From Candidatus Moraniibacteriota bacterium (GTDB taxonomy: Bacteria; Patescibacteriota; Minisyncoccia; CAIUEV01; JAHKAQ01): a stretch of DNA of 42,065 nt. The position numbers were made by a program, and so were the translations under genes. The notes below the pieces were generated by a model, which was not told where the DNA came from, ran no database searches, and was given only the letters and a program-made list of their open reading frames with translations. The stretch spans positions 1-42,065 of the forward strand of contig WJJI01000046.1 in NCBI GenBank assembly GCA_014729795.1. The letters run 5' to 3'. Positions 1-42,065 of this stretch are shown here, piece after piece; position 1 is the stretch's first letter, and every line of letters starts with the position of its first letter.

Positions 1-1
1 C

Positions 2-292
2 ACCCAAGAATTGTCAACCACCAAACTAAACATCCAAAACCAAGACCCGGACAACCCCATCATTGGACAAGCCACCATCCAGCCCAATCAAACCCAAATC
101 CAAATCAACACCCAAGCGGTGAACGAGAATACGGCGGTGATCGCCGCTTTTAGTCAACAACCCAAGAATATTTTTTTATGGGTAGAGAAGAACTATGATC
201 AAGACGCTCAAAAATACACAGGCTTTACCATAAAAATTAATCAACCCTTAACCAAGCCAATAGAAATTAAATGGTGGTTAGTGGAAAAGTAA
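2..292 (+). CDS. C-terminal fragment of a probable secreted/surface protein (5' end outside window)
   Basis: Reading frame is open from base 2 (TQELSTTKLNIQNQD...) and ends IEIKWWLVEK-stop. The beta-rich tail ending in WWLVEK resembles C-terminal domains of large exported CPR proteins; no start codon in window. Confidence 0.5.
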   Translation, partial: TQELSTTKLNIQNQDPDNPIIGQATIQPNQTQIQINTQAVNENTAVIAAFSQQPKNIFLWVEKNYDQDAQKYTGFTIKINQPLTKPIEIKWWLVEK

Positions 293-431
293 GCTAGCGA
301 TTAAATATAATAAAAGCGCTTTATGTTTTAAAATTGCAATTTTTGAATAGAAAATATACACTGAATGAATCAAAGCAGTTAAATATTGGATTTAAGCATC
401 TAGAAAAATTTTTAAACATAAGGAATTGTTA

Positions 432-1730
432 ATGAAAAACAACAAAAGTAAAAAAAGAATTACGGTTATCGGGGTTGGCTATGTGGGCTTACCTTTGGCT
501 TGTTTGGCCGCGAATAAGGATTATCAAGTAGATGGTTTAGACATAAATAAGCAATTAACGGCAAAAATTAATAAGGCGCGAATACCATTTCAAGACAGCT
601 TAGTAAAAAAATTATTAGCCAAAGTGGTTAAAAATCGAAAATTGCGAGCAACAACTCAAGAAAAAGTAATTCAACACGCCGAAATTGTAATTGTTTGCGT
701 ACCTACCCCGGTTGATGAAAATTATCAACCTGACTTTAAGCCTTTGATTAAGGCTACCGAAACCATAAAGAAAAACTTGAAAGATAAACAGTTAATAATA
801 ATCGAGTCTACTATTAATCCGGGGGTTTGCGAGGAGGTTATTTTGCCAATTTTAGAAGATAAAAACAATAAAGTTGGTAAAAATTTTTATTTAGCGCACG
901 CTCCGGAACGGATAAATCCGGGCGATCTTAAATGGAACGTGGCAAATTTGCCCAGAAACATCGGAGCAATGAGCAAAGAAGGTTTGACCTTAGCTGTTGA
1001 TTTTTATTCGGATATAATCGAAGCCAAAATTAATCCAATGAAATCGATTCGAGAAGCAGAAGCCACAAAGACCATTGAAAACGCGTTTCGTGATATTAAT
1101 ATTGCCTTTATAAACGAAATCGCTAAATCATTTGACCAGTTGGGTATTGATGTTGTTGATGTGATTAAGGGAGCGGCAAGTAAATTTTCTTTTATGCCTC
1201 ATTGGCCAAGCTGTGGAGTGGGCGGGCATTGTATTCCTGTTGATCCTTATTATTTGATTAGAAAAGCGGAAATAGCCGGATTTAGTCATGATTTTTTAAA
1301 GTTAGCTCGAAAAATTAATAATGAAATGCCAAAATATACGGTGGAAATGGTACAGGATGAGTTAAATAAGCTAGGTATGGCAGTAAAGAACGCGAAAATT
1401 GCGGTTTTGGGTGTTGCATATAAAGCAGACATTGATGATACCAGAGAAAGTCCAAGCTTTGAAATTATCAAATTGCTGAAAGACATGGGAGCCAAGGTTT
1501 CAACTTATGATCCGTATGTTAAAGAGTTATCTTCGGAAAAAGATTTGAACTCAATTTTGGAAAAAGCTGAAATTTTGTTAATAGCCACGGATCATAAACA
1601 ATTTAAAAACAAACTAAAACCAATTGTTTTAAAAAAATATCAGATTAAAGCGGTTATTGACGGTAAAAATTGTTTAGATAAAGAAGAATTTGCAAAACAA
1701 AAAATTGTTTATAAGGGAATTGGTAGGTAG
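432..1730 (+). CDS. nucleotide sugar dehydrogenase (UDP-glucose/GDP-mannose/UDP-ManNAc dehydrogenase family)
   Basis: N-terminal Rossmann ITVIGVGYVGLPLA; VPTPVDENYQPD; active-site region GVGGHCIPVDPYYL; C-terminal VLGVAYKADIDDTRESPS. ATG at 432 preferred over TTG at 426. Confidence 0.93.
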   Translation: MKNNKSKKRITVIGVGYVGLPLACLAANKDYQVDGLDINKQLTAKINKARIPFQDSLVKKLLAKVVKNRKLRATTQEKVIQHAEIVIVCVPTPVDENYQPDFKPLIKATETIKKNLKDKQLIIIESTINPGVCEEVILPILEDKNNKVGKNFYLAHAPERINPGDLKWNVANLPRNIGAMSKEGLTLAVDFYSDIIEAKINPMKSIREAEATKTIENAFRDINIAFINEIAKSFDQLGIDVVDVIKGAASKFSFMPHWPSCGVGGHCIPVDPYYLIRKAEIAGFSHDFLKLARKINNEMPKYTVEMVQDELNKLGMAVKNAKIAVLGVAYKADIDDTRESPSFEIIKLLKDMGAKVSTYDPYVKELSSEKDLNSILEKAEILLIATDHKQFKNKLKPIVLKKYQIKAVIDGKNCLDKEEFAKQKIVYKGIGR

Positions 1731-1749
1731 TTTTTTAGACCGGTAGTGA

Positions 1750-2103
1750 TTAAAAGCGCGCGTTTTCATCAATGGATAGTTTTTTCTTAATACTGATGGC
1801 GCCGCGTTTTTGCAAAGTACGTCTTTTGTTTTTGTCTTTAATAATTTGAGCTTTAAGATCATCAAGAGCTAAATCAGCAGCTTCTTCAATTTCTTTACCG
1901 GTTTCCCGCGCCAGATAGCGATTGCCCGGAAATTGAATTTGGACTTCCACGGTGTAAATACCTTTTTTATTTTCTTGAATCTCGACCTGGGCTTGAGTAT
2001 TATTGTTGGAAATGTACTTTTGCATTTTTTGGACTTTGGGTAGAATGTATTCCCTGGTTTCTTGTTTTAAGTCCAATCCGTGATTATAGAATTTAACTTG
2101 CAT
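1750..2103 (-). CDS. raiA: ribosome hibernation promoting factor / ribosome-associated inhibitor (HPF/YfiA family)
   Basis: Short HPF form: MQVKFYNHGLDLKQETREYILPKVQKMQKYI...VEVQIQFPGNRYLARETGKEIEEAADLALDDLKAQI. Confidence 0.85.
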   Translation of the reverse strand: MQVKFYNHGLDLKQETREYILPKVQKMQKYISNNNTQAQVEIQENKKGIYTVEVQIQFPGNRYLARETGKEIEEAADLALDDLKAQIIKDKNKRRTLQKRGAISIKKKLSIDENARF

Positions 2104-2193
2104 TTTGATTGGTTTTTAATTGATTAGATTGTTGCGGAATTTATAGCTAAACGATTGTTTAATTAAGCGACGGATGTTTACTTGTAATATGGT

Positions 2194-2303
2194 TTACGCG
2201 CCAGGTAAGTTTTTAGAGAAAATGTTGCGGTTTTTAATGACGCATGCTTGATACGTTTTACAAAAATCTTGGTATTTTCTACAAAATTTTTCTAAGCGCG
2301 TAA
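2194..2303. repeat. intergenic palindromic element, copy A (110 bp)
   Basis: Perfect 8-bp terminal inverted repeat TTACGCGC (2194-2201) / GCGCGTAA (2296-2303). The two arms align as imperfect inverted repeats around a GCATGC centre. Similar in sequence to copies C, D and E. Confidence 0.7.
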
Positions 2304-2370
2304 GTCATAAGTAATTTAGACTGATTATATAAAATTATTTCAAGTTTAATAACTTTTGTAAATACTGCTT

Positions 2371-2398
2371 TTGACATTTTAAATAATTTGTGTATCTT
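2371..2398 (+). promoter_or_regulatory. candidate sigma70-type promoter for greA
   Basis: TTGACA (2371-2376), 16-bp spacer, TATCTT (2393-2398), about 75 bp before the greA ATG. Consensus match only. Confidence 0.4.
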
Positions 2399-2473
2399 AT
2401 GGTATTAAATTAAGTTGAAAAATATCAGCGCAGAAAATTTTAGTTTTATACTACAATAATTTAAAAAATAAAA

Positions 2474-2953
2474 ATGAATGACGAAAAAGTGAACAAATAT
2501 TTAACAAAAGAGGGCCTTGAGAAGATTAAAAAAGAACTTGAAGAAAGAAAGGGGCCGATTCGACGTGGCATAGCCATGGCCATAAAAGAAGCCAAAGAGC
2601 AGGGGGATTTGAGCGAAAATGCGGAATACGCGGAAGCAAAAGCTCGAGAGGTGGAGAATGAAAAAAGAATAGCGGAACTGGAATCAATTTATAAAAATAG
2701 CGTAGTGGTTAAGAGAGACACGAAAAGTAAAAAAATTGGAATTGGCAGCACGGTAAAAGTCTTAAATGATAAAAACATTGAGCGTATTTATCATATTGTT
2801 GGCAGCGATGAGGCTGACCCCACGGCTAATAAAATTTCCAATGAATCTCCTTTGGGCTCAGCTTTAATGCATAGGATGGCCGGCGATAAAATTACGGTTG
2901 AGGTGCCGGGAGGCAATATTGATTATGAAATTAAAACCGTGGAGAATAAATAG
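2474..2953 (+). CDS. greA: transcription elongation factor GreA
   Basis: GreA/GreB layout: YLTKEGLEKIKKELEERK...EAKEQGDLSENAEYAEAK...ESPLGSALMHRMAGDKITVEVPGG. Confidence 0.95.
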   Translation: MNDEKVNKYLTKEGLEKIKKELEERKGPIRRGIAMAIKEAKEQGDLSENAEYAEAKAREVENEKRIAELESIYKNSVVVKRDTKSKKIGIGSTVKVLNDKNIERIYHIVGSDEADPTANKISNESPLGSALMHRMAGDKITVEVPGGNIDYEIKTVENK

Positions 2954-3044
2954 TTTTGGTTATTTTTTTAATAATCATAACCGTGTTTTGATAATAATTT
3001 ATTTTTAAGTAAGCTTAATTTTAATTAATGCTTAAGTTAAATAA

Positions 3045-3728
3045 ATGCAAAATAAAAAAACAGTTTTGATAAAATTTGGCGGATCGGTGATGGTGCCGGA
3101 TTTACCTGATGTTGATTATATTAAAAGATTTAAAAAATTTATTGAAAACAATAAGAACAGCCATCGTTTTATTTTAGTAACCGGAGGCGGCGGTATAAAT
3201 AAAAAATATAATACTTTAGCCAAGGAGGTAACCAGGATTGATAATCAAAATTTGGATTGGATCGGAATTTATACAACGCGATTAAATGCGCGTTTTTTAA
3301 TTAGTATTTTCGGCAAAGACTGTCATGGTAAAGTTGTTACCGATCCGACAGCGAAAATCAATTGGCAAGAAAATTTAATTATTGGAGCCGGCTGGAAGCC
3401 CGGTTGGAGTACCGATTATTGTTCTATGCTTTTGGCCGACAATTTGAAAGCGGAGCAGATTATTATTGCTACCAATACTGATTATATTTTTGATAAAGAT
3501 CCAAATGAATTTGACGACGCTCGGGAGCTGGTAAAAATTAGCTGGCAAGAGTTACACGCTATGGTCGGAGATGATTGGCTACCTAGAATGCATATTCCAT
3601 TGGATCCCTCAGCGATTCGTTTTGGTAAAGAAAAAAAAATGCGAGCCATAAGCTTGAATGGTCGTAACCTAGAAAATTTGGAGAAAGCAATAAAGGGGCA
3701 AAAATATATTGGAACGAAAATCGGGTAA
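3045..3728 (+). CDS. pyrH: amino acid kinase family protein, UMP kinase-like (archaeal-type UMPK)
   Basis: VLIKFGGSVM, ILVTGGGGINKKY, GWKPGWSTDYCSMLLAD, TNTDYIFDKDPNEFDDARELVKISWQEL. Confidence 0.75.
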   Translation: MQNKKTVLIKFGGSVMVPDLPDVDYIKRFKKFIENNKNSHRFILVTGGGGINKKYNTLAKEVTRIDNQNLDWIGIYTTRLNARFLISIFGKDCHGKVVTDPTAKINWQENLIIGAGWKPGWSTDYCSMLLADNLKAEQIIIATNTDYIFDKDPNEFDDARELVKISWQELHAMVGDDWLPRMHIPLDPSAIRFGKEKKMRAISLNGRNLENLEKAIKGQKYIGTKIG

Positions 3729-3735
3729 AAATAAT

Positions 3736-3766
3736 CCAATAACAAATATTTATTGGTTTTGTTTTT
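3736..3766 (+). terminator. candidate intrinsic terminator after UMP-kinase-like gene
   Basis: CCAATAA (3736-3742) / TTATTGG (3750-3756) stem followed by TTTTGTTTTTT. AT-rich and short. Confidence 0.45.
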
Positions 3767-4064
3767 TAGCTTTTAAAAACAATTCCTTGCTCCGGATAAA
3801 ATATAAATTTTTTTAATCTTGTTTGTTTGGCTGAAAAATTTGGATTTTTTAGATCGGTTTTAGTTATAAAAAGCAAAATAGTGTATAATCGCTGTTTTTT
3901 TTTGCTCTTGACGAAACTCAAACTGTTGTTCAAGAAATTTTTACGGTAAAAGTTTGGATAAATTGATATTTAGGAACTTGATAAAATCAGGAAGATTTTG
4001 GTTTGGAGAGCCGGTTTGGTTTTGTTATACTATAGGGTGGTTAAGTCAAGAAATAAAAAAGAAA

Positions 4065-4367
4065 ATGTTTACAATAAAAAAAGAAATACGCAAAGCAGTG
4101 AATCGCCGCGGTATTATGGAGCAGGTGGAAGCTTTTCGAGTTTGCGGTTTAGCTCAAGAGGCGTTAGATGGTTTAAGTCGTCAGTTTTCCGTCAGGGCCA
4201 AGGCAAGAGTTAAAAAATTTATTCGAGCCAGCGGTACTTTAGAGGTGGCGATTAATGATTTTATGCTTGGCAACACAATCAGAAGTAAAAAAGTAGAGAT
4301 TATCAAAACCGTGAATCAACGCATGGGCGGTGATTATGTGGGTAGGATTAGGTATCGGTTGGGCTAA
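4065..4367 (+). CDS. DUF721/DciA-like small protein
   Basis: Internal start MFTIKKEIRKAVNRRGIMEQVEAFRV; KVKFIRASGTLEVAI-type segment (KKFIRASGTLEVAINDFMLGNTIRSKKVEIIKTVNQRMG) is DUF721/DciA-like. The ORF track start (3954) is probably too far upstream. Confidence 0.65.
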   Translation: MFTIKKEIRKAVNRRGIMEQVEAFRVCGLAQEALDGLSRQFSVRAKARVKKFIRASGTLEVAINDFMLGNTIRSKKVEIIKTVNQRMGGDYVGRIRYRLG

Positions 4368-4386
4368 AAGCAAGGGTTGTATTTTG

Positions 4387-4459
4387 CGCGCCCGGCAGGA
4401 GTCGAACCCACAACAACTTGGTCCGAAGCCAAGCGCTCTATCCATTGAGCTACGGGCGC
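4387..4459 (-). tRNA. tRNA-Arg(TCG)
   Basis: Minus strand folds as a cloverleaf: GCGCCCG-TA-GCTC-AATGGATA-GAGC-G-CTTGG-CTTCGGA-CCAAG-TTGTT-GTGGG-TTCGACT-CCTGC-CGGGCGC-G. Anticodon TCG; no encoded CCA. Confidence 0.95.
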
Positions 4460-4745
4460 ATTTTAAACTTGATTTTATTAATAAAAATATCATTTTTATC
4501 TTGGAATGGCAATCGGTTTTGTCATTTTTTTGTATGACCAAGGAATTGCAATTATAGTTTGAGCTTGCTAAGATCCAAATTGTATAATATCGGGTGATTT
4601 GATTAAGCTACCAGGTTGTTTTATTGGGTATTAATCTTACTAAATCGAATCGGGCGGATTCTAAAAAATCAATTTAGAGCTTATTCGTACAATGGTTTTC
4701 TCCAAGAATTACTCGATTTTTTTATTTTTATAATTAAAAGAGCTT

Positions 4746-5696
4746 ATGAAACTGAAAGATATTTATAAAACCTCGATAAAAATAGGTATCAAGAATGATT
4801 TTCGGAGTCGAAAACTGATTAACGAGCATTTAAAACAGACAAAAAAGAAATACGATAAATTGGACAAGAAAAACAAAGCCTTGTTTGATAAAGAAAGATT
4901 AACAAACCCATATTCGGACACCAGAATTCATTTTGATAGCGGTAAATCAGTAAAAAAAGTTTTAGTCGGGATTGATATTACTGTTGGAGATTTGCTGATA
5001 GCTAAGGAGCTGGGAGCGGATTTGGTGATAAATCATCATCCAATAGGTTGCGCCTTGCAAGGATTGGATGATGTGATGCAGATGCAAGCGGATATCTTGG
5101 CTATGTATGGAGTACCGATTAATATTGCTCAAGGATTGCTAAAAAAAAGAATCTCCGAGGTGGCGCGTGGAGTACACGCAAGTAATTCTTATGTAACCGT
5201 GGATGCAGCCAGAAATTTGGGAATTAGTTTTTTGAATATTCATACCCCGGCTGATAATTCCGTGTCATTTTATTTACAGCAGTTAATTAAGAAAAAAGAT
5301 TTTAATTATGTAAGCGAATTAATGGATTTTTTAAATCAAATTCCAGAATATCAAGAAGCGGCTAGAAGAGGGTCGGCGCCAACTTTGTACGCGGGAACAT
5401 TGGAAAATCGAGTTGGTAAAATTGCAATTACAGAAATGACCGGTGGCACCGAAGGATCGGCGGAAATTTACGAGAAGTTGGCCAATGCGGGGATTGGAAC
5501 GGTTGTTTCCATGCACCAATCCGAAAAAAATCGAGAAAAAGCGGAAAAAGCTCATATTAATATGGTTATCGCTTCTCATATTGCTTCGGATTCAATTGGA
5601 ATGAATTTGATTTTAGATGAGTTTAAGCAAAAGGGCTTAGAAATTATTCCAGCCGGTGGCTTTATTAGGGTTAGCAGAACAAAAAAGAATGTATAA
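4746..5696 (+). CDS. NIF3-like (DUF34) dinuclear metal-binding protein
   Basis: VLVGIDITVGDLLIAKELGADLVINHHPIG; VARGVHASNSYVTVDAARNLGI; C-terminal MVIASHIASDSIGMNLILDEF. Confidence 0.88.
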   Translation: MKLKDIYKTSIKIGIKNDFRSRKLINEHLKQTKKKYDKLDKKNKALFDKERLTNPYSDTRIHFDSGKSVKKVLVGIDITVGDLLIAKELGADLVINHHPIGCALQGLDDVMQMQADILAMYGVPINIAQGLLKKRISEVARGVHASNSYVTVDAARNLGISFLNIHTPADNSVSFYLQQLIKKKDFNYVSELMDFLNQIPEYQEAARRGSAPTLYAGTLENRVGKIAITEMTGGTEGSAEIYEKLANAGIGTVVSMHQSEKNREKAEKAHINMVIASHIASDSIGMNLILDEFKQKGLEIIPAGGFIRVSRTKKNV

Positions 5697-6996
5697 CTTA
5701 AAAAAAATTAATAAAGGCTTTGATTTGGTTACAGTACCGATTGTGGGCATAAAAAGTGTGACGGTCATGGCTTTATTTGGAGTCGGATCCAAATATGAAA
5801 CCGAATCTATTCGCGGGATTTCTCATTTTATTGAACATTCGCTATTTAATGGTACCAAAAAAAGACCCAGCGCAAGGGAGATTTCTCAAGATCTTGATCG
5901 AGTGGGCGGACAGTATAATGCTTTTACGGGCAAAGAGTACACAGGTTATTACGTAAAAGTAGGCAGTCAATACTTGGATTTAGGTTTGGATTGGTTGAGT
6001 GATTTATTAATTAGTCCTTTGTTTGAAAAAAGTTTAATAGAGAAAGAAAAAAGAGTAATCATTGAAGAGATTAATATGTACGAGGACACTCCGATGCAGC
6101 ATATTAGCGACGTTTATGAGAGTTTGGTTTACGGAGATCAGCCTGCGGGGTGGGACATAATTGGCACAAAAGCAACGGTAAAAAAGATGACTCGGACAAA
6201 GTTGATTAATTTTAAAAAGAAGTATTATAAGCAAAATAACTGCGTAATTTGTATTGCCGGGAAGTTTGATCAAAAAAAGGTGGAGCAAAAGTTTTTACGA
6301 TATTTTGCAAAGCTTGAGGCCGGTCAAGAAAAAGTAAAAAAGAAACCGGTCAAAGATCGGCAATATAAAGCGCGCAAAAAATTAAAATTTAAAGAAACCG
6401 ATCAAAGTCATTGTGTGACAGGTTTCCGCGCTTTTGATATTTTCGATTCAAGAAAGCATGTTTTAAACGTATTAAATGCTGTATTGGGAGGAGGAATGAG
6501 CTCGAGATTGTTTAGTGAAATTCGCGACAAAAGAGGATTGGCGTATTATATTACCAGCGAAGTGGAATTGTATACAGACTCAGGCTACATCGCGGCTCAA
6601 GCCGGGGTGGATAATAAAAAATTAACTCAAGCCATTGAATTAATTATAGCAGAGTACAATAAATTAAAGCGCATAAGTATTGGCAGTCAAGAATTGGATA
6701 AAGTTAAAAATTTTTTGAAGGGGCAAAGCTTATTGGCCATGGAATCATCGAACGCGCAAGCCATGTATTACGCTAATCAAATGATTTTAACCGGTAAAAT
6801 AGAAACACTTGAAGAAAAATTTAAGAGTATAGATGCGGTAACCAGCAAGCAGGTGCAGGAATTAGCCCAAGAATTGTTTATCGATAAGAACTTGAATGTG
6901 GCGGTAATCGGTCCGGGAAAGCATCAAAACGGTCAGCGGTTGGAACAAATATTTAAAAACGGTTTTGAAATAAAAAATGCGGATCACAACCATTAA
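5689..6996 (+). CDS. M16 family (insulinase-like) zinc peptidase
   Basis: HxxEH zinc motif in ISHFIEHSLFNGTKKRP; downstream EINMYEDTP; C-terminal GGGMSSRLFSEIRDKRGLAYYI. ATG at 5689 overlaps the NIF3 stop by 8 bp. Confidence 0.93.
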   Translation: MYNLKKINKGFDLVTVPIVGIKSVTVMALFGVGSKYETESIRGISHFIEHSLFNGTKKRPSAREISQDLDRVGGQYNAFTGKEYTGYYVKVGSQYLDLGLDWLSDLLISPLFEKSLIEKEKRVIIEEINMYEDTPMQHISDVYESLVYGDQPAGWDIIGTKATVKKMTRTKLINFKKKYYKQNNCVICIAGKFDQKKVEQKFLRYFAKLEAGQEKVKKKPVKDRQYKARKKLKFKETDQSHCVTGFRAFDIFDSRKHVLNVLNAVLGGGMSSRLFSEIRDKRGLAYYITSEVELYTDSGYIAAQAGVDNKKLTQAIELIIAEYNKLKRISIGSQELDKVKNFLKGQSLLAMESSNAQAMYYANQMILTGKIETLEEKFKSIDAVTSKQVQELAQELFIDKNLNVAVIGPGKHQNGQRLEQIFKNGFEIKNADHNH

Positions 6997-8008
6997 TATT
7001 TCTACCAGCACAATTTTGAGATTGCTGCTTTTGATAGCGGTTTTTATATTTGTTTATGTAATTTTCGATATTTTGCTTTTAATTTTTGCCGCTTTTGTGA
7101 TTGTTTCAGCAATTAATCCATTAGTTAATTGGTTAGAGCGGCGGAGGATTCCCAGGGCTCTTGGCACGACACTAATATATTTGTTGGTGGTGTTGGGTTT
7201 GGCTTATATTTTTTCTTTAATAATTCCGCCAATTATTAATCAATTTCGGCGTTTTATTGAGATACTACCCGAATACTGGGAACATTTAGCTGAAAATTCT
7301 TTTATTAAAAGGTTTCACAAGTTAGGCGAAAGCGCTCAGGTTACCATTCCAGAAAATTTATTAAGTGATTTTTCTCGGGAGGGCGGGTTGTTTTCTCAAG
7401 CCGGTTCTTTTGTGACCGGTATGGTGTATATCGCGGTTGTTTTTTCGCTTTCTTTTTACATGACAATTCAGCGCAGCGCTTTGAAAAAGTTTATTCGGTT
7501 ATTGACTCCAAAAGAGCATGAGCAATATGTGGTGAATTTGGCGGTTAGAATTCAAAACAAAATGGGAAAGTGGCTGCAAGGACAGTTGTTTTTAAACATC
7601 GTGATTGGCGTATCGGTATATATTGTGTTATTTTTCTTAAAGGTACCATTTGCTTTGGTAATTGCTTTAATTGCCGGAGTTTTGGAGTTTATCCCCACGA
7701 TTGGGCCGGTTTTTTCCACCTTGATCGCGGCCTTGGTCGCATTAACCGACAGTCCGGTAAAAGCAGCTTTAGTGATAATTGCTTTTATTGTAATTCAGCA
7801 GTTGGAAAATCATATTTTAGTGCCATTAGTAATGAAGCAGGCAGTGGGCTTAAGTCCAGTAGTTATAATAATTGCTTTAGTGGTTGGAGCAAAACTAGGG
7901 GGTCCGATAGGAGTGGTTTTGGCAGTGCCTTTTGCCACGGCTTTGAGTGAGTTTCTGGGCGATTTGTTTAATAAACGAGGTGTTTTATCAGCCCAGGCAA
8001 AGCGATAA
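6977..8008 (+). CDS. AI-2E/PerM family transporter
   Basis: Multiple TM helices; AINPLVNWLERRRIPRALGTTLIYLLVVLGL; ALIAGVLEFIPTIGPVFSTLIAALVAL; QQLENHILVPLVMKQAVGLSPVVIIIALVVGAKLGGPIGVVLAVPFATAL. Confidence 0.92.
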   Translation: MRITTINISTSTILRLLLLIAVFIFVYVIFDILLLIFAAFVIVSAINPLVNWLERRRIPRALGTTLIYLLVVLGLAYIFSLIIPPIINQFRRFIEILPEYWEHLAENSFIKRFHKLGESAQVTIPENLLSDFSREGGLFSQAGSFVTGMVYIAVVFSLSFYMTIQRSALKKFIRLLTPKEHEQYVVNLAVRIQNKMGKWLQGQLFLNIVIGVSVYIVLFFLKVPFALVIALIAGVLEFIPTIGPVFSTLIAALVALTDSPVKAALVIIAFIVIQQLENHILVPLVMKQAVGLSPVVIIIALVVGAKLGGPIGVVLAVPFATALSEFLGDLFNKRGVLSAQAKR

Positions 8009-8164
8009 TGATTTGTTCGGATAAAATAATTTTGTGATTTTATTCAAATTCGATTACTAAAAAAAACGCTTTGGTTTCGTAAAAAAAATCAACAAAAGGA
8101 TGCTGAAAAACCACCCCAGAACGACCTTGAAACAGCACCCGAAACACCGGATAAACTAAAAGCC

Positions 8165-8893
8165 TTGAGTGAGTTTGCAAGTAATGCTTTTACTAAATTT
8201 GCTATGGAATTGAATAAATACTTTAACAATATTCAAATTAGAAAACCATTTGGCGAACCTGAGGATGTTTTTGTTAAGGTAAGGGGTTATTTGACAAAAT
8301 TAAAAAATGATCTTAATGAAGCATTAGAAGAAGCGGAGGAAAGATATTTGTATGATCATCTTAAATCTCAAAATCAAAAACAATACAGTAAATTGAAACA
8401 AAAGATTAAAGAAATTGTTAATAGGATTAATTCTCTATTGCCTGAAAGTGAAAAGGACAAAAACAAGAATTTCTTTGATCCTTATGTTTGTATGCTAGCA
8501 CATCAAATAGCATTAACAAACGATAGCTTAGAACCTTCAAGCGAGACGGAATCGACCAAACTTCAAGGAGCTAGAAATTTTATTAAAGCCCATGGAATAA
8601 AGGTTTTAGAACAAGAATTAAGAAATTTGAATTTTTTTATAGAGCAAAAAAGATTAGATTTTGTGGGGAATGCAGATTTATCTATAAAAGAAATATCCCT
8701 TGCGGAACTGTATAAGAAATTGAAATACGTTGATGATTATTTAAGGATAATTAATGATTATATGGAAGACAGTCAAAAACGAGAATTATATAAAAAGTAT
8801 GAGACTAATAATAATGATATAAACCTAGGCTCATTTCAAGAAGGTTTGAAAGAACTAATTCAGAAAAAACTAAAATGGGCCTATGGAAAATAG
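8165..8893 (+). CDS. hypothetical alpha-helical protein, start uncertain (possibly 5'-truncated)
   Basis: Only a TTG start at 8165 or an internal ATG at 8204. The frame stays open upstream to the stop at 8027-8029 (..IRLLKKTLWFRKKNQQKDAEKPPQNDLETAPETPDKLKA-LSEFASN..) without any ATG. Confidence 0.6.
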   Translation: MSEFASNAFTKFAMELNKYFNNIQIRKPFGEPEDVFVKVRGYLTKLKNDLNEALEEAEERYLYDHLKSQNQKQYSKLKQKIKEIVNRINSLLPESEKDKNKNFFDPYVCMLAHQIALTNDSLEPSSETESTKLQGARNFIKAHGIKVLEQELRNLNFFIEQKRLDFVGNADLSIKEISLAELYKKLKYVDDYLRIINDYMEDSQKRELYKKYETNNNDINLGSFQEGLKELIQKKLKWAYGK

Positions 8894-8901
8894 AAAAAAT
8901 A

Positions 8902-9111
8902 ATGAATCAAGAAGAAAAAATAAAAAACTTAGAAGGAGATAATGATTACTCAACTTCTTTTTCTTTAAAAAATGCAATTATAAGTTGTTATGAAAGAATT
9001 ATAAAAGATCAAGCGACTTTAGAAAATAAAAGAAAAAAAATCAGTCTTGATGAAATAATTGATTTTTTGTTGCTAAAAGCTGATCAAGAAGGCAATAGCA
9101 GGAAGATATGA
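8902..9111 (+). CDS. small hypothetical protein
   Basis: ATG at 8902 (MNQEEKIKNLEGDNDYSTSFSLKNAI...), directly after the 8165-8893 ORF. Confidence 0.55.
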   Translation: MNQEEKIKNLEGDNDYSTSFSLKNAIISCYERIIKDQATLENKRKKISLDEIIDFLLLKADQEGNSRKI

Positions 9112-9113
9112 TT

Positions 9114-9698
9114 TTATTCAATACAACAATCGATTGCTTTTTTGACAAGATCGCCGAGTTTTTGAGTAAAAGAGCGATTAGTTTGCTTGGAGGTAGCGGT
9201 TTTTGAAGGGACGGTGGTTGATTGATCGTGTTTGTTGAGTTGGTGACCGGCTATTTTTTTGATATGGTTTTTAGGGATTAGGTCTAGGTTAAGACCCCAA
9301 AAAAGTGAATATAGGTCATAAGCGCGACGAAACATCTGACGGGCCGTTTTTGGTCGTCTTAAACCTTGCTGTTTAGTGCCAACCTCCATTAAACGCATGG
9401 ACGCGGCAAGCAGGTGTTTGGAGATACACCAGACCTCGCCCTCATATTTTTTGATGATTTTTTGAAGTAATTCTTTGCGTATCTCTCTTACCTGATTAAG
9501 CAATTGGTAGTATTTTTTTTTGCCAGTTTTAGCGCCAGTAAAGAAAAAATGTTCTTCAATGCTGATTAAATTCATAATAGCTATGGTTAGGTCCTGGTCA
9601 GAAGAAAGATCCATTTTGTCCTGTTTTTTGAGGTTATCGATTTTTTCGATGAACTTATCTAAGTTTTTGATTGGAGGAGTTTGGTTTTTTTTTGACAT
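9114..9698 (-). CDS. conserved hypothetical protein, helical
   Basis: MSKKNQTPPIKNLDKFIEKIDNLKKQDKMDLSSDQDLTIAIMNLISIEEHFFFTGAKTGKKKYY...; long ORF, no recognised domain. Confidence 0.7.
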   Translation of the reverse strand: MSKKNQTPPIKNLDKFIEKIDNLKKQDKMDLSSDQDLTIAIMNLISIEEHFFFTGAKTGKKKYYQLLNQVREIRKELLQKIIKKYEGEVWCISKHLLAASMRLMEVGTKQQGLRRPKTARQMFRRAYDLYSLFWGLNLDLIPKNHIKKIAGHQLNKHDQSTTVPSKTATSKQTNRSFTQKLGDLVKKAIDCCIE

Positions 9699-9718
9699 AA
9701 GCAGTGTTTATGGTTATA

Positions 9719-10246
9719 TTAGCCGGAAGAAAAGACCGGTAATAGTAAGTAAAGAATAACGCTGGCTAAAAGTAAACCAGCCACCGGAATTATAACTTTT
9801 TGGAAAGGAAAATATACTCGGTTTTGGTTGTATTTTTTAAGGAAAAAGTGCAGTTTGGAGCTAATGATGAAAACTATAGTGCCGCAAAAAACCCCAAATA
9901 AAATTTTATCAAGACCAAAAATTTTATTTTGAGCAACACCGATCATGTTGGCATAATAAAGCGGTAAAAGAATTAAAATATAGGTTAAAATGAATACAGT
10001 TGTTTTGTAAAAAGGGAAAGTCCAGTGTTTTTTTTCAAGAAATAAACAGGTCCAGTAAACTAAACAGATCATCAATCCACCAATCCAAATCCCCGAGATA
10101 GTATCATCGATATTTAAATAACGGGAAAGTCCGATACCAGCGCCAACCGCCACGGTACAGACCGGACAACCAGCGGCTACAGCTTTTTTAAAGGGTAAGC
10201 AGATCAAAAATACAAGCAAAAATCCAAGTAAGTTGATTTTTTTCAT
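9719..10246 (-). CDS. small multi-TM membrane protein with CPVC motif
   Basis: Signal-like N-terminus, then AAGCPVCTVAVGAGIGLSRYLNIDDTISGIWIGGL, with further hydrophobic helices. Confidence 0.7.
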   Translation of the reverse strand: MKKINLLGFLLVFLICLPFKKAVAAGCPVCTVAVGAGIGLSRYLNIDDTISGIWIGGLMICLVYWTCLFLEKKHWTFPFYKTTVFILTYILILLPLYYANMIGVAQNKIFGLDKILFGVFCGTIVFIISSKLHFFLKKYNQNRVYFPFQKVIIPVAGLLLASVILYLLLPVFSSG

Positions 10247-10304
10247 GGTTTATACAATGATTAGACTTTTAATATAGCAAAAATTGGTTATTTTTAAAAG
10301 TACC

Positions 10305-10370
10305 GTAACTTAAACATTTGGTAAGTTTCTAGAGAGAAATCGGTGTTTTTCTAAAAAATTTTTCTAAGAG
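10305..10370. repeat. intergenic palindromic element, copy B (short, internally deleted form)
   Basis: Left arm GTAACTTAAACATTTGGTAAGTTTCTAGAGAGAAA joined directly to right arm TCGGTGTTTTTCTAAAAAATTTTTCTAAG; compare TTGGTATTTTCTACAAAATTTTTCTAAG in copy A. Confidence 0.55.
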
Positions 10371-11386
10371 TGGAATTGATATGTATATTGATCTTGTAAC
10401 CGCCCCTCAACCGAGTAGTTTTTGACTCTGATTTGATTAGCTTGGATCTGAACGATGAGAAAATTATTGTCGCGATAAGCGTATTGAATGTTATTTTGCT
10501 TAATTTTCTCTGTTTTTGGTTTTTTGTGATCAAAGGCGTCGGTGTTGCCAACGATGAATTGCAGGATTTGATTTTGAGCTTGAGGGTAAGTTTTAGAATC
10601 GATAAGAGAGCGGCTGTGGAGATGTTCATGACCGCTAAAAATCGCGGTAACTGAATAATGATCTAAGATAGCCCAGAGTTCATCTCTTTGATCTGGGTAC
10701 CGATCAAGGCTTTCTGTGATTTTTGACCCGGTAGGAAAAGCCGGAGCGTGAAAAAAAACAAAAGTATGGGTTTTTTGATTGATTTTTAAGTCTTGTTTCA
10801 GCCAATCAAGTTGAATTTGGCTGATTTGATTGTCAACCGGATGTGAGGAGTTGAGTACAATAAAGCGAGCATTACCATAATCAAAAGAATAAACGCTTTC
10901 TTTATAGCCTTGGGGACCGTTTTGAGGCATCATTAAAGCATTTTGCCAGTACTTAAGCGAATCCGAATCGTGATAATCATGATTGCCAATAGTAACAAAA
11001 GTTTTGGGCAACAGTTTGGGGCCGAGAATTTTTTTCCAGTGTCGGATTTTTTTTGGGCATTCATGATCATCGCAACTTGAGATTTGATCGCCTACGGAGA
11101 CAACAAAGTCAGGATTTAATTTTTCTAAAGATTTGACCGCCAGTTGTAAGTCGCCATCATGATCATCCGGTTCAAATCGTTGAGTGTCGCCAAGCACCGC
11201 GAAGCTAAAATGCTCTAATTCCGTCAGAGCAGGAGGATCAACCACCATTTGATTGTTAGCTTGTCGGTAAATGTTTTGTTGAAACTGCAAAGCGGCTGTG
11301 ATTTTCCGATAGCTAAAAAAAATAATAATCGCAATAATAGGCGGTAAAAGCATCAGAATCGCGAGCATGGATATTTTTTTGTTCAT
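10364..11386 (-). CDS. membrane-anchored metallophosphoesterase (calcineurin-like)
   Basis: N-terminal TM; metal motifs FAVLGDTQRFEPDDHDGD, SVGDQISS, IGNHDYHDSD, FFHAPAFP, FSGHEHLHSR. Confidence 0.93.
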   Translation of the reverse strand: MNKKISMLAILMLLPPIIAIIIFFSYRKITAALQFQQNIYRQANNQMVVDPPALTELEHFSFAVLGDTQRFEPDDHDGDLQLAVKSLEKLNPDFVVSVGDQISSCDDHECPKKIRHWKKILGPKLLPKTFVTIGNHDYHDSDSLKYWQNALMMPQNGPQGYKESVYSFDYGNARFIVLNSSHPVDNQISQIQLDWLKQDLKINQKTHTFVFFHAPAFPTGSKITESLDRYPDQRDELWAILDHYSVTAIFSGHEHLHSRSLIDSKTYPQAQNQILQFIVGNTDAFDHKKPKTEKIKQNNIQYAYRDNNFLIVQIQANQIRVKNYSVEGRLQDQYTYQFHS

Positions 11387-11486
11387 GGAAATAGATTAAT
11401 GTTTTGCTCTATTTTAAAATTATTTCTATATTAGTAAAGGGCCGAGAGCAAAACCTTGCTTAATCAGGATTTTTTAATATAGCGAG

Positions 11487-11604
11487 TTATGTGGAACTTT
11501 ACTTAAGTTGATAACTTTATAGACAAAAATACCACGGTTTTTTTCCGACATATTGAGTTTGTCTTAAAAAACCAGGTATTTTCAAATTTTTTTTAAGCGC
11601 GTAA
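11487..11604. repeat. intergenic palindromic element, copy C (about 118 bp)
   Basis: Right end GTCTTAAAAAACCAGGTATTTTCAAATTTTTTTTAAGCGCGTAAG aligns with copy E GTCTTTTAAAAATCCCGGTATTTTTTACAAAATCTTCCTAAGCGCGTAAT. Left arm ACTTAAGTTGATAACTTTATAGACAAAAATACCACGGTTTTTTT. Left boundary approximate. Confidence 0.6.
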
Positions 11605-11682
11605 GTTTTATTATGATTGAACCAAATTAAGTTGTAATAAGGACTGAAAATAATAAAGTTTTAACAACAAGCAAGAGTAATC

Positions 11683-12378
11683 ATGTTTTTATTATATATA
11701 AGCGAAACATATAAAGGTAATTGGTATCTATTGGGATCGGTTTTTTTAGTTGCCGGCGATTACATTGAGTTAACAGGAGATTTTGAGCAGCTTTGGCAAA
11801 AACTGGGTTTTAAGGCAAGCACCGAACTTAAAACTCAAGCTTTGTGGTCGGGAAAGGGCAAGTTTAATGGTTTAGATCCTCAAACTCGAGTTAAAGCCGC
11901 TAAAGAAATTTCTCAATGGTTGGGATCGTTGAATAATCTTAATTTTTTTCTAGGGTTTCGTTTTATTGAAGGCGATGATAACTTGGCTTATTGGAAAGTG
12001 CTAAACGGAATTGTTAAGAAAATGTATTTGCGAGTCGCAAGAAGAGCGCAAAGACCCAAACAAGTTTTAGTGGTGTTTGGCAAGGATCCAGAGCCTTTGA
12101 GCAGAACTCGGCGCAATATGATTAGGATTTTAAGGCACTATACTTTTAGAGAATATAAAAATAGCAGCTGCCATGTCATGGATTGTGGTTATGAATCCGA
12201 GTATCGATATTCCAGGTTGTTACAGTTAGCTGATTTCGTGGCTTTTTTTATCGGAGAGCAAATGGGTTTAAAGCGGGAGCCAACTTTATTTGAGGAAGTT
12301 GACGACGAACAATTAACTTTAGAAATAGACCAAATTGTGGAGAATATTAAAAAGCGAACCCGGTTAGTCTATGAATAG
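11683..12378 (+). CDS. DUF3800-like protein (divergent)
   Basis: MFLLYISETYKGNWYLLGSVFL (in place of the usual xDESG N-terminus) and C-terminal RYSRLLQLADFVAFFIGEQ, typical of the DUF3800 QLAD motif. Confidence 0.5.
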   Translation: MFLLYISETYKGNWYLLGSVFLVAGDYIELTGDFEQLWQKLGFKASTELKTQALWSGKGKFNGLDPQTRVKAAKEISQWLGSLNNLNFFLGFRFIEGDDNLAYWKVLNGIVKKMYLRVARRAQRPKQVLVVFGKDPEPLSRTRRNMIRILRHYTFREYKNSSCHVMDCGYESEYRYSRLLQLADFVAFFIGEQMGLKREPTLFEEVDDEQLTLEIDQIVENIKKRTRLVYE

Positions 12379-12409
12379 GGTATTCTTTTTGTTTTTTGAA
12401 ATTGGCCGG

Positions 12410-12483
12410 TCGGGCTGGCGGGATTTGAACCCACGACCTCACGCACCCCATGCGTACGCGCTAGCCAGCTGCGCCACAGCCCG
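12410..12483 (-). tRNA. tRNA-Pro(GGG)
   Basis: CGGGCTG-TG-GCGC-AGCTGGCTA-GCGC-G-TACGC-ATGGGGT-GCGTG-AGGTC-GTGGG-TTCAAAT-CCCGC-CAGCCCG-A. Anticodon GGG, C1-G72 pair typical of bacterial tRNA-Pro, no encoded CCA. Confidence 0.95.
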
Positions 12484-12808
12484 GATTGATTTTATTGATA
12501 TTTATATTTGATTGCATGATAAAATAAATTTTTAAGATACGCAAAAAAAAGAGATCACTTTGGTTTAATTAAACATTTTTAAAATTTGATTTTTCCCAAA
12601 TTTATTGTTAATCGTGATTTAATCATTTTTTACTATTTTTTTTAATTTTTTTTTGCTAGACTAAAATTACCGATAAGAAGCGAGCGAGAAAAGTGCCACA
12701 GAAAAACTCGGGTTCTAATTGTTTAGATTTTTATGAATTTATTAAGCCGACTTTGAGTTTAGAATCAGAATTTGAAATCTAAATTTTAATATCATTAAAA
12801 ATAAATAA

Positions 12809-13528
12809 ATGTCAAGTTTAGTTTTTGACATCGAAACAGTGGGCGAGGATTACAATAAGATGGACAAAACCACGAAAGAGGCTTTAACTTATTGGATTGA
12901 AAGGGAATCCATGAGCGAGACTGAGTATAAAAAAAACGTTGATCGGGTAAAAGAACGCCTAGGTTTGTCGCCATTTACGGGTAAGATTGTTTCAGTTGCT
13001 GTTTTAAATCCGGATAGCGGCAAGGGCGCGGTTTTTTTTCAGGCGCCGGGCAAGACTTTAAGCAAAACTCAAAAAAACGGAATTGAATATGTATCCGGCA
13101 CGGAAAAGCAAATTTTGGAAAATTTTTGGAAAACCGCGGAAAAATACGATGAATTTGTTACCTATAACGGTAAATCTTTTGATGTGCCTTACTTGATTAT
13201 CAGATCAGCGGTTCATGAAATTAAGCCCACTAAAAATATTATGAGTAATCGGTATTATCGTAGTCAGGATCCAAAAGCCAAACATGTAGATTTATTGGAT
13301 CAATTAACATTTTATGGAGCGGTTTATAGCCGAGCCAAGCTGCATGTAGTTTGCAGAGCTTTTGGAATTGAAAGTCCGAAAAATCAAGGAGTGGACGGGG
13401 CTGACGTGGCGCGGTTATTTCAAAAAGGGTTTTTCCAAAAGATTGCTGATTATAATGTTGGCGATGTAAAATCTACCGCTAAAGTTTATAAAATTTGGAG
13501 AAAGTATATTAAATTTGAATATGATTGA
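12809..13528 (+). CDS. PolB-like 3'-5' exonuclease (RNase H-fold)
   Basis: SSLVFDIETVGEDYNKM (ExoI DxE), FVTYNGKSFDVPYLIIRS (ExoII), HVDLLDQLTFYGA, KIADYNVGDVKSTAKVYKIW (ExoIII-like). Ends with TGA. Confidence 0.85.
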   Translation: MSSLVFDIETVGEDYNKMDKTTKEALTYWIERESMSETEYKKNVDRVKERLGLSPFTGKIVSVAVLNPDSGKGAVFFQAPGKTLSKTQKNGIEYVSGTEKQILENFWKTAEKYDEFVTYNGKSFDVPYLIIRSAVHEIKPTKNIMSNRYYRSQDPKAKHVDLLDQLTFYGAVYSRAKLHVVCRAFGIESPKNQGVDGADVARLFQKGFFQKIADYNVGDVKSTAKVYKIWRKYIKFEYD

Positions 13529-13591
13529 GAGAGGCCAGGCCGGACTTTGTTAAATCAATCTTTGCCATAAGTGATGAATTGGCTTAAATTG

Positions 13592-13619
13592 TTGTCAGAA
13601 TGGAATACTGTGGTACATT
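13592..13619 (+). promoter_or_regulatory. candidate promoter upstream of the ImmA/IrrE gene
   Basis: TTGTCA (13592-13597), 16-bp spacer, TACATT (13614-13619). Consensus resemblance only. Confidence 0.3.
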
Positions 13620-13682
13620 ATAAATAGAGGAGGCTATCAAATTATAAGATAGAAAACACCTAAGGGGTTAAAAAAACAGATG

Positions 13683-14207
13683 ATGAAAAAACAGACTAAA
13701 AATCAATACACGACTGAGGAAATTAAGGATCGGGCAAAACAGCTTATTGCTAAGGCTGAGGCCAAGACTGACACGCCAGTTGATATTACCTCTTTGGCTC
13801 AACAAATAGGCTATCGAGTGTATGAGGTTAATTTTGATGACCCTCAAGTAGCGGGAATGGTAGTAGACTCGGATAAAGAAAAGAGTATTTACGTGTCGGA
13901 AAATGACCCTGAAGGCAGAAAAAGATTTACTATAGCTCATGAATTAGGCCATGTGATATTGCATCATCAGGAGCTAGCCGCTAATCAAAGGATTGTTGAT
14001 TATCGGAAACCCTTGACTGACTATAAAGATACAGATGATTTAAAAAGAGAAGTTGAGGCTAATATGTTCGCGGCTGAAATTCTTATGCCTGAAGATCTTA
14101 CTAAAAAGTTATGGGAATTTAAGCAGGACGTGGATGATCTAGCCGGTTTTTTTAAGGTTTCTCAAAAGGCGGCTTTGGTGAGATTAGAAAGTTTGGCTTT
14201 GATTTAA
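13683..14207 (+). CDS. ImmA/IrrE family metallo-endopeptidase
   Basis: HExxH in RKRFTIAHELGHVILHHQEL; downstream EVEANMFAAEILMPEDL; N-terminal VDITSLAQQIGYRVYEV. ATG at 13683 or 13680. Confidence 0.92.
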   Translation: MKKQTKNQYTTEEIKDRAKQLIAKAEAKTDTPVDITSLAQQIGYRVYEVNFDDPQVAGMVVDSDKEKSIYVSENDPEGRKRFTIAHELGHVILHHQELAANQRIVDYRKPLTDYKDTDDLKREVEANMFAAEILMPEDLTKKLWEFKQDVDDLAGFFKVSQKAALVRLESLALI

Positions 14208-14320
14208 AGTAACTTGGGTATCTTATAGATTTTTTTGAGAAAAGCTTGGCTTGTGTTTTTATACCCAATATGTTTTATAAAAATCCCGATTTTTAATTAT
14301 TTTTTTAGCTTTTAGACTCC
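14208..14320. repeat. possible degenerate copy F of the palindromic element
   Basis: Right arm ATGTTTTATAAAAATCCCGATTTTTAATTATTTTTTTAGC resembles copy E ATGTCTTTTAAAAATCCCGGTATTTTTTACAAAATCTTCCTAAGC. Left arm is weak and termini have decayed. Confidence 0.3.
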
Positions 14321-14409
14321 AGGCGGCTATTTAAAGAAAATCCGGGTGGGTTGTAAAGCCAGATCAAGAAAAAACGAGAAGGTTTTTTAGTTTTAAAAAC
14401 ATTGCTTAT

Positions 14410-14778
14410 ATGGAGGAGAAGAAAATTCCAACTTTTAATGTTAAACAGAGGACTGAACGAAAAAGCGATACTGAGATATCTGACACTATCGAAACAAGTC
14501 TGATAGGATATTTCGATGGTTTAAGAAAATTAAGAAGATCATACGCGACCAAGCTTTTTTATCTGTTGTCAGCGGAAGTGGCGGTTATGGGAGTGATTTT
14601 AATTTTTTCCGGTATGGGAGTGTTAGCTTTTGATGAATGGTTAGTGGCTTTATTCGCAGAAACCGTATTGGTGCAAACCGCGGTTACAATCAGAATCGTG
14701 GTTAAGAATTTATTTCCTGAGAACAAGCTAGAGAGTGAAATATTGAATTTTTTCTCTAAGAAAAATGACTTAAGTTGA
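14410..14778 (+). CDS. small two-TM membrane protein
   Basis: N-terminal cytoplasmic segment, TM1 LFYLLSAEVAVMGVILIFSGMGVLAF, TM2 WLVALFAETVLVQTAVTIRIVVKNLFPEN. Confidence 0.7.
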   Translation: MEEKKIPTFNVKQRTERKSDTEISDTIETSLIGYFDGLRKLRRSYATKLFYLLSAEVAVMGVILIFSGMGVLAFDEWLVALFAETVLVQTAVTIRIVVKNLFPENKLESEILNFFSKKNDLS

Positions 14779-15921
14779 GGCTACTTGTCGGTAAACGGCC
14801 AGGGTTTTTTTAGCGCAAGTTTGCCAATTGAATTTATCAGACCTTTTAAGCCCTTTTTGAATCAGGTTTTGCCTGATTTTTTTATTGGTTAAAACCTTGT
14901 GAATTTGTTGAGCAAATGTTTGAGTGTCGAAAGGGTCAACTAAAATACCGGCTTGGTTAATAATTTCTCCGTGACAAGAAAGATCCGAGGCGATAATCGG
15001 GACCGCACTTTTCATTACTTCCACCAAAGGTAGGTTAAAGCCTTCATAAATACTGGGGGAGGCATACAGACTGGCGGCAGCGTAAAGAATAGGTAAATCT
15101 TGTTCCTTAACATAACCCAAAAGACGAACTCGTTTCCTCAAAACCAAATCTCGCAAGCATCTATTGATGCGATAATCGTAATGATAGCCTTTTTCACCAG
15201 CTAAAGCTAAAACCGTGTCAGAGTCGGGATAAAGGGTTAGATATTGTCGAAAAGCTTTGATTAAAGCCGGGATGTTTTTTCGAGGTTGCAGCGAGCCAAC
15301 GTTGAGAATATAAGACGTTTTGAGGTTGTATTTGTTGCGAACGGTTTGGATTTTATCCGAATCAAATTGTTCTTTGGGTCCAAAAATTTTGTCTTTGATA
15401 CCATTGTAAATCGTAGTGATTTTTTGGCTGGCAACTTTAGGAAAAAAATTAGTTATTTGTTTTTTGGTAAACTTAGAAACCGTGATTATGTGGTTAGCTT
15501 TTTTTAAAGATTTGGGAATAAAAAAGTTAAGCAGCATTTGATCTGATTTTTTTAGATAACCAGGGTGAACTTTAAAAGAAACATCGTGGATGGTAGTGAT
15601 TAATTTAGTTGATGTAGGTAAGACCAAGGGCGTAATGTATTGAACATGCACCAAATCAATTTTTTTGGCTTTTAAAAATTTAGGAAGGGCGTAAAAGGTC
15701 CAAAACATTTTATGTCCGGGAGTGATGTAATTGATTCGGAAATTTTCAGGCAGATCTTGAAGAATTTTTTTGGCGATAGCTTCGCCTTCAAAACAGTCAG
15801 TGCAAAGAAAATATTGATTTTTTTGATCCAACCGGGCTAAGTTTTTGATCAAGTTTGTGATATAAGTTTCATCTCCGGTTTGACGCCGGCCGATTTTTCT
15901 GATATCGATAGCGATTCTCAT
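14770..15921 (-). CDS. glycosyltransferase family 1/GT4-type
   Basis: MRIAIDIRKIGRRQTGDETYITNL; ITVSKFTKKQI; ILNVGSLQPRKNIPALIKAF; SPSIYEGFNLPLVEVMKSAVPIIASDLSCHGEI. Confidence 0.93.
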   Translation of the reverse strand: MRIAIDIRKIGRRQTGDETYITNLIKNLARLDQKNQYFLCTDCFEGEAIAKKILQDLPENFRINYITPGHKMFWTFYALPKFLKAKKIDLVHVQYITPLVLPTSTKLITTIHDVSFKVHPGYLKKSDQMLLNFFIPKSLKKANHIITVSKFTKKQITNFFPKVASQKITTIYNGIKDKIFGPKEQFDSDKIQTVRNKYNLKTSYILNVGSLQPRKNIPALIKAFRQYLTLYPDSDTVLALAGEKGYHYDYRINRCLRDLVLRKRVRLLGYVKEQDLPILYAAASLYASPSIYEGFNLPLVEVMKSAVPIIASDLSCHGEIINQAGILVDPFDTQTFAQQIHKVLTNKKIRQNLIQKGLKRSDKFNWQTCAKKTLAVYRQVAST

Positions 15922-16068
15922 AGAATAGGTAGGTTTAATATAAGAGACTATTACCCAATAAAGACGAAATTTGAAATATAGTCATTATATTAAACTTTTT
16001 TGCATTAAAACACAACACAAAACAAGGATCTTTGATTACTCTAATATTGTTATTAATAAAAATGATTA

Positions 16069-17583
16069 TTATTCATACTTGCGGTATTGCAGGGCCTCGG
16101 CCAAGTGCTGTTTTTTAATTAAGGAGCTATTTTCTAGATCAGCAATGGTGCGAGTTATTTTAAGAATTTTGTAATACGAGCGAGTGGAAAGCTTAAAAAC
16201 AGAAATGGCTTTTTTAAGCATTTGATTGCTGATTTGATCTAGTTGGCAATGTTGTTCGATTAATTTGAGAGGCATTTCGCTATTGGAATAGATTTGAGTT
16301 GTTTGAAAGCGTTGTTTTTGCATGGCTTTTGCTAGTTTAATTTGCTTTTTAATTGTATGTGTTAACTGTTGATCGGGTTGAGATTTGAGTTTTTGGTAAT
16401 TTACCGGATTGATTTCTAAAAACAGATCAAAGCGATCAATAACCGGCCCGGAAAGTTTGGCTTTGTATTTTGCTACGGTGTAGGGATTGCAGACGCATTC
16501 TCGATCGGGGTCTGTGAGATAACCGCAAGGACACGGATTCATAGCGCCGATAAGAATAAAATTAGCCGGAAAGGTGACGGTGCCGCTTGAACGAGAAATA
16601 CTGATAACACGATCCTCTAGGGGCTGACGTAAGCTATCAAGGGTTTTTTGCGGAAATTCTAGAATTTCATCAAGAAATAAAACTCCTCGGTGAGATAAAG
16701 TTATTTCACCGGGAGTAATTTTGGAGCCCCCGCCCACCAAGGCCGCGGTTGAAGCGGTATGGTGGGGGCTTCGGAAAGGCCGGTTTTCAATAATAGGGTG
16801 TTCAGTGGGTAATAAGCCAGCAATTGAGTAAATTTTAGTGACTTCAAGTTTTTCTTGAAAACATAAAGCAGGTAAAATGGAAGGCAGGGCTTTGGCTAAA
16901 AAGGTCTTACCGGTACCGGGCGGACCGTTAAATAATAGATTATGACCGCCTGCCGCGGCGATTGCCAGTGCGCGTTTGCCTTTTTCCTGGCCTTTGATAT
17001 TGGAAAAGTCATGATCAGTATTGATGGTGTTTTTAATCGGTTTGGTTGGAGTCGGCTTAAACGGTTGGAGTTTTCCGTTTAAATACGTGAAATAGTCGGT
17101 TAGTGATTTTAGAGCCACAACTTCAATGCCTTTGATGATGGCTGCTTCTTGAGCGTTGGCCCAGGGTAAAAAGATTTTTTGGAAATTTTTTTCCGCTGCT
17201 TCGATAACCACAGGTAATATGCCATTGGTTTTTCTTAGGGTTCCGTTTAAGGATAACTCGCCAATAAAGATGCTTTTTGGCTCAAGACTAGGGATTTGTC
17301 CGGTAGCTTCCAGGATGGAAATAGCAATTGGCAAATCTAAACCACCACCGGTTTTGCGTAAATTTGAAGGAGCTAGCGAAACCGTGAGGCGGCCAAAATG
17401 ATAAGGCGGTTTAAAGCCACTGTTTTTAATAGCGGCATTAACTCGCTCTTTGCTTTCCTTTACTGCCGTATCAGCTAATCCTACAATATTAAAGCAATGC
17501 ATACCGTTGGTTCTGTCGGTTTCGATTTCGATTTGGCGACAATCCAAACCGGTTAGTACAAAAGATTTAAGTTGAGAAAACAT
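16069..17583 (-). CDS. comM: YifB/ComM family Mg-chelatase-like AAA ATPase
   Basis: LKSFVLTGLDCRQIEIETD; Walker A LLFNGPPGTGKTFLAKALPSILP; FRSPHHTASTAALVGGG; GVLFLDEILEF; AMNPCPCGYLTDPDRECVCNP. Confidence 0.95.
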   Translation of the reverse strand: MFSQLKSFVLTGLDCRQIEIETDRTNGMHCFNIVGLADTAVKESKERVNAAIKNSGFKPPYHFGRLTVSLAPSNLRKTGGGLDLPIAISILEATGQIPSLEPKSIFIGELSLNGTLRKTNGILPVVIEAAEKNFQKIFLPWANAQEAAIIKGIEVVALKSLTDYFTYLNGKLQPFKPTPTKPIKNTINTDHDFSNIKGQEKGKRALAIAAAGGHNLLFNGPPGTGKTFLAKALPSILPALCFQEKLEVTKIYSIAGLLPTEHPIIENRPFRSPHHTASTAALVGGGSKITPGEITLSHRGVLFLDEILEFPQKTLDSLRQPLEDRVISISRSSGTVTFPANFILIGAMNPCPCGYLTDPDRECVCNPYTVAKYKAKLSGPVIDRFDLFLEINPVNYQKLKSQPDQQLTHTIKKQIKLAKAMQKQRFQTTQIYSNSEMPLKLIEQHCQLDQISNQMLKKAISVFKLSTRSYYKILKITRTIADLENSSLIKKQHLAEALQYRKYE

Positions 17584-17776
17584 AAAAAGTGAGGATCATA
17601 AATAACGGATTAAGTTTTACTATATAAATTTGAGATTAGCGCCTTATCTTTTTAGGATTTATTGTTGAATAAACAAGCACTATTAATTTTTTTAATCTTT
17701 CTAAATGCTTAAGCACTAGAATATTCAAAAGACTAACAAATTAATTCTAAAATTTGTTTAAAAAAGAGATGAAAAT

Positions 17777-18259
17777 CTATTGTTTTTTGGATTGACTTTT
17801 TGAAAAAGCGTTGAAGAAAATTAATAAGATAGCGGCGGCGGTGATAAAAGCATCGGCTAAGTTGAAAACCGGCCAAATTTTAGGATCCAGATAATCAAGC
17901 ACGCAACCGAATAACAAGCGGTCAAGTAAATTTGACAGGGCGCCGGAAATGATAATTAAAACAAAATAAAAGTTGAATCTTTTTTTAACAAGAAAGTTTT
18001 TAGGTTGACTAATAAAATAAACAAGCATAGCCAAAACCATGATATTGGAGCCAATAATAAGCCAGCGGTTTAGTTCATGGTTAAACTGCAAACCAAAGGC
18101 GATGCCGGAGTTGCAAACCGTATTAAGACCAAGTATTTTTTTTCTAACCAGAAATTTGAAGATTTGGTCAAGGACAAAGGGACCGGTCAGAGTTGAAAAA
18201 AATAAGTATTTAAAAAGTTTTGGAGATTGATTGGTTAGCCTTTTTTGCATTGCAAACAT
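17777..18259 (-). CDS. lspA: signal peptidase II (prolipoprotein signal peptidase)
   Basis: VCNSGIAFGLQ, ISGALSNLLDRLLFG and VFNLADAFITAAA match the conserved LspA catalytic regions. Start (18259 or 18250) overlaps the end of the upstream dksA-like gene. Confidence 0.9.
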   Translation of the reverse strand: MFAMQKRLTNQSPKLFKYLFFSTLTGPFVLDQIFKFLVRKKILGLNTVCNSGIAFGLQFNHELNRWLIIGSNIMVLAMLVYFISQPKNFLVKKRFNFYFVLIIISGALSNLLDRLLFGCVLDYLDPKIWPVFNLADAFITAAAILLIFFNAFSKSQSKKQ

Positions 18260-18597
18260 TTTTGAGCTTGAGGGCGGGCCTTAAGACGTTCAGGTTTGAT
18301 AGTAGCGCCGCATTTTTCACAGGCTCCGTAATCTTTACCGTTGATGATTTTATCTAAAGCAATGTTGATTTTTTTGAGTTCTTGTTCAAGCTGATGTTCA
18401 AGCGCGACCGCGTTTTCATAGCTTTCAAATTCTTCGGCGTTATCTTCGGCTTTGCGCCCATAGTCGGGAAAGCGAGCCTTGTAGTTATGTTTGATATTTT
18501 CATCTTTGTCAGCAAAGGCTTGAAGCTGCTGTTCGATTTCCTTTTTTTGGCTAATGAGTTTGTTTTTAATTTGGCTAATATCTTTCGAGGTTAGCAT
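18235..18597 (-). CDS. TraR/DksA family zinc-finger protein
   Basis: AEDNAEEFESYENAVALEHQLEQELKKINIALDKIINGKDYGACEKCGATIKPERLKARPQAQKCLQCKKG; C4 zinc finger. Confidence 0.92.
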   Translation of the reverse strand: MLTSKDISQIKNKLISQKKEIEQQLQAFADKDENIKHNYKARFPDYGRKAEDNAEEFESYENAVALEHQLEQELKKINIALDKIINGKDYGACEKCGATIKPERLKARPQAQKCLQCKKG

Positions 18598-18778
18598 GAA
18601 TTTTGATTAATTGCTTAGCGCGACAAGCAGGTATTTTATTGTTTGAATAGTTGTAATTATAGCCAGTTTTAATTAAGAAAGCAACCAGATTTTAAGATTT
18701 AAGCATAAAAAGCGCAAAAAGCGTGAATTAAGTTTGGTCAAGTTTGGTTTGTTTGCTGAACTCGATACCGATTTTTTA

Positions 18779-21070
18779 TCAGTCATCCTCCTCATCTCCG
18801 TCACAACCACGTTTGTCCGGATCTGGAAGATCATCAATGTTTTTAATATGCTTGTCTTTTTTGGCCACGGCTTTGACGCCTTTTTCCCAGTTTTCAAATT
18901 GAGGGTCGTCTTCAGGATCCTCGGGAATGGGACCGGTCGGGTTTTCTCGGTCAACGTAATAAAGAATAGAGTGGCTTTTGGTAAAAGTAACTTCTCGGGT
19001 GTATTTGTCTTTGCAATCATCGCTTGCGATCAAACCGGAATCTTTATCGATTTCTAGAGTGACTGAACTTTCTTGATAACCGCCCAGCATGGGTTTTTTG
19101 ATTTCCTCTTTTTGTGGAGCGATAAAATTCGTGTTCGAATAATGATCGATATAGCTTTCCATGAAGTCATGCCAAAGAGGGGCGGCGGCCACGATCCCGC
19201 CGGCGCCCTCGCTCATGGGTTCGTTATAGTTATTACCCACCCAAACTCCAACCACCAGCTCCGGAGTATAACCTACAGTCCAAGCATCGCGATAGTCTTG
19301 AGTGGTTCCGGTTTTAGCAGCGATTTTTTTGCCAGAAATATATAAATCGCTATGATTGCCAAAAACAGGAGAACGAGCCGAATTGTCGGATAAACAGTCG
19401 TTAATTTGGCGGGCTACCTGAGCGGCTAAAACTCTTTTTCCCATATCCGAAGGGGTTTCTTTAATGATTTTGCCGTTAGCGTCTTCAATTTTGTGAATCA
19501 CTTTTTTGTCTTGTTTGATTCCGTCATTAGCAAAAACGCCAAAAGCGCCGGTTTCTTCTAAAAGAGTAACATCGGCTCCTCCAAGCACAAGAGCTAGACC
19601 ATAGCGGTTGCGTTGGGTTAGAGTAGTGATGCCCATGGCTTCGGCTGTGGCGATAGTATCATCAATGCCGGCTAAATAAAGAGTTTTAACAGCCGGGATG
19701 TTTAGCGACATAGCTAGAGCGTCTTTGAGTTTAACCGGCCCTTTGTAAGAGCCGTCATAGTTTTGAGGAATATAATCAGGCTCGCTTTCATGGACTTTAA
19801 AATTGGTTTTGACATCATAAACCAGGGTTTCCGGTAGGTAACCTTTAGCAAAAGCCGTGGCATAGGCAAAGGGCTTAAATGAGGAGCCGGGCTGGTTGCC
19901 TCGAATAGCCACATTAACATTACCATCCGATTCAACGTCAAAATAATCATGGGAACCAACCATGCCTAAAACATATCCGGTCTTAGGGTCAATAGCCACT
20001 AAAGCGGCGTTATGAGCATTGATTTTGGTTTTGTTCTCTTCAACCCTTGTTTTAACAATTTCTTCGGCTGTTTGTTGCATTTCCCAGTTAAGAGTGGTGT
20101 AGATTTTTAAGCCGCCGCTTTTGATAAATTCTTCATCGTATTGGTACTGATCCACTAAAACTTGTTGAACATACATAACAAAATGAGGCGCTTTGATGTC
20201 ATCTTTAAGAGGTTTAATTTTGGCAAGAGTGTCTATTTGCTCGGCTTGCTTGGCCTGTTCGGCGGTGATGTAGCCATCCAGGCGCATTTCATTAATAATC
20301 CAGTCTCGGCGTTCAATCAGTCTTTCGGTGTTATTGCCGTAGGGAGAAAACCGAGTAGGGGCCTTAACCAAAGCAATTAGCATGGCGCTTTCATCCAGGG
20401 TTAAATCTTTGGCGTTTTTTTCAAAAAAAGACTGAGCCGCGGCTTCTATACCATAAGCATTACCCCCGAAAGGGATTTGGTTGAGATACATTTGAAGAAT
20501 TTCATCTTTGGTATAGCGTCTTTCCAATTCAAGGGAAAGAATAACCTCTTTGATTTTGCGCACTATTCTTTTTTCCGGAGTTAAGTAGGCATTGCGAACA
20601 AACTGTTGGGTAATAGTTGAGGCTCCTTGAACTTTTGCTCGCTTTTGAATGTTTGCCAAAGCAGCTCTGATTATAGATTTGAAATTTACGCCAATATGAG
20701 AATAGAATCTTTTATCCTCAGCGGCCATGGCGCCTTGTTTGACATAATCGGGCATTTCTTGGAAGGGAATGACGGTTCTTTTTTCTTCGCCGTGCATCTC
20801 GTAAAGCAGTACTTCCCCGGTACGATCAAAAATTTTTGTGGATTGGGAAATTTTACGTTCGTGAGCGTGGCTGGGATCGACTAAATCCTTGGAAAAATAA
20901 ACATAAACTCCAATCACGCAAATGATTCCTAAAGCAGCTGAGATTAAACCGATTTTTAAAAACAGAAAAAACCATTTTTTGTAATTGGTTTTTTTAATTA
21001 AAATCGCCAACCTTTTAAGGTATTTTTTTTTGACCAGGCGTTTTTTTGATTGAGTTTTTGGTTTGGTCAT
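18779..21070 (-). CDS. bifunctional class A penicillin-binding protein (PBP1A-like)
   Basis: Transglycosylase MAAEDKRFYSHIGVNFKSIIRA, ASTITQQFVRNAYL; transpeptidase GSSFKPFAYATA (SxxK) and AAKTGTTQDYRDAWTVGYTP (KTGT). Confidence 0.96.
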   Translation of the reverse strand: MTKPKTQSKKRLVKKKYLKRLAILIKKTNYKKWFFLFLKIGLISAALGIICVIGVYVYFSKDLVDPSHAHERKISQSTKIFDRTGEVLLYEMHGEEKRTVIPFQEMPDYVKQGAMAAEDKRFYSHIGVNFKSIIRAALANIQKRAKVQGASTITQQFVRNAYLTPEKRIVRKIKEVILSLELERRYTKDEILQMYLNQIPFGGNAYGIEAAAQSFFEKNAKDLTLDESAMLIALVKAPTRFSPYGNNTERLIERRDWIINEMRLDGYITAEQAKQAEQIDTLAKIKPLKDDIKAPHFVMYVQQVLVDQYQYDEEFIKSGGLKIYTTLNWEMQQTAEEIVKTRVEENKTKINAHNAALVAIDPKTGYVLGMVGSHDYFDVESDGNVNVAIRGNQPGSSFKPFAYATAFAKGYLPETLVYDVKTNFKVHESEPDYIPQNYDGSYKGPVKLKDALAMSLNIPAVKTLYLAGIDDTIATAEAMGITTLTQRNRYGLALVLGGADVTLLEETGAFGVFANDGIKQDKKVIHKIEDANGKIIKETPSDMGKRVLAAQVARQINDCLSDNSARSPVFGNHSDLYISGKKIAAKTGTTQDYRDAWTVGYTPELVVGVWVGNNYNEPMSEGAGGIVAAAPLWHDFMESYIDHYSNTNFIAPQKEEIKKPMLGGYQESSVTLEIDKDSGLIASDDCKDKYTREVTFTKSHSILYYVDRENPTGPIPEDPEDDPQFENWEKGVKAVAKKDKHIKNIDDLPDPDKRGCDGDEEDD

Positions 21071-21224
21071 ATTTAAAATAACAACTAATTGTTAAAAAGA
21101 TATATCCATAGAGTATTATATTTGAGAAAAAAAATAAAGCAAAAATTAATATTCGCTGAAATTGGCATGAATACAACAAAATGATAGTATGGAGTTATTG
21201 TTTTTTTGATTTTATAAAATAAGA

Positions 21225-23030
21225 ATGGTAAAGAAGAATCCTTTTGTAAATTTGTTTAGTAAAATGTGGCAGTTTTCTCGAGGCTCTCGCAAAAGAGTGG
21301 TGGTTTTTATTGTTTTCGCGATGCTGGCTAACTTAGTAACATTATTACAGCCCATCATCATTGGCCGGATTTTTAATAACATCCAGTTTTCCACAAGCGA
21401 TCCAAATCTTTTTGATTATATTGCTAAAAATTTATTATTGCTGTTGCTTTTGACTCTGGTGTTTTGGTTGTTTCATGGCACTTCTCGTTTTCTTGAACAG
21501 AAAAACGCTTTTTTTGTGCGGAAAGAATACCGGCAGAACTTGTTTGATAAACTCCTTGATATGCCGGTTAAATGGCATATTGACCATCACAGCGGGGATA
21601 CGATTGATAAAATTAAAAAAGCCAGTGAAAGTTTGTTTTATTTTTCCGGAGTGTTGTTTATGTTTATTGAAAACATAATAAGACTAATCGGTTCTTTTGT
21701 TATTTTAACTTTTTATTATCAGACCGCCGGGCTGGCCGCTTTTATTACCGCGGTTTTGGTGATTGTTTTTATTGTCCAATTTGATAAGTATCTGATTAAA
21801 GGCTACAAACAGGTTTATAGAAAAGAAAATTATTTGGCGGCGGGTATTCATGACTACTTAACCAATATAGTAACCGTGATTACTTTGCGAGTAAAAAAGA
21901 TGGCTTCAAAAGAAATAAAGGGTCGAGCCTTAAAACCTTATAAACGATATCGAAAAAATATTATTGTTAATGAGAGTAAATGGTTTATGGTTAGCATGAT
22001 GATTAAAATATTGATGGTCGCGGTACTGTTATTAAACGCTAATTTTCAGCTGAACCAGGAAGGAGCGATTATGATTGGTACTTTGTTCGCTTTATATCGT
22101 TATTTGGAAAGTATTGGCGGGACTTTTTTTAATTTTGCTTGGCAATACGGAGAATTAATCGAGTGGAATTCAGCGGTTGAGGAAGCCGAAGTATTTAATC
22201 GAGATTATAATAAATTAGTACAAAAAAAGCAGAAACTGATTCTTGATAACGATTGGCAGGAAATTGAAATTAAAAATCTGGATTTTTCTTATGACGAGCC
22301 GGAAAAAAGAAAAAAAATTAAACATTTAAGGAATTTGAATTTTAAAATCAAGAGAGGGGAGAAAATCGCCTTGGTTGGTAAGAGCGGCTCGGGTAAAAGT
22401 ACGCTTTTGAATTTAACACGCGGTTTGTACGAGCCAAAACAAGCTGAATTTTGGGTGGACGGCAAAAAAATTGCGAATAATCTTGATTATTTACGAGCAA
22501 GCACAACCATGATTCCACAAGATCCAGAGATTTTTCAAAATACAATCAAATACAATATTAATATGGGTGTTGAGGTTAAGGATGATTGTTTAGAAAGAGC
22601 GGTTAAATTGGCTTGTTTTGAGGAGGTGGTTCAGAGATTAAAAAAAGGCTTACATACCGATGTGATGGAAAAAGGCGTGTCGTTAAGCGGAGGGGAGAAG
22701 CAGCGTTTAGCTCTGGCTCGCGGAATTTTGGCTTTTATGCGTGAAAAAAAGGAGCCGAATGTTATCGATAGCGATTCTTTGATTTTATTAATGGACGAGC
22801 CGACTAGCAGTGTGGACAGCGCCAATGAATTGAAAATTTATCGGAATATTTTTCAGGAGTTTAGCAATAATACGATTTTATCCTCAATTCACCGGCTGCA
22901 TTTGTTAGAGTTTTTTGACTATATCTATTATTTTAAGCAGGGTAAGATTGTGTGTAAAGGCGACTTGAAACAAGTGTTGAAAAATCCAGATTTTAACAAG
23001 CAATGGCAGGCTTTCAAGAACAAGAAATAA
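21225..23030 (+). CDS. ABC transporter, fused permease and ATP-binding protein
   Basis: N-terminal TM region, Walker A ALVGKSGSGKSTLLNL, signature SLSGGEKQRLALARGIL, Walker B LILLMDEPTSSVD, H-loop SSIHR. Confidence 0.95.
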   Translation: MVKKNPFVNLFSKMWQFSRGSRKRVVVFIVFAMLANLVTLLQPIIIGRIFNNIQFSTSDPNLFDYIAKNLLLLLLLTLVFWLFHGTSRFLEQKNAFFVRKEYRQNLFDKLLDMPVKWHIDHHSGDTIDKIKKASESLFYFSGVLFMFIENIIRLIGSFVILTFYYQTAGLAAFITAVLVIVFIVQFDKYLIKGYKQVYRKENYLAAGIHDYLTNIVTVITLRVKKMASKEIKGRALKPYKRYRKNIIVNESKWFMVSMMIKILMVAVLLLNANFQLNQEGAIMIGTLFALYRYLESIGGTFFNFAWQYGELIEWNSAVEEAEVFNRDYNKLVQKKQKLILDNDWQEIEIKNLDFSYDEPEKRKKIKHLRNLNFKIKRGEKIALVGKSGSGKSTLLNLTRGLYEPKQAEFWVDGKKIANNLDYLRASTTMIPQDPEIFQNTIKYNINMGVEVKDDCLERAVKLACFEEVVQRLKKGLHTDVMEKGVSLSGGEKQRLALARGILAFMREKKEPNVIDSDSLILLMDEPTSSVDSANELKIYRNIFQEFSNNTILSSIHRLHLLEFFDYIYYFKQGKIVCKGDLKQVLKNPDFNKQWQAFKNKK

Positions 23031-23049
23031 GCCAAACAAAAATTTTAGT

Positions 23050-24123
23050 TTAACTCTTATAACCATTTAAAGCTGAGCCTATGCTGACAGCTAGCTCGTC
23101 TTGAAAACTGCGCAAAATCGGTTCTTGTTCACTGGAAAAATTGATCTGGCTCCAAGGATCTCCGGGGTGAATTGGCAAGGACAGTTCTTGCTTTAAGAAC
23201 GCTTCAAAACCTTTGAGCTTGGCAGTACCGCCCGCGCTTAGAACTTTTTGGACCGGATTGTTGGGATTTTTTTGATTATAGGTTTGGATCATTCTTTTTG
23301 ATTCTTGAGCGATGCGGCCCAGCACCGGTTTGATTAAATCTTTAATTCGGGAATCTTCCAAGCCGCCTTCTTTTTTAAGAGCTTCAGAGCGAACCATATC
23401 AACGCCTAGACTTCGGGAAATAGCTTTGGTAATATCACCGCCGCCAACATCAATGTTGCGGCTACCTTTGAGATAGCCCCGAGAAACTACCAGGATATTG
23501 CAAATGCGTGAACCAATATCCAGGATTAAAATGGTGTTTTTCCGGTCAGCGCCGCCGATTAAACAGCGGATTAACGACATGGTCTCTGCTTCAATAGAAG
23601 TAAGGTTAAGCTTGGAACCCTTGGCAATGGTTTCGTATTTAGAGATGGTATCATTGGAAATAGCCATGATTAAAATTTTCATGGTTTTCCCACCAGAGTT
23701 CATTTCCAAAAATTTTTTTTGGTTGCGATCGCGAATAATTTCCCAACCCAGAGAAACTTCAGAAAGCGGTACCGGGATAAACTTTTTGGCTTCTTGCTCC
23801 AAACGGGCGGGCAGTTGTTCTTTGTCAACTTTTGGAATGGTTACAAACGAGATGAAAGTTGAAAAGTTGGGTACTGAAAAGGAAGCGCTTTTGCATTTAA
23901 TGTTGCTTTTTGCCAAGGCAAAGCTTAAAATATTTGAGATTTGTTTACCCGCAATAATTTGATTGGAGGTTTGGATAGAACCTTTTTTGAGGCGGGCTAT
24001 GGCAAAGTTTTTAAAGGTTGGCCGGTTGGAAATATCTAAATGTACCGCTTTGATGGCGGAGGTGCCGATGTCGATGCCAACTGCTTCGTTTTGCGCTTGA
24101 TCAATAAAGTCGAAAAGCCCCAT
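23050..24123 (-). CDS. pilM: type IV pilus assembly protein PilM (actin-like ATPase)
   Basis: EAVGIDIGTSAIKAVHLD; EQEAKKFIPVPLSEVSLGWEII; ILILDIGSRICNILVVSRG; VLSAGGTAKLKGFEAFLKQEL. Confidence 0.92.
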   Translation of the reverse strand: MGLFDFIDQAQNEAVGIDIGTSAIKAVHLDISNRPTFKNFAIARLKKGSIQTSNQIIAGKQISNILSFALAKSNIKCKSASFSVPNFSTFISFVTIPKVDKEQLPARLEQEAKKFIPVPLSEVSLGWEIIRDRNQKKFLEMNSGGKTMKILIMAISNDTISKYETIAKGSKLNLTSIEAETMSLIRCLIGGADRKNTILILDIGSRICNILVVSRGYLKGSRNIDVGGGDITKAISRSLGVDMVRSEALKKEGGLEDSRIKDLIKPVLGRIAQESKRMIQTYNQKNPNNPVQKVLSAGGTAKLKGFEAFLKQELSLPIHPGDPWSQINFSSEQEPILRSFQDELAVSIGSALNGYKS

Positions 24124-24396
24124 TTAGGTAATTTTTATTTGCCTTTTATTTGTCCTTTCAGGTAATTTCATTAGCATAGTTTTTGATTTTCCCAAGAGCT
24201 TATGTCTTGATTGTTATTTAAAATCAAACTCAGGAAAATTTTAGTTTTAATTTTACTAGAATTTTCAAGGATTAAAAGTTAACCTTTTTTTCTTATATAA
24301 TTGAAATTTTACAGAATTTTAAATTAAATATCAAATTTGGTAAGATGAGTATGTAAATTTATGTTTTTTATTGTTTTAAAACGGTAATAAATCTTA

Positions 24397-25338
24397 ATGA
24401 AAAAAAAAGTTTTAGTGGTGGGATCTATTGTTTATGATGAAATTTTTAAAGTAAACGGAAGGATTCGAAACGAGATTATTGTCAAGAACGGACAAATTGA
24501 AAATTTAAACTTAATGTTAACCGCTCAAAATAAAAAAAGGTTTCCGGGTGGCACTGCCGGCAATATTGCTTACGGATTGGCTTTAAATGGAGAGCAGGTA
24601 GTTTTAATCAGTTGCGTAGGCTATGATTTTGATTTTGAATATAAGAAACACTTGGAAAAGCTAAAAATTGATTATCGAACAGTAAAAGTTAAAAATAGAG
24701 TAACTTGCGCTACTTATTATGGAATAAGCGATCAAAATCAGGAACAGATTGGGATTTTTCAGCCTAATGCCACATCTTATTTACAAAAGATCAAATTAAG
24801 CGATTTTTTAAATGATCAGGATTTTCAGCAAATTAAAGTAGGGATTTTTTCGCCAGGCAATGGTCGTTCTTTGACTCGACATTTACAAGAATTTGATCAA
24901 TTATGCAACAGTCAAGCAGTAACCATATTTGATCCGGGTCAGGAATTATCTATTTCGTTTAACAAACAAAATCTCAAGAAATGTTTAAAATGTTCAGATA
25001 TTGTAATCGGTAATGAAATCGAAATCAAACAATTTAAGAATTTATACGATTTAACAATCAAAGATATTTTGAATTTGGGAGTAAAGTGGGTAATTGAGAC
25101 TCAGGCGGAAAAAGGCGCGTGGATTTACAATCAAAAACAAAAGATTAAAGTTAAGCCGCGCAAACCAAAAAAATTAGTTGAGGCAACCGGAGCCGGCGAT
25201 GCGTTCCGGGCCGGCTTGATTAAGGGAATTATAAGTAATTGGAATTTGCAAAAAGCCGCCGAGTACGGAGCATTCTTGGGAGCTTTGAACGTGGAGACAA
25301 TGGGCGGACAGAATTATAAAATTTATAAAGAACCCTAA
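24397..25338 (+). CDS. PfkB family kinase, adenosine kinase-like
   Basis: VLVVGSIVYDEIF; FPGGTAGNIAYGLALNGEQVVLISCVGYD; C-terminal VEATGAGDAFRAGLIKG. Located immediately before adenosylhomocysteinase. Confidence 0.88.
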   Translation: MKKKVLVVGSIVYDEIFKVNGRIRNEIIVKNGQIENLNLMLTAQNKKRFPGGTAGNIAYGLALNGEQVVLISCVGYDFDFEYKKHLEKLKIDYRTVKVKNRVTCATYYGISDQNQEQIGIFQPNATSYLQKIKLSDFLNDQDFQQIKVGIFSPGNGRSLTRHLQEFDQLCNSQAVTIFDPGQELSISFNKQNLKKCLKCSDIVIGNEIEIKQFKNLYDLTIKDILNLGVKWVIETQAEKGAWIYNQKQKIKVKPRKPKKLVEATGAGDAFRAGLIKGIISNWNLQKAAEYGAFLGALNVETMGGQNYKIYKEP

Positions 25339-25373
25339 AAAATTATTGAATTTATTATTAAAATAGAAAAATA

Positions 25374-26777
25374 ATGAACTATGAAATCAAAGACATTGAA
25401 TTAGCGCCATTGGGTCGACGAGAAATTGAATTGGCTCAAAAAGAAATGCCCGGCTTGATGGGTATAAAAAAAGAATTTGAAAAAAGCAAACCTCTAAAAG
25501 GGGCAAGAATTACCGGATCTTTACATATGACTATTCAAACAGCGGTTTTGATTGAAACATTAACCGCGCTTGGGGCTCAATTGCGATGGAGTTCGTGCAA
25601 TATTTATTCCACTCAAGATCAAGCGGCAGCCGCGATTGCCAAAGCAAAAATTCCGGTTTTTGCCTGGAAAAATGAAAGTCTTGAAGATTACTGGAGTTGT
25701 TTAAGCAAAGCTTTTGATTTTGGTAAAAACAAAGGGCCAAATTTGATTGTTGATGATGGGGGAGATGCTACCTTAATGGTACATCGGGGAGTCGAGGTGG
25801 AAAAAAATCCAAAATTGCTACAAAAAGGTTATAAAAGAGCAGGGGCGGATTATCAGGAATTAATGAAGCGGTTGGCCAAGATTTATAATGAGGATAATCG
25901 GTATTGGCGGAAAATAAAACAGGATTTGATCGGAGTTTCAGAGGAAACAACAACCGGAGTGCATCGACTTTACGAATTAAGAGACGCCAAGAAATTACTG
26001 TTTCAGGCGATTAACATTAATGATTCAGTGACGAAATCTAAATTTGATAATCTTTATGGTTGTCGAGAATCTTTGATTGACGGTATCAAGAGAGCAGTTG
26101 ACTTGATGATTGCCGGGAAAAAAGCAGTTGTTTGTGGATATGGCGATGTGGGCAAGGGTTCGGCGCAAGCATTGAGAAACTTTGGAGCCAAGGTGGTGGT
26201 GACGGAAATTGACCCAATTAACGCTTTACAGGCCGCGATGGAGGGCTATGAAGTAAAAACCGTGGAGCAAGTAGCGCGGGAGGCGGATATTTTTGTAACC
26301 GCAACCGGCAATCGCGACGTTATCACTTTGGAGCACATGAAAAAGATGAAAGATAACGCGGTGGTTTGCAATATTGGTCATTTTGATAATGAAATACAAG
26401 TGGATCGCTTAAATAATGACAAGACTGTGAAAATTAAAAATATTAAACCGCAAGTTGATCAATATACTTTTGCCACAAGAAGATCAATTTTGCTTTTAGC
26501 GCAGGGGCGTTTAGTGAATTTAGGTTGCGCTACCGGTCATTCTTCGTTTGTAATGTCAAATTCTTTTGCTAATCAAGTGTTGGCGCAAATTGATTTATGG
26601 CGAAATCCAAAGCGTCAAATTGATGTTTATAGATTAAGTAAAAAATTAGATGAAGAAGTGGCTCGCTATCATTTAAAAAATTTGGGCGCGAAGTTGACCC
26701 GATTAACCAAAGAACAGGCCAAGTATATCGGAGTGGATGTAAAGGGTCCTTATAAAGCAGAGCATTATCGTTATTAA
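25374..26777 (+). CDS. ahcY: adenosylhomocysteinase (SAH hydrolase)
   Basis: [49 protein letters not shown] site [30 protein letters not shown]; ending [14 protein letters not shown]. Confidence 0.97.
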
Positions 26778-27024
26778 AAAAGATATGGTTTTTGAAAAGA
26801 CGCGGTAGTCTACGTTTAACGCTGTTGTGGGGCTTGCAAACAACAATTGTTTTTGCTATTTTGATTTTCAAGGGATAGTTATCCAATAAAATAATTGTTG
26901 CGATTATTGGCAGGGGCTATTTTTGGTAAGTTTGAACAAGAAACCAGAGCTTAATTACTTCGTTATTTTGGGTAACGGTCTTGACAAAAGAAAAAGGGAT
27001 TGGCTCCTTTTTCTAGGTACAATA

Positions 27025-27207
27025 GTGTTTTAATGAATCATAATGGTTAGTGAGCGAGATTGCTGATCAAACACGTTTGTTCTAAAATTAAAAAGAGCGG
27101 GTTATTAATTAATCATAAAAAAATAACCTGAAGTCGGGTGGAACCGCGGGTTAAAAGCTCGTCCCGAATATTTTAAATAAAAAAATATTCGGGACGAGCT
27201 TTTTTTG
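27025..27207 (+). promoter_or_regulatory. T-box riboswitch leader (glycine) upstream of glyS
   Basis: T-box sequence GTCGGGTGGAACCGCGGG (27133-27150). Antiterminator helix possible between TCGGG (27134-27138) and CCCGA (27163-27167). Competing terminator hairpin follows. Bulge TGGA matches a U73 tRNA (Gly). 5' boundary and Stem I not resolved. Confidence 0.85.
27157..27206 (+). terminator. T-box intrinsic terminator
   Basis: Perfect 18-bp stem GCTCGTCCCGAATATTTT (27157-27174) / AAAATATTCGGGACGAGC (27182-27199), 7-nt loop, then TTTTTTT. Confidence 0.93.
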
Positions 27208-27300
27208 ATGGAACCAGAATTAAGATTAATTTTTTATGTGAAAAAAAGACTTATCCTTGTTTTTGGGGGATGCTATCAATTAATTAATTAAATAAAAAAA

Positions 27301-28704
27301 ATGGCCAAAAAAAATTTCAAAACAGTTAAGAAGTCGAAACAGAAACTAACCGAACAGGTAACCATGGAAAAATTAACCGGTCTTTGCAAGCGACGCGGTT
27401 TTATTTTCCCAGCCTGCGAGGTTTATGGGGGTTTTGCTAACGCTTACAGTTACGGACCTTATGGAGTGGAGCTAAAAAATAATTTAAAAAAACTATGGTG
27501 GAAAAAATTTGTTCAGGATCGAGCCGATATGGTAGGGATTGACGGACCGATTATACTCCATCCAAAATTATGGGAAGCCTCGGGTCATACTACGGGTTTT
27601 AGCGATGCCATGGTGGATTGCAAAAAGTGCAAAAAAAGATTCCGGGCTGATCATTTAGTTGAAGAACTAACCGGTGAAGATATGGAAGGAGAGCTGGAAA
27701 GAATGACCCAGACACTAAAAGAACTTAAAGCAAAATGTCCCGAATGCGGAGCTTTTGATTGGACTGAGGCGCGAGATTTCAATATGATGTTTGAAACCAA
27801 AATGAATGGAATTGAAGGTGAAGTTTATTTAAGACCAGAAACCGCGGGCGCAATTTTTGTTGAATTTAAAAATATTCTAGATTCCATGCGGGTAAAAATT
27901 CCGTTTGGTATTGCTCAAATCGGAAAGGCTTTTCGCAATGAAATCGTGGCCGGTAATTTTACATTTCGGTTGAGAGAATTTGAGCAGATGGAAATTGAAT
28001 ATTTTATCGATCCGAAAATGGAATGGAAAAAAATTTACGATCAGTGGTTGGATCAACAAGAGGAATTTATTCTGGAAGTGGGGGCTGAAAAAAGGAATCT
28101 GCGGCGATACGAGCACCCAAAAGCCAAATTATCTCATTATTCTAAGAAAACCGTTGACATTGAGTATCGCTTTCCTTTTGGTTTTAAAGAACTGTTCGGG
28201 TTAGCGAATCGAACCGATTTTGATTTAAGTCAGCACTCAAAATTTTCCAATGAAAAGCTTGAGTATTTTGATCCGGTCAAGAATCGGCGTTATATTCCAC
28301 ATGTGCTTGAGCCGACTTTTGGTATGGACCGTACTATCTTGGTGGCGCTTTTGGCTGCTTATCGGGAAGAAAAGGTTGAACAAGGCGAAAGAGTGGTATT
28401 GAAATTTCCTAAACACATCGCGCCGATTAAAGCGGCGATTTTCCCTTTACTTAAGAATAAGCCGGAATTGGTAAAAAAAGCTAAACAAATTTTTGATTCT
28501 TTAAAAAATAGATTTGTTTTGGAGTTTGACGATCATGGCAATATTGGAAAACGGTATCGCAGACAAGACGAAATCGGCACCCCATATTGCATTACAGTTG
28601 ATTTTGACACCTTGAAGGACAAAACGGTGACTATTAGAGATCGAGATAGTATGAGACAGGAGCGGGTAAAAATTAATGATATTGAGCAATATATTAGCGA
28701 ATAA
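27301..28704 (+). CDS. glyS: glycyl-tRNA synthetase (single-chain, alpha2 type)
   Basis: KLTGLCKRRGFIFPACEVYGGFANAYSYGPYGVELKNNLKKLWW; LRPETAGAIFVEFKNI; GIAQIGKAFRNEI; FRLREFEQMEIEYFI; PHVLEPTFGMDRTIL. Confidence 0.96.
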   Translation: MAKKNFKTVKKSKQKLTEQVTMEKLTGLCKRRGFIFPACEVYGGFANAYSYGPYGVELKNNLKKLWWKKFVQDRADMVGIDGPIILHPKLWEASGHTTGFSDAMVDCKKCKKRFRADHLVEELTGEDMEGELERMTQTLKELKAKCPECGAFDWTEARDFNMMFETKMNGIEGEVYLRPETAGAIFVEFKNILDSMRVKIPFGIAQIGKAFRNEIVAGNFTFRLREFEQMEIEYFIDPKMEWKKIYDQWLDQQEEFILEVGAEKRNLRRYEHPKAKLSHYSKKTVDIEYRFPFGFKELFGLANRTDFDLSQHSKFSNEKLEYFDPVKNRRYIPHVLEPTFGMDRTILVALLAAYREEKVEQGERVVLKFPKHIAPIKAAIFPLLKNKPELVKKAKQIFDSLKNRFVLEFDDHGNIGKRYRRQDEIGTPYCITVDFDTLKDKTVTIRDRDSMRQERVKINDIEQYISE

Positions 28705-28777
28705 ACAAATTTGATTTTTTGTTAATTTATGTTAGCTTGTTTTTGATAAACTTGAAAAGCATTAATGATGACTGATT

Positions 28778-28884
28778 TTACGCATTTGGCAAGTGTTTAG
28801 GTAAAATTTTGAGTTTTAACCAAATGTGTGTTTAACTCGTTTTATAAAAATTTTGGCGCGCTTTACAAATTTTTGTAGGCGTAA
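28778..28884. repeat. intergenic palindromic element, copy D (107 bp)
   Basis: TIR TTACGC (28778-28783) / GCGTAA (28879-28884). Aligns along its length with copy A: GGCAAGTGTTTAGGTAAAATTTTGAGTTTTAA and CTCGTTTTATAAAAATTTTGG...TTTACAAATTTTTGTAG. Confidence 0.65.
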
Positions 28885-28910
28885 TTTCTAGATTAAAACA
28901 AGCAGCCTTC

Positions 28911-29345
28911 ATGAGAACGATTTTTAAATTTTGGATTATCATACTTTGCTTATTTTTTTTGAATGGTTGTTGGACGGAAGAGGAGCAAGAAACGGCCGAG
29001 GGTAAACTATCTTGGAAATATAATTTAAAAGACACAAGCCAAAGTTGCAGTGAGGAAAAATCTGAATATGAATGGTTGGAAGCTGATCGATTAAAATTGA
29101 AACCAGCCATCAAAATTAATAGTTATGGAAGCGAGTTTAAAGAGGTGGTGGTGAAAAAAAGCGGTAAATCTTTAAATGTTTATATTTTGGAAAATTTTTG
29201 TGAACAAAATTGTTCAGATTCGGGTCAATTTCAATGCTTGGAGTTAGAAATTTCCAACTTACCTAAAACCAAGTATCAAGTATTGATTCATCGAGTTGAA
29301 GAAATTAGCAGTGGCGGGGTGGTTGAGAAATTTGAGGTTGAATAA
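28911..29345 (+). CDS. putative lipoprotein
   Basis: MRTIFKFWIIILCLFFLNGCWTEEEQ: hydrophobic signal followed by LNGC lipobox. Confidence 0.75.
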   Translation: MRTIFKFWIIILCLFFLNGCWTEEEQETAEGKLSWKYNLKDTSQSCSEEKSEYEWLEADRLKLKPAIKINSYGSEFKEVVVKKSGKSLNVYILENFCEQNCSDSGQFQCLELEISNLPKTKYQVLIHRVEEISSGGVVEKFEVE

Positions 29346-29411
29346 AATATGACTTAATAACAGTTAAGAATTTGGCAAGGAGTTTAAGAGAGTAAACGAT
29401 AAAAAACAAAA

Positions 29412-30677
29412 ATGGAGTTATTAGCACCAGCCGGTAGTTTAAAAAAACTCAAGTATGCTTTGCATTACGGAGCGGATGCGGTTTACTGTGGGATGCCGGC
29501 TTTTTCTTTGCGCGGAGCCAGAGCAAATCAATTTAACCTTAAAGACCTAAAAAAAGGCATTGAATATACAAAAAAGCTGGACAAAAAAATTTATTTAACA
29601 TTAAATATTTATCCTCACAATCAAGAACTGCCCTTGATTGAAAAACATTTAAAAATAGTAGCGCAATTAAAGCCAAATGCGTTGATTTTGGCGGATCCCG
29701 GAATATTGGTTTTAACCAAAAAAATAATCAAGAACCTGCCAATTCATTTATCTACTCAGGCTAATTGTTTAAATATTCAAGCGGCTAATTTTTGGCAAAA
29801 ACAAGGAGTAAACAGAATTATTTTAGCGCGAGAAACCAGTTTGCGAGAGGCCAAAGAAATTAAAAATCAAACTAAAAAATTGGAACTTGAGTATTTTGGA
29901 CACGGAGCGATGTGCATGGCTTATTCCGGCCGCTGTCTTTTATCAGCATACATCAATCAACAAAGCGCTAATAAGGGTAATTGCACCCAACCCTGTCGTT
30001 GGCCTTGGAAATTGACAAATCGGTTGACAGTTGAACTTGAACAAAGCAATAAATCTAAAAAAAAGAAACAGACTCAAGCAAAATTTCAACTTGAACAAAA
30101 CAATCAAGAAACATATATTTTAAATAGCAAAGATTTGTGTTTGATTGAATATTTGGAACGGTTTAGAAAAGCCGGAATAGATTGCCTTAAAATTGAAGGG
30201 CGAAATAAATCTCTGTATTATTTGGTAACTGTGGTAAAATATTACAAACAGGTTTTAGATGCGACGCCAGCACAAAGAAAGAATATAATCAAGCAAGCCT
30301 TGGCCGAGTTTGATAAATTAGGCAATCGACAATACACAACCGGTTTTGCCTTGGGTCAAGATCCTCAGATTCAGAATTTTTCCGATTCCGGAAACAGAAG
30401 CGATTATCAAATGGTGGCAGAACTAACCGAACCAGAATTCGCCGAAAAAGTGGAGGATAATAACTATAAATGTTATATTCATAATGCGGTTAACTTAGGA
30501 GAGCGGGTGGAGGCTATTAGTGTTGATGATTTGAAAACCGTTCGAATAAAAAAAATATTAAATCATGATGGAGAAGAAAGGCAATCAGCTCATGGCGGCA
30601 CCGATGATTTTTGTTATTTACAGACCAGTCAACAATTGTCAAATTGGACAATTTTACGAAAGCTAAAACCAGAATAA
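29412..30677 (+). CDS. peptidase U32 family protein (collagenase-like / RNA hydroxylation-type)
   Basis: MELLAPAGSLKKLKYALHYGADAVYCG; HLSTQANCLN; ELEYFGHGAMCMAYSGRCLLSAYI...NKGNCTQPCRWPW; IDCLKIEGRNKSLYYL. Confidence 0.93.
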   Translation: MELLAPAGSLKKLKYALHYGADAVYCGMPAFSLRGARANQFNLKDLKKGIEYTKKLDKKIYLTLNIYPHNQELPLIEKHLKIVAQLKPNALILADPGILVLTKKIIKNLPIHLSTQANCLNIQAANFWQKQGVNRIILARETSLREAKEIKNQTKKLELEYFGHGAMCMAYSGRCLLSAYINQQSANKGNCTQPCRWPWKLTNRLTVELEQSNKSKKKKQTQAKFQLEQNNQETYILNSKDLCLIEYLERFRKAGIDCLKIEGRNKSLYYLVTVVKYYKQVLDATPAQRKNIIKQALAEFDKLGNRQYTTGFALGQDPQIQNFSDSGNRSDYQMVAELTEPEFAEKVEDNNYKCYIHNAVNLGERVEAISVDDLKTVRIKKILNHDGEERQSAHGGTDDFCYLQTSQQLSNWTILRKLKPE

Positions 30678-30708
30678 GAAAAATTTTTGCTAAATTTTGA
30701 AAAAATTA

Positions 30709-31533
30709 ATGATTGAAATACTTTATGCTTTAATTTTAGGTTTAATTCAAGGCTTGGGAGAGTTTTTACCGATTTCTTCATCCGGGCATTTGGTTATCGC
30801 TCATCAGCTTTTTAATTTAAACCTTGAATCGGTTGGAGATAGTGATTTAGCGCTGGACACGGCTTTGCATTTTGGAACATTGCTTGCGGTTGTTTATTAT
30901 TTTCGCAAGGAGCTGATTAAAAGATGGAAAAGATTGTGGCAACTTAAAGACCAAAAAAAACACAGACAAGAAAGAAATTTTTTTTATTTGATGGCGATTG
31001 CCACGATACCAGGAGCGTTGGCCGGGATTTTGCTTGATGATTTAATTGAGAACTATGCCAGAACGCCGATTATCGTGGCCGGAGCATTAGTCGGTTATGG
31101 AATTTTGCTTTTGATCGCGGATGTAACCAGTAAAGCAAAAAACAATAAAATTAAATTAAATAAAAAATTAACTTTAGGTAAAGCGGTTTTAATTGGCATA
31201 GCGCAAGCTTTGGCTTTGGTGCCGGGTACTTCTAGATCGGGAATAACCATAACCGCCGGATTGTTTTTGGGGTTGAGTCGAAAACAAGCAGCCAAGTTTT
31301 CTTTTTTGCTTTCCATTCCCATTATAGCCGGGGCAAGTTTGGTACAATTGCCAAAATTGTATGCTTTGAAGCAGATAAACATGGTGGCGGTGTCGGTAGC
31401 AATTTTTGTTTCGGCTTTAACGGGCTTCTTGGCAATCAAGTATATGCTTAAGTATTTACAGAAAAGAGGTTATTATGTTTTTGTGATTTACAGAATTATT
31501 ATAGCGGTTATTATTTGGCAGGTGGCGAGTTAA
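30709..31533 (+). CDS. uppP: undecaprenyl-diphosphatase UppP (BacA family)
   Basis: ALILGLIQGLGEFLPISSSGHLVIAHQLF; ALVPGTSRSGITITAGLFLGLSRKQAAKFSFLLSIPII. ATG at 30709 preferred to TTG at 30697. Confidence 0.95.
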   Translation: MIEILYALILGLIQGLGEFLPISSSGHLVIAHQLFNLNLESVGDSDLALDTALHFGTLLAVVYYFRKELIKRWKRLWQLKDQKKHRQERNFFYLMAIATIPGALAGILLDDLIENYARTPIIVAGALVGYGILLLIADVTSKAKNNKIKLNKKLTLGKAVLIGIAQALALVPGTSRSGITITAGLFLGLSRKQAAKFSFLLSIPIIAGASLVQLPKLYALKQINMVAVSVAIFVSALTGFLAIKYMLKYLQKRGYYVFVIYRIIIAVIIWQVAS

Positions 31534-31904
31534 AAAATTGGTTATTCCTTATTGTCGCGATAATTTTTTAAAGCAAGATTTAAGTTTTAGAGTTACCGAG
31601 GAGTTGCTTGACAAATAAAAAAACTATGTTAATTTTAGATTATAAAAATAAATCTCTTTACGCAGTGGCAATTATTTATCAAGTTTAAATTTATCGAGCA
31701 ACCTTAACGGGCAAGGGCGTTTTTGTATTCCCTTGCTTTGGGCTTTTTAAATCAGATTGAGTTTGGTGAAAGAAGACAGACAGTATGGATTAAAAACCAG
31801 CAACTTGTTGAGAACGCCGGTTTTATTGGATGACGCTAGTAATTAAATTAAATTACCAAACGCGTAAATTCTTTAAATATTTAAAATTTAATATTTTAAA
31901 ACAT

Positions 31905-34900
31905 ATGTCTGAAAAAACCTCCAACAAGAAACTGAAATTGAAATCACGCTTTAGCAGCCAGTCCAGTCTTAGAAAAAGAAAATTTTTAAACCGAATCGGC
32001 AAGGTTTATTCCCTGCCTGATTTAATCGAAGTACAAAAAAAAGCTTATGATTGGTTAATTAAACAAGGTATTCAGGAACTATTGGAAGAAATTTCTCCAA
32101 TTTCTGATTATACCGGAAAAAATTTGGATCTGAATTTTAAGAGTTTTTACTTGGATGAACCCAAATATGATGAACGAACAGCTAAAGAAAGAAACATTTC
32201 TTATGAAGCGCCGATACGTATGCGGGTGGTTTTACAGAATAAACAGTTGAAAAAAGAACAAGAGCAGGAAATATATTTAGGCGAGTTTCCGCTAATGACC
32301 AAAAGCGGAACTTTTATTATTAATGGAGTTGAAAGAGTGGTGGTTTCTCAGTTAATCCGCTCTCCGGGGGTTTTTTTTACGGTTCGGCAATTTAAAGGGC
32401 GGAATTTATTTGGAGCCAAAGTGATACCTAATAGAGGCGCTTGGCTAGAATTTGAAACCGACTCCAATGATACGATTTCGGTAAAAATTGACCGGAAAAG
32501 AAAGGTGCCAGTAACAGCTTTGGTTAGAGTATTCGGGTATTCTTCCAACAAAGAAATTACAAGCTTGTTTCAGGATGTGGATACGGCCGAGGTTAAGTAC
32601 ATTGAGGAAACCTTGAAAAAAGACATTTCTAGCAATCGAGGCGAAGGCTATAAAGAAGTTTATAAACGAATTAGGCCAGGAGATATGGCCACGGAAGAAA
32701 ATGCCAAGCAAATGATCGACGGCATGTTTTTTGATGAAAATTATTATGATTTATCCAGAGTAGGCCGATATAGGATGAATGCTCGTTTAAAGCAGAAACA
32801 GAAAAGCGATAAAAAGCAGACTACTTTAACCAAAGAGGATTTGATTAACACAATTAAAGAAATAATCAGATTGAATAATGATCCGAAAGCGAAAGCGGAT
32901 GATATTGATCATTTGGGCAATCGAAGAGTGAAATCCGTTGGCGAGTTGGTGCAGAATAAGCTAAGAATCGGTTTTGCTCGGATGGAAAGAAACATTAAAG
33001 ACAGAATGAGCACTTGCGATTTAGAAACGGTAATGCCGGGGCAGCTTATAAATTCCAGACCGGTAGCAGCGGTGGTGAAAGAGTTTTTTGCCAGCTCCCA
33101 GCTTTCTCAATACATGGATCATGTCAATCCGTTAGCGGAATTGGAACACAAGAGAAGGTTGTCTGCCATGGGGCCAGGCGGTTTAACACGCGAAAGAGCC
33201 AGCTTTGAGGTGCGAGATGTGCATCAAAGTCATTACGGTAGAATTTGTCCGATTCAAACTCCCGAGGGGCCGAATATTGGTTTGGTGACTCATTTGGCTT
33301 GTTACGCTCGGGTAAACGAATATGGATTTCTGGAAACTCCTTATCGAAAAGTACAAAAGAGTAAAAACGGAAAAGTGAAAATCACCGAACAGGTTGATTA
33401 CTTAACCGCTGCCGAAGAAGAAAAATACAATATTGTTCAGGCCGGAACACCAATCGATGATCAAGGATTTTTTGAAAAAGACAAGCTCCAGGCCAGAGTA
33501 AAAGGGGAAGCTACGTTGATTCCGGCAGAAAAAGCCGATTATGTGGACATATCTTCAAAACAAGTAGTCAGTATCGCAACCTCTTTAATACCTTTTTTAG
33601 AACATGATGACGCTAATAGAGCTTTAATGGGTTCAAACATGCAGAGGCAGGCAGTTTCTTGTATAAAGCCTCAGGCGCCGACTGTGGGCACCGGTATTGA
33701 AGACAAAGCGGCAGCCGACTCCGGACAGGTAGTTTTAGCTGAACAGGATGGAAAAGTGGTAGAAGCAGATGCCGATCATATTATGATAAAAGATAAAAAA
33801 GGCAAAAAACATCTTTACGAGCTGCATACTTTTACTAAATCCAATGCCTTTACTTGTATTAGTCAGATTCCAGCCGTGGCGATTGGCGATTCGATTAAAA
33901 AAGGACAACTTTTAGCAGATGGAGCCTCGACCGATAACGGAGAACTGGCTTTAGGACAAAACGTGTTGGTTGCTTTCGTGCCTTGGAAGGGTTACAACTT
34001 TGAAGACGCGATAGTGATTTCTGAGCGTTTGGTGCATAATGATAATTTTAGCTCGATTCACATTGAAGATCATATTATTGATGTGCGCGATACTCGATTG
34101 GGTCCGGAGATTGTGACTCGAGATATTCCCAATATCGGAGAAGAGAAGTTAAAGAATTTGGATGAAGAAGGGATTGTAAGAGTTGGTGCAGAGGTTTCGG
34201 CCGGAGATATATTGGTTGGTAAAATTACTCCTAAAGGCGAGAGTGATTTAACCGCGGAAGAGCGGCTATTAAGAGCTATATTTGGCGATAAATCCCGAGA
34301 CATTAAAGATAGTTCTTTGTATATGCCCAATGGAGAACGCTGTAAGGTAGTTGATATTAAAATATTTTCCAGAGAACAAGGAGACAAGCTGCCATCAGGA
34401 GTGATCAAACAAATTCAAATTACCGTGGCGCAGTTAAGGAAAATTCAAGAAGGCGATAAATTAGCGGGCAGACACGGAAATAAAGGCGTAATCGCTCGAA
34501 TTTTACCGCGTGAAGACATGCCGTATTTGCCGGATGGCACTCCGGTTGATATGGTGCTTAATCCTTTAGGAGTAGCCTCAAGAATGAATATTGGCCAAAT
34601 TCTGGAAACTCATTTAGGTTGGGCGGCGCAGACTTTAGGCTTTAAAGTGGCCTCGCCGGTTTTAAACGGAGTGAGCGAAAAACAGATCGCACAACAGCTC
34701 AAAAAGGCGAAATTACCGCAGGACGGTAAAATCCAGGTAATTAATGGATTGACGGGAGAGCCATTTAAGGATCGAGTTAATGTGGGAGTAATGTATATTA
34801 TGAAACTCAATCATTTAGTGGAAGATAAAATTCATATGCGGTCGATTGGGCCTTACTCTTTGATTACGCAACAACCCTTGGGCGGAAAAGCGCAATTTGG

Positions 34901-35348
34901 CGGACAGCGTTTTGGAGAAATGGAAGTATGGGCATTAGAAGGCTATGGCGCGGCTCATTCTCTACAGGAGATTTTAACCATTAAATCCGATGACGTGCTC
35001 GGTCGTTCTAAAGCTTATGAATCAATTGTAAAAGGAGAAGAAATTCAAAGTCCGAACGTGCCAACTTCTTTACATGTTTTGGTTAATGAAATGAAGGGTT
35101 TATGTTTGGATGTTCAGCTGTTGGAAGAGAAAGATCAGGAAATTAAAGAAGAAGAGGCTATTATTAAAAAGGTCAAAGATAACAAGAAGCAAATTGAAGT
35201 TTTGGCCAAGCAGGAAAATCAAAACCTGCAAAACGAGCAAAAGAAAATGACGGAAACAGAGCAAATTGAACAACAAACCGAGGAGAAACAAGAGAATAAA
35301 AAACAAGAATTAGACGAAGCCGGGCAAGAAACAGAAAAAAATTCCTAA
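31905..35348 (+). CDS. rpoB: DNA-directed RNA polymerase beta subunit
   Basis: IRSPGVFF; RVRDVHQSHYGRICPIQTPEGPNIGLV-type block (EVRDVHQSHYGRICPIQTPEGPNIGL); GRHGNKGVIARILPREDMPYLPDGTPVDMVLNPLGV; QFGGQRFGEMEVWALEGYGAA. ATG at 31905 (MSEKTSN) or 31830. Confidence 0.98.
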   Translation: MSEKTSNKKLKLKSRFSSQSSLRKRKFLNRIGKVYSLPDLIEVQKKAYDWLIKQGIQELLEEISPISDYTGKNLDLNFKSFYLDEPKYDERTAKERNISYEAPIRMRVVLQNKQLKKEQEQEIYLGEFPLMTKSGTFIINGVERVVVSQLIRSPGVFFTVRQFKGRNLFGAKVIPNRGAWLEFETDSNDTISVKIDRKRKVPVTALVRVFGYSSNKEITSLFQDVDTAEVKYIEETLKKDISSNRGEGYKEVYKRIRPGDMATEENAKQMIDGMFFDENYYDLSRVGRYRMNARLKQKQKSDKKQTTLTKEDLINTIKEIIRLNNDPKAKADDIDHLGNRRVKSVGELVQNKLRIGFARMERNIKDRMSTCDLETVMPGQLINSRPVAAVVKEFFASSQLSQYMDHVNPLAELEHKRRLSAMGPGGLTRERASFEVRDVHQSHYGRICPIQTPEGPNIGLVTHLACYARVNEYGFLETPYRKVQKSKNGKVKITEQVDYLTAAEEEKYNIVQAGTPIDDQGFFEKDKLQARVKGEATLIPAEKADYVDISSKQVVSIATSLIPFLEHDDANRALMGSNMQRQAVSCIKPQAPTVGTGIEDKAAADSGQVVLAEQDGKVVEADADHIMIKDKKGKKHLYELHTFTKSNAFTCISQIPAVAIGDSIKKGQLLADGASTDNGELALGQNVLVAFVPWKGYNFEDAIVISERLVHNDNFSSIHIEDHIIDVRDTRLGPEIVTRDIPNIGEEKLKNLDEEGIVRVGAEVSAGDILVGKITPKGESDLTAEERLLRAIFGDKSRDIKDSSLYMPNGERCKVVDIKIFSREQGDKLPSGVIKQIQITVAQLRKIQEGDKLAGRHGNKGVIARILPREDMPYLPDGTPVDMVLNPLGVASRMNIGQILETHLGWAAQTLGFKVASPVLNGVSEKQIAQQLKKAKLPQDGKIQVINGLTGEPFKDRVNVGVMYIMKLNHLVEDKIHMRSIGPYSLITQQPLGGKAQFGGQRFGEMEVWALEGYGAAHSLQEILTIKSDDVLGRSKAYESIVKGEEIQSPNVPTSLHVLVNEMKGLCLDVQLLEEKDQEIKEEEAIIKKVKDNKKQIEVLAKQENQNLQNEQKKMTETEQIEQQTEEKQENKKQELDEAGQETEKNS

Positions 35349-35380
35349 AATATTATATTTGATTATTAACTTTTTAACTC

Positions 35381-38300
35381 ATGGGCAATAAAGTAAGCGA
35401 TTTTAAGGCGATGAAGCTAAAATTAGCTTCGCCGGAAGAAATACTAAGCTGGTCACAAGGGGAAGTTTTAAAACCAGAAACCATAAACTATCGGACTCAA
35501 AGATTTGAGAAAGATGGTTTGTTTTGTGAAAAGATTTTTGGTCCCAGTAAAGATTGGGAATGCTATTGTGGGAAATACAAACGAATTCGCTATAAGGGCA
35601 TAATTTGCGATAAATGTGGAGTGGAGGTAACGCGCAGCATCGTAAGAAGAGAGAGAATGGGCCATATTTCTTTAGCGGTACCGGTAGCTCATATTTGGTA
35701 TTTGCGTGGAACACCAACTAGAATTGGTTTGATTCTAGACATGAATGTTTCCGAATTGGAAAAAGTAATTTATTTTGCCAGCTATATTATTGTAAAAATC
35801 AATCAGGAGGAAAAGCAAAATACTCTAAACCAAATAGATAAAGAATATCGGATCAAGATTAAAGAAATAAGGAATTCAAACAAGACTAAAAAGGAGAAAG
35901 AGAATGAAATCGAAGATTTAAAAAAGGAAAAAAAGAAATCCAAAGACTTGGTTAATACTTTAGTTTTAAAAAGGGTGATTTCCGAGAATGAATATCGAGA
36001 GATTTCCATGAGATACGGACATTTGTTTGAGGCCGGTATTGGAGCTGAAGCAATTCAACGGATTTTGCAAAGCATTGATTTGAAAACGGAAATTGAAAAA
36101 CTGGAAAATAAATTACGTTCTGAATCAAAAGGCATGGATCGTAAAAAAATGCTTAAAAGATTGCGTTTAATGAAAGGAATGGAAAAGGCGCAAATTAGGC
36201 CTGAATGGATGCTGTGCACGGTGATTCCGGTTATTCCGCCGGATTTGCGACCTATGGTGCAATTGGATGGCGGGCGATTCGCCACTTCGGATTTAAACGA
36301 TTTGTACCGGCGGATTATTAATAGAAACAATCGTTTAAAAAAATTATTATTGATTGGAGCGCCAGAAGTGATTTGTCGTAACGAAAAACGCATGTTGCAA
36401 GAAGCGGTTGATGCTTTATTTGATAACTCGTCAAGAAGAAGTCAGGTTTCAGTGGTGGCTTCAACCGGGCAAAAACGACCGCTCAAATCATTATCAGATA
36501 TGTTAAAAGGCAAGCAGGGACGATTTCGGCAGAACTTGCTGGGTAAAAGAGTTGATTATTCCGGCAGATCAGTGATTGTGGTAGGCGCCTCCTTAAAAAT
36601 TGATCAATGCGGATTGCCTAAAAAAATGGCGTTAGAGCTTTATAAACCATTTATCATTGAGAAATTGATTAAAAGAGGTTACGCTCATAATGTTAGAAGT
36701 GCCGGTCGTTTGATCGAACAAGAAGACACGGTGGCTTATGAAATTTTAGAGGAAGTAATTAGCAATCACCAAGTGATGTTAAACAGAGCGCCGACCTTGC
36801 ATCGTTTGGGGATTCAGGCGTTTCAACCAATTTTGATTGAAGGCAAGTCAATTCAAGTGCATCCAATGGTTTGCGCGGCTTTTAACGCGGACTTTGACGG
36901 AGATCAGATGGCGGTACATTTGCCTTTGACAAAAAAATCTAGACAAGAAACCGCGAGTTTGATGCTGTCAAAAAATAATTTATTAAAACCATCAACTGGC
37001 GAGCCGATAACTATTCCGACTCAGGACGTGGTGTTGGGGATTTATTACATGACCGGTATGGAAGAATCAAAAAAACCAGAGCCAAAATTGGTGGCTAGCT
37101 TTGACGAAGCGATTGTTTTGCACGAAATGCGGGAAATAAGCATTCGAGAAAAGATTAGAGTATTGCATCAAGGCGAGGTTTTAGAAACCACAGCCGGAAG
37201 GATTAAACTAAATCAGATTCTACCCGAGCAAATGCCTTTTATTAACGAACACTTGAATAAAAAGAAATTAAAAAAATTAATCGCTCAGTTGTTTAGCTAC
37301 ATGGAAATGCCAGAGGTGGCCAAAGTGGTTGATCGTTTAAAGGATATCGGTTTTGATCAGGCAACGGAATCGGGAATTTCTTGGGGCATGAATGACATTA
37401 TGGTACCTAAAGAAAAGAGCAAACACATTAAAGAAGCCGAGGACAAAATTAAATTGATTGATGAACAATATTTTGGAGGTTTGTTAACAGATGAAGAAAG
37501 AAAAAATCAAGTTATTCAGATTTGGAACAGTTGTCGGGACAAAATCGCTCAGGAAGTAGAAAAAGAGATCGATGTTAATGGCCCGGTTTTTGCCATGGTT
37601 GATTCGGGAGCGCGCGGAACTATGGCGGTTTTAGTACAATTGATGGGCATGAGAGGCTTAATGGCTAATCCCAGAGGCGATATTATTGAGCTGCCAGTAC
37701 GCGATAGCTTTAAGGAAGGTTTAAACGTGTTAGAGTACTTTATTTCATCTCACGGAGCTCGAAAAGGCATGGCGGATACGGCTTTAAGAACCGCGACCGC
37801 AGGTTATTTAACCAGAAGATTAATCGATGTAGCTCAAGATGTGATTATTTCTGAACACGATTGCGGCACTCAAGAAGGTTCAATTTTTTACAAAGAGGAC
37901 ACCGAGGCGATTGGCGGAGACTTTGCGGTTCGAATCGAAGGCAGAGTGGCGATTAAAGATATAATTAATCCTAAAACCAAAGAAATCATTACAGAAAGCG
38001 GAGAAATAATCACCAAAAAGGCCGCGGAAGCGATTAGCAATCTTGATATTCGCGAGATTGAACTGAGGTCCTTGGTTTATTGTAAGGCTCATCGGGGAGT
38101 TTGCCAAAAATGTTACGGATATGATATGGGACGTAATCGAATGGTTGATATTGGACAAGCCGTGGGAATTATCGCAGCCCAATCCATCGGGGAGCCGGGC
38201 ACACAGCTGACTATGAGGACTTTTCATATTGGAGGGGTGGCCGGAGAAGATATTGTTTCGGGTTTGCCTCGAGTGGAGGAAATTTTTGAAGCCCGCTCTC

Positions 38301-38974
38301 CTAAGGGCGAGGCCTTGATTAGCGAATTTGATGGAAAAATCACGGATATCTCCAAAGAGAATCGACAAATGAAGATTACGGTTCGAAGCAAGCACAAAAA
38401 CAAAAAAACCAACAAACCCGAAGAAAAGACATATACGGTACCGGGCAACGCAACTTTTTTAGTGGATAAAGGGGATGCGGTTACCACAGGACAGCAGTTG
38501 ACCAGTGGTCATATTGACTTGAAAAAATTGTTTAAACTATCTGGAATCAAGGCCTTGAATCGTTATGTGATTAAAGAAATTCAAGAGGTTTATGCCTCTC
38601 AGGGCGAAAGTATTGACGACAAGCATATTGAAATTATTATCAAGCAGATGAATTCAAGGCAAAGAGTGGTAGATTCCGGGGATACTGAATTAATAGTTGG
38701 AGACATAGTGGAAAAAGACTACATTGAAGAGTTGAATCAAAAGATGGTTGAACAAGGCAAAAAACCAGCGAATTTAGAAAATTTGATTCTGGGCATTACC
38801 AAAGTATCATTGTCTACCAACAGCTTTTTATCAGCCGCTTCTTTTATGCATACGGTTCAAGTGTTAATTCGAGCTTCATTGCTGGGCAAGGTTGATCCGC
38901 TTAAGGGCTTAAAAGAAAATGTTATTTTAGGGAAATTAATCCCGGCCGGAACCGGTTATAAGCTCAAAGAATAA
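35381..38974 (+). CDS. rpoC: DNA-directed RNA polymerase beta' subunit
   Basis: [24 protein letters not shown] zinc site; [15 protein letters not shown] catalytic motif; [19 protein letters not shown]. Confidence 0.99.
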
Positions 38975-39066
38975 AAAATATCAAGAGCGTAAACCGTAAT
39001 TCATTACTTTTGAATTTATCCGAGCTTGATTATTTGGGAAACAAACAACCATCCGATCAGTATAAA

Positions 39067-39104
39067 TTAACCGCATTTAACCGGAAGAAATGCGGTTAAT
39101 TTTT
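39067..39104 (+). terminator. intrinsic terminator after rpoC
   Basis: TTAACCGCATTT (39067-39078) / AAATGCGGTTAA (39088-39099) perfect 12-bp stem, 9-nt loop, followed by TTTTT. Confidence 0.85.
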
Positions 39105-39239
39105 ATAATCGCGTAAATTAAAATATTTAAAGAGCGTTGGCGATCAAGCAAAAAGATTATGTGGGAACCATGGTTGTAAAATAGCATAAAAATGGTGTAT
39201 ATTTAATAAAGACTGGATAGAGTTTAAGTTTTAGTAATT

Positions 39240-39857
39240 ATGTCAGAGGCTTTAGAGTATATTTTTGGTTCAAAAATGAAACTGAGGGTCATCAGGATGA
39301 TGATGCTTAACCTTGGCAATGAATTTACAGCTAAGCAGGTTGCCGAACGGACTAAATTTGATTCAATTCAGACAGCAGCGGAGTTAAAAAAACTGGAAAA
39401 TATTGGTTTTTTAAAAAGCAAGAAAAAGAATAAGGTTAAGTTATATAGCGTGAATAAGCGCTTTACTTTTTTTGAAGAGTTGAAAAAAATTATTGATAAA
39501 TGTAACGTAACCGCTGATAGTAAGATTTTAAAAGGGATTCGAAGATGTGGAGACGTGGCTTGCTCGGTTTTGACCGGAGTTTTTGTGGATAATAAAAAAA
39601 GCTTAGTGGATTTGTTTATTGCCGGGGATCGTTTGAATAAAGAAAAAATCAAAAAAATCGTATCCGATTTAGAAGCGGATATCGGTCGGGAAGTACGTTA
39701 TTCTGTAATGGGTATCGAAGAATTGGTTTATCGCGCGGAAATGTTGGATAAATTTTTAACCGAGATGTTGCACAAAGACAACATTATTTTAATTAATAAA
39801 ATCAGAGAAAAGAAGAAGCAATATCGAAAAAATTTGAAGAATTTTTATGAACAATGA
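39240..39857 (+). CDS. winged-helix DNA-binding protein with degenerate nucleotidyltransferase-like domain
   Basis: FGSKMKLRVIRMMMLNLGNEFTAKQVAERTKFDSIQTAAELKKLENIGFLKSKKK (wHTH); RCGDVACSVLTGVFVDNKKSLVDLFIAGD resembles an NTase-fold core. Confidence 0.7.
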   Translation: MSEALEYIFGSKMKLRVIRMMMLNLGNEFTAKQVAERTKFDSIQTAAELKKLENIGFLKSKKKNKVKLYSVNKRFTFFEELKKIIDKCNVTADSKILKGIRRCGDVACSVLTGVFVDNKKSLVDLFIAGDRLNKEKIKKIVSDLEADIGREVRYSVMGIEELVYRAEMLDKFLTEMLHKDNIILINKIREKKKQYRKNLKNFYEQ

Positions 39858-40230
39858 AGATAAACTCGAATCAAAACAAGAGCGGAAAAAAATCCTTAAG
39901 GATAATCCAATTAGATTTTATTTTACGATCGCGATGATAGCTAATATCGTGAGCTGGTTATTAGTGGTAGTTAAGCTTGTAAATATTCCCGGAGATATAA
40001 TTTTGAATTATAATGCGTACATTGGGGTGAGATTTAAAGGCGATAATAAAAGCGCTTTTTTACTACCGGCGGTTGGTTTATTCGTAATTATATTAAATCA
40101 GGCTTTAGCTATTATTTTTAGGAAAAACGGGTTGGCGCATAGTCGAATTTTAGCCGCGGCAGGATTTTTGTTTAATTTAATTATTATTGTAGCGATTTCA
40201 GCCTTGATTTATGTTAACCAAGGTTTATAA
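39847..40230 (+). CDS. small membrane protein (three predicted TM helices)
   Basis: Hydrophobic segments FTIAMIANIVSWLLVVVKLV, FLLPAVGLFVIILNQALAIIF, ILAAAGFLFNLIIIVAISALIYV; overlaps the upstream gene by 11 bp. Confidence 0.7.
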   Translation: MNNEDKLESKQERKKILKDNPIRFYFTIAMIANIVSWLLVVVKLVNIPGDIILNYNAYIGVRFKGDNKSAFLLPAVGLFVIILNQALAIIFRKNGLAHSRILAAAGFLFNLIIIVAISALIYVNQGL

Positions 40231-40328
40231 GAGAATCATTGCTGTATTGGTTAACGGTTTTACAATAAATTAAGCAGAATAATTTTCGCGCAATAAGATT
40301 AAACCGAACCGGCGCCGAATTTATTAAG

Positions 40329-40453
40329 TTATGACTTAGGCTTTTGGTAAGTTTTTAGAAAAACCCCCGCGATTTTTTGATCACCTAAACTTAACATGTC
40401 TTTTAAAAATCCCGGTATTTTTTACAAAATCTTCCTAAGCGCGTAATTCATAA
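40329..40453. repeat. intergenic palindromic element, copy E (125 bp)
   Basis: Ends TTATGACTTA / TAATTCATAA; left arm GGTAAGTTTTTAGAAAAACCCCCGCGATTTTTTGA; right arm TCTTTTAAAAATCCCGGTATTTTTTACAAAATCTTCCTAAGCGCGTAA. Confidence 0.7.
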
Positions 40454-40469
40454 AAGTTAGAATAGATCC

Positions 40470-41999
40470 ATGAAATATCCAGATTTTCCCAAAAAAGGCG
40501 AACCCGAGTATAAGTTGCATCGTAGATTGGAGATGATCCCCGGTATTTTAACTTGGGGAACTTTGCTGGGCTCGTTTGTTTTGGCGTTTTTAGCGCCGGT
40601 AGCCGCGGTCATTATTATTATTATTTATGATCTATACTGGTTGATTAAAGTTATTACTATTACGGTTCATTCAATATTAGCGTATGGACGGATGAAGTAC
40701 GCGATAAAAGTAGATTGGTTGAGAAGATGTCGTCGGTTAGGGGAAAGAGATGGCTTGGGGTTGGATAATGTTTACCATTTAATTGTTATTCCTTATTATA
40801 GCGAGGGTTTGGAAATTTTGGAACCAGCGATTCGTTCAATTACCGAATCTAATTATCCGCTTAAAAATGTGATTGTTTCCATGAGCTCGGAAGAAAGAGC
40901 GGGCAAAGAAGCAAATCAACGTCAGGAGGTCTTGAAAAAAAGATATGGTCATCACTTTAAAGCATTTTTGACCAATATTCATCAAGATCAATCCGGCGAG
41001 ATGAAAATTAAAGCAAATAACGCCAATTGCGCGGCGCGAAAAGCCGTGGCATATTTAAAAACGGAAAAAATTGATTTGGATAAAGTTATCGCATCAAATT
41101 TTGATTGCGATACTTGTATTCAAGAACAGTATTTAGCAAGCGTAACTTATAATTTTATAAAAAATCAGAATCGGTATCGATTAAGTTATCAGCCATTGCC
41201 CATGTATAATAATAATATTTGGGATGCGATCGCAATTGTAAGAATTGTGGCTCTGGGTTGTTCTTTTTGGCACATGATTGAAAGTACTCGGCCCGAGCGA
41301 CTGGTGACTTTTTCTTCTCATTCCATGAGTTTGCGAGCTTTACTGGATGTTGGTTTTTGGCAACCGGATGTTATCAGCGATGATTCGGCAATTTTTTGGC
41401 AGTGTTATCTTTATTATGATGGAGATTACGAAGTACAGCCGTTGTATATTCCGGTTTCCATGGACGCGACTTTGGCAGGAGGTTTTATTAAGACAATTGT
41501 TAATCAATATAAACAAAAAAGGCGTTGGGCTTACGGAATTGAAAACTTTCCTAGAATCGCCAGAGCCTTTTTGAAAAACAAAAAAATTCCTTTTTTGGAA
41601 AAATCAAGAAACTTATTTATAATGTTGGAGGGGCACCATTCTTGGGCGACTTCTTCTTTGTTGATTTTGCTATTAGGTTGGCTGCCTTTGATAATAGGAG
41701 GTAATAAATTTAATGAAACCGTTATTTCGCACAGTTTACCCATGGTGACACGTAATATTTTGACTGTAGGCATGGGCGGGCTTTTGGTATCTTTGTTTTT
41801 AAGTTTTTTTTTGATACCACCCAAGCCCAAGCGCTACAGTAATTGGAAGTATTTTTCCATTGTGTTTCAGTGGTTGATTTTGCCTTTTGTAGCGCCTTTA
41901 TTTGGTTTGCCGGCTATTGATTCGCAAACCAGGTTGCTTTTTGGTAAATATTTTGATAGCTTTTGGGTGAGCGAAAAGATAAGGAAGCGATTGAAATAA
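40470..41999 (+). CDS. membrane glycosyltransferase family 2
   Basis: TM-flanked; VIPYYSEGLEILEPAIRSITESNYPLKNVIVSMS; SNFDCDTCI; QKRRWAYGIENFPRI (QxxRW). Confidence 0.88.
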   Translation: MKYPDFPKKGEPEYKLHRRLEMIPGILTWGTLLGSFVLAFLAPVAAVIIIIIYDLYWLIKVITITVHSILAYGRMKYAIKVDWLRRCRRLGERDGLGLDNVYHLIVIPYYSEGLEILEPAIRSITESNYPLKNVIVSMSSEERAGKEANQRQEVLKKRYGHHFKAFLTNIHQDQSGEMKIKANNANCAARKAVAYLKTEKIDLDKVIASNFDCDTCIQEQYLASVTYNFIKNQNRYRLSYQPLPMYNNNIWDAIAIVRIVALGCSFWHMIESTRPERLVTFSSHSMSLRALLDVGFWQPDVISDDSAIFWQCYLYYDGDYEVQPLYIPVSMDATLAGGFIKTIVNQYKQKRRWAYGIENFPRIARAFLKNKKIPFLEKSRNLFIMLEGHHSWATSSLLILLLGWLPLIIGGNKFNETVISHSLPMVTRNILTVGMGGLLVSLFLSFFLIPPKPKRYSNWKYFSIVFQWLILPFVAPLFGLPAIDSQTRLLFGKYFDSFWVSEKIRKRLK

Positions 42000-42032
42000 G
42001 TATCGATTTAGAATTAATATTAAATTTGTTAT

Positions 42033-42065
42033 ATGAACGGAAAAATTGAAGATACAATTTTAAGA
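42033..42065 (+). CDS. start of a truncated ORF running off the window
   Basis: ATG at 42033: MNGKIEDTILR..., open to the end of the window. Confidence 0.3.
   Translation, partial: MNGKIEDTILR

Follow-up and report, generated by a model that had tools for sequence, protein, structure and literature searches.

A T-box upstream of glyS in a Patescibacteria genome, with a tRNA-reading part that appears to consist of one small hairpin

T-box core and terminator upstream of glyS

The window analysed here, a stretch of 42,065 nucleotides from Candidatus Moraniibacteriota bacterium (contig WJJI01000046.1, assembly GCA_014729795.1), contains on the forward strand an open frame for a single-chain glycyl-tRNA synthetase, glyS, at 27301–28704. 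All leader elements described in the following lie upstream of it on the same strand. The T-box sequence GGGTGGAACCGCGGG is located at 27136–27150. It is preceded by Stem III, formed by CGGGUUAUU (27098–27106) and AAUAACCUG (27122–27130) within an element spanning 27093–27132, with AAGAG on the 5’ side and AA on the 3’ side, which corresponds to the T-box motif RRRxG-Stem III-AA described in PMC7583486. According to the fold and to the alignment with the Rfam T-box model RF00230, the antiterminator (27134–27167) consists of helix A1, UCGGG (27134–27138) paired with CCCGA (27163–27167), and helix A2, GCGGG paired with CUCGU. The bulge between the two helices, UGGAACC (27139–27145), fits the 7-nt T-box pattern UGGNACC and places A27142 opposite the discriminator base 73 of the tRNA. 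An intrinsic terminator follows at 27153–27206, comprising 22 bp by fold, namely a perfect 18-bp core (27157–27174/27182–27199) plus A/U pairs, and a tail of seven U (27200–27206). Its 5’ arm overlaps the 3’ strand of the antiterminator, which makes the two structures mutually exclusive.

The leader folds more stably than dinucleotide shuffles (z-score -6.8; 0 of 200 shuffles equally stable). With the 3’ arm of the terminator cut off (26980–27169), the minimum-energy fold shows, from 5’ to 3’, a short hairpin carrying the specifier, a further stem, Stem III and the antiterminator including the 7-nt bulge. When the 3’ arm is included the fold switches and the terminator displaces the antiterminator. 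The T-box upstream of glyS is real, and the initial annotation was correct in calling it a transcriptional, glycine-type T-box and in locating its T-box motif, the UCGGG/CCCGA pairing, the 18-bp perfect terminator and the 7-U tail. The scan with RF00230 that it had proposed gave a match at 27021–27169 with E = 3.9e-9, but with 46.7 bits the score stays below the gathering score of 93 bits, an annotation threshold that reflects no biological feature, and a default Rfam scan is silent at this position. The score under the curated cut-off is also the point that would speak for the rival view that the upstream gene simply ends in an intrinsic terminator which resembles a T-box by chance. We regard this explanation as almost certainly wrong: besides the E-value, the terminator lies about 400 nt past the upstream stop codon and only 94 nt before glyS, and T-box sequence, Stem III motif and specifier are found ahead of glyS in 13 genomes alike, so that the comparative data already contradict it.

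A specifier hairpin and its match to tRNA-Gly

The initial annotation had described a complete T-box decision module at 27025–27207. Discriminator and terminator are found there; completeness did not hold, since no unpaired glycine codon occurs within this interval and the specifier-bearing Stem I lies upstream, at 26989–27014, ending 11 nt before position 27025. Likewise, glycine had been named correctly from the downstream gene and base 73, while the specifier hairpin, and with it the miniature architecture, had been missed. The hairpin, AGAAAAAGGG-AUUGGC-UCCUUUUUCU, can be drawn with 10 bp including a G-U closing pair, or with 9 bp and the 8-nt loop GAUUGGCU; the specifier GGC (27002–27004) is part of the apical loop. 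It is the most stable GGN-loop hairpin 5’ of the T-box in the window.

We compared this hairpin with those of the glyS leaders of the same class, 13 in total (see below). The window loop is identical to the loops of leaders L166 and L190, and in predicted energy the window hairpin is surpassed within the set by L166 alone. The arms covary across the leaders. When hairpins were chosen by the motif [AT]TTGGC, all occurrences 5’ of the 13 T-box cores being used irrespective of pairing, 49 of 60 arm positions paired; exchanging arms between hairpins gave 29.8 on average, and none of 20,000 such shuffles reached 49. In the full hairpin set 64 of 72 positions pair (0 of 10,000 shuffles), a test that is partly circular as the hairpins of L188, L201, L206 and L158 were selected by pairing. 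In shuffles of the intergenic region of the window a hairpin of the strict motif arose in 8 of 3,000 cases.

The apical loop was further compared with the anticodon loops of the 35 tRNAs of the genome. U27000–U27001 together with GGC (UUGGC) are complementary over 5 bp to GCCAA of the anticodon loop of tRNA-Gly(GCC), which is the unique longest complement; the next best, with 4 bp each, are tRNA-Gly(UCC) and tRNA-Trp. T73, able to pair with the UGGA bulge, is present in the genes of both tRNA-Gly(GCC) and tRNA-Gly(UCC), as the initial annotation had predicted, and also in the Cys and Thr tRNAs. Among the three tRNAs with the best loop complementarity the U73 needed by UGGA is confined to the two glycine tRNAs, so that both predicted contact ends point to tRNA-Gly. 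By arm covariation and tRNA match the hairpin qualifies as a T-box Stem I whose specifier fits the anticodon of the cognate tRNA.

The segment between hairpin and Stem III is unusual in the window. The distance from hairpin to T-box core is 139 nt, compared with 57–97 nt in the other leaders, and RNAfold predicts an extra stem of 50 nt at 27025–27074 that is not conserved in relatives. This stem was rejected as Stem I on account of its loop, which is devoid of a glycine codon, and a UGC specifier within it (tRNA-Cys, which also has U73) was dropped after the upstream hairpin had been found. In addition we noticed that GAGAUUGCUGAUC in the extra stem (27044–27069) is similar to the loop that carries the specifier in L018, GAGAUUGGCG; a duplicated hairpin may have left it behind, or the likeness may be due to chance.

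A different reading of the same T-box would let the transcript start near 27030, downstream of TACAAT (27018–27023), with the 27025–27074 stem and a GGU at 27045–27047 as sensor, or with no functional specifier, and with the 26989–27014 hairpin as an accident. TACAAT agrees with 5 of 6 bases of a -10 box, the RF00230 match begins only at 27021, and GAGAUUG at 27056–27062 resembles the L018 loop. However, TACAAT is not accompanied by a -35 box at 16–18 nt, the stem exposes no unpaired GGN, and it is the upstream loop that is identical to the loops of L166 and L190 and that has tRNA-Gly(GCC) as its single best partner. We therefore consider a start near 27030 improbable.

A good promoter was not found close upstream of the window hairpin either (best match 7 of 12 consensus bases). 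A 9-of-12 match at 26865–26892 is a possible promoter, but chance matches of such quality are to be expected. Together with the long linker and its extra stem, the lack of an obvious promoter sets the window apart from 11 of its 12 relatives and could indicate a decaying T-box, in which discriminator and terminator persist as a constitutive attenuator while tRNA sensing has been lost. Against such decay, which we judge very improbable, the element has kept its specifier, its bulge, the Stem III motif and a perfect terminator, and within the set only L166 has a specifier hairpin of stronger energy.

Very probably, then, the leader at 26989–27206 is a transcription-attenuating T-box with a reduced sensor that couples glyS expression to uncharged tRNA-Gly. 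From its sequence we infer that GGC and the two preceding U in the apical loop of the short 5’ hairpin would base-pair with tRNA-Gly(GCC) in its anticodon loop. An uncharged tRNA would in addition pair through its 3’ UCCA end with the UGGA bulge and stabilize the antiterminator, and RNA polymerase would read through into glyS. With charged tRNA the bulge would not be engaged, the terminator would form and transcription would stop. The predicted sensor would do so without a long Stem I and its elbow-binding motif, and without a recognizable Stem II, pseudoknot or K-turn; the 4–5 bp between loop and anticodon presumably make up for the missing contacts.

Thirteen glyS leaders of the class

The survey of glyS leaders suggested by the initial annotation was carried out by scanning 384 genomes of the window’s class with RF00230. 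It resulted in 13 leaders from seven families, one of them contributed by a pattern search, and all share one design: a hairpin of 4–10 bp with GGN in the apical loop, followed by Stem III, T-box and terminator. Examples are GAAGG-GAUUGGCU-CCUUC (L166), GAGGG-GAUUGGCU-CCCUU (L190), GAAAAG-AGAUUGGCGC-CUUUUC (L018), CCGG-AGAUUGGCGC-CCGG (L228), AUCAGAC-CGUGGCAC-GUUUGAU (L201) and GGAG-CCUGGAAA-CUCC (L188). Intrinsic terminators are present in all 13, those of L015, L166 and L199 having been read by eye after the script missed them.

In 11 of the 13 leaders a sigma-70-like promoter matching 10–12 of 12 consensus bases lies just upstream, its -10 box ending 15–30 nt before the specifier loop. With the promoter so placed, a long Stem I would not fit. 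Assuming that transcription starts 7 nt after the -10 box, the sensor between estimated start and T-box measures about 65–105 nt in these 11 leaders. The linker between hairpin and Stem III is at most about 20 nt long in L018, L017, L228, L166 and L201 (18–20 nt in L018, L017 and L166), too short for a Stem II with pseudoknot in these five. A clear K-turn-like sequence (AGCGAUGAU...GGAGCU) was seen by inspection only in L199, so that loss of the K-turn is not universal; an automatic count of K-turns by regular expression was too noisy and was dropped. Absence of K-turn and Stem II is judged here at the level of sequence, not structure. Overall the architecture is better supported by the compact relatives than by the window.

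The GlyS of the window is 45–84% identical to the glycyl-tRNA synthetases encoded behind the T-boxes of relatives. Within the window’s own family, the GlyS of genome G001 (leader L017) is only 45–48% identical to that of the window, while the GlyS of G002 reaches 83%; possibly glyS and its T-box were replaced or transferred as a unit. Searching the class for the exact pattern returned two true leaders, a third hit being a chance match in a coding region, and the single hit in the phylum outside the class reads like coding sequence. None of the more than 30 loci taken from the phylum-wide scan was a glyS leader. Among the matches listed in a GlyS search of genome contigs there was no close relative with a miniature T-box, and the T-boxes found among them belonged to Firmicutes.

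Relation to known T-box classes and distribution in the phylum

Four T-box classes have been described (PMC10482949). Classes I and II have a long Stem I with the tRNA-elbow motif IDTM and are mostly transcriptional; classes III and IV have a short or intermediate Stem I and are mostly translational, with class III requiring Stem II. Binding of the tRNA is augmented by the IDTM, the S-turn of Stem II, or both (PMC10482949). Judged by sequence, none of these classes fits the glyS leaders. Like class II (Bacillus subtilis glyQS type) they are glycine-specific, transcriptional, located before a glycyl-tRNA synthetase gene and equipped with a UGGA bulge for U73. Most relatives also appear to have a linker in place of Stem II, of at most about 20 nt in the five compact leaders; the window itself has the extra stem. 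In class II, however, Stem I is long and has a basal K-turn, the IDTM and the specifier in an internal loop, whereas the glyS leaders carry the specifier in the apical loop of a 4–10-bp hairpin. With class III (Nocardia farcinica / Mycobacterium tuberculosis ileS type) they share an ultrashort Stem I, a specifier in a small apical loop and the lack of an IDTM. Class III needs a K-turn as well as a Stem II that forms an S-turn and the IIA/B pseudoknot, and its output is mostly translational. The glyS leaders, in contrast, have no recognizable Stem II, mostly no K-turn, and intrinsic terminators; none of them contains a sequence comparable to the pseudoknot of the ileS leaders. The glyS leaders appear to be a mixture: their specifier is apical as in class III, their linker and transcriptional output are of the class II kind, and they seem to lack the IDTM, Stem II and, in most cases, a K-turn.

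Leaders of ileS, serS and aspS from the same class of bacteria (L008, L012, L142, L144, L145, L156, L194) likewise end in an intrinsic terminator and carry their specifier in the apical loop of an ultrashort Stem I. In contrast to the glyS leaders they retain K-turn motifs and a Stem II/pseudoknot-like region, and look like class III sensors joined to a transcriptional output. In the glyS leaders the tRNA-reading part appears to be one small hairpin, smaller than in the described T-box types that we found. We lean slightly towards a fifth T-box architecture, the smallest described: transcriptional and glycine-specific, it would work with no more than the discriminator domain and one hairpin with an apical specifier, IDTM, Stem II and K-turn all being absent, and would be held by a 4–5-bp kissing pairing between UUGGC and GCCAA of the tRNA-Gly anticodon loop.

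The assembly (1.08 Mb, 93% complete) belongs to the Patescibacteria, in agreement with the CPR-like genome noted initially, and contains four T-boxes, before glyS and before trpE-like, trpB-like and aspS-like genes (the latter three named by reading their translations). Those before the trpE-like (L001, C41:22267–22488) and trpB-like genes (L004, C47:14212–14505) also score below the Rfam cut-off. The T-box before the aspS-like gene (L003, C15:2997–3221) shows AAC (Asn) in place of GAC (Asp) in its apical loop, UUAACA; its bulge UGGC matches G73, present in both tRNA-Asn and tRNA-Asp, and the loop of its relative L011 is GGACA (GAC). In this case AspRS could be under the control of tRNA-Asn, which is what one would expect if the enzyme is non-discriminating.

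A search of open-access literature gave no paper on T-boxes in Patescibacteria. The impression in the initial annotation that they are little described there is borne out to this extent; they are not rare. T-boxes were detected in 74 of the 384 genomes of the class, none of which reaches the RF00230 gathering score, and at E ≤ 1e-4 in 126 of 380 genomes sampled across the phylum, only 13 exceeding it. With scores mostly under this threshold, standard annotation misses most T-boxes of the phylum: the Rfam cut-off hides them. Given the 13 of 380 genomes above the cut-off and some long leaders elsewhere in the phylum, short leaders may be characteristic of the window’s class.

According to reviews, tRNA binding by T-boxes needs an elbow-binding motif, Stem II, or both, and the question has been raised whether any T-box works without a K-turn, glycine T-boxes being named as plausible (PMC7583486, PMC10482949). 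The glyS leaders appear to lack all three elements. As natural candidates with a sensor of about 65–105 nt they make a minimal T-box directly testable, and they predict sensing of tRNA charge in reduced, probably host-dependent bacteria of the ultrasmall type.
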